From Gemmobacter fulvus (GTDB lineage Bacteria > Pseudomonadota > Alphaproteobacteria > Rhodobacterales > Rhodobacteraceae): a DNA stretch of 64,000 bases. The notes below the pieces were generated by a model that saw only the letters and a list, made by a program, of their open reading frames with translations, searched no databases and was not told the origin of the DNA. Position numbers and translations under genes: made by a program. This document shows, one piece after another, positions 1 to 64,000 of the stretch (within the stretch, counting starts at the first letter, position 1; each line of letters starts with the position of its first letter). The stretch covers positions 124,001 through 188,000 of the forward strand of contig NZ_CP076361.1 in the NCBI RefSeq assembly GCF_018798885.1, written 5' to 3'.

Positions 1-2
1 AA

Positions 3-704
3 TCGGTGCTGTGTGTGATGGGGCCGAAGGCGCGCGATCTGCTGATGCGGGTCAGCCCGAATGACTTCAGCAATGCCACGCATCCCTTTGGCACAGCGCG
101 CGAAATCGAGATCGGCATGGGCCTCGCCCGGGCGCATCGGGTGACCTATGTCGGCGAGCTGGGCTGGGAGCTTTATGTGAGCAGCGACCAGACCGCGCAT
201 GTGTTCGAGGCGCTGGAGGCGGTGGGGGCCGATCTGGGGCTGAAGCTGTGTGGCCTGCACGCGCTGGATTCCTGCCGCATCGAAAAGGCCTACCGGCATT
301 TCGGCCATGACATCACCGATGAGGATCATGTTCTGGAAGCGGGCCTCGGCTTTGCCGTGCGCCTGAAGAAACCCGGGTTTCTGGGGCGCGAGGCGGTGCT
401 GCGCAAGCAGGAGGCGGGGCTCGACCGCCGCATGGTGCAGTTCCGGCTGACCGACCCCGCACCGCTGCTGTTCCACAATGAGGCGATCGTGCGGGATGGC
501 AGGATCGTCGGGCCGGTGACCAGCGGCAATTACGGTCATTTTCTCGGCGGAGCGATCGGGCTGGGCTATGTGCCGTGCCGGGGCGAGACGGTGCAGGAGG
601 TGCTGGACGCGCGCTACGAGATCGAAGTGGCCGGGGTGCGCCATGCGGCCATCGCATCCCTGGTGCCGATGTATGATCCGACATCGGAACGTGTGCGCCT
701 GTGA
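3..704 (+). CDS. GcvT-domain C-terminus of a dimethylglycine/sarcosine dehydrogenase-like protein (5' truncated by window)
   Basis: The frame is open from the window edge, so this is only the last 233 codons of a longer gene. The visible part is the folate-binding aminomethyltransferase (GcvT) module plus its C-terminal barrel: a V/L-C-V-M-G-P-K-A motif, the glycine-rich T-Y-V-G-E-L-G-W-E-L segment near residue 48, and a L-D-S-C-R-I-E-K-A-Y-R stretch typical of dimethylglycine/sarcosine dehydrogenase-type flavoproteins. Those enzymes pass a one-carbon unit from N-methyl amines to tetrahydrofolate in the cytoplasm. An upstream FAD domain is expected but lies outside the window. It is followed, across a hairpin repeat, by an MttB-family methyltransferase, which supports a methylamine/betaine role. 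Family assignment is firm; the substrate is unknown. Confidence 0.8.
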   Translation, partial: SVLCVMGPKARDLLMRVSPNDFSNATHPFGTAREIEIGMGLARAHRVTYVGELGWELYVSSDQTAHVFEALEAVGADLGLKLCGLHALDSCRIEKAYRHFGHDITDEDHVLEAGLGFAVRLKKPGFLGREAVLRKQEAGLDRRMVQFRLTDPAPLLFHNEAIVRDGRIVGPVTSGNYGHFLGGAIGLGYVPCRGETVQEVLDARYEIEVAGVRHAAIASLVPMYDPTSERVRL

Positions 705-710
705 CAGCCC

Positions 711-761
711 CCGGAGGCGCTGCCTCCGGACCTCCGGGATATTTATGCCAATGTGAAAGGG
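711..761 (+). repeat. Dispersed intergenic element, copy 1
   Basis: A perfect 8-bp stem (711-718 with 722-729, 3-nt loop) is followed by the block GGATATTTATGCCAATGTGA and AAGGG. The same hairpin-plus-block arrangement recurs at 5428 and 49181. Here it lies just behind the stop of the GcvT-domain gene and ends next to the ribosome site of the next gene, so it may act as a weak terminator or mRNA-processing hairpin inside the operon. Confidence 0.65.
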
Positions 762-767
762 CATGAG

Positions 768-2321
768 ATGAGCGATATTGGGGATATTTGCGAACCGGCA
801 CGGGCGCGCCGCACAGGCGGGCGGGCGGCGCGGGTGGCCGAGCGGGCGGCACCGCTGGCCGAGAACTTGCGCCCGGTGCGGCCCGGGATGCCGGGTGGGC
901 AATACCGGCCTTTGACCGAGGCGGGCATTGCCAGGATTCATGCGCAGGCGCTGGAGGCGCTGGAGGTGATCGGCCTGTCGCAGGCGCCGCCCTCTGGGGT
1001 AGAGATCCTGACCGGCGCAGGCGCGGTGCAGGGCGATGACGGGCGCATCCGCTTTCCGCGCGCGCTGGTCGAGGACATGCTGGCCAAGGCGGCGCGCGAC
1101 ATCACGCTGCATGGGCGGGAGGAAAAATACGACCTGCATCTGAGCGGCAGCAATGTGCATTTCGGCACGGCGGGGGCGGCGGTGCATATCGTGGATCCGG
1201 TCACGCTCGACTATCGCGAGTCGACGGCGCAGGATCTGTATGATGCGGCGCGGCTGGTGCAGAATCTGGACAATGTGCATTTCTTTCAGCGCGCCATGGT
1301 CTGCCGGGACGTGCTGGACAATTACGACATGGATGTGAACACGCTGTATGCCTGTCTGTCGGGCACGAGCAAACATGTCGGCACCTCGTTCAGTGATCCG
1401 AGCCATGTGGCGGGCTGTTTCGAGCTGCTGCATCAGGTGGCGGGCGGCGAGGCGGCCTGGCGGGCGCGGCCCTTTGTCAGCAATTCCAACTGTTTTGTCG
1501 TGCCGCCGATGAAGTTTGCCGAAGAAAGCTGCATCGTCATGGAGGATTGCGTGCGGCGCGGCATGCCGGTGCTGCTGCTGAGTGCCGGGCAGGCGGGGGC
1601 GACGGCCCCGGCCCCGATTGCGCTGGCCATCGTGCAGGCGATGGCGGAATGTCTGGCCGGGGTGGTCTATGTCAATGCGATCCGGCCGGGGGCACCCGCA
1701 ATCTTTGGCACCTGGCCCTTCGTCAGTGACCTGCGCACCGGCGCCATGTCGGGCGGATCGGCGGAACAGGCCCTGCTGACCGCGGGCTGCGCGCAGATGC
1801 ACCGCTTTTATGGCCTGCCCGGCGGGGCTGCCTCGGGCATCAGCGACAGCAAGCTGCCCGATATGCAGGCGGGCTGGGAGCAGGGCATCACCAATGTGCT
1901 CGCGGGCCTGTCGGGCCTGAACATGTGTTACGAGGCGGTGGGCATGCATGCCTCGCTGCTGGGGTTTTGTCTGGAAAGCCTGGTGATGGGGGATGACATT
2001 CTGGGCCAGGTGCTGCGCTGTGTGCGCGGCATCGACGTGACGGAGGACAGCACCAGCATCGAGGCGATGAAGGCGGTCTGTCTGGGCGGGCCGGGGCATT
2101 ATCTGGGATCGGAGCAGACTTTGGCGCTGATGCAGACCGAATATATCTATCCTTCGGTCGGCAACCGCATGTCGCCCAAGGAATGGAACGAGGCCGGAAA
2201 GCCCTTGTTGCTAGACCGGGCGATTGCGCGCAAGAATGATATTCTCGGCAAGGCGGGCAGCATGATTGATCCGCAGATCGATGCGGCGATCCGGGCGGCC
2301 TATAACATCCATTTCCGGTGA
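768..2321 (+). CDS. MttB-family (trimethylamine methyltransferase-like) protein, non-pyrrolysine
   Basis: A 517-residue member of the MttB/COG5598 superfamily, whose characterised members demethylate quaternary or tertiary amines (trimethylamine, glycine betaine, proline betaine, carnitine) and hand the methyl group to a corrinoid protein. Family landmarks include the glycine-rich H-F-G-T-A-G-A-A-V-H-I segment near residue 130 and G-G-P-G-H-Y-L-G near residue 445. There is no in-frame TAG, so it is not a pyrrolysine enzyme. The N-terminus has an arginine-rich R-R-T-G-G-R-A-A-R tail that the second MttB copy at 49361 shares. ATG 768 is preferred over 753 because AAAGGG lies at a suitable distance. 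Neighbouring GcvT and dehydrogenase genes suggest oxidation of an N-methyl compound. No corrinoid protein gene is in view. Confidence 0.85.
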   Translation: MSDIGDICEPARARRTGGRAARVAERAAPLAENLRPVRPGMPGGQYRPLTEAGIARIHAQALEALEVIGLSQAPPSGVEILTGAGAVQGDDGRIRFPRALVEDMLAKAARDITLHGREEKYDLHLSGSNVHFGTAGAAVHIVDPVTLDYRESTAQDLYDAARLVQNLDNVHFFQRAMVCRDVLDNYDMDVNTLYACLSGTSKHVGTSFSDPSHVAGCFELLHQVAGGEAAWRARPFVSNSNCFVVPPMKFAEESCIVMEDCVRRGMPVLLLSAGQAGATAPAPIALAIVQAMAECLAGVVYVNAIRPGAPAIFGTWPFVSDLRTGAMSGGSAEQALLTAGCAQMHRFYGLPGGAASGISDSKLPDMQAGWEQGITNVLAGLSGLNMCYEAVGMHASLLGFCLESLVMGDDILGQVLRCVRGIDVTEDSTSIEAMKAVCLGGPGHYLGSEQTLALMQTEYIYPSVGNRMSPKEWNEAGKPLLLDRAIARKNDILGKAGSMIDPQIDAAIRAAYNIHFR

Positions 2322-2328
2322 GAAACCC

Positions 2329-3762
2329 ATGATCTCTGACAAGCTTCTGAAGTTCTACATCAATGGCGACTGGGTGACGCCGCTGGGCACGGACCGGGCC
2401 GGGGTGGAAAATCCGGCGACCGAGGACATCATCGCCGAAGTGGCGCTGGGATCCGAGGCCGATGCGGATCGCGCCATTCTGGCGGCGCGGGCGGCGTTTG
2501 ATGCCTATACGCTCTGGCCGGTGGCGGAGCGCATCGCGCTGGTGCAGCGGATCCTCGACATCTACACCGCGCGCTACGAGGAGTTCGCACAGGCGATGAG
2601 TCTGGAGATGGGTGCGCCGATCGACTGGGCGCGCGGGGCACAGGCCTGGGCGGGGCAGGTGCATATCGAAAGCACCATTCAGGCCGCGAAAGAGATGCAA
2701 TGGGATTATGCGCGTGGCAGCACCCGGATCGTGCATGAGGGCATTGGCGTCTGTGCGCTGATCACGCCATGGAACTGGCCGATGAACCAGATTGCCTGCA
2801 AGGTGGCCCCGGCGCTGATCGCGGGCTGCACCATGGTGCTGAAGCCATCGGAAATCGCGCCGCTGTCGGGGGCGCTGTTTGCCGAGGTCTGCCATGCGGC
2901 GGGCGTGCCTGCGGGCGTGTTCAATCTGGTCAATGGCACCGGGCCGGTGGTGGGGGCGCGGCTGAGCGCGCATCCTGAGGTGGATATGGTCAGCTTTACC
3001 GGATCGACCCGCGCCGGCACAGCGGTGGCGGCAGCGGCGGCCCCGACGGTCAAGCGGGTGGCGCAGGAGCTGGGCGGCAAATCTGCCAATATCATCCTGC
3101 CTACCGCCGATCTGGCGGCGGCGGTGACTGGCGGGGTTGAGGGCTGCTTCGGCAATAGCGGCCAAAGCTGCGATGCGCCGACGCGCATGTTCGTGCCGCG
3201 CGCCGCCCATGCGCAGGCGCTGGACGTGGCGCGGGCCGCCGCTGCCGCCGTGGTGGTCGGCGATCCACAGGCGGCGGGCACCACGATGGGGCCGCTGATC
3301 TCCAAGGCGCAATATGACAAGGTTCAGGGGCTGATCCAGAGCGGGATCGACGAAGGTGCGACCCTCGTCTGTGGTGGCACCGGACGGCCTGCCGGGCTGA
3401 ACCGGGGCTGGTTTGCCCAGCCGACGATCTTTGGCGATGTGACCCATGAGATGACCATCTCGCGTGAAGAGATCTTTGGCCCGGTGCTGGCAATCCTGCC
3501 CTATGACACGGTGGAGGATGCGGTGCGCATGGCCAATGACACCGTGTATGGTCTGGCCGCCTATGTGCAGGGGCCGCTGGCCGAGGCACGGGCGGTGGGG
3601 CGGCGGCTGCGGGCGGGGCAGGTGAATCTCAATTACCCCGATTGGGATACATTCGCGCCCTTCGGCGGTTACAAACAATCCGGCAATGGCCGCGAATACG
3701 CGGGCTGGGGCATCCATGACTTTTGCGAAACCAAGGCTCTGGTCGGATATGGGGAAGCATGA
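2329..3762 (+). CDS. NAD(P)-dependent aldehyde dehydrogenase
   Basis: A 477-residue enzyme of normal ALDH-superfamily length. Visible family motifs in order: the T-P-W-N-W-P cofactor-loop near residue 146, F-T-G-S-T-R-A-G nucleotide-binding turn, the general-base region Q-E-L-G-G-K-S, the catalytic cysteine in N-S-G-Q-S-C-D-A-P, and the C-terminal E-E-I-F-G-P-V. It oxidises an aldehyde to an acid, and in this setting probably one released by demethylation or chain shortening of an N-methylated compound. The gene starts 7 bp after the MttB stop and its stop overlaps the next start, so the three genes are one transcription unit. The substrate cannot be read from the sequence; betaine-aldehyde and semialdehyde types are both possible. 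Confidence 0.9.
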   Translation: MISDKLLKFYINGDWVTPLGTDRAGVENPATEDIIAEVALGSEADADRAILAARAAFDAYTLWPVAERIALVQRILDIYTARYEEFAQAMSLEMGAPIDWARGAQAWAGQVHIESTIQAAKEMQWDYARGSTRIVHEGIGVCALITPWNWPMNQIACKVAPALIAGCTMVLKPSEIAPLSGALFAEVCHAAGVPAGVFNLVNGTGPVVGARLSAHPEVDMVSFTGSTRAGTAVAAAAAPTVKRVAQELGGKSANIILPTADLAAAVTGGVEGCFGNSGQSCDAPTRMFVPRAAHAQALDVARAAAAAVVVGDPQAAGTTMGPLISKAQYDKVQGLIQSGIDEGATLVCGGTGRPAGLNRGWFAQPTIFGDVTHEMTISREEIFGPVLAILPYDTVEDAVRMANDTVYGLAAYVQGPLAEARAVGRRLRAGQVNLNYPDWDTFAPFGGYKQSGNGREYAGWGIHDFCETKALVGYGEA

Positions 3763-4661
3763 TGCGATACGGCTATATCGGTCTTGGCAATCTGGGTGGG
3801 CATCTGGCGGCGCGGCTGATCGAGGCCGGGTTCGAGGTCACGGTACATGACCGCAATCCGGCGCTGAGCGAACGGCACCGGGCGCTGGGGGCGGCGGTGG
3901 CACCTTCGGCCACGGCGCTGGCCGCCGAGGTGGACCATGTGTTCACCTGCCTGCCCTCGCCGCAGATTTCGGAAAACGTGCTGGCGCAGATCTTGCCGGT
4001 GATGCGGCCCGGCGCGCATTGGATCGAGAACTCGACGCTGGGGCGCGATGATATCCTGCGGCTGGGGCAGTTGGCCTCGGAGCAGGGCGTGCGGCTGATG
4101 GAGGCCCCGGTGACGGGCGGCGTGCATCTGGCGGCGCGCGGCGAGATCACCGTGCTGACCGGCGGCGCGCGCGATCTTTATGACACGCATCTGCCTGCCC
4201 TTCAGGCGATGGGTGGGCGGATCTTCCATATGGGGCCGCTGGGATCGGCGGCGGTGATCAAGGTGATCACCAATATGCTGGCCTTCATCCATCTTCTGGC
4301 CGATGCCGAGGCGCTGATGCTGGCCAAACGCGGCGGGCTGGACCTGCGCACGGCCTGGGAGGCAATCACCGCCTCGTCCGGCAGCAGTTTCGTGCATGAG
4401 ACCGAGGGGCAGCTGATCCTGAATGGCAGTTACGACGTGGGGTTCACCATGGATCTGGCGCTGAAGGATCTGGGCTTTGCGATGGGCTTTGGCAAGGAAT
4501 TCGGTGTGCCGCTGGATCTGGCATCGCTGGCCAGCCAGAGCTTCCTGAAGGGCAAGGCGGCCTATGGCGGCGCCGCGCCCTCGACCCAGATCGCCAAATT
4601 GCTGGAGGATCTGCTGGGCACCGATCTGCGCGCCGAGGGCTTTCCGGCGAAGTTGGTCTGA
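3759..4661 (+). CDS. 3-hydroxyisobutyrate dehydrogenase-family NAD(P)-dependent oxidoreductase
   Basis: A 300-residue beta-hydroxyacid dehydrogenase. The N-terminal Rossmann signature G-L-G-N-L-G-G begins near residue 7. The substrate-binding segment E-A-P-V-T-G-G lies near residue 115, and the conserved catalytic lysine is in V-I-K-V-I-T-N-M-L near residue 168. The family oxidises 3-hydroxyacids (3-hydroxyisobutyrate, tartronate, 2-hydroxy-glutarate relatives) to semialdehydes. Start codons at 3759 and 3762 are both possible; either overlaps the aldehyde dehydrogenase stop, which implies translational coupling. A semialdehyde made here could be the substrate of the preceding aldehyde dehydrogenase. 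That pairing is inference. Confidence 0.87.
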   Translation: MMRYGYIGLGNLGGHLAARLIEAGFEVTVHDRNPALSERHRALGAAVAPSATALAAEVDHVFTCLPSPQISENVLAQILPVMRPGAHWIENSTLGRDDILRLGQLASEQGVRLMEAPVTGGVHLAARGEITVLTGGARDLYDTHLPALQAMGGRIFHMGPLGSAAVIKVITNMLAFIHLLADAEALMLAKRGGLDLRTAWEAITASSGSSFVHETEGQLILNGSYDVGFTMDLALKDLGFAMGFGKEFGVPLDLASLASQSFLKGKAAYGGAAPSTQIAKLLEDLLGTDLRAEGFPAKLV

Positions 4662-4677
4662 GAGAGGACCGTAGGGA

Positions 4678-4708
4678 TGCGGAGGGGGCCGTGGACCCCC
4701 CAACCGCA
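4678..4708. terminator. Hairpin between convergent genes
   Basis: Nested arms TGCGG (4678-4682) with CCGCA (4704-4708) and GGGGG (4684-4688) with CCCCC (4696-4700) form a GC-rich hairpin in the 49-bp gap between two convergent genes. No long T-run is seen on either side. Its position suggests a bidirectional terminator. Confidence 0.4.
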
Positions 4709-4710
4709 GG

Positions 4711-5394
4711 TCAGACCCGCGCGATCAGGCGCGTGGCTTCGGCCCGGATGTCACCCAGCAGCGCCCGGTCTTCGCCGGGGAAAAACCGGGCGCGGGTGGC
4801 GGTGGCCAGCGGCACCGGCGTCTCGATCAGCACGCGCGGGCCGGTTTTCACCGCTTCGGCCTGCCAGCTGCGCGCCAGCGCGATCTGCGCGGCCTTGCTG
4901 GCGCCATAGGCCCCGAAGAACTTCTCGCCCGCGCGCGGATCCTCGAGGAACATCGCGGTGGCGCTGCCGCCTGCGGCCTGCAACAGCGGCTCGATCATGG
5001 TGATCAGAACGCCGGTGGCCCGGGTGTTGATCGCGACCGATTTGTCCCAGTCCTTCACATCGACAAAGGCAGCCGGGGCGAGGGGGGCGGCATGCACAGC
5101 GGCATGGACCCAGAGATCGAGCTTGCCCCAGCGGTCATGGATCGAGCGGCACAGATGCGCCATGGCATCATCATTGGTGATGTCCATCGGGGCCAGGGTC
5201 AGCTCGCCCGCGCCGGGCTGGCCCTTGGCCTTCACCCGGTCATCCAGCTCTTCCAGCCCTCCCACCGTGCGCGCCAGCGCCACCACATGCCAGCCGCGCG
5301 CGGCCAGCTCTTCGGCAATGGCCGCACCAAGGCCACGCGAGGCTCCGGTCACGAGGGCGATACGTTGGGACGTGCTGGGGGACGTGAGGGACAT
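4711..5394 (-). CDS. Short-chain dehydrogenase/reductase (SDR) family protein, atypical active site
   Basis: A 227-residue Rossmann protein with the cofactor motif T-G-A-S-R-G-L-G near residue 17 and the Y-G-A-S-K catalytic Tyr/Lys pair near residue 165. The usual catalytic serine about 13 residues before the tyrosine is absent: that segment reads F-L-E-D-P-R-A-G-E. It may therefore be a divergent or non-enzymatic SDR. It is the last gene of a run behind purF, with a 135-bp gap that contains a copy of the dispersed element. The substrate is unknown. Confidence 0.82.
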   Translation of the reverse strand: MSLTSPSTSQRIALVTGASRGLGAAIAEELAARGWHVVALARTVGGLEELDDRVKAKGQPGAGELTLAPMDITNDDAMAHLCRSIHDRWGKLDLWVHAAVHAAPLAPAAFVDVKDWDKSVAINTRATGVLITMIEPLLQAAGGSATAMFLEDPRAGEKFFGAYGASKAAQIALARSWQAEAVKTGPRVLIETPVPLATATRARFFPGEDRALLGDIRAEATRLIARV

Positions 5395-5427
5395 GCGGGC
5401 GGCTCCGGCGTGGGGATGGCGGTGACG

Positions 5428-5482
5428 CCGGGGGTTTCACACCCCCGGACCCCCGTGGGATATTTGCGCCAAGATGAAAGGG
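5428..5482 (+). repeat. Dispersed intergenic element, copy 2
   Basis: A perfect 8-bp stem CCGGGGGT / ACCCCCGG (5428-5435 with 5441-5448, loop TTCAC) is followed by GGGATATTTGCGCCAAGATG and AAAGGG. The block matches the copies at 711 and 49181. It sits between the purF stop and the start of the SDR gene, both on the minus strand, but is itself in + orientation. Confidence 0.65.
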
Positions 5483-5529
5483 CAAGGCAGCGCGGCGCGA
5501 CAGGGGGCCGCAGCGCCGCCCGGGCCGCG

Positions 5530-6993
5530 TTATTCTGCGGCCTTCATCTCGAATCCTTCGGCGAGTTTGTCCGAGGGCGGGATCGGATATTCGCCCGAGA
5601 AGCAGGCATCGCAGAATTTCGGGGCCTTGGCATCGCGGCCCGCGGCTTCGCCTGCGGCGCGGTAGAGGCCGTCGAGCGAGATGAATTTCAGGCTGTCGAC
5701 ACCGATCCAGTCGCGCATCTCGTCTTCGGACATGGTGGCGGCGAGGAGTTTGGCGCGTTCCGGCGTGTCGACGCCATAGAAGCAGGGCCAGGCGGTAGGC
5801 GGCGAGGCGATGCGGAAGTGGACCTCGGCGGCGCCGGCCTCAAGGATCATGTCCTTGATCTTGCGCGAGGTGGTGCCGCGCACCACCGAATCGTCGACCA
5901 GGATCACCCGCTTGCCCTTGATCAGCGCGCGGTTAACGTTCAGCTTCAGCCGCACGCCCATGTTGCGGATGCTTTCTGTGGGTTCGATGAAGGTCCGGCC
6001 CATATATTGGTTGCGGATGATGCCCATGGCATAGGGGATGCCCGATTCCTGGCTGAAGCCGATCGCTGCCGGGGTGCCTGAATCGGGGACCGGGCAGACC
6101 AGATCGGCCTCTACCGGGCTTTCCTTGGCCAGTTCGACCCCGATCTGGCGGCGGGTCTCATAGACGGAACGCCCGCCGAGGATCGAATCCGGGCGCGAGA
6201 AATAGACCTGTTCGAAGATGCAGAAGCGCGACGGGGCCGGGGTGAAGGGGCGGGTGCTTTCCACCTTGTTGCCTTCGATCACCACCATTTCGCCCGGCTC
6301 GATCTCGCGCACGAATTCGGCGCCGATGATGTCGAGACCGCAGGTTTCCGAGCTGAGCGCCCAGCCGTGATCGCTGATCCGGCCCAGCACCAGCGGGCGC
6401 ACGCCATGCGCGTCGCGCACGCCGATCAGTTTGGTGCGGGTCATGGCGACGACCGAGAACGCGCCTTCGACGCGGCGCAGCGCGTCCTTGATGCGTTCGC
6501 TCAGGTTCTTCTGGATCGAGCGCGCCATCAGGTGAATGATACATTCGCTGTCGGACGAGGATTGGAAGATCGAGCCGCGTTCGATCAGCTCCTTGCGCAG
6601 GGCTGCCGCATTGGTCAGATTGCCGTTATGGGCGATGGCGCAGCCGCCCATCGAGAATTCACCGAAGAAGGGCTGCACGTCGCGGATCGCGGTCGCGCCT
6701 TTCGACCCGGCGGTGGAATAGCGCACATGGCCGATGGCGAGGCTGCCGGGCAGGGTTTCCATCACATCGGCTTTGGTGAAATTGTCGCGCACATAGCCGA
6801 AGCGACGGGCAGAGTTGAACCCGCTGTCAGGATGATAGCTGACGATACCGCCCGCCTCCTGGCCGCGATGTTGCAAGGCGTGCAGGCCGAGTGCGACAAA
6901 ATTCGCCGCATCGGTCACACCGATAACGCCGAAAACGCCACACTCCTCCTTCAGCTTGTCGTCGTCGAACGGGGTGCTGAGGAAGGGGCGCAT
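5530..6993 (-). CDS. purF: Amidophosphoribosyltransferase
   Basis: This 487-residue enzyme catalyses the first committed step of purine synthesis, making phosphoribosylamine from PRPP and glutamine. The N-terminal Ntn glutaminase domain starts at the conserved cysteine in K-E-E-C-G-V-F-G, preceded by a short propeptide. The C-terminal phosphoribosyltransferase domain carries the PRPP loop V-I-L-V-D-D-S-V-V-R-G-T-T. ATG 6993 is chosen because it gives a normal propeptide; an upstream in-frame start at 7074 would add a basic tail unlike the family. It follows cvpA, the classical cvpA-purF pairing, with a hairpin in the gap. Confidence 0.97.
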   Translation of the reverse strand: MRPFLSTPFDDDKLKEECGVFGVIGVTDAANFVALGLHALQHRGQEAGGIVSYHPDSGFNSARRFGYVRDNFTKADVMETLPGSLAIGHVRYSTAGSKGATAIRDVQPFFGEFSMGGCAIAHNGNLTNAAALRKELIERGSIFQSSSDSECIIHLMARSIQKNLSERIKDALRRVEGAFSVVAMTRTKLIGVRDAHGVRPLVLGRISDHGWALSSETCGLDIIGAEFVREIEPGEMVVIEGNKVESTRPFTPAPSRFCIFEQVYFSRPDSILGGRSVYETRRQIGVELAKESPVEADLVCPVPDSGTPAAIGFSQESGIPYAMGIIRNQYMGRTFIEPTESIRNMGVRLKLNVNRALIKGKRVILVDDSVVRGTTSRKIKDMILEAGAAEVHFRIASPPTAWPCFYGVDTPERAKLLAATMSEDEMRDWIGVDSLKFISLDGLYRAAGEAAGRDAKAPKFCDACFSGEYPIPPSDKLAEGFEMKAAE

Positions 6994-7013
6994 GGGCTGG
7001 CTCCGAATCCGAA

Positions 7014-7031
7014 GGGGGGCTTTGGCCCCCC
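7014..7031. other. GC hairpin in the cvpA-purF gap
   Basis: GGGGGGC (7014-7020) pairs perfectly with GCCCCCC (7025-7031) across a TTTG loop. It lies 21 bp upstream of the purF start, inside the purF leader on the minus strand. It could attenuate or process the cvpA-purF message. A second small hairpin GGCGC-AA-GCGCC is at 7068-7079. No purine riboswitch consensus is apparent. Confidence 0.5.
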
Positions 7032-7119
7032 ATGTAATGGCTTGATGACGGAGTGTCACGCCCCGAAGGCGCAAGCGCCGGTCACTTATTCGGGTATGTG
7101 GCCGCGCCGGTCGCCGCCC

Positions 7120-7716
7120 TCAGTTCGCGGGGGCGGGCGCTTGCAGCGGGGTCTCGGCAGCCGGGGCCGTGCAGATCGACACAAGGCCTTCGTATTTCTG
7201 CACAATCCAGCCCGGCGCATCCGAGGGAATGGTTTCGTCGATATTGCCCTGGAACGACGCAAACACCTTGGCCGAGCGCGAATTGTCGACCATCGGCACG
7301 GTGTCCGCGGCGACAGCGCGGTCATAGACGATGAAGGCCACGGCCACCAGCAGCACACCGCGCACCACGCCGAACAGGAAGCCGAGCGCCTGATCCAGCC
7401 CGCCCAGAACCGACTGGTTCACCCAGGTCGAGAGCAGCGGGGTGAACAGTGCGGCCAGCACGAGGCCGATGGCAAAGACGGCGGCAAAGGCGGCAATCAC
7501 CGACAATTCGCAGCTGTCGCCCAGAAAATTGCCGATCACCGGCAATTCCTTCACCAGCGGCTGCGCCTGTGCGGCAAAGACATAGGCCAGCACGGCGGCG
7601 CCGATCCAGCCCGCAATCGCCATGCCTTCGCGCACCAGTCCGCGCGAATAGGCGAGGATCGCCGATAGCACGATGACCGCCGCCACCACGCCGTCAATGA
7701 TGGTGAAACCTTCCAT
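7120..7716 (-). CDS. cvpA: CvpA family membrane protein
   Basis: A 198-residue inner-membrane protein with about four hydrophobic segments between residues 5 and 125 and a polar C-terminal tail ending in A-P-A-P-A-N. CvpA proteins are linked to colicin V production, envelope homeostasis and resistance to bile or deoxycholate in enteric bacteria; the molecular function is not settled. ATG 7716 follows a purine-rich stretch (GGGGGAGAGACGG) and gives an immediate hydrophobic start. It lies 19 bp after radA and upstream of purF, the same order as in many Proteobacteria. Confidence 0.88.
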   Translation of the reverse strand: MEGFTIIDGVVAAVIVLSAILAYSRGLVREGMAIAGWIGAAVLAYVFAAQAQPLVKELPVIGNFLGDSCELSVIAAFAAVFAIGLVLAALFTPLLSTWVNQSVLGGLDQALGFLFGVVRGVLLVAVAFIVYDRAVAADTVPMVDNSRSAKVFASFQGNIDETIPSDAPGWIVQKYEGLVSICTAPAAETPLQAPAPAN

Positions 7717-7735
7717 TCCGTCTCTCCCCCGGGGC

Positions 7736-9094
7736 TTATCCTGCCCCGAACATTTCGCCGACAAAGGCGGTCAGATCTGCCATCTGCCGCAGGCGCATCC
7801 CGTCCGCCGCCCCGGTTTTTGACCGCGACGGCAATGTTGCCTGTGAAAAACCAAGTTTCGCCGCCTCTTTCAACCTGTTTTCGGTTTGGCCGACCGGGCG
7901 CAACGCGCCGGAGAGGCTGATTTCCCCGAAAAGCACCATGTCTGGCGGAATTGCCACATCCTCGCGGGCGCTCAGCAGGGCGGCGGCCACAGCCAGATCG
8001 GCGGCGGGTTCGGAAACCCGCATGCCGCCTGCCACGTTCAGGAACACATCAAGCCCGGTGAAGGGGATGCCGCAGCGCGCCTCCAGCACGGCAAGGATGG
8101 TCGACAGGCGACCGGAATCCAGCCCGACCACCGTGCGGCGCGGCGTGCCGAGGGTGGAGGGGGCGACCAGCGCCTGAATTTCGGTCAGCACCGGCCGGGT
8201 GCCCTCGATACCCGCGAACACCGCCGATCCGGGGGTGGCGGATTCGCGGTCGGACAGGAACAGGGCAGAGGGGTTCAGCACCTCGACCAGACCATCGCCG
8301 GTCATCTCGAACACACCGATTTCATCCGCCGGGCCGAAGCGGTTCTTCACCGCGCGCAGGATGCGGAACTGGTGGCCGCGCTCGCCTTCGAAATACAGCA
8401 CGGTATCGACCATATGTTCCAGCACGCGCGGTCCCGCAATCGCGCCTTCCTTGGTGACATGGCCGACGATGACGATGGCCACGCCCTTGCGTTTGGCAAA
8501 GCTGACCAGCTCATGCGCTGCCGCGCGCACCTGGCTGACCGATCCGGGGGCGGCCTCGACCGTATCCAGCCACATGGTCTGGATCGAATCGATGATGGCA
8601 AGGGCGGGGCGCTCTGCCTCCAGTGTGGTCAGGATGTCGCGCAGCGAGGTTTCCGCGCCAAGCCCGACCGGCGCTTGCGTCAGGCCAAGGCGCTGTGCGC
8701 GCATCCGCACCTGTGCCGGGGCCTCTTCACCCGAAATATAAAGGCACTTCAGTCCCTTGTTGGCAAAACTTGCCGCGGCCTGCAACAGCAGGGTGGATTT
8801 GCCGATGCCCGGATCCCCGCCCACCAGAATGGCCGAGGCGGGCACCAGACCACCGCCCAGCACCCGGTCCAGCTCGCCGATACCCGACGAGGCGCGCGGC
8901 GGCGGATCCTCTTCGGTTGCCAGATCGGTCAGCTGGATGGTGCGGCCCTTGGCTTTCAGCGCCTTTGGCCCGGTGGACATCGGCGCTTCTTCGACGATGG
9001 AGTTCCACGCGCCGCAGGCCTCGCATTTGCCGGCCCATTTGGTATAGGCCGCACCGCAGGCGGTGCAGCTGAAGCTGTTCGGAGCCTTGGCCAT
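7736..9094 (-). CDS. radA: DNA repair protein RadA
   Basis: A 452-residue RecA-like branch-migration ATPase acting in recombinational repair. Visible in order: N-terminal C4 zinc finger (C-T-A-C ... C-E-A-C, residues 10-30), Walker A G-G-D-P-G-I-G-K-S-T near residue 90, the RadA-specific K-N-R-F-G motif, and the C-terminal Lon-protease-like P/S5 domain. The length is normal. ATG 9094 shares one base with the stop of the upstream monooxygenase gene (TGATG), indicating translational coupling. Confidence 0.96.
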   Translation of the reverse strand: MAKAPNSFSCTACGAAYTKWAGKCEACGAWNSIVEEAPMSTGPKALKAKGRTIQLTDLATEEDPPPRASSGIGELDRVLGGGLVPASAILVGGDPGIGKSTLLLQAAASFANKGLKCLYISGEEAPAQVRMRAQRLGLTQAPVGLGAETSLRDILTTLEAERPALAIIDSIQTMWLDTVEAAPGSVSQVRAAAHELVSFAKRKGVAIVIVGHVTKEGAIAGPRVLEHMVDTVLYFEGERGHQFRILRAVKNRFGPADEIGVFEMTGDGLVEVLNPSALFLSDRESATPGSAVFAGIEGTRPVLTEIQALVAPSTLGTPRRTVVGLDSGRLSTILAVLEARCGIPFTGLDVFLNVAGGMRVSEPAADLAVAAALLSAREDVAIPPDMVLFGEISLSGALRPVGQTENRLKEAAKLGFSQATLPSRSKTGAADGMRLRQMADLTAFVGEMFGAG

Positions 9095-10080
9095 CAGCGC
9101 CACGCCTCGGCGGTCAGGGTCAAGGACCGGCATCGGGCCTCGAAATCATAGATGTCGGTGACCAGCATCAGCTCATCCGCCTGGGTCTGCGCCACCAGCG
9201 CCTGCAAGCCCGCGCGCACCTGTTCAGGCGATCCAACCACATGGCAGCGCAGCATCCCCATCACCTGCGCCCGTTCGCGCGGGGTCCAGAAGCTCTCGAT
9301 ATCGTCGATCGGCGGCTGGCTGAGACCGCGCGCATTGCGGAAAATGCCGGTGAAGCTTTGCTGCTGCGTGGTGAACAGGCGTCGCGCCTCGGCCTCGGTT
9401 TCGGCGCAGACGACATTGACGCCGACCACCGCATGCGGGGCGGGCCGCGCCGCCGTGGCCTTGAAATGCGCGCGATAGAGATGCAGCGCCTCGTGCAGAT
9501 AATCGGGCGCGAAATGCGAGGCAAAGCCGTAGGGCAGCCCCAGTTCCGCCGCCAGCATGGCCCCGAAATGCGACGATCCGAGGATGAAGAACGCCACCTC
9601 GGTTCCGGGAGCGGGCACTGCGCGGATGCGGGGGGTGCCATCCTCGGGCGCGAAATAGCCCATCAGCTCCACCACATCCTGCGGAAAGCGGGCCGAGGCG
9701 CCGGGGTGCTGGCGGATGGCCCGCAGCGTGGCCTGATCGGTGCCGGGCGCGCGGCCCAGTGCCAGATCAATCCGGCCCGGATGCAGCTGCGCCAGAGTGC
9801 CGAATTGTTCGGCGATGATATAGGGCGCGTGGTTGGGGAGCATGATGCCGCCGGCCCCGATGCGCAGGCGGCTGGTGCCCTCGGCGATATGCGCCAGCAC
9901 GACCGAGGTCGCCGCCGAAGCGATGCCCTGCATATTGTGATGTTCCGCCACCCAGAGCCGCTGAAACCCCAGCGCCTCAACATGGGTGGCAATGGCGCGG
10001 GCATCCAGCAACGCGCGGCGCGGGCCGCCCGTTTCGGTGACGCGGACGAGTTCGAGAAGGGAAAGGGGGATCTGGGTCAT
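9094..10080 (-). CDS. LLM-class flavin-dependent oxidoreductase
   Basis: A 328-residue bacterial-luciferase-like protein. The conserved start P-L-S-L-L-E-L, the W-V-A-E-H-H-N segment near residue 45 and I-G-A-G-G-I-M-L-P-N-H-A-P near residue 78 place it in the YhbW/MsnO8-type subgroup, which uses reduced flavin and oxygen. The substrate is unknown. It overlaps the upstream PqiA-like gene by 4 bp and touches radA by 1 bp. ATG 10080 is used because an upstream extension would run into the PqiA-like gene. Confidence 0.88.
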   Translation of the reverse strand: MTQIPLSLLELVRVTETGGPRRALLDARAIATHVEALGFQRLWVAEHHNMQGIASAATSVVLAHIAEGTSRLRIGAGGIMLPNHAPYIIAEQFGTLAQLHPGRIDLALGRAPGTDQATLRAIRQHPGASARFPQDVVELMGYFAPEDGTPRIRAVPAPGTEVAFFILGSSHFGAMLAAELGLPYGFASHFAPDYLHEALHLYRAHFKATAARPAPHAVVGVNVVCAETEAEARRLFTTQQQSFTGIFRNARGLSQPPIDDIESFWTPRERAQVMGMLRCHVVGSPEQVRAGLQALVAQTQADELMLVTDIYDFEARCRSLTLTAEAWR

Positions 10081-10490
10081 GCGCGGAAAGAGAACAGCAG
10101 AGCGGCAAGGATGCAACCCGTGAAAAGGTAAAGCCCCCATGCCACCTCGACATGGGCCATGCCCACGCCCTTGACCACCACGATGTAGAGCGCAATCAGG
10201 AACACATCCGCCATCGCCAGCTTGCCAAGGATCAGCAGGGCCGGGGCAACCCGTTCTGACAGCAGGTTAAAATCCACCAGCGCCACCCCGACCACCTTCA
10301 GCAGCGGCGCGAAAATCGCGCAGAAGGTGACGACCAGCGCCAAGGCCGCATCGGTGCCCCAGAGCGATTGCAGGCCCGAGATCACGGAAATTTCAGACAG
10401 GCCGAACAGCGGCAGCAGGCCCGCCCGCAACAGCGGCGCAAACCATGCGATGGGAAACAGGATCAACAGCGACAGATTGGCGTAACGCAT
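10077..10490 (-). CDS. PqiA-like (paraquat-inducible protein A) membrane protein
   Basis: A 137-residue protein with four hydrophobic segments, comparable to a single PqiA/YebS membrane module. E. coli PqiA is twice as long and works with an MCE-domain PqiB in lipid transport across the envelope. No MCE protein is adjacent here, although mlaE and mlaF homologues lie 2 kb upstream on the same strand. The gene overlaps the following monooxygenase by ATGA and follows the coiled-coil membrane protein after 39 bp. Assignment rests on size, topology and sequence feel rather than a diagnostic motif. Confidence 0.65.
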   Translation of the reverse strand: MRYANLSLLILFPIAWFAPLLRAGLLPLFGLSEISVISGLQSLWGTDAALALVVTFCAIFAPLLKVVGVALVDFNLLSERVAPALLILGKLAMADVFLIALYIVVVKGVGMAHVEVAWGLYLFTGCILAALLFSFRA

Positions 10491-10529
10491 TGGGCCTCCG
10501 GTTGCGGCGACCATCCGTGCTTTGCGCGA

Positions 10530-11309
10530 TCAGTGCAAGCCGTCGGATTTGACGGCAGGTTTGGGCAGGGCCACCACATTCGCCTCGCGCGGGTCTTCGA
10601 AATCATAGCCGAGGCTGGGCAAGACCTCGCGCAGATCGGCCTCCAGCCGTTTGATCTGGTCGTGGTTGCGGCGCTCTTCGGCCTCCACATCCTCCAGCCA
10701 GCGGCGCAACTCGTCGCAGATCATCCGGGCCAGCTTGATCCGTTCGGCCATCGCATCGGCCTCGGTCTGGCGCGCGGTCAGAAAGGCGCGGGCGCGGCCC
10801 ACCTTGTCTTCGGAATAGGCGCGGGCCAGATCACGCGACTGAAAGCTCATCTGTGCCGCCAGTTCCAGCAGCTCGGGTTCCAGTTGCGACAGATCCGGGT
10901 GTTTGCGCAGCAGTTCCATGCGCTGACGCATCGCCTCGAATTCGGTGGACAGCGAAAACACCCCGGTGCGGTCGGCGGCATGGGCCAGCGCATAGGCGCG
11001 TTTCACATCCTCCATATTGATCTGGAAGGTGCGGTGGCTTTTTTCCAGCCGGGCCATGCGGGCATTGGCGGGCAGGAAAAAGCAGATGCAGATCATCAGC
11101 AGGGTCAGGCCCAGCTGCACCCACATGCCCGCCTGCGGCAAGGCCACCGGCCCCCAGGCAAGTGGCAGATTGGGCCAGGGCATCTGCCCCAAAAGCGCCA
11201 GCCCGCTTGCGAAAATCAGGAAGGCGGTCAGCGAGATGATGGCCACATAGGACAGCGACTGCGCGACCGATTGCGCCTGTCTCAGAAGAAAGGCCGGATT
11301 GTCGAACAT
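10530..11309 (-). CDS. Membrane-anchored coiled-coil protein, Rhodobacterales-conserved type
   Basis: A 259-residue protein with two hydrophobic segments (about residues 17-42 and 62-82) followed by a long charged helical region rich in Glu, Arg and Leu (about 85-230) that looks like a coiled coil. Relatives in Rhodobacterales have been labelled DNA repair protein, but nothing visible here supports that: no nuclease, helicase or ATPase motif is present. The topology suggests an inner-membrane protein with a cytoplasmic rod. A 21-bp palindrome lies about 110 bp upstream of its start, so it may have its own promoter. Confidence 0.6.
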   Translation of the reverse strand: MFDNPAFLLRQAQSVAQSLSYVAIISLTAFLIFASGLALLGQMPWPNLPLAWGPVALPQAGMWVQLGLTLLMICICFFLPANARMARLEKSHRTFQINMEDVKRAYALAHAADRTGVFSLSTEFEAMRQRMELLRKHPDLSQLEPELLELAAQMSFQSRDLARAYSEDKVGRARAFLTARQTEADAMAERIKLARMICDELRRWLEDVEAEERRNHDQIKRLEADLREVLPSLGYDFEDPREANVVALPKPAVKSDGLH

Positions 11310-11417
11310 CGTTTACCCCCGCACACGCAGGTCTACTTTTCGCGGGTCCGGGAAAAACGCAACACAATTTTGCCGCAATTGCCGAATTACGGTTTGTTAT
11401 CCGTAGCTTGTGGGGAT

Positions 11418-11438
11418 CTGTTTCCAGTGTGGAAACAG
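11418..11438. promoter_or_regulatory. 21-bp palindrome upstream of the coiled-coil gene
   Basis: CTGTTTCCA (11418-11426) and TGGAAACAG (11430-11438) are perfect 9-bp arms around GTG. It lies in the 173-bp gap between mlaF and the coiled-coil membrane gene, both minus strand. It has no T-run, so a repressor/activator site is more likely than a terminator. The binding protein is unknown. Confidence 0.5.
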
Positions 11439-11482
11439 TCCGTGCAATCTAGGGGTGAACACGGGTCCGCGCGCCCGGCAGA

Positions 11483-12229
11483 TCAGCGCAGCGATTCTAT
11501 CGGCCCGGTGGCCCGGCCATGGATGAATTGCTGAACATAGGGATCCGAGGTGGCGTCCATCTCGCTTACAGGTCCGCTCCAGCGCACCTTGCCGCCATGC
11601 AGCATCGCCACATTATCGGCAATCGCCCGCACCGAAGACATGTCATGGGTGATGGTCATTGCCGTGGCACCCATTTCCACCACGATTTCCCGGATCAGAT
11701 CGTTGATCACGCCCGACATGATCGGGTCAAGCCCGGTGGTCGGTTCGTCAAAGAAGATGATTTCCGGCTGGGCGGCAATGGCACGGGCAAGACTTACCCG
11801 TTTCTGCATCCCGCCCGACAGTTCCGCCGGATAAAGATCGGCCACCTGCGCGCCCAGCCCGACACGGCGCAGCTTGCCGATGGCAATCTCGCGCGCTTCG
11901 TCCTTGGGGCGTTTCAGCGCGCCGCGCATCAGGCGGAAGGCGACATTTTCCCACACGCGCATCGAATCGAACAGCGCGCCGCCCTGAAACAACATGCCGA
12001 ACCGCGCCAGAAAGGCATCGCGGTCGCCTTTGGTGACATCCTGCCCATCCAGCGTGATGGTGCCGCTGTCGGGGCGCACCAGACCCAGGATGGATTTCAG
12101 CAGGACCGATTTCCCGGTGCCCGAACCGCCGATGATGACCATCGAGGTGCCGGTCGGGATCGTCAGATCGACGCCGCGCAGCACGTGGTTCTGGCCAAAG
12201 GATTTTGCAACGCCCGTGAGTTCGATCAT
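11483..12229 (-). CDS. mlaF: MlaF-type ABC transporter ATP-binding protein
   Basis: A 248-residue ABC ATPase. Walker A G-G-S-G-T-G-K-S starts near residue 34, the signature is L-S-G-G-M-Q-K-R-V near residue 138, and Walker B I-I-F-F-D-E-P-T-T-G-L-D-P follows. The L-S-G-G-M-Q-K-R signature is typical of MlaF/MCE-associated ATPases that power phospholipid movement between outer and inner membranes. It overlaps mlaE by 4 bp. MlaD (MCE), MlaC and MlaB are not encoded next to it. Confidence 0.9.
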   Translation of the reverse strand: MIELTGVAKSFGQNHVLRGVDLTIPTGTSMVIIGGSGTGKSVLLKSILGLVRPDSGTITLDGQDVTKGDRDAFLARFGMLFQGGALFDSMRVWENVAFRLMRGALKRPKDEAREIAIGKLRRVGLGAQVADLYPAELSGGMQKRVSLARAIAAQPEIIFFDEPTTGLDPIMSGVINDLIREIVVEMGATAMTITHDMSSVRAIADNVAMLHGGKVRWSGPVSEMDATSDPYVQQFIHGRATGPIESLR

Positions 12230-13005
12230 GAGAAGAAGATCTCCGTCAGCAGGTAATTCGCGGCAAAGATCAGCACCGAGGCCGACACCACGGCAGATTT
12301 GGTGGCGCGGCCCACGCCTTGCGCGCCGCGTGCCGAATTCATGCCGTGATAGCAGCCCATCAGCGCCACCAGAAAGCCGAAGGCCGCACCCTTGAGCAGG
12401 CCCGACGACACGTCCCAGACTTCCAGAAAATCGACGGTATTCTTGAGATAGGCCGCCGAATTGAAGCCCAGACGGTTCACGCCCACCAGCCAGCCGCCCA
12501 TGATGCCGATGGCATCGCCCACCGCCACCAGCACCGGCACCGCCAGCGTGGCGGCCAGAACGCGGGGGGCCGCGAGGTATTTCATCGGATTGGTCGACAG
12601 GGTGACCAGCGCGTCAATCTGTTCGGTCACCTTCATCGTGCCGATTTCCGCCGCGATGGACGAGGCGACCCGCGCCGCCACCATCAGACCGCCCAGCACC
12701 GGACCGAGTTCGCGCACCATGCCGATGGCCACAATGGCGGGCACCACTGCCTCGGCAGAAAACCGTGCGCCGCCCGCATAGATCTGCAAGGCCAGCGCGC
12801 CGCCGGTGAACAGCGCCGTCAGCCCCACCACCGGCAAGGAAAACCAGCCGATCTGCATCAGCGCATGGGCAAATTCGCGCGGATAGAACGGCGGGCGCAG
12901 AATATGGCTGACCACCTGCGCGGCAAAGATCACCACGCGGCCAAGGCTGGCCATCGCGGCCAGCACCATGCGGCCGAGATGCGCAACGGGGGAAAGGATG
13001 GTCAC
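12226..13005 (-). CDS. mlaE: MlaE-type permease of phospholipid transport
   Basis: A 259-residue polytopic membrane protein of the MlaE/YrbE family with about five hydrophobic segments. It contains the family block [23 protein letters not shown] near residues 108-130. It forms the membrane part of the Mla lipid transporter together with MlaF. The start overlaps alr by 4 bp and the end overlaps mlaF by 4 bp, so alr-mlaE-mlaF are translationally coupled. Confidence 0.92.
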
Positions 13006-14063
13006 ACCTGACCTCGTGTCGTTGCGGAAACATAACGCCGACTGTAGCGATGGCCGAGCGAGGTCAGCACCTCATAACCGATGGTGCCGGCAATATCGGC
13101 CAGATCATCGACACCCTGCATCGGCCCGATCATGTCGAGCGTGCGCGGGATTTCCCGCAGATGGCTGACATCGACAGTGATCAGGTCCATCGACACACGG
13201 CCGACAATCGGGCAGGGCACTTCACCATCCCAGAGCATCGCCGCATTGGAATAGCGCCGGGTCAGGCCATCGGCATATCCGGCGGCCACCGTGGCGATCA
13301 GCGCGGGCTGTTCTGCGGTCCAGCCGCAGGAATACCCGACCACCTCGCCGGGGGCGACCTCGCGCAGCTGGATCACCGGCAGCGCCAGCGCCACCACCGG
13401 TCGCGCATCCGCAAAGGGACGCCCGCCATAGAGGCCGACCCCGGCGCGGGTCAGTTCGAAATGATACTCAGAGCCGAGCAGGATGCCGCCGGTGGCAGCA
13501 AGGCTGCGTGGCACGCCGATGCCATCGGTCAGCGCGTGAAACTCGGCCAGCTGGGCGGCATTCATCGGGTGATCGGGTTCATCGGCACAGGCCAGATGGC
13601 TCATCACCAGTTCCGGTTCTTCGGCCAGAACGAGGGCTGCCACCGCTTCCCATTCTGCGGCCTCAAGCCCCAGCCGGTTCATGCCGGTATCGAGCTGGAT
13701 GCCGAAGGGATGACCGGGCAGGCTTTCCAGATGGCGGGTGATCTGGTCGACCGAATTGAGCATCGGCGTCAGATCGAGATCATGGATCATCTCGGTATCG
13801 CCGGCCATATGGCCGGACAGAACGTTGATCTGCGGCCCCGGCCCCAGCGCCTGCCGCACGGCGGCGCCTTCTTCGGAGACCGCGACAAAGAACCGCCGCG
13901 CCCCGGCTTCGGCCAGCGCGCGCACCACGCGTTTGGCGCCAAGCCCATAGGCATCGGCCTTCACCACGGCGCCCGTCTGGGTGCCGGTGTCGCTCATACG
14001 GTCCAGCGCGCGCCAGTTGGCGGCGATGGCATCAAGGTCAATCGTGAGGGATGCAGTAGCCAT
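13002..14063 (-). CDS. alr: Alanine racemase
   Basis: A 353-residue PLP enzyme interconverting L- and D-alanine for peptidoglycan. The PLP lysine is in [11 protein letters not shown] near residue 36, with the [11 protein letters not shown] segment near 210 and the second catalytic tyrosine and substrate region G-R-V-S-M-D-L near 290. The length is normal. It begins the alr-mlaE-mlaF unit. Pairing a cell-wall precursor enzyme with a lipid transporter fits an envelope theme but proves no functional link. Confidence 0.95.
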
Positions 14064-14181
14064 GAAGCGGTTTTGACAGCGCGCACGCCAAGGTCAAGGG
14101 GAAATCCGGCGCAAGCGTCGCAGTTGGCAGCACTGTGACCTTGGCAGCGGGCAAACCGGCCACCGGGGCTGCGGTGGCGGG

Positions 14182-14254
14182 CCGGGCAAGATGAGTATTT
14201 TTGCAAAGTGCAAATGCAAGAGGATTTGCGCTGTGCCGACCCCATCTTGCCCGG
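14182..14254. other. 12-bp perfect inverted repeat enclosing a smaller hairpin
   Basis: CCGGGCAAGATG (14182-14193) pairs with CATCTTGCCCGG (14243-14254) across 49 nt, and inside it GCAAAT (14210-14215) pairs with ATTTGC (14224-14229). The left arm runs into GAGTATTTTTGCAAAGTGC and AAATG, a diverged version of the dispersed block seen at 711, 5428 and 49181. It lies between the mtlK stop and the alr start, so it may terminate the smo-mtlK message. It could also be a small palindromic mobile-element remnant; no target duplication was identified. Confidence 0.5.
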
Positions 14255-14266
14255 TCCGGGGCAGGA

Positions 14267-15703
14267 TCAGGTGGAGAGATAGGCGCGCAGCGTGGCGGCG
14301 GTGCCCTTGTCCCAGAGGCTGGTCAGCCAATGGGCGAAATCGCCCGCAAATCCGGGGTGATCGGCCAGATCGCCATAGATGTGCCGCTGATCCAGCCAGA
14401 TCTGCGGATTGGGCCGCGCCGCCAGCGACAGGCTTTGCAGCGCGTCCCAGTTCGGATCATTCGGCGCGATTACGGTGCCGCTGTCGGTGGTGCCCGCGCA
14501 ATAGCGGCACCACATCGCCGAGACCAGCGCCAGCCCGCGCGCCGACCGCCCTGCCGCCAGCGCATCGCGCACCGAGGGCACGATGAATTTCGGCTGGCGG
14601 TTCGATCCGTCAAGGCAGAGCCTGCGTTCGGTATCGGCCACCTCGGGGTTGGAGAAGCGGCTGCGGATCAGATCGTAATAGGCGGAAATATCGGTATCGG
14701 GCACCGGCGGCACAGAGGGGATCACCTCTTCCCGCTCCACCTTGTCAAGCAGGGCGGTGATCAGCGGATGGGCCATCGCCTCATGCACATATTCGATATC
14801 CATCAGCCCGCCGGGATAGGCGATGATCGCATGACCGCCATTGAGGATGCGGATCTTCATCATCTCATAGGCATGGACATGCGGGGTGAAGGTGACGCCG
14901 ACCTTTTCCAGCGCCGGGCGGCCTGCGGGAAAGTGATCCTCCAGCACCCATTGGCGGAACGGCTCGCAGGTGACGGGCACCGGGTCATCGGCCAGACCAA
15001 AGCTGGCGGCGAGGGCGCGTTCGCGCGGGCCGGTGGCGGGGGTGATGCGGTCCACCATCCCGTTGGGAAAGGCAACATTGTCCTGCACCCAATCGGCAAA
15101 GCCGGGGTCGCTGAGGCGGGCGAGGCCAACCACGGCGGCCTGTGTCACATGGCCATTGCCGGGCAGGTTGTCGCAGCTCATCACCGCGAAGGGTGCGAGA
15201 CCTGCCGCGCGCCGGGCGCGCAGCGCGGCAAGGATCGCGCCAAAGGCGGTGTCGGGCTGATCGGGCGTGGCGGCATCGGCGCGGATCTCGGGCGCATCGG
15301 GATCAAAGGCGCCGGTCGCCGGGTTGATGAAATAGCCGCCTTCGGTGACGGTCAGGCTGACGATGCGGATGGCGGGTTGCGCCATCGCCGCAATCAGGCT
15401 GGCATTGCCCGCCTCGACCGGCAGAAAATCCACCATCGCGCCGATGCGGCGGGCCGATTTGCCGGCCGGATCCAGTTCGATGATGGTCGACAGGCAATCC
15501 TGCCCGCGCAGCGCCTCGCGCATCCGGGCATCGCCTGCGCGCACACCGGCCCCGAGAATGGCCCAGTCATGGTCCTGGCCCAGCGCGAACAAGTCGTCCA
15601 GATAGACGGCCATATGCGCGCGGTGAAAATTGCCAAGGCCGATATGCACGATGCCGGGGCGCAGCGCCGTGCGGTCATAGGCAGGAAGCAGGGGGACATT
15701 CAT
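14267..15703 (-). CDS. mtlK: Mannitol 2-dehydrogenase (polyol dehydrogenase)
   Basis: A 478-residue long-chain polyol dehydrogenase, about the length known for Rhodobacter MtlK. It oxidises mannitol to fructose, and arabitol or sorbitol in related enzymes, using NAD. The Rossmann motif is H-I-G-L-G-N-F-H-R-A-H near residue 21, and the family catalytic motif K-I-R-I-L-N-G-G-H (Lys, Asn, His) is near residue 285. ATG 15703 is preferred over a TTG at 15718, which would overlap smoS. It is the last gene of the smo run; no xylulokinase or fructokinase gene follows. Confidence 0.93.
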   Translation of the reverse strand: MNVPLLPAYDRTALRPGIVHIGLGNFHRAHMAVYLDDLFALGQDHDWAILGAGVRAGDARMREALRGQDCLSTIIELDPAGKSARRIGAMVDFLPVEAGNASLIAAMAQPAIRIVSLTVTEGGYFINPATGAFDPDAPEIRADAATPDQPDTAFGAILAALRARRAAGLAPFAVMSCDNLPGNGHVTQAAVVGLARLSDPGFADWVQDNVAFPNGMVDRITPATGPRERALAASFGLADDPVPVTCEPFRQWVLEDHFPAGRPALEKVGVTFTPHVHAYEMMKIRILNGGHAIIAYPGGLMDIEYVHEAMAHPLITALLDKVEREEVIPSVPPVPDTDISAYYDLIRSRFSNPEVADTERRLCLDGSNRQPKFIVPSVRDALAAGRSARGLALVSAMWCRYCAGTTDSGTVIAPNDPNWDALQSLSLAARPNPQIWLDQRHIYGDLADHPGFAGDFAHWLTSLWDKGTAATLRAYLST

Positions 15704-15705
15704 GG

Positions 15706-16476
15706 TCAGGCCATCCAATTGCCGCCATCGACCCCGAAGGTCTGCGCGGCGATATAGTCAGCTTCTGGCGTGGCAAGAAAGATCGCCATGCCGGTGAGAT
15801 CGGCGGCAGTGCCCATGCGGCCAAACGGGACCGAGGCGCCGACGATGCGTTTCTTTTCGCCCAGCGGGCGGTTCTCATAACGGGCAAACAGGCTGTCGAC
15901 GTGATCCCAATGTTCGCCCTCGACCACGCCGGGGGCGATGGCATTGACGGTGATCCCATGCGGGATCAGGTTCAGCCCGGCGCTTTGCGTGAGCGAGATG
16001 ACGGCGGCCTTGCTGGCGCAATAGACCGCGACAAGGCTTTCGCCACGCCGCCCGGCCTGACTGGCCATGTTGATGATCCGCCCGCCTGCGCCGCGCGCGA
16101 TCATGTGCCGGGCGGCTGCCTGCATACAGAACAGCGTGCCCGCCACATTCACCGCAAACAGCTTGTCATAGGTGGTGCGGGAAATATCGGCGAAGGGTTG
16201 GGCATCGAACAGGGCGGCATTGTTGATGAGGATGTCGAGTTTCCCCATCTTCTCGATCGCCTGCGCAAAACCTGCCTCGATGCTGGCCTGATCCGTCACA
16301 TCCATCTGAACCGCATGGGCCCCGGGGCCGAGGCGGGCGGCAGCTTCGGCCACCGCCGTGGCGTTGATATCCGCCAGCGCCACCTGCGCGCCTTCGGCCA
16401 GATAGGCGCGGGCAAATTCCAGACCGATGCCGCGCGCCGCCCCGGTGATCAGCGCCGATTTCCCGGCGAGCCTCAT
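15706..16476 (-). CDS. smoS: Sorbitol (polyol) dehydrogenase, SDR type
   Basis: A 256-residue SDR enzyme closely resembling SmoS/PolS of Rhodobacter sphaeroides, which oxidises sorbitol to fructose and galactitol to tagatose with NAD. Cofactor motif T-G-A-A-R-G-I-G near residue 11, N-N-A-A near 87, catalytic serine in [10 protein letters not shown], and the Y-C-A-S-K pair near 153. The C-terminal block [16 protein letters not shown] is characteristic. It overlaps smoK by ATGA and lies 2 bp upstream of mtlK. Confidence 0.95.
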
Positions 16477-17471
16477 GCCATGGCCTTTCCGTCCGGGCCA
16501 AAGCGGTAGATCTTGCCCGGCTGCGGGGACAGGCTGACCGCATCGCCATGTCGCAGCGTCAACTCGCCACTGGTGCGCACGGTGATCGGGCCCAGCTCCG
16601 GCACATCGACCCGCAGGAAGGTATCGGAGCCGAGATGCTCTGACAGGCCGACCACACCGTGCCAGATGCCGCCCGGCCCTACGTCGATATGTTCAGGGCG
16701 CACGCCCATGGTGGTGGCCCCGTGTTTGGCGGCCTCTGGCCCGGCCAGCAGGTTCATCTTCGGGCTGCCGATGAAACCGGCGACAAACAGGTTGGCCGGG
16801 TTACGATACAATTCCAGCGGGCTGCCGACCTGTTCGATCCGGCCTGCGTTCAGCACCACGATCTTGTCGGCCATGGTCATCGCCTCGACCTGATCATGGG
16901 TCACATAGATCATGGTGGTTTTCAGCGTCTGGTGCAGTTCGGTGATTTCCTGCCGCATCGACACGCGCAGGGCGGCATCGAGGTTGGACAGCGGTTCGTC
17001 GAACAGAAACGCCGCCGGTTCGCGCACGATGGCGCGGCCGATGGCCACCCGTTGCCGTTGCCCGCCCGACAGCTGGCCCGGCTTGCGGTCCAGATAATTG
17101 GTCAGGTTCAGGATCTTGGCCGCGCCATCGACCTTGCGTTCGATCTGCGCCGGTTCCATCCCCGCCATCTTGAGCGGAAAGGCGATGTTCTTGCGCACCG
17201 ACATATGCGGATAAAGCGCATAGGACTGAAACACCATGGCGAGACCGCGCTTGGCGGGCGGCAGGTCGGTGGCGTCGTGGCCATCAATGGCGATGGCCCC
17301 CGACGAGGTATCCTCCAGCCCGGCAATCAGCCGCAGCAGGGTGGATTTGCCACAGCCCGACGGGCCGACGAACACCACGAACTCGCCATTGTCGATGTTC
17401 AGGTCAAGCGCGGGGATGACGGTCACGTCGCCGAAGGATTTCGTGACTTTGGAGAGGGTTATCTTTCCCAT
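16473..17471 (-). CDS. smoK: Polyol ABC transporter ATP-binding protein
   Basis: A 332-residue ATPase of the MalK/CUT1 type. Walker [10 protein letters not shown] is near residue 36, signature L-S-G-G-Q-R-Q-R near 134, and Walker [12 protein letters not shown] follows. The C-terminal regulatory OB-like domain includes M-G-V-R-P-E-H near residue 250. It energises SmoF/SmoG uptake of sorbitol and mannitol. The order permease, permease, ATPase, dehydrogenase matches the R. sphaeroides smo operon. Confidence 0.94.
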
Positions 17472-17478
17472 GACGGCC

Positions 17479-18309
17479 TCATTTCACCGCGCCGAAGGTC
17501 AGGCCGCGGACAAGTTGTTTCTGGCTGAACCAGCCAAGGATCAGGATCGGGGCAATCGCCATGGTGCTGGCCGCGGAAAGCTTGGCGTAGAACAGGCCTT
17601 CGGGGCTGGAATAACTGGCGATGAACTGGGTCAGGGGCGCTGCGGCAGAGGTGGTCAGTTGCAGGGTCCAGAATGCCTCGTTCCAGGCGAGGATCACGTT
17701 CAGCAGCATGGTCGAGGCAATGCCGGGCACCGCCATCGGCGTCAGGATATAGAGGATTTCCGCCTTGAGGCCCGCCCCGTCCATCCGCGCGGCTTCCAGA
17801 ATTTCGCCGGGGATTTCCTTGAAGTAGGTATAAAGCATCCAGACCACGATCGGCAGGTTGATCAGCGTCAGGATGCCCACCAGACCGATCCGGGTATCCA
17901 GCAGCCCGGTATCGCGGAACAGCAGATACATCGGCACCAGCACACCCACGGCGGGCATCATCTTGGTGGACAGCATCCACATCAGCAGATCCTTTGTGCG
18001 CTTGCCGGGCACGAAGGCCATCGACCAGGCCGCAGGGATCGCGATGATCAGCGCCATGAGGGTGGAGCCGAACGAGATCACCACCGAGTTCCAGAAGTGC
18101 CGCCCGTAGTCGGAGCGATGCTGCACCTCGGCATAGCTTTCCAGTGTCCAGGGGGCGGACAGCATCGCCAGTGGCGTCTTGATCGCGTCGCCCTCGGACT
18201 TGAAGCTCATCAGGATGATCCACAGGATCGGAAAGAAGATCAGAAATCCGATGGTCCAGGCCGCAACCGTGACAACGGCGGTGCGTGTGGCGGAGGTTTT
18301 GCGTGACAT
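17479..18309 (-). CDS. smoG: Polyol ABC transporter permease SmoG
   Basis: A 276-residue inner-membrane permease of the MalG type with six predicted hydrophobic segments. The EAA loop reads E-A-A-R-M-D-G-A-G near residue 193 and contacts the ATPase SmoK. It sits 3 bp after smoF and 7 bp before smoK, within one operon. Confidence 0.93.
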
Positions 18310-18312
18310 CTC

Positions 18313-19185
18313 TCAGGCCTCCAGGTTCTTGCCGATCATGCGCATCACAAAGAACGCAACGATATTGGCGAGGATGACAGCGATGATCCCACCCGCAGAG
18401 CCGCCGCCCACGTCGTAGTTGAGCAGGGACTGGGCATAGACGAGATAGGGGATATTGGTCGACGCCGTGCCGGGCCCGCCATTGGTCGTCACCAGAATTT
18501 CCGCAAAGACCGACAGCAGGAAAATTGTCTGGATCAGCACCACAACGGTGATCGACCGGGTCAGATGCGGCAGCGTCAGATAGATGAAACGGCTGGTCCA
18601 GCTTGCGCCATCCATCTCTGCCGCCTCCTGCTGTTCACTGTCCAGCGATTGCAGGGCGGTCAGCAGGATCAGGGTAGAGAAGGGCAGCCAGCTCCACGCG
18701 ACCATGAGGATGATCGAGGCCAGCGGTGCCTGCGACAGGAAATCATAGGGCTGCATCCCCAGCGCCTTGGCGATATGGGCGAACATGCCGTTCACGGGGT
18801 TCATGAACATGTTCTTCCACACCAGCGCCGACACGGTGGGCATGACGAAGAACGGCGCGATCACCAGAACCCGCACGATGCCTTGCCCCCGGAAGGGCTG
18901 ATCCAGCAGCAGCGCGAGCGCGATGCCCCCGATCACCGTGATCAGCAAGACCCCGACCACCAGGATCAGCGTATTGCTCAGCGCCTCAAGGAAGGCGGAA
19001 TTTGTCAGGAAATAGTAGTAGTTATCGAAACCTGCAAAGCTTTCCATGCCGGGATTGAGCAGGTTGTAGCGCAGGAAGCTGAAATAGATCGTCATTGCCA
19101 GCGGCACGATCATCCATGCCAGCAGCAAGATCACGGCGGGCGACACCATGAGGCGCGCGGCGATCCGAGAGTGTTCGGTAGCCAT
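18313..19185 (-). CDS. smoF: Polyol ABC transporter permease SmoF
   Basis: A 290-residue MalF-type permease with about six membrane segments. The EAA loop E-A-A-E-M-D-G-A-S is near residue 190. AAGGAA precedes the ATG at 19185. It is separated from smoE by 153 bp that carry a strong hairpin, the usual arrangement for keeping binding-protein mRNA more abundant than permease mRNA. Confidence 0.93.
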   Translation of the reverse strand: MATEHSRIAARLMVSPAVILLLAWMIVPLAMTIYFSFLRYNLLNPGMESFAGFDNYYYFLTNSAFLEALSNTLILVVGVLLITVIGGIALALLLDQPFRGQGIVRVLVIAPFFVMPTVSALVWKNMFMNPVNGMFAHIAKALGMQPYDFLSQAPLASIILMVAWSWLPFSTLILLTALQSLDSEQQEAAEMDGASWTSRFIYLTLPHLTRSITVVVLIQTIFLLSVFAEILVTTNGGPGTASTNIPYLVYAQSLLNYDVGGGSAGGIIAVILANIVAFFVMRMIGKNLEA

Positions 19186-19297
19186 GGCGTTTCCTTGAAA
19201 GGGTCGGTGAACGGGGAAAGGTCAGCACCGGCGCGGGCGACAGCCTTCGGGTCGGGTGGGCCGCTTCCTGCCAATGCAGGGCGCCCGGATATGGGGT

Positions 19298-19324
19298 GCG
19301 GGGCCGGAGAGAGGCCGGCCCCGC
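19298..19324 (-). terminator. Stem-loop behind smoE (partial terminator / mRNA stabiliser)
   Basis: GCGGGGCCGG (19298-19307) and CCGGCCCCGC (19315-19324) form a perfect 10-bp stem with a 7-nt loop, 14 bp after the smoE stop on the minus strand. No T-run follows, so some transcription should pass into smoF. Such hairpins commonly give excess binding protein over permeases. Confidence 0.7.
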
Positions 19325-19338
19325 CCTTGGGAGGTGGA

Positions 19339-20649
19339 TTACTTGATGTAACCCGCCTTGGTCATTTCGGTGGTGGTGATTTCCTGTGCCTTGGCCAGCG
19401 CGTCCTCGACCGAGAGGCTGCCTGCAAGGGCCGCCGAGAACTGCTGCCCGACTGCCGTGCCGATGCCCTGGAATTCCGGGATCGCCACGAATTGCACGCC
19501 GACATAGGGCACTTCATCCACGGTCGGTTCGGTCGGATCTGCCGCATTGATGCTGTCGAGCGTCATCTTGGCAAAGGGCACTTTCTGGTATTCCGGGTTC
19601 GCATAAAGCGAGGCGCGGGTGCCGGGCGGCACATTGGCCCAGCCTTCTTTCGAGGCGACCAGTTCCAGATACTCTTTCGAGGTGGCCCAGGCGACAAAGC
19701 TCTTCGCGGCATCGACCTTCTGTGTGCCTGCCGGAATACCGAGATTCCAGGCCCAGAGCCAGTTGCCGCGCTTGCCTTTGCCGGTATCAGGGGCGAGCGC
19801 GAAGCCAACCTTGTCGGCCACCGTCGATTCCGCGCCCGTCACGAAGGAGGCGGCCACCGTGGCGTCGATCCACATACCGCATTTGCCTTGCTGGAACAGC
19901 GCGAGGTTTTCGTTGAAGCCATTGTTCGAGGCACCGGGAGGGCCATACTCGTTCATCAAAGACAGGTAATCGGTAAGGGTGGCCTTCCAAGCCTCGCCAT
20001 CGAACTGGGGTTTCCAGTCCATGTCGAACCATTTTGCACCATAGCTGTTGGACATGGCGGTCAGGAACGCCATGTTTTCGCCCCAGCCTGCCTTGCCGCG
20101 CAGGCAGATGCCGTAGACTTCGTTGCCCTTGTCGGTCATCGCGGCGGCAGCGGCCTTGATGTCATCCCAGGTCGGGGCTTCAGGCATCGTCAGCCCGGCC
20201 TTTTCCATCAGGTCGGTGCGATACATCACCATCGAGCTTTCGCCATAGAACGGCGCGGCAACCAGATTGCCATCGACCGTCAGGCCGTTGCGGATGGCGG
20301 GCAGAAGGTCGTCCACATCATATTCGGCGGGCAGGTCGTTCAGCGACACCAGCCAGCCCTGCTTGCCCCAGATCGGCGCCTCATAGGTGCCGATGGTCAT
20401 CACGTCGAACTGGCCGCCCTTGGTAGCGATGTCGGTGGTGACTTTCTGGCGCAGGACGTTTTCTTCCAGCGTGACCCACTCGACTTTGATTTCGGGGTAT
20501 TTCGCGTAGAAATCATCCATCAGTTTTTGCATGCGGATCATGTCGCCGTTGTTCACGGTGGCAACAGTGATCGTGGTTTCGGCCAGCGCGGCACCCGCGA
20601 GGGTGAGCGAAACCGACGCGCCAAGCAGCGCGCGAAGCGTCAGTGACAT
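19339..20649 (-). CDS. smoE: Polyol-binding periplasmic protein
   Basis: A 436-residue solute-binding protein of the MalE/CUT1 class. Residues 1-23 form a signal peptide ending in A-A-L-A-E. The mature protein shows the family pattern: T-I-T-V-A-T-V-N start, F-D-V-M-T-I-G-T-Y near residue 82, and a lobe-2 N-E-N-L-A-L-F-Q-Q-G-K-C-G-M-W segment. It captures sorbitol/mannitol for SmoFG-K. AGGGAGGA lies 7 nt before the ATG, and a TATGAGCA inverted repeat lies about 20-57 bp upstream of the start. Confidence 0.94.
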   Translation of the reverse strand: MSLTLRALLGASVSLTLAGAALAETTITVATVNNGDMIRMQKLMDDFYAKYPEIKVEWVTLEENVLRQKVTTDIATKGGQFDVMTIGTYEAPIWGKQGWLVSLNDLPAEYDVDDLLPAIRNGLTVDGNLVAAPFYGESSMVMYRTDLMEKAGLTMPEAPTWDDIKAAAAAMTDKGNEVYGICLRGKAGWGENMAFLTAMSNSYGAKWFDMDWKPQFDGEAWKATLTDYLSLMNEYGPPGASNNGFNENLALFQQGKCGMWIDATVAASFVTGAESTVADKVGFALAPDTGKGKRGNWLWAWNLGIPAGTQKVDAAKSFVAWATSKEYLELVASKEGWANVPPGTRASLYANPEYQKVPFAKMTLDSINAADPTEPTVDEVPYVGVQFVAIPEFQGIGTAVGQQFSAALAGSLSVEDALAKAQEITTTEMTKAGYIK

Positions 20650-20669
20650 CAGTATCCTCCCTGAAAGCG

Positions 20670-20706
20670 TATGAGCAAATCATCGCTTGGTGGGTAAATG
20701 CTCATA
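20670..20706 (-). promoter_or_regulatory. Inverted-repeat operator of the smo operon
   Basis: TATGAGCA (20670-20677) and TGCTCATA (20699-20706) are perfect 8-bp arms 21 bp apart, directly upstream of smoE. Arm spacing places both on nearly the same helix face. The adjacent upstream gene encodes a SorC-type regulator, the natural candidate to bind here and to respond to polyol or its phosphate. Confidence 0.65.
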
Positions 20707-20761
20707 TATGGGCCAGAGTCGTCAAGCCCTCTCTTCCGCCGCAGATGCGAAGGCGCGGGCG

Positions 20762-21718
20762 TCAGGATTTGGAAAGAAGGGCGGCGGCTGTGGCTTCGTC
20801 GGTGATCAAGCCATTGAGAATACGCGACTTCAACGCGCCCAGAATTGCAGGCACCTTGGATGCGCCCGCAGCAACGCCGATCGAGGGACGATCCAATTCC
20901 GGCTCGACCCGAACCCCGCCGGTGCGATCATTTGTCCCAAGGTTGAGGTATTGACCCTGCGAATCAAACACCCAGCCCGCCACTTCGCCTGCGGCCCCTG
21001 CCGTTACCATCTGCGTCAGCTCTGCCGCCGTCACAAATCCATCGGCCAGCAGCGGGGCATCGCCGCCCATCTGGCCCACGCCGACAAAGATCACATCGGC
21101 GGCGCGGGCCAGTTCGGCCACCTTGCGCACCGGGGCCAGCGCGTGAAACGCCTCCTTTTCGGCAGGCGTGGGCGAGATCACCGGCACCGGCATCGGGTAA
21201 TGCGGTGCGCGCACCTTGTCGGCAATGCGCATCACCACGTCAAAGAAACTGGCCGAGCCATCGGGGGCGATATTGCCGATCAAGGACACCAGCCGATGCT
21301 GCGGCGCATCCATCGGCCCCATCGCATCCACCATGCCGCGCATGGCGCGCCCGGTGCCAAGGCCGATCACCAGCGGGTCAGGCATGCGCAGGAACCGTTC
21401 CAGTTCGGCCGCGGCGGCGGGGGCAATGGCGCGCACCGGATCGGCCCCGGGGCCAAGCCCGGGCACCACGCGGCAGCGGGTCAGGCGGAAGCGGTCGCGC
21501 AGCGCCGCCTCCAGATCCAGACAGGCCCCGATCCGATGGTTCAGCCGCACCTGGATCAGCCCGTCCGCCATCGCCCGGCTGACCAGACGCTGCGCCCGCT
21601 GGCGGCTGACCCCAAGCTCCGAGGCGATCTGATCCTGCGTCAGCCCGCCGACATAATAGAGCCAGCCTGCACGGGCGGCCTCGTCCTGCAAGGTGGGTTC
21701 GGGGTCAGCGCGGCTCAT
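20762..21718 (-). CDS. smoC: SorC-family sugar-responsive transcriptional regulator
   Basis: A 318-residue regulator with an N-terminal helix-turn-helix (G-L-T-Q-D-Q-I-A-S-E-L-G-V-S-R-Q near residues 25-42) and a C-terminal phosphosugar-binding domain (G-L-G-T-G-R-A-M near 120). It matches the regulator placed beside smo genes in Rhodobacter. ATG 21718 overlaps the HAD gene stop by 4 bp; an ATG two codons upstream is also possible. It probably controls smoE transcription through the 20670-20706 inverted repeat. Confidence 0.85.
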   Translation of the reverse strand: MSRADPEPTLQDEAARAGWLYYVGGLTQDQIASELGVSRQRAQRLVSRAMADGLIQVRLNHRIGACLDLEAALRDRFRLTRCRVVPGLGPGADPVRAIAPAAAAELERFLRMPDPLVIGLGTGRAMRGMVDAMGPMDAPQHRLVSLIGNIAPDGSASFFDVVMRIADKVRAPHYPMPVPVISPTPAEKEAFHALAPVRKVAELARAADVIFVGVGQMGGDAPLLADGFVTAAELTQMVTAGAAGEVAGWVFDSQGQYLNLGTNDRTGGVRVEPELDRPSIGVAAGASKVPAILGALKSRILNGLITDEATAAALLSKS

Positions 21719-22437
21719 GTGCATCTCTGAAAATCGGGGTGAAGGGACAGGAACGTGGCAAAGCTGGCGAAATGGCGGTGTGGGCGGGCGTCATCGGGTT
21801 CGGGGGGCACGGGCACGGCACCCTGCGCCCCAGCCATATGGCTGCCACCGGTGAAACGCCAGACCTCCATCCCGGCGGCAAGGCCCGCACGGATGCCGGT
21901 CAGGCTGTCTTCGATCACCAGACAGCGCTCGGGTGCCACACCGCAGTGCGCGGCGGCCAGATGGAACAGATCCGGCGCCGGCTTGCCCCGCGCCACCATG
22001 GAGGCGGTGAACAGCCTTGGCCCGACCAGATCACCCAAGCCCACCAGCCCCAGCGATTTCGCAACCCGGATCGGGCTGGAGGAGGTGGCAACGCAATAGG
22101 GCAGGCGCAGCCCGTCAATCGCGGCGCGCACATGCGGCATGATGCGCAACTCGGTCTCGAAGGCCGCGAGCAGCGCCGCGCGGTACTTCGCCTCGAAATC
22201 CTCGGGCAGATCCAGCCCGAATTCGCGCCGGATCGTTGCCATCACCGTGGGATAGCTGCGGCCCAGAAAGTGGCGCGACACATAGTCGAGATCAATGCGC
22301 ACCCGCAGCTTGGCCAGTTCGGCAATCAGCATCCGAGCGGAAATGATCTCGCTGTCAATCAACACGCCATCGCAATCAAAGATCACCAGATCGAATCTGG
22401 TGCCAAGCGGTGGGACAGGGGGCGCGGACATGCTCAT
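21715..22437 (-). CDS. HAD-superfamily phosphatase/phosphomutase-like protein
   Basis: A 240-residue HAD hydrolase with motif I F-D-C-D-G-V-L-I-D-S-E near residue 20, motif II in A-T-S-S-S near 118, the lysine in G-K-P-A-P-D near 151, and motif IV E-D-S-L-T-G near 172. This pattern is that of beta-phosphoglucomutase/sugar-phosphatase-like enzymes. It is coupled to smoC, so it may act on a sugar or polyol phosphate arising in this pathway. A second ATG at 22431 is an alternative start. Confidence 0.85.
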   Translation of the reverse strand: MSMSAPPVPPLGTRFDLVIFDCDGVLIDSEIISARMLIAELAKLRVRIDLDYVSRHFLGRSYPTVMATIRREFGLDLPEDFEAKYRAALLAAFETELRIMPHVRAAIDGLRLPYCVATSSSPIRVAKSLGLVGLGDLVGPRLFTASMVARGKPAPDLFHLAAAHCGVAPERCLVIEDSLTGIRAGLAAGMEVWRFTGGSHMAGAQGAVPVPPEPDDARPHRHFASFATFLSLHPDFQRCT

Positions 22438-22506
22438 GCTGCCCGGTTTAGCGGCAATCGTGCAGCAAAAACAACGGTCTTGCCCGCTGCGGTGCAGCGA
22501 CGGGGA

Positions 22507-24012
22507 TCAGAAGCCCACGTCCTCGCTGCCCTGCTGCCAGGTTCGTGCCAGGTTGCCGAAGCGGGTAAAGCGGCCCTCGAAGCTCAGCTCCACCGAGCCG
22601 ATGGGCCCGTGGCGCTGCTTGCCGATGATGACTTCGGCCTTGCCATGCACCTGTTCCATGACCACCTGCCAGGCGGCCATCTTTTCCATCTCGTGATCGC
22701 CGGGCTTTTCGCGTTCCTTATAATATTCATCACGATAGACGAACATCACCACATCGGCATCCTGTTCGATCGAGCCGGATTCGCGCAGGTCGGACAGCTG
22801 CGGGCGCTTGTCCTCGCGGCTTTCGACGCCCCGGCTCAACTGCGACAGGGCGATGACCGGGATGTTGAGCTCTTTGGCTATCGCCTTCAGGCCCTGCGTG
22901 ATTTCGGACACTTCCTGCACCCGGTTGTCGCCCTTGCCGGTGCCTTTCAGCAGTTGCAGGTAGTCGACCATCAGCACATCAAGCCCATGCGTGCGCTTGA
23001 GCCGCCGCGCCCGCGCTGCCACCTGCGAAATCGGCAGGGCGGGCGTGTCGTCGATATAAAGCGGGCAGGCCTCCAGCGCCTTGGCCGCCTCGACGAAACG
23101 GCGGAATTCGGTTTCGGTCATGTCGCCACGGCGGATCTGCTCTGACGGCACTTCCGAGGCTTCCGACAGGATCCGTGCCGCCAGCTGTTCCGCGCTCATC
23201 TCGAGGCTGAAAAAGCCGACAACCCCGCCTTCGACCGCGCCCTCATGCCCCTCATGGGTGCGGCCCCGCTTGTAGGCCTTGGCAACATTGAAAGCGATGT
23301 TGGTGGCCAGCGAGGTTTTGCCCATCGACGGGCGACCGGCGAGGATCAGCAGGTCGGACGGATGCAGCCCGCCCAGCTTCTTGTCGAGGTCGATCAGCCC
23401 TGTAGAAATGCCCGCCAGACCGCCGCCGCGCTGATAGGCGGCATTGGCCGAGTTCACCGCCTCGGTCACGGCCTTCAGGAAGGACTGGAAGCCCCGTTCC
23501 GCCACGCCCTGTTCGCCCAGCTTGTAGAGGCGCTGTTCGGCTTCGGTGATCTGCTCACGCGGCTCCGAGGCCACTTCGACCTTGGCCGCCTTGGCCGAAA
23601 TATCGCGGCCAAGCGAGATCAGCTCGCGCCGCACCGCCAGATCATAGATCATCTGCGCATAATCGCGCGCGGCAAAGGCCGAGATCGCCGCCCCGGCCAG
23701 CCGCACCAGATAGGACGGCCCGCCCAGTTCCTTCAGCCCCTGATCGTCCTCCAGAAACGCCTTGAGCGTCACCGGCGAGGCGAGGGCGTTTTTCTGGATG
23801 CGGGCGGCGGCAATCTCGAAAATGCGCTGGTGCACCGGATCAAAGAAATGCTCGGCCTTCACCAGGCTGGTGATGCGGTCATAGACATCATTGTTGGTCA
23901 GGATCGCGCCCAGCAATTGCTGCTCGGCCTCGATGTTATGCGGCAGGGCTTCAGTTTCGGTGGCGGGGGCAGCCGGAAGCTGGTTCTGCCTGATTGCTGC
24001 AATCTCGTTCAT
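22507..24012 (-). CDS. dnaB: Replicative DNA helicase DnaB
   Basis: A 501-residue replicative helicase. The N-terminal domain starts with the conserved P-H-N-I-E-A-E-Q-Q-L-L-G-A-I-L near residue 23. The RecA-like C-terminal domain has Walker A A-G-R-P-S-M-G-K-T-S near residue 222 and Walker B L-M-V-D-Y-L-Q-L-L. It unwinds DNA ahead of the replication fork as a hexamer. ATG 24012 is used because the upstream 27 codons of open frame are not family-like. No intein is present. Confidence 0.97.
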   Translation of the reverse strand: MNEIAAIRQNQLPAAPATETEALPHNIEAEQQLLGAILTNNDVYDRITSLVKAEHFFDPVHQRIFEIAAARIQKNALASPVTLKAFLEDDQGLKELGGPSYLVRLAGAAISAFAARDYAQMIYDLAVRRELISLGRDISAKAAKVEVASEPREQITEAEQRLYKLGEQGVAERGFQSFLKAVTEAVNSANAAYQRGGGLAGISTGLIDLDKKLGGLHPSDLLILAGRPSMGKTSLATNIAFNVAKAYKRGRTHEGHEGAVEGGVVGFFSLEMSAEQLAARILSEASEVPSEQIRRGDMTETEFRRFVEAAKALEACPLYIDDTPALPISQVAARARRLKRTHGLDVLMVDYLQLLKGTGKGDNRVQEVSEITQGLKAIAKELNIPVIALSQLSRGVESREDKRPQLSDLRESGSIEQDADVVMFVYRDEYYKEREKPGDHEMEKMAAWQVVMEQVHGKAEVIIGKQRHGPIGSVELSFEGRFTRFGNLARTWQQGSEDVGF

Positions 24013-24292
24013 GACGCCTGCCTCTGTTCTGATCCGGGTCTGTGTCCGGTTGATCCCACCCTTTCGGATAGGCTGATCCGCCTTCTGGCGCAACGTGTTC
24101 GCAACCCGGTTTATAAGCCGGTGGATAAGCTGCGCCGCAGGGGCGCAACCTGTGTCAGGTGATGGGTCATCCTACCACATGATGTGGCATGCGGGCAAAA
24201 AATTCGCCGAAAGTCGATTCGGATCGGGCATTATCCCCAAACCACCCACAGCCCGCAGGCCAAGGGTCGGCGGCTATTTGCCACCGGCCGGA

Positions 24293-24973
24293 TCAGGCCT
24301 TGCGGGCGTCCTGCCAGGCGCGCGGCGCCTTGAGAAAGGACTCGACCTCGGCCAGCGTTTCCGCATCGAACGAGCCTTGCGCGCGGGCCTCGGCCAGCAC
24401 GTCCCACCAGGTGCAGAGGTGGTGCAGTTTCACGCCATGCGCGCCCAGCTTTGCCTCAGTATCGGGGAAAATGCCGTAATAGAAGATCACCGCCGTATGG
24501 CCGCAGGTGGCGCCGGTTTCCCGGATCGCATCGACGAAGGACAGTTTCGAGCCGCCATCGGTGGTCAGATCTTCCACCAGCAGCACGCGCTCGCCCTCGG
24601 TCATCACGCCTTCAATCCGGGCGTTGCGGCCATAGCCTTTGGGCTTCTTGCGCACATAGGTCATAGGCAGCGCCAGACGTTCGGCCACCAGCGCCGCAAA
24701 CGGAATGCCTGCGGTCTCGCCGCCGGCGATATTGTCAAACGCCTCGAACCCCGCTTCGCGCATCACGGTGACCGACAGGAAATCCATCAGCGTGGCGCGG
24801 ATACGCGGATAGCTGATCAGCTTGCGGCAGTCGATATAGGTGGGCGACGGCAGGCCCGAGGCCAGCGTGAACGGTGTCTGCGCATTGAAATGCACGGCCT
24901 TGATTTCCAGCAGCGCACGGGCGGTCAGGCGGGCGATTTCGTCTTTCGGCGGGAAGGCGGTGGGGATCATCAT
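24293..24973 (-). CDS. pyrE: Orotate phosphoribosyltransferase
   Basis: A 226-residue enzyme that converts orotate and PRPP to orotidine monophosphate in pyrimidine synthesis. The PRPP-binding loop is [13 protein letters not shown] near residue 130, and R-K-K-P-K-G-Y-G near 110 forms the catalytic lysine loop. AAAGGA lies 5 nt before ATG 24973. It is downstream of pyrC on the same strand with an 82-bp gap, so consecutive pathway genes are clustered. Confidence 0.95.
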
Positions 24974-25055
24974 GCGGTCCTTTATATCGGGATTTCAACC
25001 GGATGCGCCTCGCCCCTCAGGCCATGCGGCCAGGGGCGGAGTGCATCGCGGTGCC

Positions 25056-26099
25056 TCAGGCTTCCACGTGCCAATGCAGCGGGAAGCCCGGATCAAAGAC
25101 GGTCACCGGCCCGGCTTCGGTCAGGATCTTGTCCGGGTAGGTGTGGGCGCTGTCCTGTTTCACCATGCGGATCGTGGTCTCATTCACCGGCAGGCGATAG
25201 AAGGCCGGGCCATTGCGGCTGGTGAAAGCCTCCAGCCGATCCAGCGCGCCTTCGTCTTCAAACACATGCGCGAGGATCGGCATGGTGTTGGTGGCGGTGA
25301 AACAGCCCGCGCAGCCACAGGCATGTTCCTTGAGCGCATCGACATGCGGCGCGGAATCGGTACCCAGAAAGAAGCTGGCCTCGCCGGAAGTCGCCGCCGC
25401 GCGCAGCGCCAGACGGTGCTTTTCACGCTTGGCAACCGGCAGGCAGTAGTAATGCGGCTTGATGCCGCCCACCAGCAGGTGATTGCGGTTGATGACAAGG
25501 TGGTGCGTGGTGATCGTTGCCGCCAGATCCGGGCCACCGGCGCGGGCATAGGCAACGCCGTCTTCGGTGGTGATATGTTCCATCACCACGCGCAGGCCCG
25601 GCGTGGCGCGGCGCAGCGGATCCAGCACGGTGTCGATGAACACCGCCTCGCGGTCGAAGATATCCACCTCGGGCGTGGTCACCTCGCCATGCACGCACAG
25701 CGGCAGGCCGATCTCGGCCATGGTCTCCAGCACCGCGCGCACGCGGTCGAAATCGCGCACGCCGCCATGGCTGTTGGTGGTGGCCCCGGCGGGATAAAGC
25801 TTCACCGCCTTGACCAGACCGCTGGCATGGGCCGCGCGCACATCGGCGGGATCGGTGCCTTCGGTCAGATACAGCGTCATCAGCGGCTCAAACTGCGCGC
25901 CTTCCGGCAGGGCGGCAAGGATGCGGTCGCGGTAGGCGCTGGCCTGTGCGCCCGTCACCACGGGCGGCACCAGATTGGGCATGATGATCGCGCGGGCAAA
26001 GTGGCGCGCGGTTTCGGGCAGCACGCCTTGCAACATCGCGCCATCGCGCAGATGCAGGTGCCAGTCATCGGGGCGGATGATGATGATTTGCTGGGTCAT
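25056..26099 (-). CDS. pyrC: Dihydroorotase (class II)
   Basis: A 347-residue metal-dependent amidohydrolase catalysing ring closure of carbamoyl-aspartate to dihydroorotate. The metal-binding H-x-H is in D-D-W-H-L-H-L-R near residue 13, the carboxylated lysine in [10 protein letters not shown] near 98, and later histidines in V-M-E-H-I-T near 175. Length and layout are those of the E. coli PyrC type. Confidence 0.95.
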
Positions 26100-26313
26100 G
26101 GCCGTGCGGCTACCGCAAAGGGCGCGGTTTTTCCAGAGGGTTTTTCAGCCGGGCGGCTCGGGCCGTGCTGGACGGCCTTTCGGGCGGGCGCTAGGCTTGC
26201 CGCTGTCAGCGCGAGGGCGGATCACGGCGGGTGCCAGGACGGCCTCACCTGACTGGACAGGGCGCGCTGCGCGAGATTGCGAAGGGTGCCTTTCAATATG
26301 ACGGGAGATCGGT

Positions 26314-26703
26314 ATGAAATTTCTGATTGCGGCGCTGGTGCTGGCCGCCACTCCGGCGCTGGCGCAGGAGGTGGATTGTGCCAAGGCCGTGGCGCAGATG
26401 GAGCTGACCTATTGCGCCGAACAGGAATGGATGACGGCGGATGCCGATCTGAATGATGCCTATGGCGCGGCGCGCGATCTGATGCGGCAGGTAGATGCCG
26501 GTCTGCCCGAGGATCAGAAAGGGGCCGAGGCCAATCTGAAGGCGGCGCAACGGGCTTGGATCACCTTTCGCGATGCGGCCTGCGCGGCGGAAGGCTACAT
26601 GATGCACGGCGGATCGGCAGAGCCGATGGTGATCTATGGCTGCCGGGCGCGGCTGACTGAAAGCCGCGCCGAAGATCTGTGGCAGCTGGCCGGATCAGAA
26701 TAA
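26314..26703 (+). CDS. LprI-like (DUF1311) secreted protein
   Basis: A 129-residue protein with a clear signal peptide (residues 1-18, ending A-L-A-Q). The mature part has paired cysteines and the family pattern A-D-x-x-L-N-x-A-Y ... A-Q-R-A-W-I-T-F-R-D-A-A-C around residues 40-90, typical of DUF1311/LprI proteins. Some members inhibit lysozyme; whether this one does is unknown. GGGAG precedes the ATG. It is the only + gene between pyrC and the glycan cassette and is convergent with the next gene, 6 bp apart. Confidence 0.75.
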   Translation: MKFLIAALVLAATPALAQEVDCAKAVAQMELTYCAEQEWMTADADLNDAYGAARDLMRQVDAGLPEDQKGAEANLKAAQRAWITFRDAACAAEGYMMHGGSAEPMVIYGCRARLTESRAEDLWQLAGSE

Positions 26704-26709
26704 CCTGGC

Positions 26710-27663
26710 TCACTCCTCCGGCAGCAGGGCAAGGCCGGTGTCGGCCTCCAGCTCTGCCAGTCGGCGGCGGAACCGCGGGGCGGCCATCCGCCGCGTGACA
26801 GACCGGCAGATCATCGCTTCGCGGTGCGGGTGGCCGGTGGTGTCGGCATGATGCAGGATATTCTTCAGGTATGGCCCGAAAATCCGCCGCTTGCGCCAGA
26901 GCGTGGCAAAACTGGCGCGCGTCAGGCGGCCTTCACCGGCCAGATCAATCACCTGCGGCAGCACATCCATGGCGGCCAGCGCGTGATCGACCCGCTCTCC
27001 CAGAAAGGGGGTGCGCAGCGGGGTGACGAAGGGTTTGCTGAGCAGGGCCGCGTGCATCGCATCGGCGGTCTGATGCGGATCAAAGATCACGAAAACATCG
27101 CCGGTGCCTTCGATCATGTCCGGCGCATAGCCATACCGATCGGTAAAACACAGCCGCCGCTGCGCCAGATGGCGGCGATCCCAGCCGGCAATCGCCGGAT
27201 CCAGCGTGGCGCGCGGCTGCACCGCGACAACGCTGGCCCCCGGCGCGCAGACGGAAAACGCACAGGCCGCATAGCCGCCCGGACCCGCGCCATAGATCAC
27301 CACCCGGTCAAAATCCTCGAAGAAGGCATCATCGACCAGCCGGTCGAAATAGCGGTAAACCCGGTCGTCGCGATACCAGGTCTCGCCATCCGCGATCAGG
27401 CACAGATGCGACCAGCCTTTGGCTTCGGCCAGGGTGCAGCCCATCGGCATCTGACGCGGAGTGGCGCGCAGGGTGTCCAGCGATTCGAAGGTGACCAGCA
27501 GGGTCGATCCTTCATCGACAAAGAAGGCCCAGTGCTTGTCGCCCAGCGGTTCGAAATAACCGCTGTCCTCGCAGATTTCCTCCATCCGCGCGCACCAGCT
27601 CGCCAGATCCGTGGCTTGCGAGGCATCGAAATGCGAGTCGGTCTGTGCTGCGTCTGCGGTCAT
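26710..27663 (-). CDS. Alpha/beta-hydrolase-fold protein lacking the nucleophile serine; paralogue of the fusion C-terminus at 31472
   Basis: A 317-residue protein with no secretion signal. Residues about 35-270 align by eye with residues about 463-700 of the 736-aa fusion protein: shared L-V-T-F-x-x-L-D, G-W-S-x-L, G-x-T-W-Y-R-D, and the nucleophile elbow. In the fusion the elbow is Y-G-A-S-M-G-G-Y; here it is Y-G-A-G-P-G-G-Y, so the serine is replaced by glycine (residue 127). The fold is probably kept but hydrolysis by the usual mechanism should be lost, suggesting a binding or regulatory copy. It heads away from the GT2 gene after a 206-bp gap with a hairpin. Function unknown. Confidence 0.65.
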   Translation of the reverse strand: MTADAAQTDSHFDASQATDLASWCARMEEICEDSGYFEPLGDKHWAFFVDEGSTLLVTFESLDTLRATPRQMPMGCTLAEAKGWSHLCLIADGETWYRDDRVYRYFDRLVDDAFFEDFDRVVIYGAGPGGYAACAFSVCAPGASVVAVQPRATLDPAIAGWDRRHLAQRRLCFTDRYGYAPDMIEGTGDVFVIFDPHQTADAMHAALLSKPFVTPLRTPFLGERVDHALAAMDVLPQVIDLAGEGRLTRASFATLWRKRRIFGPYLKNILHHADTTGHPHREAMICRSVTRRMAAPRFRRRLAELEADTGLALLPEE

Positions 27664-27821
27664 GCTTCTTGCCTGTCAGTGATCCGGGAACGCCGGAGTG
27701 TCCTCTTTAGATCGCAATTTCCGGTGTCGAAAGCGGGCACAGAAAAGGGCAGGGCCATGGCAATTCGCAGAAGTTTTGAAACAAATGCCGGGCATTGTTT
27801 CCGCACTACCGCGTGGCAAAG

Positions 27822-27854
27822 CGTCAGGATGCGGTGACGCTGCGCATCCTGACG
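27822..27854 (-). terminator. Strong hairpin after the 351-aa GT2 gene
   Basis: CGTCAGGATGCG (27822-27833) and CGCATCCTGACG (27843-27854) are perfect 12-bp arms with a 9-nt loop, 15 bp after the GT2 stop on the minus strand. A short TTTG follows. An imperfect palindrome AAACAAATGCC/GGCATTGTTT at 27779-27800 lies just beyond, in the presumed promoter of the hydrolase-like gene. Confidence 0.65.
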
Positions 27855-27869
27855 GGGCAATCCAATGGC

Positions 27870-28925
27870 TCACGCGGCCTCGTCATCGGGCACATCGGCG
27901 TCGCCGTCATAGCCTGCGCCATCGGCGGCAATCGCCGTTTCGCCCAGCGCCATGCGGTTGCGATGCGCCTCGATCTTCTGTTTCATCTCGGCGAAATGCG
28001 GGTCGGCATGAAGTTCGGCGATCTTGCTCTGATGCCAGCGGACCGCGCGCTGGTGCAGCGTGTTCAGGCGGCGGTCCGCCAGCAGATCGGCCATCCAGCC
28101 TGCGGTGGCGGCGTCATAACGGCGGATCAGGTCGCAGGGCTCGTCATTGCAGTCATTATGCGCCCAATAGTCGAATTCCATCTTGTCATTGACATGGTTC
28201 ACCTTGCCGCGCGCCGATTTGACCAGAAAGCTGTCCAGCGCGCGCAGTTGGTAATGGTTGACCTGCGCCACCGAATAATCCGCCTGCACATGCAGCTTGG
28301 ATCTGCCCATGTCGACCACAACGCCGCCCGGCAATTCGCGGCGGATGTCGCGCCCGAGGTCCGGCGAGACCACGGGCGTATGCACCCCAAGCCGGCTCAG
28401 ATGCTGGACAATATCGCCCCGGAACAGCGTCTTGGGAAAGGCATAGGGCTGCGCCTGCGGTCCCGTTGCCCAGTTGGCACGCAGGAATTGCGCGGTGATC
28501 GGGCCTTCGCGGAACTCTTGCTGGCCGCTGGTGCCAAAACGCCGCCACGGCACCGAGATTGCCTCCACATCCGGGCTTGCGGTGGCAACCAGCGCGCGGG
28601 CCGATCCATCGCCGGCGCGCGAGGCCAGAAATTCATCGGCATCGCAGACGTAAAGCCAGTCCGCCTTCTGCACCGCCTCGAACCGCATGGCCTGCCGCAG
28701 GGCGCGGCGCTGGATCGACTGACCGGGTTTGTAGCGGGTGGGATGATGCTGGGCGAGGCCCATGCGTTCCATCCGGCGCACCATCTCCGAGGTGGTATCC
28801 TCGCAGTCATTGGTGCAGATCACCAGATGGTCAAAGCCCAGCGCCTTGTGATGGGCGACCCATTCCACAAGAAACGCGCCTTCGTTTTTCATCGTGGTGA
28901 TGACAGCATATCCGCCATTTGTCAT
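27870..28925 (-). CDS. Glycosyltransferase, GT2-fold (Glyco_tranf_2_4 type)
   Basis: A 351-residue cytoplasmic transferase. It opens with the family start Y-A-V-I-T-T-M-K-N-E-G-A-F-L-V-E-W-V-x-H-H near residue 6, then T-N-D-C-E-D-T-T, and the metal/nucleotide-binding D-A-D-E-F at 95-99. A late V-N-H-Y-Q-L-R ... F-L-V-K motif is shared with the neighbour. The C-terminal 20 residues are acidic and low in complexity. It is clearly a paralogue of the C-terminal half of the upstream 768-aa protein, 34 bp away, and both are probably transcribed together. Sugar donor and acceptor are unknown. Confidence 0.82.
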   Translation of the reverse strand: MTNGGYAVITTMKNEGAFLVEWVAHHKALGFDHLVICTNDCEDTTSEMVRRMERMGLAQHHPTRYKPGQSIQRRALRQAMRFEAVQKADWLYVCDADEFLASRAGDGSARALVATASPDVEAISVPWRRFGTSGQQEFREGPITAQFLRANWATGPQAQPYAFPKTLFRGDIVQHLSRLGVHTPVVSPDLGRDIRRELPGGVVVDMGRSKLHVQADYSVAQVNHYQLRALDSFLVKSARGKVNHVNDKMEFDYWAHNDCNDEPCDLIRRYDAATAGWMADLLADRRLNTLHQRAVRWHQSKIAELHADPHFAEMKQKIEAHRNRMALGETAIAADGAGYDGDADVPDDEAA

Positions 28926-28959
28926 GCGGCACTCCTCATGCGGGGGCGGGAAACATCGG

Positions 28960-31266
28960 TCAATGTTCCGCCTCGCCACTGTGTTCGACGGTAAAAAAGA
29001 AATCAGGTGCCATCGGGGTCAGATGCAGATCCGGTGGAATGACACCGGGGCCCGCCGCAAACACGGCAGAGCCGAAATGCTGTTGCAGCCGACACAGGGT
29101 CTGCATCCGGTCGCCCGTCAGCTCGGCATAAAACTTGCGGTAGTTCTCGGTCGCCATCAGCTTGGTGATCTTGGCGCGGTGGCAAGCCACCGAATGCTCA
29201 TGCGCGGCGCGGATTTCGGGATCGGCCAGCAGGCTGTCCATCTCGGCCTGAAGCCGGGGGATCATGCGCTGGATCGAGCGGTCCTCGCAGGCGTTGTGGT
29301 TCATGCGGAACCAGTAGTTCAGCCCCTGATCGCGGTCGACATGGTTGACCCGGCCCCGGTCGCGCTTGACCAGAAAGCTTTCGGCCGAGCGCACGGCATA
29401 ATGGTTCAGCTGCACCCAGTCATAGCCATAGGTTTCCAGCGTGGAGCGCCAGGCATTGCGATAGGCCTCGATCGGCATCGGCTGGCCCGAGCCGTTCAGC
29501 CAGCGCACCTCGTTCCACAGATCCGGGCGCAGCCCCTTGGGCCGATGCACGCCCAGTTTCTTGTAAAGGTCGACATTGCGGAACAGCGTCTTGAAGCCCC
29601 AGGCCTGATGCGGTTTGCGCACCACTTCGGGCGCGCAGCGGCTGAACTGTTCGATCAGGAAGCGGTCATCGTAGCCCTGCACATCGGCATTGCCGAACAG
29701 CCGCCACGTCAGCGAAATCATGTTCGCCGTGCCCATCGCCTCGTAGAGGGATTTCAGCGTGCCGTCGCCGATCTTGATGTCGATGAACTCATCGACATCC
29801 ATGCAGATGCCCCAGCCGCAATTCTGCATGATCGGCTCGGCCTCGGCCGCCTGCAAGGCCGCGTGCTGCGGCTTGAGGTTCATGCTGCGGAACGGGTTTT
29901 CACGGTGCTGCACCAGCCCCTTGCGTTGCAGCAGGTCCAGCATCGTATCGGTGCCATCGGTGCAGTCATTGGTGTAGATGAGAAAATCATCCACACCGAT
30001 CATGCGGTGATAGGCCAGCCATTCCAGAATGAACGGGCCTTCGTTCTTCATCGTGGTGACGATGGCGGTGCGCCCGGCATCGGCGGCTGCCACGGGGGCG
30101 GTGCGCGGGGCCGACACCGGCGCGCGCACCGGATTGTGGCCCAGCGGGCCGGTGGCCAGCGCCAGCAGGCTTGCATCCTCGATCAGCGAGGATTTCGGGG
30201 CCAGCTCGCCCGAGGTGCGCCCCGGCACCCGCAGGGCCATGGCGCGGTGAAAATGCGCAACCCCTTCTTCGTCGGGCTTGGCATAGCTGACCCGGACCAT
30301 GCGCCAGCTGTTTTCCAGCCCGGCCTTCTGTGGCGCCACGCCCCAGCGCGCCATGCCGCGCCGCCCGTCGAACTGGCGGCAGATATGGTCGCCAAATCGG
30401 GCATCACGCCCTGCGCGCACCCGCCATGGGTAGATGCGATGCCCCACCAGCAGGATCACCCCCGCCGGTGCCCCGGCACACAGATCAAAGGCCGAAGGAG
30501 TCTCTTCGCTGCGCGGCGCCAGAATATCGGTGACATCAAGGGTCAGTACGGCGCGGGCTTCGGCCAGAAAGCGCCATTTCGCCAGCTCATAGATAATGCC
30601 TTCGCCCAGCGGGCTGCGCCAGGGATCGGGGGCAGGGCGTTCCATCCGGTCTTTGCCCGGCGCGTCGGGGGCGAGATACAGATGGTTTTCCGGCTCCACC
30701 CCCGGTTTGCCCAAGGGCACCGGGCAATCCAGCACCACCACGGTGATCGGTGTATCCTTCAGGGCAGCCAGCAGATCGATGGCAAAGGCATCGGGCGTGG
30801 GGCCGGGCAGGCGGTTGACGATCAGCGCCGCCTCCAGCCCGTGATGGGTGGCATGATAGCGCAGCCCTTCGGCCACCTGCGCGCCGGTTTCCTCCAGGCG
30901 GAAACCAAAGCTGGTGTTGCGGCCCCGGAACAGATGGGTTTCCGCTGCAACCGGCGTCAGATCCAGAACCCCGCCATTGGCCAACGCCAGCCGGGGCGGG
31001 CCTTCGGCCACCACCAGCGCCGCGCCGGACAGCGACCGCAGCTCAAGCGGCAGGGCGCAGCCGTCGCCGCCGTCGGGCAGGAAGGTCGCAATATCGGTGC
31101 CATTGCCGAAAAAGGCGCGGATACGGTCCTCGGTCTGCACGGCATCCAGCAAAAGCGGTACACCCGGCATATCCAGCGCGCGGGCACCAAGGCTGCGGCG
31201 CAGCACGACGGCCCCCGGTGCCACAATGACCGGGGCCTTGCGGCGGGCTGTCTGCTGCTTCGGCAT
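28960..31266 (-). CDS. Large GT2-fold glycosyltransferase with a 400-residue N-terminal extension
   Basis: A 768-residue protein. Residues about 399-700 are a complete GT2_4-type transferase: A-I-V-T-T-M-K-N-E-G-P-F-I-L-E-W near 401, Y-T-N-D-C-T-D-G-T, D-V-D-E-F at 490-494, and V-Q-L-N-H-Y-A-V-R-S ... F-L-V-K. Residues about 100-345 look like a degenerate second copy: an R-Y-H-A-T-H-H-G-L-E-A-A-L-I-V-N-R segment near 136 and L-D-V-T-D-I-L where D-x-D-E-F would be. ATG 31266 fits the family better than an upstream frame. No signal peptide is seen. It is divergent from the GT-hydrolase fusion. Confidence 0.75.
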   Translation of the reverse strand: MPKQQTARRKAPVIVAPGAVVLRRSLGARALDMPGVPLLLDAVQTEDRIRAFFGNGTDIATFLPDGGDGCALPLELRSLSGAALVVAEGPPRLALANGGVLDLTPVAAETHLFRGRNTSFGFRLEETGAQVAEGLRYHATHHGLEAALIVNRLPGPTPDAFAIDLLAALKDTPITVVVLDCPVPLGKPGVEPENHLYLAPDAPGKDRMERPAPDPWRSPLGEGIIYELAKWRFLAEARAVLTLDVTDILAPRSEETPSAFDLCAGAPAGVILLVGHRIYPWRVRAGRDARFGDHICRQFDGRRGMARWGVAPQKAGLENSWRMVRVSYAKPDEEGVAHFHRAMALRVPGRTSGELAPKSSLIEDASLLALATGPLGHNPVRAPVSAPRTAPVAAADAGRTAIVTTMKNEGPFILEWLAYHRMIGVDDFLIYTNDCTDGTDTMLDLLQRKGLVQHRENPFRSMNLKPQHAALQAAEAEPIMQNCGWGICMDVDEFIDIKIGDGTLKSLYEAMGTANMISLTWRLFGNADVQGYDDRFLIEQFSRCAPEVVRKPHQAWGFKTLFRNVDLYKKLGVHRPKGLRPDLWNEVRWLNGSGQPMPIEAYRNAWRSTLETYGYDWVQLNHYAVRSAESFLVKRDRGRVNHVDRDQGLNYWFRMNHNACEDRSIQRMIPRLQAEMDSLLADPEIRAAHEHSVACHRAKITKLMATENYRKFYAELTGDRMQTLCRLQQHFGSAVFAAGPGVIPPDLHLTPMAPDFFFTVEHSGEAEH

Positions 31267-31471
31267 GGGGCCGACTGTCCTTTTATGCAATCCGTGCCGA
31301 ATAGTGCGGCCTGCCTTAACCGTTAACACATGGCCGATATGGCGGCAAAGCTGCGCAGCAGAAGATTTTTGCAATGCGATTGGCAAATCACGATTATTTC
31401 GCCACAGTGTATCCGTAATGGCATCAATGCGGCGGGCTAAACCGCCTTTCAAATGGTTCGGGCAGGCAGAT

Positions 31472-33682
31472 ATGGCACGGCAACGCGAGGTTGGAACGCT
31501 CTGGATCGGTGGAAGCCTGAGCTGGATGGAGCAGCTGTGCCTCAAATCCTTTGTCGATCAGGGCCAGAAGATCACGCTGTTTTCGTATGAAGAAATTCCC
31601 AATGTGCCCGAGGGCGTCATTCGCCGCGACGGGCGCGAGATCCTCGATACCGACAATTTTCTGAAATACGAAAAGAAAGACAGTTTCGCGCTGTTTGCCG
31701 ATCTGTTCCGCCTGCACATGATCCGCAAATGCCCCGGCATGATCTGGATCGACACCGATGTCTATTGCCAGCAGCCGATGGACTATGACAGCGATTATGT
31801 GCTGGGGTTCGAACTGCCGGGCCGCCGCCGGGTGAACAATGCGGTTCTGGGCCTGCCTGCCGACAGCCCGCTGTTGCAGGCCTTGCTGGAGTTTACCGCC
31901 GATCAGTTCGCCATCCCCGAATTCCTGAAACCGGAAGAGCGTGAAGACTATCGCGCCGCCGCCGCCAAGGGCCAGCCGGTGCATGTCTCGCAGCAGCCCT
32001 GGGGCGTCTGGGGACCGATGATGATCACCCATTTCGTGCACAAGCTGGGCCTGTTGGACAAGGTGCAGCCGTTGCAGGCGTTTTATCCGGTTACCTTTCC
32101 CAACCGGATGCAGTTCTTGCGGCGGGCCGCCGTGGTCGACATGTCGGTGACCAAGGCCACCACGGCGCTGCATGTCTGGGCCTCCAACAAGCGCGAACTG
32201 GGGCTGCGCCACAATGGCCTGCCCCCGGCGGACAGCTGGTTTGACCGGGCCTGCCGCAAACATGGCATCCGCCCCGAGGCTGCGCCGATCAAGGGGCGTG
32301 GCAAGCGGGTGTTCGAGGCCGGGCTGGTCGATCAGGTAGATCTGGAGCAGGTGGGCCAGTTTGCTGATGTGGGCGGCAATGCCCAGAGCCTCGCCTTGGC
32401 CGCGCATCTGCGCTGGGGCTGTGACATTCATCTGGTCGATCTGGATCACAAGGGGCAATTCTCCGATCGCGCCAGCGCCTGGGTGCCGCAATACACCGCG
32501 TTTCTACGCGAACATGGCGTGGACGGCGCGCGCATCCACCATGTGACGCGGCCCGCCGATCTGTCGGCCTATGATCTGATCGCCAATCTGTCGGGCTTTG
32601 GCGATCTGAACAAGGTCAGCCATCTGGACCCGGTGATGACGCAGTGCCTGACCGCCGAAACACGCATGATCACCGATATCCGCAAGGGATCGGGGGCCTA
32701 TCCGTTTCTGAACGCCTATGGCGCCTGCACCACACTCAGCACCCGCGAAGTGGATGGGGTGGCGGTGGTGCGGGCGCTGTTCCGCTCCAAAGCGGCCACC
32801 GCCTTGCTGCCCGTCCATACCGATGACTGGGCACAGGTGGCGGCGACACTGATGGGACCGGACGGCTTTTACCGGGCCAATGACAGCCACTCGTTTCTTT
32901 ATGTGCCGCGCGGGTCCGATACGCTGGTGGTGACCTTCGACAACCTCGACATTGCCATGACCAAACGCGAGGACCGCCGGCCCTGGGGCTACAGCTTCAT
33001 CGAAAAACAGGGCTGGTCGATGCTGGGCGTCATGGCGAATGGCTGGACCTGGTATCGCGACCCCTGGGTCTGGGATCAGTTCGACGATCTGGCCACCAGC
33101 GATTTCTTCGACCGCTACAAACGTGTCGTGTTTTATGGCGCCTCGATGGGGGGATATGCCGCCTGCGCCTTTGCCGCCGCCTGTCCGGGGGCCGAGGTGC
33201 TGGCCATCAGCCCGCAATCCACGCTGGACAAGAGCCTCGTGCCCTGGGAATCCCGTTACAAGGTGGCATGGGACAAGGATTTTTCCGGCTATTATGGCGA
33301 TGCCGCCGATGTGTCGCGCACGGCGCGGCGGGTGACGATCCTCTATGACCCCTATGAGCCACTGGATGCGGGCCATGTGGCGCGGTTCACCCATGACAAT
33401 GTGATGAAACTGCGCACGCCGCTGCTGGGCCATCGGCTGGGCACCAGCCTGCAACAGATGGGCCTGTTGTCCCCGATCACGCTGGGCGCGCTGAACGGCA
33501 CGCTGACCGAGCTGGAATTTTACCGCATGATCCGTGCGCGCAAAAGCTTTGGCCGCTATCAGAAAGAGCTGTTCAAACGCGCAATGGACCGGGGCCGCCC
33601 GGAGCTGGCGAAAAAGCTGGGCCGCTGGGTGCTGACCCGTGGTGACAACCGTTATATCCGCAAGGAAATGGCGGCGCTGTGA
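31472..33682 (+). CDS. Three-domain fusion: DxD glycosyltransferase, Rossmann/methyltransferase-like domain, alpha/beta hydrolase
   Basis: A 736-residue protein with three parts. Residues 1-260 resemble GT32/capsular sugar transferases: L-F-A-D-L-F-R near 74, then I-W-I-D-T-D-V-Y with DxD at 94-96. Residues about 290-425 look like a nucleotide or SAM-binding Rossmann domain: F-A-D-V-G-G-N at 297-303, L-V-D-L-D-H-K at 321-327, T-D-I-R-K-G-S-G-A-Y at 401-410. Residues about 463-700 are an alpha/beta-hydrolase-like domain with elbow Y-G-A-S-M-G-G-Y (Ser558) and a candidate Asp626. The hydrolase part is paralogous to the 26710 gene. ATG 31472 is preferred; 31418 and 31427 are alternatives without a ribosome site. 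Domains 1 and 3 are better supported than domain 2. Confidence 0.7.
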   Translation: MARQREVGTLWIGGSLSWMEQLCLKSFVDQGQKITLFSYEEIPNVPEGVIRRDGREILDTDNFLKYEKKDSFALFADLFRLHMIRKCPGMIWIDTDVYCQQPMDYDSDYVLGFELPGRRRVNNAVLGLPADSPLLQALLEFTADQFAIPEFLKPEEREDYRAAAAKGQPVHVSQQPWGVWGPMMITHFVHKLGLLDKVQPLQAFYPVTFPNRMQFLRRAAVVDMSVTKATTALHVWASNKRELGLRHNGLPPADSWFDRACRKHGIRPEAAPIKGRGKRVFEAGLVDQVDLEQVGQFADVGGNAQSLALAAHLRWGCDIHLVDLDHKGQFSDRASAWVPQYTAFLREHGVDGARIHHVTRPADLSAYDLIANLSGFGDLNKVSHLDPVMTQCLTAETRMITDIRKGSGAYPFLNAYGACTTLSTREVDGVAVVRALFRSKAATALLPVHTDDWAQVAATLMGPDGFYRANDSHSFLYVPRGSDTLVVTFDNLDIAMTKREDRRPWGYSFIEKQGWSMLGVMANGWTWYRDPWVWDQFDDLATSDFFDRYKRVVFYGASMGGYAACAFAAACPGAEVLAISPQSTLDKSLVPWESRYKVAWDKDFSGYYGDAADVSRTARRVTILYDPYEPLDAGHVARFTHDNVMKLRTPLLGHRLGTSLQQMGLLSPITLGALNGTLTELEFYRMIRARKSFGRYQKELFKRAMDRGRPELAKKLGRWVLTRGDNRYIRKEMAAL

Positions 33683-33777
33683 TCCGGGGCGCGCCCTGTC
33701 CATTGGTCGCAGACCGTGCCTTCGCGCTTGACCGGTTTTGACCGCGCCGCCAGCATGGCCGGAACGAGGGAGGCACC

Positions 33778-34689
33778 GTGAGCAATCTGCCGAAATCCAT
33801 TGATGCGGTGGAGGCCCTGCTGGCCGACCACGGCTATATCGCCGCCCGTGCCCTTGCGACGGTGGTGTTCCTGTCGCTGAAACTCGGGCGTCCGTTGTTT
33901 CTGGAAGGCGAGGCGGGCGTCGGCAAGACCGAGATTGCCAAGGTGATCGCGGCGGCCTTGGGGCGGCGGCTGATCCGGCTGCAATGTTACGAAGGGCTGG
34001 ATGCGGCTTCGGCGGTTTACGAATGGAATTTCGCGGCACAGATGATCGCCATCCGCACCGCCGAGGCGGGCGGCGGCGCAGATCGCAGCGCCTTGCGTGC
34101 CGAGTTGTTCACCGAGGACTATCTGATCGAACGCCCGTTGCTGGCCGCGATGCGCCCGCAACCCGGTGGCGCGCCGGTACTGCTGATCGACGAGCTGGAC
34201 CGCACCGATGAGCCCTTTGAGGCCTATCTGCTGGAGGCGCTGAGTGATTTTCAGGTGACAATCCCCGAGCTTGGCACCGTCAAGGCCCCCGAGGCACCGA
34301 TTGTGATCCTCACCTCCAACCGCACGCGTGAGGTACATGACGCGCTCAAACGCCGCTGCCTTTATCATTGGGTGGATTACCCGGATGCTGCGCGCGAAGC
34401 GCAGATCCTGACGGCCCGCTGCCCCGAGGCGCAACAGGCGCTGTCGCGCGAGGTGGTGGCCTTTGTGCAGCGCCTGCGCAGCGAGGATCTGTTCAAGAAA
34501 CCCGGCGTGGCCGAAACGATCGACTGGGCGAAATGCCTGCTGGCGCTGGATGTGATCTCGCTCACCCCCGAGGTGATTGCCGATACGCTGGGCGCGATTC
34601 TGAAATATCAGGATGACATCCAGAAAATTCAGGGAGCCGAGGCGAAGCGTATTCTGGACGAGATCCGCCGCGACCTTGCACCGGTCTGA
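33778..34689 (+). CDS. MoxR-family AAA+ ATPase
   Basis: A 303-residue AAA+ protein. Walker A is G-E-A-G-V-G-K-T-E near residue 41, Walker B L-L-I-D-E-L-D-R near 137, sensor-1 I-L-T-S-N-R-T-R near 178, and the arginine-finger region K-R-R-C-L-Y-H-W follows. These ATPases act as chaperones that load metals or mature enzyme complexes, normally with a VWA-domain partner encoded next door (CoxD-CoxE style). No VWA gene follows here. The start is a GTG with AGGGAGG 4 nt upstream, the best ribosome site in this region. Confidence 0.9.
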   Translation: MSNLPKSIDAVEALLADHGYIAARALATVVFLSLKLGRPLFLEGEAGVGKTEIAKVIAAALGRRLIRLQCYEGLDAASAVYEWNFAAQMIAIRTAEAGGGADRSALRAELFTEDYLIERPLLAAMRPQPGGAPVLLIDELDRTDEPFEAYLLEALSDFQVTIPELGTVKAPEAPIVILTSNRTREVHDALKRRCLYHWVDYPDAAREAQILTARCPEAQQALSREVVAFVQRLRSEDLFKKPGVAETIDWAKCLLALDVISLTPEVIADTLGAILKYQDDIQKIQGAEAKRILDEIRRDLAPV

Positions 34690-34698
34690 CCTGCGGAT

Positions 34699-34725
34699 GA
34701 AAAAATGGGCCGGATAACCGGCCCA
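34699..34725 (-). terminator. Intrinsic terminator of the DUF1127 gene
   Basis: TGGGCCGG (34706-34713) and CCGGCCCA (34718-34725) form a perfect 8-bp stem with an ATAA loop. The run of A at 34700-34705 reads as a T-tract on the minus strand, downstream of the DUF1127 stop at 34757. It may also stop transcription from the MoxR gene less efficiently. Confidence 0.8.
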
Positions 34726-34756
34726 GTCAGGGGTACACTCGGGAATTCGGGGGCAA

Positions 34757-34984
34757 TCAGGCCCGCCAGAAGGCTTTTGCACCTTCTTCGGCGGCGCTCT
34801 GCTCGGACAATCCGATATCACGCAGCAGATGCGGATCCAGATCGCGCAATGCACGACGGCCATGGCGACGCAGATCCCAAGTCAAGACGGTCTGTGCCAG
34901 CGACACAATCAACCGCGAGACGGGCGGCAGCGCCCGTGCATTGGAGAGGATCAGCGTAGGGGCGGTCATGTGGGACCGGGCCAT
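34757..34984 (-). CDS. DUF1127 small protein
   Basis: A 75-residue basic protein whose C-terminal half carries the DUF1127 core: R-R-H-G-R-R-A-L-R-D-L-D-P-H-L-L-R-D-I-G-L-S near residues 38-60. Small arginine-rich DUF1127 proteins in alphaproteobacteria bind RNA or modulate stress and phosphate/carbon metabolism. ATG 34984 has AAGGTG upstream. It is divergent from a MocR regulator and one TGATACAA repeat lies 18 bp before its start, so that regulator likely controls it. Confidence 0.85.
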   Translation of the reverse strand: MARSHMTAPTLILSNARALPPVSRLIVSLAQTVLTWDLRRHGRRALRDLDPHLLRDIGLSEQSAAEEGAKAFWRA

Positions 34985-35001
34985 GGGAGCACCTTTTGTG
35001 T

Positions 35002-35082
35002 TGATACAAGACGCGATATTGCGTATGTAAGTGATACAATATGGGCCGCGGAACCGCCAGAGGAACATTGTGACTGATACAA
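35002..35082. promoter_or_regulatory. Three TGATACAA direct repeats in the DUF1127/mocR divergent region
   Basis: Identical 8-mers occur at 35002-35009, 35032-35039 and 35075-35082, with start-to-start spacings of 30 and 43 bp. The third overlaps the first codons of the MocR gene. MocR/PdxR-type GntR regulators characteristically bind short direct repeats between divergent promoters, so this is a plausible autoregulatory and DUF1127-control region. Confidence 0.65.
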
Positions 35083-36473
35083 GTTGGCAGCCAGATCTGA
35101 ACAATTATCCCGGCCCGAAGTATCTGGCGCTGACACGGGCGCTGCGCGAGGCGATCCGCTGTGGCGATCTGGAGCCCGGCTCGCAGCTGCCGACGGTGCG
35201 CGATCTGGCCTGGGTGCTGCATGTCACACCTGGCACGGTCAGCCGCGCCTATCAGCTGGCAACACAAGAAGGGTTGCTGGCAGCGACCGTGGGCCGGGGC
35301 ACCTTTGTGGCCGCCCGTGCGCCCCGGCTGGGGCCGACACAATCGCTGTTTCAGGAACGCGATCTGAAGTCGGAGCCCTGGCTGGTGGATCTGCGCTCGC
35401 CGCAATTGCCGGATGTGGGACAGGGTGTCGCCTTTTCCGAAGCCATGGCGCGCATCGGCAGCGGGCTGGATGCAGCCTGGCTGGACTATCCGTCGCAACG
35501 GGGCGAGGCACCGCTGCGCGCGGCGATCTGCACCTGGCTGTCGGATCGGGTGCTGGGGCCGCTGACCGCCGAGGACATCGCGCTGACCCATGGTGGCCAG
35601 AACGGGCTGATGCTGGTGTTCCTGTGCTGCCTGCGCGGCGACCGGCCGGTGATCCTGACCGAAGATCTGGCCTATCCGGGTATCCGCCACGCCGCGCGTC
35701 TGGCGCGTGCCGAGGTGGTCGGGGTCGAAATCGACGCGCAGGGCATGATCCCGGCGGCACTGGAGGCCGCGTGTCGCCGCCATGGGGCCCAGATCCTTGT
35801 GCTGACCCCCGAGGCACAGAACCCGACCGCGACCCGTATGGGCGTGGCGCGCCGGGCCGAGATTGCCGAAATCGCCCGCCGCTACGATTTGCAGATCCTG
35901 GAGGATGATTGTTATTCGGTTGCGGAAAGCACGCTGCCGTCGCTCCGCGCACTGGCCCCGGAACGCACCTGGTATGTGGGATCGCTGTCGAAATCGGTCT
36001 CGGCGGCGCTGCGCTTTGGCTATGTGGTCTGCCCCACTGGCATGGGCGAGGCCGGGCGGCTGACGGCGCAACACGGCTTCTTCGCGCTTGCCCGCCCGGT
36101 GTCGGATCTGTGCCTTGATCTGCTGGAAAGCGGCGCGGCCCAGGAGTTGCGCCGCAAGGTTCAGGCCGAATTCGCCGAACGGCTTCAGGCGGTGGTCAAT
36201 GCCCTTGGCACCTTTGATCTGAGCTGGCAGCCCGGTCTGCCCTTTGTGTGGCTGCCGCTGCCCTCGGGCTGGCGCGCCTCCACCTTTGCGCGCACCGCCG
36301 AGGCGGAGGGCGTGCTGGTGCGGCAGGCGGATGAATATGCGCTGATCCATGGCCGCGCGCCGCATGCGTTGCGCATTGCGGTGGCGGGAGCCATTCCGCG
36401 GGATCGCTTTGATGCGGCGCTGGCCACCTTGGCGCGGCTGCTGTCGCGCCCGCCCTCGGATATGGCGGTGTGA
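35070..36473 (+). CDS. MocR-type GntR/aminotransferase transcriptional regulator
   Basis: A 467-residue protein. Residues about 13-80 form a GntR winged helix (L-R-E-A-I-R-C-G-D-L-E-P-G-S-Q-L-P-T-V-R-D-L-A). Residues about 110-460 form a class-I aminotransferase fold, with the PLP lysine in V-G-S-L-S-K-S-V-S near 310 and D-D-C-Y in the cofactor site. MocR proteins sense PLP or amino-compound adducts and control PLP, GABA or taurine genes. GTG 35070 is chosen because AGAGGAAC lies just upstream; a GTG at 35031 has none. The target is probably the divergent DUF1127 gene and itself. Confidence 0.88.
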   Translation: MTDTSWQPDLNNYPGPKYLALTRALREAIRCGDLEPGSQLPTVRDLAWVLHVTPGTVSRAYQLATQEGLLAATVGRGTFVAARAPRLGPTQSLFQERDLKSEPWLVDLRSPQLPDVGQGVAFSEAMARIGSGLDAAWLDYPSQRGEAPLRAAICTWLSDRVLGPLTAEDIALTHGGQNGLMLVFLCCLRGDRPVILTEDLAYPGIRHAARLARAEVVGVEIDAQGMIPAALEAACRRHGAQILVLTPEAQNPTATRMGVARRAEIAEIARRYDLQILEDDCYSVAESTLPSLRALAPERTWYVGSLSKSVSAALRFGYVVCPTGMGEAGRLTAQHGFFALARPVSDLCLDLLESGAAQELRRKVQAEFAERLQAVVNALGTFDLSWQPGLPFVWLPLPSGWRASTFARTAEAEGVLVRQADEYALIHGRAPHALRIAVAGAIPRDRFDAALATLARLLSRPPSDMAV

Positions 36474-36573
36474 CCCGGACGCCCCGCTCACGCCGAATTG
36501 TAGCACAAGCGATTGACCGGCCTGCGGTTTTGTTCGCATGATTGTGGCAGAGCAGTAAAAAAAGAGACCCAAA

Positions 36574-36834
36574 ATGGGACACCAGTTTTCTTTCCACGCC
36601 CCCAACGGGGGCGGTGATTTCCTTGCATTGCGCAAGAACCGCACAGGCCGCACCGAGATTGTCTATGACGATGGCGTTGCCCGCCGGATCGTGTGGCGTG
36701 TTGACGCAACGGCGGTGAACGAAGCGCGCCTGTCGGATGCGCTGCGCGTGGCCGTTGGCGCCCTGCGGGTCGTGCCCGCGCTTTATGATGAGCTGAAGAA
36801 ACGGGCAATTCCGGTAGAACGGGTTGCCGGCTGA
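36574..36834 (+). CDS. Small protein of unknown function
   Basis: An 86-residue soluble protein that I do not recognise. It has a glycine-containing start (H-A-P-N-G-G-G-D-F), a basic centre and an amphipathic C-terminal helix (residues 50-80). No signal peptide or membrane segment is visible. A TTGACC box lies about 60 bp upstream and a strong intrinsic terminator follows at 36900, so it looks monocistronic and genuinely expressed. The AT-rich 3' untranslated stretch (36840-36895) is unlike its surroundings. Confidence 0.6.
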   Translation: MGHQFSFHAPNGGGDFLALRKNRTGRTEIVYDDGVARRIVWRVDATAVNEARLSDALRVAVGALRVVPALYDELKKRAIPVERVAG

Positions 36835-36899
36835 GCAACCAAAAAAATGATCAAATTATTTTCGGCGTAATATCAATTTGTTGCGTTGCTTTGTTCTGC

Positions 36900-36928
36900 A
36901 AATCCCCCCGCTGTGATGGGGGGATTTT
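36900..36928 (+). terminator. Intrinsic terminator after the 86-aa gene
   Basis: AAATCCCCCC (36900-36909) pairs perfectly with GGGGGGATTT (36918-36927) over an 8-nt loop and ends in TTTT (36925-36928). It isolates the small gene from the transporter operon that starts at 37022. Confidence 0.8.
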
Positions 36929-37021
36929 CCATTTGGCCCCTTTTCATGTGATCGGGCCTATGCCAGAAAAAGAAAAAACACGCCGCTCAAACGCGCCCGA
37001 AATGGGCATCCAACAGGGGGC

Positions 37022-37912
37022 ATGATGCAACAAGGATCGTCACGGGCACGCTTTCGGAATTCCGAAGCGGCCAATGGGCTGATGCTGGTTTCACCAACCG
37101 CATTATATGCAATTCTTCTTCTGGCCGCACCGCTGGCCACGGTGGTTGTTTATTCGCTGATGGTCGACAGCAAGGTGGGGGCCTCGGCGGGCTTCACCTT
37201 GCAGAATTATGTCGAGGTCTGGACCGGCAAGATCTATCAGGCGATCATGCTGCGCTCGCTGATGGTGTCGTTCCTTGTGACGCTGATCACGGTTCTGCTG
37301 GCCTATCCCGTCGCCTATTTCGTCAGCTTTCATGTGCCGCCAGCGAAGAAATCGCTCTGGCTGTTCCTGATCACCATTCCTTTCTGGACCTCCTATCTGA
37401 TCCGGGTCTTCCTGTGGAAAGTGATCCTTGGCTATAACGGGGTGATCAATTCGGGGCTGATGAGCCTGGGCGTGATTGACGAGCCGCTGACGGTGATCAA
37501 CTATTCCGTCGGCTCCATGGTGGCGACGCTGGCCCATGCCTATGCGCCCTTCGCCATCCTGCCGATCTTTGTCAGCTTGGAAAAGATCGACCGGTCTTTC
37601 CTCGAAGCCGGGCAGGATCTGGGCGAAAGCAAATTGATGACCTTCTGGCGCGTCACCTTGCCCCTGTCGATGCCGGGCGTGATTGCCGCCGTGCTGATCG
37701 TGTTCATCCCGACCATCGGCGACTATGTGACGCCCGACCTGATCGGCGGCGGCAAGATCCCGATGATTGCCAACATGATCGAAGGCAAGATGCTGAAACA
37801 GAATGACAAGGCGGTGGGATCGGCGATTGCCGTGACGGCCATGCTGATCGTGGCGATTGTGTCGATCATCTTCCTGTTGCTGAACAAACGCTTTTTGAAA
37901 GGGCAGAAGTGA
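37022..37912 (+). CDS. Spermidine/putrescine-type ABC permease (PotB-like)
   Basis: A 296-residue membrane protein with six hydrophobic segments and the PotB-type EAA loop L-E-A-G-Q-D-L-G-E-S near residue 198. The T-I-G-D-Y-V-T-P-D-L-I-G-G segment near residue 238 is characteristic of polyamine/opine-type permeases. ATG at 37022 or 37025 are both possible. It overlaps the next permease by 4 bp. No periplasmic binding protein lies before or after the three transporter genes, which is unusual for this family. Confidence 0.88.
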   Translation: MMQQGSSRARFRNSEAANGLMLVSPTALYAILLLAAPLATVVVYSLMVDSKVGASAGFTLQNYVEVWTGKIYQAIMLRSLMVSFLVTLITVLLAYPVAYFVSFHVPPAKKSLWLFLITIPFWTSYLIRVFLWKVILGYNGVINSGLMSLGVIDEPLTVINYSVGSMVATLAHAYAPFAILPIFVSLEKIDRSFLEAGQDLGESKLMTFWRVTLPLSMPGVIAAVLIVFIPTIGDYVTPDLIGGGKIPMIANMIEGKMLKQNDKAVGSAIAVTAMLIVAIVSIIFLLLNKRFLKGQK

Positions 37913-38718
37913 TGAAAAGCCCCGGTCTCAAAGCCTATGCCATTGCCTATCTGATCTTCCTTTACGCGCCGATTGCCCTGCTGCCGATCTTTGCCTTCAA
38001 TGACAGCAAGGTCATCGCCTTCCCGCTGTCGGGCTTCACCACCGACTGGTTTTCGCTGATGTGGGCGGATGACCAGTTGTTCAAGGCCTTCGGCAACTCG
38101 CTGAAAATCGCGGTCTGCGCCTCGATCCTTGCCACCACGCTCGGCATCTTTGCGGCGCGGGCCACCACGCGCTACAAGTTCCCGGCCAAGGCGGGTATCA
38201 TGGGGCTGATCATGCTGCCGCTGGTGCTGCCGGAAATGATCGTGTCAATGGCCTTGCTGGTGATCCTGATCTCCGTCGGGGTGCCGCTGTCGATCTTTAC
38301 CATCATCCTTGGGCATGTGCTGATCTGCACCCCGTTTGCAGTGGCGATCCTCACCTCGGCGTTCCAGTCGCTCGACCGGTCGCTGGAGGAGGCGGCCTAT
38401 GATCTGGGGGAAACCCCGCTCAGCACCTTCCGGCTGATCATCCTGCCGCTGGTGATGCCGGGCATAATTTCCTCCTTGCTGATCAGTTTCACCATCAGTC
38501 TGGATGAATTCATCATCGCCTATTTCCTCGGTGGCAACGAAACGGTGCTGTCGGTCTATATCTTTGGCCAGTTCCGCTTTCCGCAGAAGGTGCCCGCCAT
38601 CATGGCGCTGGGGTTCATCCTTGTCTGCCTGTCGATTTTCCTGCTGACCATCGCTGAATATTTCCGCCGCCGCGGCATCGCCAAGGCCGGCGGCAAGGAT
38701 ACCGGAGGTTTCCTGTGA
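37909..38718 (+). CDS. Spermidine/putrescine-type ABC permease (PotC-like)
   Basis: A 269-residue permease with six membrane segments. The EAA loop is E-E-A-A-Y-D-L-G-E-T near residue 159, and S-L-D-E-F-I-I-A-Y-F near 196 is a PotC hallmark. It pairs with the PotB-like protein to form the membrane channel. Overlaps of 4 bp on both sides make one translational unit. Confidence 0.88.
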   Translation: MMKSPGLKAYAIAYLIFLYAPIALLPIFAFNDSKVIAFPLSGFTTDWFSLMWADDQLFKAFGNSLKIAVCASILATTLGIFAARATTRYKFPAKAGIMGLIMLPLVLPEMIVSMALLVILISVGVPLSIFTIILGHVLICTPFAVAILTSAFQSLDRSLEEAAYDLGETPLSTFRLIILPLVMPGIISSLLISFTISLDEFIIAYFLGGNETVLSVYIFGQFRFPQKVPAIMALGFILVCLSIFLLTIAEYFRRRGIAKAGGKDTGGFL

Positions 38719-39812
38719 CGACCGAACGCCCCACAATGATCGAATTCCGCGATGTCCATAAATATTATGGTGATTACCACGCCTTGCGCGGCATCAATGC
38801 CACGATCAAGGCGGGTGAGTTCTTCTCGCTGCTGGGCCCGTCCGGCTGTGGCAAGACCACCTTGCTGCGCACGATTGCAGGCTTTGAAGGCATCTCATCC
38901 GGGGCCGTGCTGATCGACAGCAAGGATATGCAGTCGGTTCCGGCCAACAAACGCCCGACCAATATGGTGTTCCAAAGCTATGCGATCTTTCCGCATCTGA
39001 CCGTGGCGGAGAACGTCGGCTTCGGCCTGCGCCGCGACGGGCTGAGCAAGGATGAGATGGCCCGCCGCGTGGGCGAGGCGCTGGAGATGGTCGGCCTCAA
39101 GGGCTATGGCGCGCGCGCCGCCCATGCCCTGTCGGGCGGCCAGCGGCAGCGGGTTGCCCTGGCTCGTGCGCTGATCCTGAAGCCGAAGGTGCTGTTGCTG
39201 GATGAACCTCTCTCGGCGCTCGACAAGAAGATGCGCGAACAGATGCAGGTGGAGCTGATCCGGCTGCAACGGCAGGTTGGCATCACCTTCATTCTGGTGA
39301 CGCATGATCAGGAAGAAGCGCTGGTCATGTCTGACCGCATTGCCGTGATGTTTGAAGGCCAGATCGCGCAACTGGCCGATCCTGAAACCCTGTATCGTCG
39401 CCCGAACAGCCGCAAGGTGGCGGATTTCATCGGCACGATGAATTTCCTGCCCGCCACGATCCTGTCGGAACAGGGCGATCAGGTCGAGATCGAGGCGCAG
39501 GGCTTTGGCCGGATGAGCCTGTCTTCGGCACAGGTGATGGGCGGGGCGACCTCGGAAGGCGCGGCGGTCGGTTTCCGGCCGGAAACACTGACCATCCTGT
39601 TCGATGGCCAGACTGCGACCGACCGCGAAAGCATGGCCACCATCGAGGAGGTCGTCTATTACGGCGACATGACCTATTACGATGTCAAACTGGATGGCAC
39701 CGAAAAGGCCATGCGCCTGTCGATGCGCAATGTGTTTGGCCGCCCGGTGTTGGACATCGGTGCCCGCACCCGCGTGGCATGGAGCCCCGGCGCGCTGGTG
39801 ATGTTCCGCTGA
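38715..39812 (+). CDS. Spermidine/putrescine-type ABC ATPase (PotA-like)
   Basis: A 365-residue ATPase. Walker A G-P-S-G-C-G-K-T-T is near residue 39, signature L-S-G-G-Q-R-Q-R near 137, and Walker B L-L-L-D-E-P-L-S-A-L-D follows, with a C-terminal TOBE-type domain (G-F-R-P-E-T near 285). The GTG start at 38715 has GGAGG 6 nt upstream; an ATG seven codons later is the alternative. Substrate is probably a polyamine or related cation, but the missing binding protein leaves it open. Confidence 0.9.
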   Translation: MTTERPTMIEFRDVHKYYGDYHALRGINATIKAGEFFSLLGPSGCGKTTLLRTIAGFEGISSGAVLIDSKDMQSVPANKRPTNMVFQSYAIFPHLTVAENVGFGLRRDGLSKDEMARRVGEALEMVGLKGYGARAAHALSGGQRQRVALARALILKPKVLLLDEPLSALDKKMREQMQVELIRLQRQVGITFILVTHDQEEALVMSDRIAVMFEGQIAQLADPETLYRRPNSRKVADFIGTMNFLPATILSEQGDQVEIEAQGFGRMSLSSAQVMGGATSEGAAVGFRPETLTILFDGQTATDRESMATIEEVVYYGDMTYYDVKLDGTEKAMRLSMRNVFGRPVLDIGARTRVAWSPGALVMFR

Positions 39813-40828
39813 TGCAGCTGGACTTGCGTCCGGCCGACTGGCTGTCACGCCGTCGGCTGGACGATCTGCCCGACACGCTGTTCTTTCATGCCCGCGACAA
39901 GCTGGCCGCCACGCTTGCCCGTGGCGGCTTTCGCCTGTTGACCGCACTGGCCGACCACGCCATTGCGCGCGGTTGGGGGGTGGAACTGCTGCCCTATCAG
40001 GCCGATGCCGCCGAGATCTGTCTGCGGCAGGGCGGGCATCTGCATGTCTTTCTGGAAGACCGGCCCGGATATGCCGCCAATGCCTTTTACGCCGTGCCCT
40101 CTTATCTGCGCGGCTATTGGTATTTTGACGAGATCGGCACCCGCAACAATTCCAGCCACCGCTTGCGGCGGTTTGACGAGCGGTTGCTATCCGACAGGTT
40201 TGCCAAGGGGTTTCACGGCAAGCTGGCGGCGCAGTTCATCGGGCGCAATTTCTCGAAATTCCGGCAAGCGCCGCGTGGTGAGTCGGAGATTGCGCCGGGC
40301 TGTCTGGCGCTGTTTGCGCAGGATTTTGAGGTGCCGCGCCATCACAAGCATTATCTGACCATGCCGGAGCTGATCGAGGCCGCGATTGCGGTGCGCAAGG
40401 ACCGCGTGCTTTATATCAAGCCGCATCCGAACAATTCGATGGCAGAGCTGGCACAGCTTGCCCGTTATCACGCCCCGGATCAGGGCGTGTTTGTCACGCA
40501 GGCCTCGATCCATGATCTGCTGGCGGCCTGTGCCTGTGTGCTGACCCTCACCTCTGCCGTGGGGTTCGAGGCGTTCATGCACCGCAAACCCGTGGTGCTT
40601 GCGGGGCAAACCGATTTTGCGCAGAACGCCATCACGCTGACTGACGCGGGCAAGCTGGAGGCGGCGATTGCGGCGGCGCTGGCCAAGGATTGGCCGTACG
40701 AGAAGTTCCTGACCTGGTTTCTGCGCCAGAATTGTGTCGAGGATCACCCACGCGCCTTGCCGATTGTGCTGGAGCGTCTGCATGCCAAAGGCATCCGGCT
40801 GGGCGATCCGGGGCAGGGGTTTTACTGA
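39812..40828 (+). CDS. Capsule polysaccharide synthesis/export-like protein (KpsC/Capsule_synth type)
   Basis: A 338-residue soluble protein. The C-terminal half has the pattern of the Capsule_synth family (KpsC/LipB/KpsS beta-Kdo transferase relatives): Y-I-K-P-H-P-N-N-S near residue 208, then a L-T-L-T-S-A-V-G-F-E-A-F-M-H-R-K-P-V-V-L segment near 247. The start ATG shares one base with the PotA-like stop (TGATG), so it is translated as part of the transporter operon. That link is odd for a glycan enzyme. The 3' end overlaps the convergent TetR gene by 7 bp. Confidence 0.72.
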   Translation: MQLDLRPADWLSRRRLDDLPDTLFFHARDKLAATLARGGFRLLTALADHAIARGWGVELLPYQADAAEICLRQGGHLHVFLEDRPGYAANAFYAVPSYLRGYWYFDEIGTRNNSSHRLRRFDERLLSDRFAKGFHGKLAAQFIGRNFSKFRQAPRGESEIAPGCLALFAQDFEVPRHHKHYLTMPELIEAAIAVRKDRVLYIKPHPNNSMAELAQLARYHAPDQGVFVTQASIHDLLAACACVLTLTSAVGFEAFMHRKPVVLAGQTDFAQNAITLTDAGKLEAAIAAALAKDWPYEKFLTWFLRQNCVEDHPRALPIVLERLHAKGIRLGDPGQGFY

Positions 40829-41436
40829 TCAGGCGGCAGCAGGCCCAACCCGCGCAGATAGATGCCAATGCCCGCTTCCAGCAGTTCTTCGGGCGGGAAC
40901 GGGCTTTTGGCACCATTGCCGCGCATGTAAAGCTCTACCACACCATGGCTCATCGCCCAGATATGCGCCGACACCATGGTCGCGGGCGGGCGTTTGCCAA
41001 AGGGCAGGTGCTGCGACAGCCCTTCGGCCGCGCGTTCCAGCACCGAACGGGCCTTGGCCGCCACCGGGGCCAGATCAGGATAGGCCTGCGGGCTGAGGCC
41101 GCTTTCAAACATCGCCATGTAATGGCCGGGATATTTGCGCGCAAAGGCAAGATAGGCGCGGCCCGTCGCCTCGAACGCGGCCAGTGCCGAAGGTTTGCCG
41201 TCGTTGAACGCATATTCCATCAGCGCCGCGAAAATCTCGTATCCCTGCCGCGCCACTTCGGCCAGCAGATCATCGCGCCCGGCAAAATGGCGGTAGACGG
41301 CGGCGGGAGTTACATCTGCGGCCTTCGAGGCCTCGGACAGGGTAAAGCCCTGCGGCCCCTTTTCCGCAATCAGATCCAGCGCCGCCTCGACCAGCGCCTG
41401 CCGCAGATTGCCGTGGTGGTAGCCGCGTTTAGTCAT
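40822..41436 (-). CDS. TetR-family transcriptional regulator
   Basis: A 204-residue TetR repressor. The N-terminal helix-turn-helix is visible as [22 protein letters not shown] near residues 30-51. The C-terminal ligand domain contains [14 protein letters not shown] near residue 156, as in WHG-type TetR proteins. It overlaps the PPK2 gene by 8 bp, so it is cotranscribed with it. The ligand is unknown. Confidence 0.88.
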
Positions 41437-42310
41437 TCTCGCCGTCAGACCACAGCTCCGGCCCCCCGCAGATCAGGCGGTCGGGCGTGCCGATGAGTTT
41501 TTGATCTTTTCCTTTGAAGTCAACAGCCTGAAGCACGGTCTGCACGGCGGCGATGCGGGCGCGCTTCTTGTCATCCGACCGGATCACGGTCCAGGGCGCA
41601 ATGTCGGAATGGCTGCGGGTCAGCGTCTCTGCAATCGCGTCGCAATAGGGATCCCATTTCGCCAGCCCGTCCACGTCGATGCTCGACAGTTTCCACTGTT
41701 TCAGCGGGTCTTTCTCACGGTCCAGCATCCGCTGCAACTGCGCGGCCCGGCTGACATCCAGCCAGAATTTCAGAAACACGATGCCTTCATCCACGATCAT
41801 CTGTTCAAAGGCGGGCAGTTGCTGAAATAAGGCCTCTTTCTGCGCCTGGGTACAAAACCCGAAAACCGGCTCGACAATGCCGCGATTGTACCAACTGCGG
41901 TCGAACAGCACAATTTCACCGGCGGCGGGAAACCAATCCACATAGCGCTGGAAATACCATTGCGAGGCTTCGCGGTCCGAAGGTTTGGCCAAGGCCACCA
42001 CCTGCGCGCCCCGCGGGTTCAGGTTTTCGGTCATCGCCCCGATGGTGCCGCCCTTGCCCGCAGCGTCGCGGCCTTCAAACACCACGATCACCCGCTTGCC
42101 GGTTTTCTTGACATCCGACTGCATGCGCACCAGCTGAATCTGAAGCGCCTCCATCTGCGCCTCATAATCCTTCTTCGCCATTTCGGTGCGATAGGGATAA
42201 CCCTTGGAAAGAATGTCATCTTTCCCCGCGCTTTCGATGGTTTTGCGGATGTGCTTGGGCGCGTCCTCCTTGAAATAGCGGCTGATCGCACCGTCGAAGG
42301 GCAGGTCCAT
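41429..42310 (-). CDS. ppk2: Polyphosphate kinase 2
   Basis: A 293-residue PPK2-family enzyme that uses polyphosphate to phosphorylate nucleotides (NDP to NTP, or the reverse). Walker A is [10 protein letters not shown] near residue 79, the lid/Walker B region is F-D-R-S-W-Y-N-R near 137, and F-L-K-F-W-L-D-V-S near 185. It is a single-domain form. ATG 42310 is used. Downstream it overlaps TetR and upstream it is 30 bp from an alpha/beta hydrolase. Confidence 0.93.
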
Positions 42311-42340
42311 GGCGGGGGCTCCTTTCACGCGTCTGGGCTG

Positions 42341-43288
42341 TCAGTCTAGGCGCAGCCCGGCACGGGCCGCAAGCCTGTGCACGGCGTCAATCACCGCCTC
42401 GGGCCGGGTCTGGTGCGGCATGTGGCCGATGCCGGGCAGCAGGGTCAGTTGCGCGGCGGGCAAGACCTGTGCCAGCGGCACGGCATGGATGTGATGCGGC
42501 ACGATTGTATCACTGTCGCCATGCACAATCTCGACCGGCAGGGTTAGCCGGGGATAATCGGGTGCCATCTGCCGCACAAAGTGCAGCAAGCCGTTCACCT
42601 GCCGGGCATTGGCCGCCAGAACCTTGCGCCGCAGGGTCAGGGCAACCCCGGCGCGCGCAATATAGCCGGGCTGAATGTCTTGCGGCGCAAAGATGCTGGC
42701 AATGGTGGTTTCGGTCTGCCGCCGCGTGGCAAAGGCGGTGACCATCGGCACAATCAACGTCCGGCCCAAAGGATGTGCGGTGATCCGATACCAGGCCCCC
42801 AGGCCGCCCTGCCAGGGCATCGCCACGCCCGACAGCAACAGCAGACCGGCGACATCTTCTTGCAAGGCCCAGGCCAGTGCCACCGCGCCGCCGTAGGAAT
42901 GGCCCAGGATCAGCGGGTTGCGCAGGCCAAGCTGCGCCGCTGCGGCCCGCAGATGCCGTGCCTGTGCTGCCGGATCCACGCCCTCGGCCCCCAGATCGGC
43001 AGACCAGCCCAACCCGGGCCGATCAAACACCGTCACCCGGAACTGCGGCGCCAGCCGGGCCACCAGACCCATGGTGAATTCGCGGGTATTGCCCGAGGCG
43101 CCATGGATCAGCACCAGATCCGGGCCCTGGCCTTCCTGATGCACATGCACCGCGCGCCCCGCGATCTGCAGGATCTGGCCGGTCGGCGGAAAGTCTGCCT
43201 CGGCGCGGGCCTCGCGGGCGGCTGCGCGACGGGCGGTGGCCCAGACCACCGCACCCAGCGCCGCTGCGGTGACCAGCGTCTCAGCCAC
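42341..43288 (-). CDS. Alpha/beta-fold hydrolase
   Basis: A 315-residue hydrolase with a short hydrophobic N-terminus (residues 3-20) that may anchor it in the membrane. The oxyanion segment is L-I-H-G-A-S-G-N near residue 60, nucleophile elbow G-H-S-Y-G-G near 128, acid in H-G-D-S-D-T near 254, and catalytic histidine in G-I-G-H-M-P-H near 283, so the triad is intact. The start overlaps the metA stop by 8 bp. The substrate cannot be inferred. Confidence 0.85.
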
Positions 43289-44204
43289 CGATCATGCTCA
43301 GGTCGAAATGGGTGGTCTGGTAGATCTCGTTGATCCAGTTGCCATAGAGCAGATGCGCATGGCTGCGCCAGCGGTTCAGTGGCGGCTGCGACGGATCATT
43401 CTGCGGATAATAGTTCATCGGCACGTTGATCGGCGTGCCATTTGCCACGTCCCGATCATATTCCTGCTTCAGCGTATCGCGGTCATATTCAAAGTGGTTG
43501 AAGATATAGAGTGCGCGATGCGCCGGATCTTCCAGCAGGCAGGGGCCGACCTCATCACTGCCCAGCAGCGTGGTCAGGCCGGGCACGGCATCGACCTCGG
43601 GTTGTTTCACCTCGGTCCAGCGGCTGACCGGGATCACGAAATCATCCGAAAAGCCCCGCAGATAGGGCGAGGTCGGGCAGAGATTGCGATGGCGGAAACA
43701 GCCGAAGGCCTTGGACTCCAGCATATGCTTTTCCACGCCGTGGAAATGGTGGACCATCGCCATCCCGCCCCAGCACACGCCGAAGGTGGAATGGACATGG
43801 GTCTGTGTCCAGTCAAAGACGCGCTGCATCTCGTCCCAATAGGTCACTTCTTCGAACGGCAGATGTTCGATCGGCGCGCCGGTGATGATCAGCCCGTCGA
43901 ACTTTTCGCCGCTGTCTGCCACTTCGGAGAAGGGGCGATAGAAGGTTTCCATATGTTCGGCGGCGGTGTTCTTGGCCTGATGTTCGCTCATGCGGATCAG
44001 CGACAGGTTGATCTGCAACGGCGTGGCCCCGATCAGACGGGCAAACTGGTTTTCCGTCTGGATCTTTTTCGGCATCAGGTTGAGCAGGGCAATGCGCAGC
44101 GGGCGAATATCCTGCCGGTTCGCGCGTTCGGGGCTCATCACCATGACGCCCTCTTTGTTGAGGACATCATAGGCGGGCAGGGTTTCGGGCAGGGTGATGG
44201 GCAT
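43281..44204 (-). CDS. metA: Homoserine O-acyltransferase (probably O-acetyl type)
   Basis: A 307-residue MetA-family enzyme activating homoserine for methionine synthesis. The catalytic cysteine is Cys144 in F-G-V-C-W-G-G, and the [10 protein letters not shown] start block is conserved. The donor-specifying position after T-G-A-P-I is a glutamate (T-G-A-P-I-E), whereas E. coli MetA has glycine there; glutamate is the residue reported for acetyl-CoA-using members. I therefore infer homoserine O-acetyltransferase activity. It follows the P-loop gene by 23 bp and overlaps the hydrolase gene. Confidence 0.92.
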
Positions 44205-44227
44205 TTCAGTCTCCGTTCGCGGAGGAA

Positions 44228-45097
44228 TTAGGCGCGCGCATGGCGGGCTTCAATGGCCTGGGCAATAAGATTGGTCAGGCCTGTGACATCGCGGACCTGC
44301 GCCACATCTTCGGCGCTGATGGTCACGCCCCAGTTTGCCATCGCGGCATAGCGGGGCTGGCGATGTGCCAGCGCCTTGGCATAGGTCCAGCGCACAAAGG
44401 CGTCGGGGTCCACGGCGTCTTCGGCCTCGCCCGTCATCTGGCGATAGTCGTGCCACATGCGTTCAAGGAAATAAGGTTGATAATACATCGGCTTGGGTGC
44501 GCGATCAAAGCGGCGGATCAGCTCTTCGGTATGGGCCTCATTGCCTTTGATCCAGACCATCAGCAGGTTGTCCGACAGGGCGCGCATCACCGGATCGGCG
44601 GGATCGGTCGCATCCACCACTTCGCAGATCGACCCGCCACAGTCGCAGACGAAGTTGCCATAGCCATAAATGTCCTGCGCCCGGCTGATGAAGCGCGGCG
44701 TATCCAGAAGCGAGGCGATTTCGGCATCGCGGTGCTGGGTCTGGCGGCGCATGTATTCGGCAAAGGGCACACCGCCTCGCGCCGGATCACCCGGTTTTCC
44801 CAGATAGGTCGACAGCGGCGCCAGATTGTCGAAGGTGATGTTGGAGGCGATATAAACGCTGTCGGTCAGCAACAATTCCCGCAGGAAGGGCACTTTCATG
44901 GCCTCGCGCTTGAAATTGTCGGCGATGTATTCGCCCATGTAGCGGGTGCCGATGCGGTAATCGACCGAATAGTGGAACCAGCCACCGGCCTCGCGCAGCA
45001 TTGCCGACAGATGGGTCTTGCCCAGGCCAGACATGCCAAACATCAGCACCCGCTTGTTCGAGGCCGCCTGCCATTCGGCCGCAGTCTGATAGATCAT
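44228..45097 (-). CDS. P-loop ATPase-like protein of unknown role
   Basis: A 289-residue protein with a Walker A motif G-M-S-G-L-G-K-T-H at residues 21-29 in a [10 protein letters not shown] context resembling small kinases. Downstream it has a [12 protein letters not shown] segment, a C-D-C-G-G-S-I-C-E cluster near residue 152, and M-V-W-I-K-G-N-E near 180. No helicase or ABC signature is seen. It is the first gene of a compact run with metA, which may hint at sulfur-amino-acid or methyl metabolism. I do not recognise a characterised relative. Confidence 0.6.
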
Positions 45098-45120
45098 CGT
45101 CCCGGCTCCGCTTTCGTCTT

Positions 45121-45148
45121 ACAGGCACCTGTTACCCCGCAAGGCGGG
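45121..45148 (-). other. Two adjacent hairpins in the leader of the P-loop/metA operon
   Basis: On the minus strand CCCGC-CTT-GCGGG (45148-45136) is followed by ACAGG-TG-CCTGT (45132-45121), 24-50 nt before the start at 45097. It resembles a structured leader, but I do not recognise the SAM-II, SAM/SAH or other methionine riboswitch consensus in it. Confidence 0.4.
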
Positions 45149-45183
45149 CAAGTTCACGCACAAAATATACGCCGTCGCCATGC

Positions 45184-45208
45184 AAAAGGCCCCGCCTGGG
45201 CGGGGCCT
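45184..45208 (-). terminator. Intrinsic terminator of the FadL-like gene
   Basis: AGGCCCCGCC (45187-45196) and GGCGGGGCCT (45199-45208) form a perfect 10-bp inverted repeat around TG. On the minus strand it is followed by TTTT (45187-45184), 20 bp after the porin stop. Confidence 0.8.
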
Positions 45209-45227
45209 GTGCAGCATTTGGTTTGGA

Positions 45228-46403
45228 TCAGAAGGTGAAGCCGACCTTGACGCCGACCGCCACGGCGCTGTTGCCGGTAAAATCGGCGCGTTCGGTATCG
45301 GGCGTGCCGGTTTCGGGCGTGGCATTGCCCAGCTTCAGATAGCGGATGCCGGTCGTGACCTTCATGTTGCCCTGCGTATAGACCGCCGCCAGACCGATAC
45401 CGCGATAGCCATCAGTCGGTGCCAGCGGCGAGACCAGCTTGCCGGTGCCCGGCTCATAGGTCAGGAAGGCCGAGCCGGACCAGTTTTCATTGAACTTGCG
45501 GCCCACACCCAGCGTATAGGTGGTGGTATCCTCAAGATCGGTCAGGCTGCCCACCGTCGGGCCAAAGAAGGCATCCGGTGCGATACGAAAATCGCTCCAG
45601 TCCACCCAGCGGATCGAGCCGAACACCAGAGTGTCCTTGGCGACGCCGGTCTGAAAATCAAGATTGACGGCCTGCGGCGTATCCACATTGGTAAAGGTGT
45701 CGATGGTGGCCACCCCAAGCTGTGCGGCAGCGCCACCGGGCAGGGTTTCAACCGTATCGAACTTGTGGCGGACCTTGGAGAAATAGGTCAGTGCCACGCG
45801 CATGGCGATTTCGGGCTTTTCATAGGCAACACCCAGAACATAGCCAGTGCCCCAGTCTTCGGCCAGATCGGCCTCATAGCCATTGACGGAACGATAGCTG
45901 TCCGGGTTCGCCGGATCGAACGGCAGCCCGTAGGCCAGCCCCTTCAGCCCCACCTTGCCCGAGGCCTTGGAGGCGCGAAGGCCGCCATGCACCGAGAAGT
46001 TTTCGTTGAACTGGTAACGCAGCAGGGCGGTCAGGCCCGCGCTTTCCACATCGGCATAGGTGCCGCCCAAGGCGGGCGAGGTCGGCGCATAGAGGATGTC
46101 CGCGCCGTAAGCCTGATCATAGATCACCGCCGCAGAGAGCTGGTCGGAGAACTGGTATTTCAGCGCAAGGCCCGGCAGATTGTGATCCCCGGCTACTTCG
46201 CCACTGGGCGAGCCTGCCGGAATCGGGCCAATCGCGCGATCCACACCCGAGACGGACGGGTTGATGCGGCCATAGCTCAATTCGACATAATTGCCCTTCT
46301 CGAACAGGATGCCGATGGGTTGGCCGGATCGGTCAATACCGCCTGCCTGCGCGGTACCGGCCATCGCGGCCAGCACACCGCAAAGCGCTGTGAGCTGTTT
46401 CAT
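45228..46403 (-). CDS. FadL/OmpP1-type outer-membrane transport protein
   Basis: A 391-residue outer-membrane beta-barrel. Residues 1-20 are a signal peptide ending G-T-A-Q-A-G-G. Alternating hydrophobic beta-strand patterns run throughout, with F-N-E-N-W-S-G-S-A-F-L-T-Y-E near the C-terminal third and a terminal phenylalanine (G-V-K-V-G-F-T-F), the outer-membrane insertion signal. FadL proteins import hydrophobic compounds such as fatty acids. ATG 46403 is used; 46412 would add three residues. A 14-bp direct repeat sits in its leader. Confidence 0.85.
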   Translation of the reverse strand: MKQLTALCGVLAAMAGTAQAGGIDRSGQPIGILFEKGNYVELSYGRINPSVSGVDRAIGPIPAGSPSGEVAGDHNLPGLALKYQFSDQLSAAVIYDQAYGADILYAPTSPALGGTYADVESAGLTALLRYQFNENFSVHGGLRASKASGKVGLKGLAYGLPFDPANPDSYRSVNGYEADLAEDWGTGYVLGVAYEKPEIAMRVALTYFSKVRHKFDTVETLPGGAAAQLGVATIDTFTNVDTPQAVNLDFQTGVAKDTLVFGSIRWVDWSDFRIAPDAFFGPTVGSLTDLEDTTTYTLGVGRKFNENWSGSAFLTYEPGTGKLVSPLAPTDGYRGIGLAAVYTQGNMKVTTGIRYLKLGNATPETGTPDTERADFTGNSAVAVGVKVGFTF

Positions 46404-46429
46404 GTTCTCCATCCCCGTAAAATCAGTCC

Positions 46430-46458
46430 GTCATCATCCGGTTTGTCATCATCCGGTT
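46430..46458 (-). repeat. Short direct repeat upstream of the FadL-like gene
   Basis: GTCATCATCCGGTT occurs at 46430-46443 and again at 46445-46458, a 15-bp period, 27 bp before the porin start. It could be a regulator site or replication slippage. Confidence 0.45.
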
Positions 46459-46546
46459 AATGAAACCCTAAGCGCGACATTTTGCCTCGGTCAATCCCCG
46501 CTCCCGGCATGACGCCGCGTCAGGGTTTTGTGACGCTACGACGGTC

Positions 46547-47428
46547 TTAAACAGCCCGTGCCTGACGGCGGTTTTCGGCCCGGATGTTGAGCCAGTTCGC
46601 GCCGAAAATCACCGCGCCGCCGATCAGCACCCAGATGTCGAGCGGCTCGCCATACAGCACCATGCCGACCAGCGCGATCAGCGGCAGGCGGGCAAAATCA
46701 ATCGGCACCACCACGGTGGTCGAGGCCAGCGACAGGGCGGTGGTCAGGCAGAAATGCGCGATCACCCCGGCAGCGCCGATCAGGATCAGCCAAGGCAGGG
46801 TGGCGGCAGAGGGCAGCGCAATCGCGCCATCCCAGCCGCTTGCGATCAGCCCGAGCCCGGTCTGCATCAGTGTCAGCCAGAACAGGATCGATACGATGCT
46901 TTCGCCCTTGGTCAGGGCCTTGGTCAGGATGATCGACCCGGCAAAACAGATGGCCGAGGCCGCGGCGGCCAGCACACCGGGATGGATCGCGGTGAAATCC
47001 GGGCGGGCGACCAGCATTGCTCCGGCAAAGCCGAGCGCCGCTGCCAGCAGCCGCACCGGCGTCAGCCGCTCGCCCAGAAACAGCGGCGACAGCAGGATCA
47101 CCCAGATCGGCGAGGTGAACTCCAGCGCGAAGACCTGCGCTAAGGGAATGGCGGTCAATGCCCAGAACCACAGGTTCTGCCCCGAGAAATGCACCACATT
47201 GCGCAGCAGGTGCTGCGGCAGCCGGTCGCGCCGCACCTCATGCAACCGCCCGGCTGCCCCCGCGATGACCAGCACCAGACAGAACCCCACGACCGAGCGC
47301 CAGAGCATGATCTCGAATGTGTCATGCACGCCGGCCACTGCGCGGCCGGCAATGGCCATGCCGGTAAAGGACAGGATGGAGCCGATCATCCACAGGGCGG
47401 CGGCAAGCGGGCGATAGGTCTGCGGCAT
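46547..47428 (-). CDS. EamA/DMT-family transporter
   Basis: A 293-residue inner-membrane protein with ten predicted hydrophobic segments arranged as two five-segment EamA repeats, the normal drug/metabolite transporter topology. A-L-E-F-T-S-P-I-W-V-I-L near residue 103 is typical of the first repeat's end. These proteins export amino acids, nucleosides or other metabolites; the substrate is not predictable. It lies downstream of guaA on the same strand, separated by a terminator. Confidence 0.88.
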   Translation of the reverse strand: MPQTYRPLAAALWMIGSILSFTGMAIAGRAVAGVHDTFEIMLWRSVVGFCLVLVIAGAAGRLHEVRRDRLPQHLLRNVVHFSGQNLWFWALTAIPLAQVFALEFTSPIWVILLSPLFLGERLTPVRLLAAALGFAGAMLVARPDFTAIHPGVLAAAASAICFAGSIILTKALTKGESIVSILFWLTLMQTGLGLIASGWDGAIALPSAATLPWLILIGAAGVIAHFCLTTALSLASTTVVVPIDFARLPLIALVGMVLYGEPLDIWVLIGGAVIFGANWLNIRAENRRQARAV

Positions 47429-47501
47429 GGGCGGCTCTTGTTCAGGGCGGATTGCCCAGTCCTGCGGTGGACGGTGCCGATTGTCCAGCCTTGCAAAGCA
47501 A

Positions 47502-47530
47502 AACCCGCCGCAGAAGCTGCGACGGGTTTG
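47502..47530 (-). terminator. Terminator after guaA
   Basis: AAACCCGCCGCAG (47502-47514) pairs with CTGCGACGGGTTT (47518-47530) with one internal mismatch and an AAG loop. On the minus strand it ends in a TTTT run, 24 bp after the guaA stop. Confidence 0.75.
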
Positions 47531-47554
47531 ACCGGCTGTGCCGATGGAAGGCGG

Positions 47555-49129
47555 TTATTCCAGTTCGATGGTGCCCGGGGGTTTCGAGGTCAGGTCATAG
47601 AACACACGGTTCACGCCCTTCACCTCGTTGATGATGCGGGTCATCGTTTCGCCGAGGAATTCATTGGTGAAGGGGTAGGTATCGGCAGTCATGCCATCAA
47701 CCGAGGTCACAGCCCGGATCGCGACCGCATAATCATAGGTGCGGGTATCGCCCATCACGCCCACGGTTTTCATCGGCAGGATCGCTGCGAAAGCCTGCCA
47801 GATTTCGTCATAAAGACCATGTTTGCGGATCTGGTCGATATAGACCGCATCGGCCTGACGCAGGATATCCAGCTTTTCGCGGGTGATCTCGCCGGGGCAG
47901 CGGATCGCAAGGCCGGGGCCGGGGAAGGGATGCCGCCCGATGAAGCTTTGCGGCAGGCCCAACTCGCGGCCCAGCGCGCGCACTTCGTCCTTGAACAATT
48001 CGCGCAGCGGCTCCACCAGCTTCATGTTCATGCGTTCGGGCAGACCGCCGACATTGTGGTGCGACTTGATGGTGACCGACGGGCCGCCACTGAACGACAC
48101 CGATTCGATCACATCGGGATAGAGCGTGCCCTGTGCGAGGAAATCCGCGCCGCCGATGGCCTTGGCGTGTTTCTCGAACACTTCGATGAACAGCCCGCCG
48201 ATGATCTTGCGTTTGGTTTCGGGATCCGACACGCCGTCGAGCTTGCCGAGGAACAGATCGGATTCGTCGGCATGGATCAGCGGCAGATTGTAATGTTCGC
48301 GGAACATGCTGACGACCTGTTCCGATTCGCCCAGCCGCATCAGCCCGTGATCGACATAGACACAGGTCAGCTGCTCGCCGATCGCCTCATGGATCAGCAC
48401 GGCGGCAACCGAACTGTCGACACCGCCGGACAATGCGCAGATCACCCGGCCCGAGCCGACCTGGTCGCGGATCTTGCGGATTGCCTCTTCACGGTAGGCG
48501 CCCATGGTCCAGTCGCCCTTGAACCCGGCCATCCTGACGAAATTCGCGTAAAGCTGTGCGCCTTTCGGGGTGTGATGCACCTCGGGGTGGAACTGCACGG
48601 CATAGAACTGGCGCGCCGGATCGGCGGTGACGGCGAAGGGCGCATTGGGCGAGGTGCCATAGACCTCGAAGCCGGGGGCCAGTTTCGAGACATGGTCGCC
48701 ATGGCTCATCCAGACCTGTTCGGTGCCTTCGGCAAACCAGCCCTCCAGCAACGGCAGACGCGCGGGGGTGGGGGTGACAAAGGCGCGGCCGAATTCTGCG
48801 GTGCCATGACCGCCTTCGACATGGCCGCCCAGGCAATGCATCATCACCTGCTGGCCATAACAGATGCCCAGCACGGGCACGCCCAAGGTGAACACGCCCG
48901 CCGGTGGCATCGGCGCGCCCTCGGTATAGACCGAGGCAGGCCCGCCCGACAGGATCACCGCCTTTGGCGCGAATGCGGCCAGAAAGGCATCGTCCACTTT
49001 GTTGAACGGATGGATTTCACAATAGACATTCAGCTCACGCAGGCGGCGCGCAATCAGCTGCGTCACTTGCGATCCGAAGTCGATGATGAGGAGACGGTCG
49101 TGGGTGTGGGGAATGGCGGCTTGGGTCAT
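47555..49129 (-). CDS. guaA: GMP synthase (glutamine-hydrolysing)
   Basis: A 524-residue enzyme making GMP from XMP. The class-I amidotransferase domain has the catalytic cysteine in G-I-C-Y-G-Q-Q near residue 90 and the triad H-x-E in Q-F-H-P-E-V-H near 176. The ATP pyrophosphatase P-loop is A-L-S-G-G-V-D-S-S near 236, and the C-terminal dimerisation domain ends K-P-P-G-T-I-E-L-E, the family terminus. Length is normal. Confidence 0.97.
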
Positions 49130-49180
49130 GCGCGGGCATTAGCTTTGCGGCACTGAAATCGCAAGCATAAAGCGTGGCAA

Positions 49181-49247
49181 AGGGGGGCTGTCTGCCCCCC
49201 TGCGGCCTGCGGCCTTCCCCCCGAGGATATTTTTGCCAAAGCGAAAG
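49181..49247 (+). repeat. Dispersed intergenic element, copy 3
   Basis: AGGGGGGC (49181-49188) pairs with GCCCCCCT (49194-49201), followed by a TGCGGCC direct repeat and then GAGGATATTTTTGCCAAAGC plus GAAAG. This matches the copies at 711 and 5428. It lies in the divergent gap between guaA and the second MttB-family gene. Confidence 0.65.
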
Positions 49248-49360
49248 CAGCATGTCGTTTTTGCGCCTCAGGTGACGCAATCAGGGTGCGGGGGGGCGAC
49301 CAAAGGCGGCATATAGAAGAAAATATGCAGCACCCGACGGATGCGGGACGGAGGATTTCG

Positions 49361-50902
49361 ATGAGCGATGTGGCAGCAGGGCGCCGGGCGCGCGGGGGCG
49401 GGGCGGCGCGTCGGGCAGAGCGCACGGCGGTCAGTCTGGACACGGCGAAGTTCATCAGCCGCAACATTCCGAATTTCGAGATCCTCAATGACGAGGCGTT
49501 GCAGATCATCGAATGGAACGCGGAGACCGTTCTGGAAGAGATCGGCGTGAATTTCCTCGAGAATCCGGGGGCTTTGGCGCTGTGGAAAGCGGCGGGGGCG
49601 GATGTGCGCGGTGAACGTGTGCATATTCCGCGTGGCCTTGCCCGCAAGCTCTGTGCCACTGCGCCGCGCAGCTTTACCCAGCACGCCCGCAACGCCGAGC
49701 GCAATGTCGAGATCGGCGGACGCAATCTGGTGCTGGCCCCGGTCTATGGCCCGCCCTTCGTGCGGGATCGTGAGGGCGGGCGGCGGTATGCCACCATGGC
49801 CGATTTCAAGAATTTCGTGAAACTGGGCTATATGTCGAAATGGCTGCACCATTCCGGCGGTACGGTGTGCGAGCCGACCGATGTGGCGGTGAACAAACGC
49901 CATCTGGACATGCTGCACGCGCATATGACGCTGAGCGACAAGCCGTTCATGGGATCGGTGACGGAGCCGGTGCGCGCTGCCGATTCGGTCGAAATGTCGA
50001 AGCTGCTGTTCGGGGCGGATTTCGTCGATCAGAACGTGGTGATGACCTCGCTGATCAATATCAACAGCCCGCTGACCTTCGATTCGACGATGATGGGCGC
50101 GCTGGAGGTCTATGCCAGGGCCGGGCAGGCGGCGATCATCTCTCCCTTCATCGTTGGCGGCGCGATGGCGCCGGTGACGGTGGCAGGCACGCTGACGCAG
50201 GTTCTGGCCGAGGTGCTGGCGGGCGTGGCCTATAGCCAGTTGGTGCGGCCCGGGGCGCCGGTGATCTTTGGTGCCTTTGTGACCTCGATCGACATGAACT
50301 CGGGTGCGCCGACCTTTGGCACGCCGGAGGCCGCGCATATCACCTATGGGGCCGGGCAACTGGCGCGGCGGTTGGGGCTGCCGTATCGGTCGGGCGGGTC
50401 GTTCTGCGGCTCCAAGCTGCCGGATGCGCAGGCGGCTTACGAGACGGCGAACAGCCTGAACATGGCGCTGCTGGCGGGCGTGAACTTCATGCTGCATGCC
50501 TGCGGCTGGCTGGAGGGCGGGTTGGTGTCGTCTTACGAGAAATTCGTGATGGACGCCGATCAGCTGGGCACGCTGCACCATCTGGCGCAGGGCGTGATGA
50601 TGGATGAGAACGGTCAGGGCATGGATGCGATCCGCGAGGTCGGCCCCGGTGGTCACTATCTGGGCTGTGCCCATACGCAGGCCAATTTCAAGAGTGCGTT
50701 CTGGCGGTCGGATCTGCTGGATTACAAGCCGTTCGAGACCTGGGATGAGGAAGGCGCGCGCGATACCGAAACACTGGCGGCGGAGCGGGTGAAGAAGATG
50801 CTGGGGGATTACCAGCAACCCGCGCTGGACGAGGGTATCCGCGAGTCACTGGACGATTATGTGGCGCGCAAGAAGGCGGCAGAGCCGGACGCCTTCATCT
50901 GA
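49361..50902 (+). CDS. Second MttB-family methyltransferase-like protein, non-pyrrolysine
   Basis: A 513-residue MttB/COG5598 protein, paralogous to the one at 768. Family segments include S-G-G-T-V-C-E-P-T-D near residue 165, G-S-F-C-G-S-K-L-P-D-A-Q-A-A-Y near 346 and V-G-P-G-G-H-Y-L-G near 426. There is no in-frame TAG. The N-terminus carries the same G-G-x-A-A-R-x-A-E-R arginine-rich motif as the first copy. GGAGG precedes ATG 49361. It is monocistronic, with a strong terminator behind it and no corrinoid protein or dehydrogenase nearby. Different residues around the active-site barrel suggest a different substrate from copy 1. Confidence 0.85.
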   Translation: MSDVAAGRRARGGGAARRAERTAVSLDTAKFISRNIPNFEILNDEALQIIEWNAETVLEEIGVNFLENPGALALWKAAGADVRGERVHIPRGLARKLCATAPRSFTQHARNAERNVEIGGRNLVLAPVYGPPFVRDREGGRRYATMADFKNFVKLGYMSKWLHHSGGTVCEPTDVAVNKRHLDMLHAHMTLSDKPFMGSVTEPVRAADSVEMSKLLFGADFVDQNVVMTSLININSPLTFDSTMMGALEVYARAGQAAIISPFIVGGAMAPVTVAGTLTQVLAEVLAGVAYSQLVRPGAPVIFGAFVTSIDMNSGAPTFGTPEAAHITYGAGQLARRLGLPYRSGGSFCGSKLPDAQAAYETANSLNMALLAGVNFMLHACGWLEGGLVSSYEKFVMDADQLGTLHHLAQGVMMDENGQGMDAIREVGPGGHYLGCAHTQANFKSAFWRSDLLDYKPFETWDEEGARDTETLAAERVKKMLGDYQQPALDEGIRESLDDYVARKKAAEPDAFI

Positions 50903-50921
50903 TTGATTGCGCATTAAAAAC

Positions 50922-50951
50922 AAAGGGCCACGCGATGCGTGGCCCTTTTTT
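50922..50951. terminator. Strong bidirectional intrinsic terminator
   Basis: AAAGGGCCACGC (50922-50933) and GCGTGGCCCTTT (50937-50948) form a perfect 12-bp stem with a GAT loop. T6 follows on the + strand and an A-run precedes it, so it can serve both the MttB-family gene and the convergent DUF6477 gene. Confidence 0.9.
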
Positions 50952-50971
50952 CATGCGGGGCGCGCGGCGGC

Positions 50972-51265
50972 CTAGATCTGCTGGGGCGCGCGCGGCAACA
51001 GGCGCACTTCGGCCATCAGCGCGATCAGCACCTCGATATGACGGTTGAGCGAATAGCTCGCATCGCCGGCTTTGCGGGTTTGCTCCAGCCGTTCTTCTTC
51101 GGACAGCAGGCGCGGCAGGGCTTTTTCGGGGCTGGCCGGGCTGTCGGCGTTCAAGAGGCGCTTCAGGTCGCGGTCGCGGCAATAATCCTCGATGCCAAAT
51201 CGTGCCGCGCGGATCAGCAGGCGGGGGCGGCCCAGGTCGGCAAGCAGGGTGCGGAAATCTGTCAT
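50972..51265 (-). CDS. Small DUF6477-like protein
   Basis: A 97-residue helical protein starting T-D-F-R-T-L-L-A-D-L-G-R-P-R-L-L-I-R-A-A-R-F-G, a pattern I associate with the Rhodobacterales family DUF6477. ATG 51265 has GGGAG upstream and gives this conserved start; the longer frame does not look coding. It is divergent from a DUF6456 gene, and the two share a 208-bp control region with a possible CtrA site. Function unknown. Confidence 0.65.
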   Translation of the reverse strand: MTDFRTLLADLGRPRLLIRAARFGIEDYCRDRDLKRLLNADSPASPEKALPRLLSEEERLEQTRKAGDASYSLNRHIEVLIALMAEVRLLPRAPQQI

Positions 51266-51408
51266 TTCTGGTCTCCCGTTTTCAATGAGCAGACAATGGC
51301 ATGCTGCAACCGGGCGTTGCGTTTCGGGGCGTTTCACCGCGCGATGCGGTCTCTTTTGTTTAGGTATTAGAAACAATTATCGGCCTCGAGCCTGAGTTCA
51401 CGATTTTG

Positions 51409-51423
51409 TTAACGATCAGGTAA
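51409..51423. promoter_or_regulatory. CtrA-like site (TTAA-N7-GTAA)
   Basis: TTAA at 51409-51412 and GTAA at 51420-51423 are separated by seven bases, one mismatch from the CtrA consensus TTAA-N7-TTAA. It lies 51 bp upstream of the DUF6456 gene in a divergent promoter region. Confidence 0.4.
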
Positions 51424-51473
51424 CCAAAGCCACCCACGGTTGCATTTGTCCAAATCAGGGCAGGTGGCCGGGG

Positions 51474-52622
51474 ATGGCCGCAGGAAACGAGACGATGGAA
51501 CCGAACCTGAGTGCAGATTTCACGCTGCCTGCATGGCTCCCAGATGCCGTGCGGCTGTATCTCGACCATACCGAGGAGGGGCTGTCGCTGCGCCAGTTGG
51601 CACGGCGGGAAGGCGTTGCCGCCTCGACCGTGATGCGACAGGTGCGCCGCTATGAAGCCCGCCGCGACGATCCGCTGGTGGACGAGGCTCTGGCCGCGCT
51701 GGCGCGGGCGAATGTGCAAGGTTCGGTCTGCCCGGCTGATCCCCAGATGAAGGACATCCCCGACATGACACTGCCGCTGCGCCCCACCCCCATTGCCTTG
51801 GACGAGGCGGGCATCGCCCGCGAAGGCCGCCGCATCCTGCGCCGCATGGCCGAGCCGGGGGCGGTGATGGCGATTGCCCCCGATATGGAAAAGGCCGCCG
51901 TGCTGCGCGAGGCCGCCGATGGCCGCATGGTGCAGACCGCAGTGCTGGAGCGGGCGGTGGCACAGGCATTCGCGCTGAAGGACTGGATTGCCTGCCGCAA
52001 ACAGGGGCGGCTGACCACCTATGACATCACGCAGACCGGGCGTGCCGCCCTGAAGCGCATGGTCGAGGAGGAGGACCGCCGCCGCATGGGCCATCCTGGC
52101 ATGGCCGAGGCCGCTGCCAGCTTCACCGCGCCGAAACAGGTCTGGTGTGGGGCCGAGGAGGACGGGGCGCGGCGGCTGCGCTGCACGGTTGCGGAAAGCC
52201 CGGTGGCCGTTCTGGCGCGGCGGCGCGACAAGGACGGGCGGGTGTTTCTGGAGCCGGATCTGGTGACGGCGGCGGAACGGCTGCGCGAGGATTTTGAACT
52301 GGCGCAAATGGGGCCGCGCATGGCGCAGAACTGGGATCGCATCGCGACCGGGCTCGACATGGTCCTGCCGCGTGGCGAGAGCGGGCCGGTGGGGGCACCG
52401 GCCATCGCGCGCGAGCGGGTGGCGCTGGCGCTGCGTGATCTTGGCCCTGGTCTGGGGGATGTGGCGCTGCGCGTGTGCTGCTTTCTGGAAGGGCTGGAGG
52501 TGGCAGAGCGGCGCATGGGCTGGGCCGCCCGCTCGGGCAAGATCGTGCTGCGCATCGCCTTGCAGCGCCTGCGCCGCCACTACGATGAAACCTATGGGCG
52601 CTCCGGCCCGCTGATCGGTTAG
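51474..52622 (+). CDS. DUF6456 helix-turn-helix protein
   Basis: A 382-residue protein. Residues about 30-60 form a helix-turn-helix (G-L-S-L-R-Q-L-A-R-R-E-G-V-A-A-S-T-V-M-R-Q). The C-terminal part (about 220-380) has the layout I associate with DUF6456: A-A-E-R-L-R-E-D-F-E-L-A-Q-M near 265 and a final V-L-R-I-A-L-Q-R-L-R-R-H-Y block. It is probably a DNA-binding regulator. ATG 51474 is listed; ATG 51495 is an alternative. Neighbouring DUF6477 and the CtrA-like site suggest cell-cycle-type control, which is inference. Confidence 0.72.
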   Translation: MAAGNETMEPNLSADFTLPAWLPDAVRLYLDHTEEGLSLRQLARREGVAASTVMRQVRRYEARRDDPLVDEALAALARANVQGSVCPADPQMKDIPDMTLPLRPTPIALDEAGIAREGRRILRRMAEPGAVMAIAPDMEKAAVLREAADGRMVQTAVLERAVAQAFALKDWIACRKQGRLTTYDITQTGRAALKRMVEEEDRRRMGHPGMAEAAASFTAPKQVWCGAEEDGARRLRCTVAESPVAVLARRRDKDGRVFLEPDLVTAAERLREDFELAQMGPRMAQNWDRIATGLDMVLPRGESGPVGAPAIARERVALALRDLGPGLGDVALRVCCFLEGLEVAERRMGWAARSGKIVLRIALQRLRRHYDETYGRSGPLIG

Positions 52623-52629
52623 GGCCGGG

Positions 52630-53199
52630 TCAGGCGGGCAGGGCGCTGATCAGCAAACCAACCGACAGCGCCCCCAGCCAGACAGCGGCACTGCGCCGGA
52701 TCAGCGGGGCCGCCCGGTTGGCCGGGCAATCCGGCCCGCCGGACAGGCAGGCCCCGATGGCGGCCCACAGCGCGGCGACGCCGATCACCAGCAGCGCAAA
52801 CAGCAGCACGCGCGGCAGCAAGGGCGCACCGGGCAGCAGCACCAGCCCGATGATCAGCGCCTTGGGATTCAGCAATGTCGTCATGAACACCTGCTGCCCC
52901 GAGGTTTGCACCGCGGCCCCCGGTTTGGGCAGCCGCCACAGCCTGACCGCCAGCACCAGCACCCAGAGCGCTGCCGCCGCCGTGATCAGCGGCTTCAGCA
53001 CCGGCAACAGCGGCAAGATCACAGCCCCGCCCAACACAAGCGGCAGGGTCACGGCCAGATAGGCGGCCAGCTCATAGGGAATGAGCCACAGCGCCCCGCG
53101 CCAGCCGCGCTCGGTTCCGGCCACCGCCAGCAGCGTATTGGTCGGGCCCGGTGTCAACAGCAGGGCCAGCAGGGCGAACAAAAGCGCGGTCATTCTCAT
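52630..53199 (-). CDS. LysE/RhtB-family exporter
   Basis: A 189-residue membrane protein with about five to six hydrophobic segments. The family motif L-L-T-P-G-P-T-N-T-L-L near residue 16 and a T-T-L-L-N-P-K-A-L-I segment near residue 105 identify LysE/RhtB exporters of amino acids or small metabolites. ATG 53199 has AAGGA 9 nt upstream, better than ATG 53208. The promoter side carries two tandem hairpin repeats and an FNR-type box, so it may respond to oxygen. Confidence 0.82.
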   Translation of the reverse strand: MRMTALLFALLALLLTPGPTNTLLAVAGTERGWRGALWLIPYELAAYLAVTLPLVLGGAVILPLLPVLKPLITAAAALWVLVLAVRLWRLPKPGAAVQTSGQQVFMTTLLNPKALIIGLVLLPGAPLLPRVLLFALLVIGVAALWAAIGACLSGGPDCPANRAAPLIRRSAAVWLGALSVGLLISALPA

Positions 53200-53208
53200 C
53201 GGCACCAT

Positions 53209-53288
53209 CCTTGCGGCGACGCTATCGCCACAAACCGTGGCGCAGGCCCCTTGCGGCGAAGCTATCGCCGCAAACCGTGGCGCAGGCT
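53209..53288 (-). repeat. Tandem pair of 40-bp hairpin-forming repeats
   Basis: Unit 1 (53209-53248) and unit 2 (53249-53288) differ at three of 40 positions. Each carries an internal hairpin: in unit 2 TTGCGGCGA and TCGCCGCAA are perfect 9-bp arms; in unit 1 one base differs. They lie between an FNR-like box and the LysE gene, within its presumed leader. Confidence 0.8.
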
Positions 53289-53302
53289 TTGACCTTGATC
53301 AA
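53289..53302 (-). promoter_or_regulatory. FNR/FnrL-type box
   Basis: TTGACCTTGATCAA matches the FNR-family consensus TTGAT-N4-ATCAA with one change in the first half-site. It abuts the tandem repeat and lies 90 bp upstream of the LysE gene start, and behind the terminator of the peroxiredoxin gene. Confidence 0.55.
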
Positions 53303-53318
53303 TGCGACAAAAGGAAAA

Positions 53319-53340
53319 GGCGCGCTGTTCCCCGCGCGCC
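53319..53340 (-). terminator. Hairpin after the peroxiredoxin gene
   Basis: GGCGCGC (53319-53325) and GCGCGCC (53334-53340) form a 7-bp stem, 10 bp beyond the stop at 53351. CCTTTTCCTTTTG follows on the minus strand. Confidence 0.6.
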
Positions 53341-53350
53341 CGGTCACAGA

Positions 53351-53899
53351 TCAGGCGGCAACGCCTTGGGCATCGGCCATCAGCCAGGCCAGCACGTTTT
53401 CCGGCGACGAGACGCCATAGGGGTCTTCTTCGTGATTGTCGGCCAGACCCGGCTCTTCAAACCAGCCCTCGATCACGCCATCCTTGACCACCGCCGCATA
53501 GCGCCAGCTGCGCAGACCGAAACCCAGATTGTCCTTGCGCACCAACATACCGACGCGGCGGGTGAATTCGCCCGATCCATCGGGAATCACGCCGATGTTC
53601 TGAAGCTCCTGCGCCTTGGCCCATTGGTTCATCACGAAGGCATCATTGACCGACAGGCAATAGATCGCGTCGATTCCCAGCGCCTGAAAATCGGCAAAGC
53701 CCTTTTCAAAGCCCGGCAATTGATAGGTGGAGCAGGTCGGGGTGAAGGCCCCCGGCAGTGCGAACAGCACGACGCGCTTGCCCGCGAAGTAGTCTTCGGT
53801 CGTCATATCCTGCCAGCGGTAGGGATTCGGGCCGCCGATCGCTTCGTCGCGCACCCGCGTACGAAAGGTGACGGACGGCAGTTTTGCGCCAGAGATCAT
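53351..53899 (-). CDS. Peroxiredoxin (PRX5-like)
   Basis: A 182-residue thiol peroxidase reducing H2O2 and alkyl hydroperoxides. The peroxidatic cysteine sits in L-P-G-A-F-T-P-T-C-S near residue 57, with the supporting S-V-N-D-A-F-V-M-N-Q-W segment near 85. The layout is that of PRX5/AhpE-like peroxiredoxins using glutathione/glutaredoxin. ATG 53899 is used. It stands alone between two hairpins. Confidence 0.92.
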   Translation of the reverse strand: MISGAKLPSVTFRTRVRDEAIGGPNPYRWQDMTTEDYFAGKRVVLFALPGAFTPTCSTYQLPGFEKGFADFQALGIDAIYCLSVNDAFVMNQWAKAQELQNIGVIPDGSGEFTRRVGMLVRKDNLGFGLRSWRYAAVVKDGVIEGWFEEPGLADNHEEDPYGVSSPENVLAWLMADAQGVAA

Positions 53900-53958
53900 G
53901 AAGAGCATCCTTCTGAAAGTCATCCAGACTTGGGGAATTGATGCGCTCAGGGCTAATG

Positions 53959-53995
53959 TGCCGCGCCGCAGCGGTCAAGACGCTGCGACGCGGCA
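53959..53995. terminator. Long GC-rich hairpin behind aqpZ
   Basis: Two 15-nt arms (53959-53973 and 53981-53995) pair with a single mismatch over a 7-nt loop. It lies 49 bp after the aqpZ stop on the minus strand and 60 bp before the peroxiredoxin start. No T-run follows, so termination would have to be Rho-assisted or it is a structured leader. Confidence 0.5.
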
Positions 53996-54043
53996 ATTTC
54001 GTACCCTCAGGATTTTGCACAGATTTTGCGCAATCCTACGGGG

Positions 54044-54730
54044 TCAGGCATCGGCACGGGTAAAGCCGATGGCATGAACGATGCCGGCCAGCGCCCCACC
54101 TGCCAGCGGTGCTGCGACAAACACCCACAGATCCGCCAGCGCCTTACCGCCGACCAGAACCGCCGGGCCAAAGCTGCGTGCCGGGTTCACCGACACGCCG
54201 GTAACATTGATGCCCACCAGATGAATCGCGGCCAGTGTCAGACCGATGGCCAGCCCGGCAAAGCCCGGCGCGGCCTCGGGTCCGGTTGCGCCCAGGATCA
54301 CCGTCACGAACAGAAAGGTCATCACGCCTTCAAACAGCAGGGCAGAGCCCAGCCCGTATTCGCCCAGATAGCCCGCGCCAAAGCCGTTCTGGCCCAGCCC
54401 GTTCACCGCAACGCTGTAGTCAGCCTTGCCGCTGGCAATCAGCAGCAGCACCAGCGCGCCGATCAGCGCGCCCACACATTGCGCCACGGCATAGCCGACA
54501 AACTCGCCCACCGTCATGCGCCCGGCCATCACCATGCCCAGCGAGACGGCGGGGTTCAGATGCGCGCCTGAAAACGCGCCCAGACCATAGGCCGCCGCCA
54601 CAATGGCCAGACCAAAGGCCAGCGCGATTCCGGTCATGCCGATCTCTGCGCCCATCAACACTGCCGCACCGCAGCCGAACAGCACGAGGATCATCGTGCC
54701 CAACCCTTCTGCAATCAGTTTCTTCGGCAT
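54044..54730 (-). CDS. aqpZ: Aquaporin Z
   Basis: A 228-residue water channel. Both pore half-helices carry NPA motifs: H-L-N-P-A-V-S near residue 58 and S-V-N-P-A-R-S near 183, with [14 protein letters not shown] as in AqpZ rather than the glycerol facilitators. Six membrane segments are visible. It is divergent from lipA with a 125-bp gap. Confidence 0.95.
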
Positions 54731-54855
54731 ACTCGCTCCTGAATTTACACATACTGTACACAGATCCTGCCCCCGACCTTCGTCGCGCCAAGGTTGCCAG
54801 GCTCCTGCAAAAGCCTTATGTCATGGGATATGCTGCCGTCAGGGGGAAATATCCG

Positions 54856-55806
54856 ATGCGCGACCTCACAATTCCCGATCAGCGCCACCCTGAAAAGGCG
54901 CATCGTCCCGATCAGGACCAGCCGAAGAAACCAAGCTGGATCCGCGTGAAGGCCCCGACATCGCAGGGCTACAAGGACACGCGCGATCTGCTGCGCGAAA
55001 ACAAGCTGGTCACGGTCTGCGAAGAGGCCGGTTGCCCGAATGTCGGCGAATGCTGGAGCCAAGGCCACGCCACCATGATGATCATGGGCGACATCTGCAC
55101 CCGTGGCTGTTCCTTCTGCAACATCGCCACCGGCAAGCCAAATGCGCTGGACGCATTCGAGCCGGGCCGGGTGGCCCATGCCGTGCAGAAGCTGGGGCTG
55201 AACCATGTGGTCATCACCAGCGTGGACCGCGACGATCTGGAAGATGGCGGGGCCGAACATTTCGCCCAGACCATTCGTGCCATCCGCCACCGCGCGCCCA
55301 GCACCACGATCGAGATCCTGACGCCCGATTTTCTGAAATGCGGGACGGAAGCGGTTGAAAAGGTGGTCGAGGCGCGCCCGGATGTGTTCAACCACAATCT
55401 GGAAACCGTGCCCGGCCTTTATCCGACCGTGCGCCCCGGCGCGCGTTATTTCCACAGCCTGCGCCTGTTGCAACGGGTAAAAGAGCTGGATCCCGGCATG
55501 TTCACCAAATCGGGCATCATGGTGGGTCTGGGTGAAGATGCGCAATCGGTGCGGCAGGTCATGGATGACATGCGCGCCGCCGATGTGGATTTTCTGACCA
55601 TCGGCCAATATCTGCAACCGACACCCAAACATCACCGCGTGGATCGTTTCGTCACACCCGAGGAATTCGGTGCCTATGAAAAGGCGGCCTATGGCAAGGG
55701 GTTCCTGATGGTTTCGGCCACGCCGCTCACCCGGTCCAGCTATCACGCCGGGGATGATTTCGCCCGGCTGCGTGTGGCGCGGATGGAAAAGCTCGGCCGC
55801 GCCTGA
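54856..55806 (+). CDS. lipA: Lipoyl synthase
   Basis: A 316-residue radical-SAM enzyme inserting two sulfurs into octanoyl groups on lipoyl domains. The auxiliary cluster cysteines are in [12 protein letters not shown] near residue 55, the radical-SAM motif is C-T-R-G-C-S-F-C near 81, and the C-terminal R-S-S-Y-H serine ligand is near 295. ATG 54856 gives the normal N-terminus; the long upstream open frame overlaps aqpZ antisense and is ignored. Confidence 0.96.
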
Positions 55807-55822
55807 CCGGCTGTGCCCGCCC

Positions 55823-56710
55823 TCACTCGGCGGCGGGCACCCGTTTCAGATAGGCGGCAACCGCCGCCGCCTCGCTTTCCGGCAGGCGGGCAAAGTTTTC
55901 AACCACATGCGCCATATGGCCGCCGACGCTGTCAAACTCCGGGGTGAAGCCGGTGGTCAGATAGCTTGCGATGTCAGGCGCGCTCCAGTCCAGCTTGGCC
56001 GGGGTGATGTTGGGAATCGTGCCCTTGCCATCGGGATTGGGTGCACCCGCCAGCCAGCGTGACAATTGCAACCCGCCAAGCAGGTTGCGCGGCGTATGAC
56101 ATTCGCCGCAATGGGCCATCGCCTCGGCCAGATACCGGCCACGCGTCTCCTGTTCTGTCAGTTCTCCGTCAATCACCCAGTCTTCGTGCAGGAACAGCAA
56201 TTTCCAGCCGCCAAGGCTGCGCCGGATGTTGAAGGGAAAACCGATCTCGTGCGGCAGGCTGGGCGTCGCATCGGCGGGCAATGTATCCATGAAGGCCTTC
56301 AGATCCGCTACATCCTGCACCTGCATCTTGCCAAAGGCGGCATAGGGAAAGGCCGGGTAATAATGCTGCCCCTCGGGAGAGACGCCGCACATCACCGCAT
56401 CGGCGAATTGCGCAAGACTCCAGCCGCCGATGCCATGGGTCGGATCTGTGGAGATATTGGGGGCGAGGAATGTGCCAAAATCCGATGCGAAACGCTGCCC
56501 GCCGGTCAGGAGAAGCTGGGCATCGCCCGTAGCCCCCGGTGCCATGTGGCACGAGGCACAGCCCGCCGCCCAGAACACCTGTTCGCCCTTTGCCACATCG
56601 CCGGTCAGTCCGGCGGTCAGCGCGGCGGGCAGGGGTTTTGGTGCCGTCAGCCACCATCCGGCGGCGGCACCAAGGGCGGCAAGCAAGGCAAGGCTGGGGA
56701 TCAGGCGCAT
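55823..56710 (-). CDS. Dihaem c-type cytochrome
   Basis: A 295-residue exported cytochrome. An N-terminal hydrophobic helix (residues 3-22) serves as signal or anchor. Haem sites are C-A-S-C-H near residue 51 and C-G-E-C-H near 202, each heading a cytochrome-c domain, an arrangement like the cytochrome subunits of membrane alcohol/aldehyde or gluconate dehydrogenases, but those have three haems. It may carry electrons from a periplasmic dehydrogenase not encoded here. It is convergent with lipA. Confidence 0.88.
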   Translation of the reverse strand: MRLIPSLALLAALGAAAGWWLTAPKPLPAALTAGLTGDVAKGEQVFWAAGCASCHMAPGATGDAQLLLTGGQRFASDFGTFLAPNISTDPTHGIGGWSLAQFADAVMCGVSPEGQHYYPAFPYAAFGKMQVQDVADLKAFMDTLPADATPSLPHEIGFPFNIRRSLGGWKLLFLHEDWVIDGELTEQETRGRYLAEAMAHCGECHTPRNLLGGLQLSRWLAGAPNPDGKGTIPNITPAKLDWSAPDIASYLTTGFTPEFDSVGGHMAHVVENFARLPESEAAAVAAYLKRVPAAE

Positions 56711-56805
56711 GAAGGACCTCTGGCAAAATCGGCTTCGGCCAGCTTAGCGCGTCTTGTCGTCTCTGCCGATGGATTTTCAGCCGACCACAGATCCGTGACC
56801 TGCGG

Positions 56806-56973
56806 TCAGGGTTTGCGCGGGATCTTGTTGGGCGTCAGCGCCTCGGGCCAGCCCCAGATCCATTCAATGCCGGCAAGGATCAGGCAGGCGGCCACCACCC
56901 CCAGCACCAGCTTCACCCGCGCCGGAGACGGCGGGTTGCGTGCCCAGCGGGCCATGCGCAGCAGCCATGTCAT
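56806..56973 (-). CDS. Small single-pass membrane protein (55 aa)
   Basis: A 55-residue frame immediately after the Mug-family gene. It starts M-T-W-L-L-R-M-A-R-W-A-R-N-P-P-S, then a hydrophobic helix (about residues 21-42, V-K-L-V-L-G-V-V-A-A-C-L-I-L-A-G-I) and ends in a basic tail. The pattern basic-hydrophobic-basic and the tight 2-bp spacing to the upstream stop argue that it is real. A TTG two codons upstream is possible. Function unknown. Confidence 0.65.
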   Translation of the reverse strand: MTWLLRMARWARNPPSPARVKLVLGVVAACLILAGIEWIWGWPEALTPNKIPRKP

Positions 56974-56975
56974 GT

Positions 56976-57470
56976 TCAACGCTGTATCTCCCGTGCAAAT
57001 TCGTGCCAGATATCGGCCCGGAAATGGCTTTTTGCCAGCGCCGAAGGGGATGGCAGCGCCCAGAGCCGCACATCGGGCAACCGCGGATCGGGGGTGATCG
57101 CACCGGGCGCAAGCGCCGCGCGCCCCAGTGCCAGACGCGCGGCGGTCAGGCTGGTAAAGGCAAGATAGCGGGGCGCGTTCTGCATCATCTTCTGAAAAAG
57201 ACCTTCCGAATCATAGGCTTCTGGCGGGATCTGCATGTCGCTGCCAAAGGCCGTCTTGGCCAGATCGGTCAGGCCCAGCCCGAATTCCGGCATCAGGTGA
57301 TCTTCGTGGGGGGCAAGCCGCCGCGGCGTCAGCCCGGTTTCCGCCAGCATCGGCCAGAGGCGGTTGCCAGGGCCTGCATAATAATGCCCCCGCGCCGCCG
57401 ACACCCTGCCCGCCGCCGTGCCGCAAAAAACCGCGCGCAAGCCGGGGCGCAGAAAATCGGGCAGGATCAT
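56976..57470 (-). CDS. mug: Mug-family mismatch-specific DNA glycosylase
   Basis: A 164-residue uracil/thymine-mismatch glycosylase homologue. The active-site block reads [11 protein letters not shown] near residue 14, where E. coli Mug has G-I-N-P-G; the asparagine is replaced. The [11 protein letters not shown] segment near 30 and L-P-S-P-S near 139 support the family. The variant is the kind seen in a GTAAG-type alphaproteobacterial subgroup, so activity on uracil may differ. It overlaps hpt by 4 bp. Confidence 0.82.
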
Positions 57471-58006
57471 TCGGTGAAACGCACCTTGCCGATATAGGGC
57501 AGGTTGCGATTGCGTTGCGCGAAGTCGATGCCGTAACCCACGACAAATTCATCGGGAATCTCGAATCCGGTCCAGGTGGCGCGGATGTCCACCTCGCGCC
57601 GGGTCGGTTTGTCGAGCAGGGCACAAACCTCCAGCCGCTTCGGCTCGCGCGAGCGCAGCAGGCGGATCACATGGCTGAGCGTGAAGCCGGTATCCACGAT
57701 GTCTTCGACCACCAGCACATCACGCCCGGCAATCTCGCCGCGCAAGTCCTTGAGAATACGCACCTCTCGGCTCGAGTGCATCGCATCGCCATACGACGAG
57801 GCTTCCAGAAAATCCACCTCCACCGGCAGATCCAGCTCGCGCACCAGATCGGCGATGAACACGAAGGATCCCCGCAACAGCCCCACCACGACAAGCTTGT
57901 CCGTGCCCCGGTAATGCGCGGTGATTTCGCGCGCCAGCGCCTCGACACGGGCGGCAATCGCCTTGGCCGAAATCATCTGATCAATCACATATGCTCTCTG
58001 CGGCAT
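57467..58006 (-). CDS. hpt: Hypoxanthine phosphoribosyltransferase
   Basis: A 179-residue purine-salvage enzyme converting hypoxanthine or guanine with PRPP to IMP or GMP. The PRPP motif [13 protein letters not shown] is near residue 97, with the flexible loop S-S-Y-G near 70 and the base-binding V-V-G-Y-G-I-D-F near 155. Length is normal. It leads a mug-containing unit. Confidence 0.95.
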
Positions 58007-58075
58007 GTCGGCCCCTTGATTTCCTTGCCCGCTTTACCCAAAACCCATGGGAAAGTCACGCCGCGAAGAGGGCCC

Positions 58076-58534
58076 ATGCCAACGCATCACGAGACAAAGG
58101 TCCTGCCGTATCGCGCACAGCAGATGTACGATCTTGTGGCGGATGTCGGCTCTTACCCGAAATTCCTGCCCTGGACGGCGGCGGCGCGCATCCGCTCGCG
58201 CCAGCCGATCCCCGGGGGCGAGGTGATGGAGGCGGATCTGGTCATCAGCTTCAAGGTATTCCGCGAGAAATTCGGCAGCCGGGTGACGCTCTGGCCCGAG
58301 GCGATGAAGATCGACACCGAGTATCTGGATGGCCCGTTCAAACACATGAAAAGCAACTGGGCCTTCCGCGATGTCGACGGCGGCTGCGAGGTGGAGTTTT
58401 TCGTGGATTTCGAATTCCGCAACGCCTTGTTGCAAGGCATCATCGGCGTGGTGTTCAACGAGGCGATGCAGCGGGTCGTGCGCGCCTTTGAGCGGCGCGC
58501 GCTGGAGCTTCATGGCGCGGGCCTGCGCTCCTGA
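58076..58534 (+). CDS. RatA/COQ10-like START-domain protein
   Basis: A 152-residue SRPBCC (START-like) protein: [21 protein letters not shown] near residues 12-32 and the final F-E-R-R-A-L-E-L-H block identify the RatA/COQ10 family. Members are ubiquinone-binding chaperones or ribosome-association proteins. ATG 58076 gives the family start. The 3' end overlaps convergent pncC by 25 bp. Confidence 0.9.
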
Positions 58535-58995
58535 ACCGCGCCCAACAGCAGATCCAGCGCGTGATCGCAGGCCGCCTGCCGCACGGCAGACCGGCCCAAT
58601 GCGCCAAATTCCACGGTTTCACAAAGGGTTGCAGCGCCTTCTTGCGCCAGCCCGAAACACACCCGGCCTTCGGGTTTGAACTCTGATCCGCCCGGACCGG
58701 CGATGCCGGTGACCGAAACCGCCAGATTGGCATTGGACTGCGCCAGCGCGCCCTCTGCCATTTCCACGGCCACCTGTTCGGACACCGCGCCATGGGCGGC
58801 CAGCGTTTCGGCCTGCACGCCGATCATCGCCTGTTTGGCGGCATTGGAATAGGTCACAAAGCCGCGGTCGAACACATCCGACGCCCCAGCTACCTCGGTC
58901 AGTGCTGCTGCGATCAGGCCGCCGGTGCAGCTTTCCGCCGTGCTGATGGTGGTTGAAGATCCTCTGGCAAGATCAAGAATTTGCCTGGCTTTCAT
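58510..58995 (-). CDS. pncC: CinA-C-type nicotinamide-nucleotide amidase
   Basis: A 161-residue stand-alone CinA C-terminal domain. T-A-E-S-C-T-G-G near residue 18 is the catalytic serine loop and V-T-G-I-A-G-P-G-G near 94 the substrate loop. It deamidates nicotinamide mononucleotide in the NAD salvage cycle. It overlaps pgpA by 4 bp, forming a unit with ispDF and pgpA. Confidence 0.92.
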
Positions 58996-59489
58996 TGCAT
59001 CAGTACCCCATGCGCCACAGCAGCGGCCAGCAGCGTGGCAAGGCCCGCGAACAGCCCCGCCCAGAGATCATCCAGCATCACGCCCGCCGGATCACCGCGC
59101 CGGTCGGCCCGGCCCACCAGCCAGGGTTTCCAGATGTCGAACAGCCGGAAGAACAGAAAGGCCGCCAGCCAGCCGGGATAGGCGACCACGGCCCAATCCT
59201 CGATGCCGCGATGCCAGAAGGCCGCGGCAGGGAACAGCAGCGCCAGCCATTGCCCGGCCACCTCGTCGATCACGATTTCCGACGGGTCCTCGCTCGGCCG
59301 GTCGGCCAGCGCGATCCGGCACGCGAAAAACCCAAGGCAAGTCACCAGAATTGTTGCGAAAACCAGTGCCGGGAAGCCAAGATACCGATCAATCGCCAAC
59401 CCAAGAGCAATCGCCCCGGCAGAGCCCCAGGTGCCAGGCGCCGGGCGCAGCAGGCCCAGCCCGAAAAAGGTTGTCAGAACCCGGATCAT
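58992..59489 (-). CDS. pgpA: Phosphatidylglycerophosphatase A
   Basis: A 165-residue membrane phosphatase making phosphatidylglycerol. [10 protein letters not shown] near residue 14, [10 protein letters not shown] near 71 and [10 protein letters not shown] near 112 are the family blocks, interspersed with three to four membrane helices. ATG 59489 is chosen; it overlaps ispDF by 4 bp. Confidence 0.94.
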
Positions 59490-60610
59490 GCCTGCACCAA
59501 GGTGGCGGTGGCGAGTGCGGCAATGCCCTCTTCGCGCCCGGTGAAGCCCAGCCGTTCCGAGGTGGTGGCCTTGACCGACACACGCGCCAGCTCCACTCCC
59601 ATGATGGTGGCAAGGCAGGCGCGCATCGCTTCGGCATGGGGGCCGATCTTGGGTCGCTCGCAGATCATCGTCACATCGCAATTCATCAGCCGGAACCCCA
59701 TTTCCCGCGCCGTTTCAATGGCATGTCGCAGGAAGATGTGGCTTTCCGCGCCCTTCCATTGCGGGTCGGAGGGCGGGAAATGCCGCCCGATATCGCCCAT
59801 GGCCAGCGCGCCATAGATGGCATCGGTCAGCGCGTGCATGCCGACATCGGCGTCGGAATGGCCCAGCAGCGCCTTGTCATGCGGCACCTTGACGCCACAG
59901 AGCCAGACGTGATCGCCCGCCGTGAAGGCGTGAACGTCAAATCCATTGCCAAGCCGGATTTCCATGCGGCGTCCTTTCAGGATCGCTTCCGCGCGGGCAA
60001 AATCGCCGGGGAAGGTGAGTTTCAGATTGTCGTCGCTGCCCGGCACGATCGTCACAGGCAGGCCAGCCGCGCGTGCCACTTCGACATCATCGGCGGCCTC
60101 TTGCGGATGGGCGCGGTGGGCGGCCAGAATGGCGTCGAAGTGAAAGGCCTGCGGTGTCTGTGCCCGCCACAGCCCGTCACGCGATTGCGTGCCTGCAACC
60201 GTGCCCTCGGTGCCGCGCCACAGCGCATCGGTCACGGCAAGGGCGGGGGCGGCGGCGGGGCCATGGTCCAGCGCCGCAGACATGCGCGCAATCAGCCCGG
60301 CATTGACCAGCGGCCTTGCGCCATCATGGATCAGCACCCGCGACACACCGCTGCCCACCAGCGCCTCCAGCGCATTGCGCACCGATTGGGTCCGGCTGGC
60401 CCCGCCCGCGACAATCTGCACATCGGCGCCAAGACCTTCGGCCTGCGCCCGGTCGTCGGGATGGATCACCAGAACCCGCCGCATCCCGGCAAAGGCCGCA
60501 AGCGTATGGGCCAGCACCGGCTGACCGGCAAGGCTTTGCCATTGCTTGGGAACCGCGCCTCCGGCCCTTGTGCCGCGCCCTGCGGCCACGATAATGGCGG
60601 CTGTCGTCAT
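59486..60610 (-). CDS. ispDF: Bifunctional IspD/IspF isoprenoid enzyme
   Basis: A 374-residue fusion of two MEP-pathway enzymes. Residues 1-215 are IspD (CDP-ME synthase): I-V-A-A-G-R-G-T-R near 7, H-D-G-A-R-P near 100. Residues 216-374 are IspF (MECDP synthase): G-N-G-F-D-V-H-A-F near 218, with metal ligands D-V-H, G-H-S-D-A-D-V and the C-terminal T-T-S-E-R-L-G-F. The fusion is common in alphaproteobacteria. ATG 60610 has AGGAG 8 nt upstream. Confidence 0.96.
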
Positions 60611-60683
60611 CAGCATCTCCTGTTGCCCCTCCATAGGCCAAGGGTTTGCACATGACAATGCGGTGGCACATTCCGCCGAAATC

Positions 60684-60698
60684 GCCTAATAATTAGGC
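60684..60698. promoter_or_regulatory. Perfect 15-bp palindrome in the ispDF/dusB divergent promoter
   Basis: GCCTAAT-A-ATTAGGC is a perfect palindrome about 75 bp upstream of ispDF and 95 bp upstream of dusB. It is AT-rich at the centre in GC-rich surroundings, as expected for a dimeric regulator site. Confidence 0.55.
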
Positions 60699-60792
60699 TG
60701 TTCGTGCTTTCCGCACAGAAATGCGGCGTCTTGCCGTTGTCACAGGGCAGTGGCAGGGATAGCTGCTGAATTAACAGACAAGGACGCAACAG

Positions 60793-61773
60793 GTGCCGCT
60801 GCAATTGGCCGAAATATCCATCACGCCTCCGGTGCTTCTGGCGCCGCTGGCCGGGATCACCGATCTGCCGTTCCGCAAGCTGGTCGCCTCGTTCGGCGTC
60901 GGGCTGGTGGTCAGCGAGATGGTGGCAAGCCAGGAGGTGGTGCAGGCGCGCCCTCTGGCACGGGCGCGGGCAGAGCTGGGCTTCGGTGAGGCGGCCACTT
61001 CGGTGCAACTGGCCGGGCGCGAACCCTACTGGATGGCAGAGGCCGCGAAATATGTCGCGGCACAGGGCGCGCGGGTGATCGACATCAATATGGGCTGCCC
61101 GGCCAAGAAGGTGACCAATGGTTATTCCGGCTCGGCGCTGATGAAGGATCTGGACCATGCGCTGCGCCTGATCGAGGCGGTGGTGGGCGCGGTCTCGGTG
61201 CCGGTCACGCTCAAGACCCGGCTTGGCTGGGATGATGCGCTGCTGAACGCGCCGACGCTGGCACAGCGGGCCGAGGCGGCGGGCGTGAAGATGATCACCA
61301 TCCATGGCCGCACACGCTGTCAGTTCTACAAGGGGCAGGCGGATTGGGCGGCGATCCGGGGGGTGACGCAGGCCGTATCGGTGCCGGTGATTGCCAATGG
61401 TGATATTGTCGATGCCGCAACGGCGGCCGAGGCGCTGCGCCTGTCGGGGGCAGAGGGCGTGATGATCGGGCGCGGCGCGCAGGGGCGGCCCTGGCTCTTG
61501 GCGCAGGTGGCGGCGGCGCTGTATGGCACGCCCGCGCCGGTGGTGCCACAGGGCGATGCGCTGGCCGATCTGGTGATTGGGCATTACGAGGCGATGCTGG
61601 CCTTCTACGGCACCGAACTGGGCATCAAGATCGCGCGCAAGCATCTGGGCTGGTATCTGGAAACGGCGGGGCTGGAGGCATACCGCGCCCCGATCCTGAC
61701 CGGCGACAGCCCGGCACAGGTGATTGTGGCGCTGCGCCATGCGTTTGCACATCAGGAAAGGGTCGCGGCATGA
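60793..61773 (+). CDS. dusB: tRNA-dihydrouridine synthase (NifR3/DusB)
   Basis: A 326-residue FMN enzyme reducing uridine in tRNA. L-A-P-L-A-G-I-T-D-L-P-F-R near residue 16, catalytic cysteine in N-M-G-C-P-A-K-K-V near 102, and I-H-G-R-T-R near 170 are diagnostic. The start is GTG 60793 with AAGGA upstream. It heads the classical nifR3-ntrB-ntrC operon of Rhodobacter and relatives and overlaps ntrB by 4 bp. Confidence 0.95.
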   Translation: MPLQLAEISITPPVLLAPLAGITDLPFRKLVASFGVGLVVSEMVASQEVVQARPLARARAELGFGEAATSVQLAGREPYWMAEAAKYVAAQGARVIDINMGCPAKKVTNGYSGSALMKDLDHALRLIEAVVGAVSVPVTLKTRLGWDDALLNAPTLAQRAEAAGVKMITIHGRTRCQFYKGQADWAAIRGVTQAVSVPVIANGDIVDAATAAEALRLSGAEGVMIGRGAQGRPWLLAQVAAALYGTPAPVVPQGDALADLVIGHYEAMLAFYGTELGIKIARKHLGWYLETAGLEAYRAPILTGDSPAQVIVALRHAFAHQERVAA

Positions 61774-62888
61774 AGGGCTTTCGCCAACCCTATCCTGTGC
61801 CGGGGGTGATCTGGGCCTCCTTGCCGATTCCGGCGCTGCTGATCGACGAATCCGGCGCCATTCTGGAAACCAACCCGGCGGCAGAGCTGTTTCTGAACGC
61901 CTCGTCGCGCAATCTGAAGGGCCAGCCGGTGTTTGACCGGGTGCATATCGACGCGCAGATGGACGAGGCCTTTGCACGGGCGCGGGCCAATCAATCGGCG
62001 CTGTTCATCAATGATGTCGATGTGACCAGCGGCGAAAAGCCCCCCATGCAATGCACGGTGCAGATCGCGCCGATGGCCGATGATCCGCATGTGCTGATGC
62101 TGCTGATCAGCCCGCGCGAAATCGCGGATCGGCTGGGCCGGGCGGGGGCGGCGAAAACGGCGGCAAAATCGGCCATCGGCATGGCCGAGATGCTGGCGCA
62201 TGAGATCAAGAACCCGCTGGCGGGCATTTCCGGCGCGGCGCAGCTGTTGTCGATGGGGCTGGGCCCCGAGGACCGCGAGTTGACCGAGCTGATTGTCGAG
62301 GAAACCCGGCGCATCGTGAAGCTGCTGGAGCAGGTCGAACAATTCGGCAATCTGCGCCCGCCGGACCGTCGCGCGGTGAATATCCATGACGCGCTTGACC
62401 GGGCGCGCAAATCGGCACTGGTCGGTTTTGCCGCGCGCATGAAGATCATCGAGGAATATGATCCCTCGTTGCCGCCGACCTATGCCGACCCCGATCAGCT
62501 GATGCAGGTGTTCCTGAACCTGATCAAGAACGCGGCCGAGGCGGCGGGCGGCGAGGGCGGCACCATCCGCCTGCGCACCCGCTATGACCTGTCGCTGCGG
62601 CTGCGCCGCAAGGACGGGCCGGGCAAGGCGCTGCCCTTGCAGGTGGAGATCATCGACAACGGTCCCGGCCTGCCGCCCGGCATCGCGGGCGAAATCTTCG
62701 AGCCCTTCGTTTCGGGCAAGGAAAACGGCACGGGGCTGGGCCTCGCGCTGGTAAGCAAGATCATCACGGAACATGACGGATGGATTGCGGTGGATTCGGT
62801 TCCGGGTCGCACCGTGTTCCGGGTGTCGTTGTCGGTGGCCCCACGTGAGCCGACGGCACGGGAAATGCACAAGAAGGATGCAGGCTGA
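61770..62888 (+). CDS. ntrB: Nitrogen regulation sensor kinase NtrB
   Basis: A 372-residue soluble histidine kinase. An N-terminal PAS domain (residues 10-115) precedes the H-box with His144 in [10 protein letters not shown], then N-box L-I-K-N-A-A-E-A near 254, and G-boxes D-N-G-P-G-L and G-T-G-L-G-L-A-L. It phosphorylates NtrC under nitrogen limitation under PII control. No membrane segments are present. It shares one base with ntrC. Confidence 0.95.
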
Positions 62889-64000
62889 TGGATGGCACGG
62901 TTCTGGTAGCCGATGATGACCGCACGATCCGCACGGTGCTGACACAGGCGCTGACACGGGCGGGATGCAAGGTTCACGCAACCTCGTCGCTGGTGACGCT
63001 GATGCGCTGGGTCGAAGAGGGCAAGGGCGATCTGGTGATTTCGGATGTGATCATGCCCGATGGTAACGGGCTTGAGGCTTTGCCCAAGATCTCCAACATG
63101 CGGCCCGGCCTGCCGGTGATCGTGATTTCGGCGCAGAACACCATCATGACCGCCATTCAGGCCGCCGAGGCCGAGGCGTTCGACTATCTGCCGAAACCCT
63201 TCGATCTGCCCGATCTGATGAAACGCTCAGCCCGCGCGCTGGACATGAAGCGCCGCGCGCCGAAAGTGGCGGCCACCCCGCGCGAGGCGGGCGACGATCT
63301 GCCGCTGGTGGGGCGCACCCCGGCGATGCAGGCGCTGTACCGGCTGGTGGCGCGGGTGATGAACACCGATCTCGCGGTGCTGATCACCGGCGAGTCGGGC
63401 ACCGGAAAATCGCTGATTGCCCGTGCGATCCATGACTTTTCAGACCGGCGCACCATGCCCTTCGTGGTGGCACAGGCGGCGGATCTGCAAGGGATGGACG
63501 GGCCTTCGGCGCTGCTGGCCAAGGCGCGGGGCGGGTCTTTGGTGTTTGATGAAGTGGCTGATCTGGATGACGAGGCGCAGGCCCGCATCGTGCGTATGCT
63601 GGATATGCTGGGCGACAATGCGCCGCGCATCATGGCCACCAGCCAGAGCGATCTGGCGGCCCGGATGGAGGCGGGGGCTTTCCGGCAGGATCTGTTCTAC
63701 CGTCTGGGCGGCGTCACGCTGCATGTGCCCAGCCTGCGCGAGCGGGTGGATGACATTCCGCTGCTGGCCGAACACTTCCTTGCGCGCGGTGAACGCGATT
63801 TCGGCACGGTGCGCCGCCTGTCGCCCGATGCGCGCGAAATTCTGCGCGCCTATAGCTGGCCGGGCAATGTGCGGCAGCTGGAAAACACGCTCAAGCGCCT
63901 GATGGTCACCTCGTCCGAGCCGGATATCAGCCGCGCCGAGGTTGAGGCCGCCCTGGGCAGCCAGCCCTTGCCAGAGCCGATGAAGGGCGCGGGTGAGGGC
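62888..64000 (+). CDS. ntrC: Nitrogen response regulator NtrC, GAFTGA-less type (3' truncated by window)
   Basis: The first 371 codons of NtrC. Receiver domain with phospho-acceptor Asp53 in [10 protein letters not shown] and Lys103 in L-P-K-P-F. The AAA+ domain has Walker A G-E-S-G-T-G-K-S at 168-175 and Walker B S-L-V-F-D-E-V near 217. Between them the sigma54-contact loop GAFTGA is missing: the stretch reads [14 protein letters not shown]. This matches the sigma54-independent NtrC of Rhodobacter capsulatus, which acts with the housekeeping polymerase. The start ATG overlaps the ntrB stop. Confidence 0.93.

Follow-up and report, generated by a model that had tools for sequence, protein, structure and literature searches.

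Does a protein chain that joins a sugar transferase, a methyltransferase-like domain, and an α/β serine hydrolase function as one enzyme of glycan assembly, and which of its three parts are active? The question is raised by a gene in a 64,000-nucleotide stretch of the genome of Gemmobacter fulvus (the window), for which the original prediction proposed a glycan that is extended, modified, and edited in one complex. The fused gene is real, and the observation of the fusion is confirmed. With moderate confidence, the product of the gene is interpreted as a soluble enzyme of glycan assembly in the cytoplasm, in which a methyltransferase-derived spacer lies between two functional active sites.

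Gene and domain organization

The gene extends from an ATG codon to a stop codon at positions 31472–33682 of the forward strand and encodes a protein of 736 residues. Its codon-position GC content is consistent with that of a coding sequence, and the ATG is located at the same residue in 23 of 26 aligned relatives. The AlphaFold2 model of the protein, with 27 aligned full-length proteins, has a pLDDT of 83.8 and a pTM of 0.60, so that the packing of the domains is not fixed by the model. Two further relatives, L036 and L037, were excluded from the 27-row alignment because of an in-frame stop codon. The model splits into domains formed by residues ~1–275 (glycosyltransferase, GT), 282–440 (methyltransferase-like, MT), and 453–736 (hydrolase, HYD), and its pLDDT falls below 50 in residues 64–67, 442–451 (a linker), 492–495, and 585–593. 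The mean pairwise identity is 69% in the GT domain, 43% in the middle domain, and 73% in the hydrolase. The presence of three separate folds, supported by both the model and the Foldseek matches, bears out the claim of three domains in one chain, for which structure prediction had been suggested as a check.

All the matches of the whole protein to Pfam are below the curated cut-offs: Gb3_synth (E = 0.0025, residues 197–261), Gly_transf_sug (E = 0.029, residues 66–104), Esterase (E = 0.039, residues 550–603), and Caps_synth (E = 0.21 for the whole window protein). The search of NCBIfam returned no family at E ≤ 1. Over its whole length, the fused protein thus belongs to none of the families in Pfam or NCBIfam, in support of the original prediction. 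Profile searches of the PDB, performed domain by domain, provided no significant match (best E-values 0.17, 0.4, and 0.38). The Foldseek matches in the PDB comprise SetA for the GT (8x4k, E = 3.5e-6), a group of SAM methyltransferases with E-values from 7.8e-5, and antigen 85 proteins and esterases with E-values from 6.6e-5, among them Ag85C together with lipases and esterases. The target TM-scores of these matches are modest, ~0.3–0.5, and the matches were placed on the domains according to the identity of the targets, as the output contains no query ranges. No description of the GT/middle/hydrolase architecture was found in the open-licence PMC literature, to which the search was confined.

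Distribution of the fusion

Full-length relatives of the fused protein are encoded in nine of the 11 genomes of the genus sample, including that of the window, and in another genome of this sample (G007) the two halves of the fusion are located at contig ends. The complete fusion is present in at least 20 of 394 sampled genomes of the family; the count is a lower bound because two candidates were scored per genome, and it includes rows covering residues ~1–736 without a stop. The best 80 of 234 relatives in named genomes, counted on query span with stops disregarded, all extend from query residue 1 to at least residue 732. The relatives occur in the genera Gemmobacter, Pseudotabrizicola, Cypionkella, Pseudorhodobacter, Thioclava, Marivita, Roseovarius, Sulfitobacter, and Rhodovulum. 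The recurrence of the full-length fusion across genomes is far beyond chance. Seven of 289 genomes in the class sample contain a match, and the three of these that are outside the family have short single-domain matches. When the hydrolase profile was searched across the phylum, 22 of 299 genomes matched, 14 from the same family and eight others with weak matches. Single-domain relatives are also present on small plasmids recorded under Bacillus velezensis (hydrolase, 38% identity) and Acinetobacter baumannii (GT, 34% identity), which could be instances of transfer or mislabelled records.

Glycosyltransferase domain

The GT32-like GT-A domain (residues 1–275, positions 31472–32296, forward strand) is assigned from the Foldseek match to 8x4k and from sub-threshold Pfam matches. 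Its predicted metal- and nucleotide-sugar-binding motif, D94-T-D96, is encoded at positions 31751–31759 of the forward strand. Both aspartates are invariant in the 27 full-length proteins and in all 22 sequences of a second alignment. The GT-A fold of the predicted model matches 8x4k with a target TM-score of 0.31. These results uphold the assignment of a GT32-like DxD transferase. At E ≤ 1, which is sub-threshold, the domain matches Gb3_synth in all 26 members, Caps_synth in 24 of them, and Gly_transf_sug in 23. The fused GT resembles the GT32, Gb3_synth, and Gly_transf_sug enzymes in its DxD motif, GT-A-type fold match, and weak Pfam matches; however, it differs from them in being part of a multidomain protein and in remaining below the Pfam cut-offs, with GT32 scores (PF04488/PF04572) of 21.0 versus 22.3 and 17.3 versus 23 bits in the window protein. 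The ratio dN/dS in the domain is 0.09–0.33 (eight pairs).

The glucosyltransferase domain of Legionella SetA (8x4k) is the best match of the fused protein in both Foldseek and phmmer searches, the latter with E = 0.007 over residues 67–205. Its identity with the fused GT is 17%. SetA is an effector that targets host cells, and a shared role is not implied.

Serine-hydrolase domain

The α/β serine-hydrolase domain (residues 453–736, positions 32828–33679, forward strand) is defined by the model together with fold and Pfam matches. Its predicted nucleophile Ser558 (33143–33145) follows the β strand 551–557 within the motif G-A-S-M-G-G, the predicted acid Asp626 (33347–33349) follows strand 620–625, and the predicted base His654 (33431–33433) follows strand 644–648; the acid and base were assigned from the alignment and model, and all three codons are on the forward strand. 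In the secondary structure of the model, each of the three residues is thus positioned after a strand in the canonical α/β-hydrolase order. They are invariant in 27 of 27 full-length proteins, and the hydrolase fold with an intact G-x-S-x-G elbow, as originally claimed, holds. The window domain scores below the Pfam cut-offs (Esterase 15.7 versus 22 bits, Abhydrolase_6 17.0 versus 26.3 bits), and hydrolase matches at E ≤ 1 recur in 16–21 of 28 members. The dN/dS values are 0.05–0.21, computable for seven of eight pairs.

Antigen 85C and esterase-type serine hydrolases resemble the fused hydrolase in their fold and Ser-Asp-His order; however, they are only 14–16% identical to it, and the window domain is fused to a GT. 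Antigen 85 proteins are extracellular, and Ag85C is a mycolyltransferase. The position of Ag85C among the top fold matches speaks against the possibility that the hydrolase is not an acyltransferase but an esterase for editing or quality control, which would remove acyl groups or release stalled intermediates. Such an esterase, which we regard as rather unlikely, is nevertheless favored by the esterases and lipases among the fold and Pfam neighbors of the domain, and by PMC5578698, in which Asp2 is reported to have acetylesterase activity in vitro. The modeled fold appears compatible with esterases and acyltransferases alike and does not decide between them.

Asp2 of the streptococcal accessory Sec system is described in PMC7948813 and PMC5578698 as a GxSxG serine enzyme with a Ser-Asp-His site that works with GTs on a glycan: it O-acetylates GlcNAc and controls further glucosylation. 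Asp2 belongs to other bacteria, has other gene neighbors, and is likened to the fused protein by role, not by sequence. It provides a precedent for O-acetylation steering later glycosylation.

Inactive paralogue of the hydrolase

A stand-alone paralogue of the hydrolase, HYD2 (positions 26710–27663, reverse strand), is encoded near pyrC. It is 38% identical to the fused hydrolase and lacks the catalytic serine and histidine, since GAGPGG replaces GASMGG and GER replaces GHR. Among 93 hydrolase rows (three of 96 ORFs, L168_11, L181_16, and L183_13, failed the filter for length and E-value), all 67 that have the serine also have the histidine, and all 26 that lack the serine lack the histidine. 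The catalytic aspartate is retained in 91 of the 93. Because serine and histidine are only lost together, the two behave as one site.

In the 95-row hydrolase tree, 26 of 27 rows without serine, including HYD2, form one clade (support 99); the remaining one, L180_28, is a long branch elsewhere. A second set, in which L020 was added to the family's 30 top-ranking matches to HYD2, has glycine and no histidine in 31 of 31 sequences, 23 of which are new while the others repeat earlier loci or the window. The persistence of the inactive form suggests that it has a non-catalytic role. HYD2-like matches (E ≤ 1e-40) are present in 288 of 388 family genomes, a tally that takes in active homologues and is not a count of pseudo-hydrolases. 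The idea that the fused protein has HYD2 for an obligate partner was rejected, as such matches are far more widespread than the fusion and HYD2 occurs in L185 and L186 without an active copy nearby.

Three records of Thioclava plasmids give stand-alone relatives of the hydrolase the misleading label "phosphoadenosine phosphosulfate reductase"; in one of these records (L170, 7992–8924) the Ser, Asp, and His residues are present. A distant copy of the hydrolase domain is located inside a "polysaccharide pyruvyl transferase family" protein (L168, 10663–12672) on a ~68-kb Phaeobacter plasmid, which also bears polysaccharide genes and genes of type I secretion; there are further records similar to it.

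Methyltransferase-like middle domain

The middle domain (residues 282–440, positions 32315–32791, forward strand) has the Rossmann-like fold of methyltransferases, as judged from the strand order of the model and Foldseek matches with E ~1e-4 and target TM-scores of ~0.5. It matches class I SAM methyltransferases, including PrmA-like 3grz (165 aligned columns, rmsd 3.9), NodS (3ofk), and RsmC (2pjd); however, the RsmC superposition is poor (rmsd 18.8), and the domain differs from these enzymes in its eroded glycine loop. Pfam searches with 27 middle domains gave scattered single matches, one of them to Methyltransf_11 at E = 0.24. The middle domain is the least conserved of the three, and its dN/dS of 0.12–0.60 (eight pairs) is above that of the other domains and under 1.

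The SAM-binding motif D-x-G-x-G is found in none of 23 three-domain proteins, whereas it is kept in seven of eight middle-domain relatives that are not fused to a hydrolase (four of five GT-MT and three of three stand-alone proteins). Therefore, a third activity is doubtful. The motif is present in five of 12 MT-hydrolase proteins without a GT. At position 303, canonically a glycine, the 23 proteins have Asn (8), Thr (8), Arg (4), Gln (1), or Ala (1), and only L072 has glycine, in combination with the loss of G301. The three-domain proteins retain D299 (23 of 23), G301 (18 of 23), and D323 (21 of 23, including the window protein), the last being the acidic residue that ends strand 2 in class I enzymes. 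G406, S407, and G408 of the stretch DIRKGSG are also invariant (23 of 23). Because of these retained residues, the middle domain may still bind a ligand, even SAM.

It is improbable that all three domains are active, with a sugar being added, methylated, and acylated or deacylated by one chain. The retained fold and residues and the dN/dS below 1 are in favor of this possibility. The second glycine of the loop is moreover not obligatory, because FkbM methyltransferases use D-x-G-A-N-x-G, and asparagine is the residue at position 303 in eight of the 23 proteins. The uniform absence of D-x-G-x-G, the low conservation, and the separate methyltransferase-like gene that adjoins the hydrolase-fused copy in L066, L068, L070, and L073 argue against it. 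The sequences indicate that the domain is probably a SAM-methyltransferase-derived fold with an eroded cofactor site, now inert or altered. The nucleotide-binding-like middle of the original prediction has thus gained a fold, while its status as an active enzyme is doubtful.

Repeated joining of glycosyltransferase and hydrolase

In a survey of domain combinations, a check proposed with the original prediction, the domains turned out to be repeatedly reshuffled. The 64 loci of 10–24 kb (L044–L083 and L167–L190) were picked for holding matches, and the counts of architectures are therefore not frequencies: GT-MT-HYD 21, MT-HYD 12, GT-MT 5, MT 3, GT 27, GT2 102, hydrolase alone 56, GT-GT2-HYD 2, GT2-HYD 2, GT-GT2 2, GT-HYD 1, GT-GT-MT-HYD 1, GT-GT-GT2-HYD 1, and GT2-GT2-GT2 1.

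Phylogenetic trees of the GT and hydrolase domains were quick searches with SH-aLRT support only; the decayed GT pieces of L080 were excluded from the GT tree. Window-type GTs form one 22-row clade (support 100); those of L072, L179, and L083/L189/L190 belong to other clades. In the hydrolase tree, L179 and L083/L189/L190 are outside the window's 34-row clade, and L072 is inside it, beside the MT-HYD rows L068–L070 (support 99). The separate clades imply, as far as quick trees allow, a minimum of four independent joinings of a GT with the hydrolase (the window type, L072, L179, and L083/L189/L190). The fusion in L179 connects the GT to the hydrolase without a middle domain. The fused GT of L080 lacks the DxD motif and is adjoined by another, intact GT, which looks like a partner replacement in progress.

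A neutral joining of neighboring operon genes, leaving the active sites uncoupled, has a low probability. The GT-fusion status of active hydrolases requires eight changes on the hydrolase tree, and L036 and L037 have the window-type order cut by a single stop codon at the GT boundary, as such a process would produce. However, the four or more joinings occurred in differing domain orders, which indicates selection for proximity. Furthermore, the separate GTs at the sites of L036 and L037 (L074 and L075) belong to another GT clade, and therefore L036 and L037 are not plain breakages of a window-type fusion.

In split operons, the slot between GT and hydrolase is occupied by a sulfotransferase in L171, L172, and L174 (PF03567, E = 5e-17 to 1e-19) and, by similarity, in L175. 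A further methyltransferase-like gene fills the slot at four of 12 MT-hydrolase loci: it is of the FkbM type in L068 and L070, matches weakly in L066, and is of a different type in L073. In many split loci, the slot is empty or filled by other genes. Near the hydrolase, genes resembling those of formylglycine-generating enzyme and sulfatase are annotated on a Thioclava plasmid and were identified by similarity in L072 and L181. Glycan decoration of varying chemistry is thus often, though not in every case, tied to the hydrolase.

Gene neighborhood

Two glycosyltransferase genes precede the fused gene on the opposite strand, and GT2/GT92-type neighbors of this kind agree with the predicted glycan setting. 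GT2a (positions 27870–28979, reverse strand) is a Glyco_tranf_2_4 protein (PF13704, E = 7.8e-22). GT2b (28960 to ~31266, with the start inferred, reverse strand) is a tandem GT-A protein (PF13704, E = 1.5e-17; PF01697, E = 3e-11), divergent from the fused gene and encoded at 21 of 21 fusion loci. The secondary structure of its AlphaFold2 model (pLDDT 88.4, pTM 0.81) reads as three domains, of which the first is a β domain, the next GT-A-like, and the last another GT-A domain. The best fold match of GT2b is the plant enzyme GalS1 (8d3t, E = 3.4e-8), which we take to be a GT92 member, followed by two-domain polymerases such as K4 chondroitin polymerase (1.2e-7), which superpose poorly (rmsd ~19). 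A profile comparison that looked for a duplicated GT in the N-terminal half of GT2b gave E = 0.083; in the model, this half contains the GT-A-like domain. Downstream of the fused gene is a MoxR-type AAA gene (33778–34689), present at just eight of 21 fusion loci.

The outer genes of the window, 35 of 57 predicted genes having been scanned with Pfam, are mostly housekeeping, regulatory, and transport genes, for example pyrC and dnaB. No flippase, polymerase, or initiating transferase was detected among these 35 genes, which therefore give no support to a surface glycan; SecA2, SecY2, Asp1, Asp3, and a serine-rich adhesin were not seen among them either. A Capsule_synth protein (PF05159; 39779–40828, forward strand) ends a run of ABC-transporter genes ~6 kb from the fused gene. 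Two genes of the trimethylamine methyltransferase family MTTB are at 49286–50902 (E = 1e-238) and, more distant, 753–2321 (E = 6e-108), both on the forward strand.

Cytoplasmic glycosylation of secreted adhesins in the accessory-Sec style, suggested by the analogy to Asp2 (PMC7948813 and PMC5578698) and by an RCC1/RTX protein that adjoins the cluster in L065, is highly improbable, and an RTX adhesin is not supported as the substrate, because a simple motif scan of 64 loci found RTX-like ORFs in five, while the window yielded none.

Proposed function of the fused protein

The preferred interpretation, a single-chain glycan-assembly enzyme with two active sites, is based on the three folds, the invariant catalytic residues, the joint loss of Ser and His, the presence of GT2b at every fusion locus, and the repeated fusion. 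We infer that the protein would be located in the cytoplasm, where its GT-A domain, by means of D94xD96, a metal, and a nucleotide sugar, would transfer one sugar onto an acceptor made with the neighboring tandem GT, GT2b. The Ser558-Asp626-His654 site would, via an acyl-enzyme, add an acyl group, most simply acetyl, to the glycan or remove it from there. The fusion would couple the extension of the glycan with its acyl modification.

More tentatively, the loci may represent a modular cassette of Rhodobacteraceae for extending, decorating, and acylating a glycan. An acyl-hydrolase would have been repeatedly fused to GTs, a slot would be filled by methyl- or sulfotransferases, and the dead hydrolase, spread through the family, would act as a non-catalytic partner or regulator. 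The window protein would be a three-in-one version in which the decoration domain serves only as a scaffold.

The results suggest that a major family of aquatic bacteria has a widespread set of enzymes acting on glycans, for which no description was found in the open-licence PMC literature. The conserved pseudo-hydrolase raises the question of non-catalytic partners in glycan assembly. The convergent fusions lead to the prediction that one substrate undergoes both sugar transfer and acyl modification, and naturally occurring split, swapped, and dead versions of the proteins make this prediction testable without designed variants.
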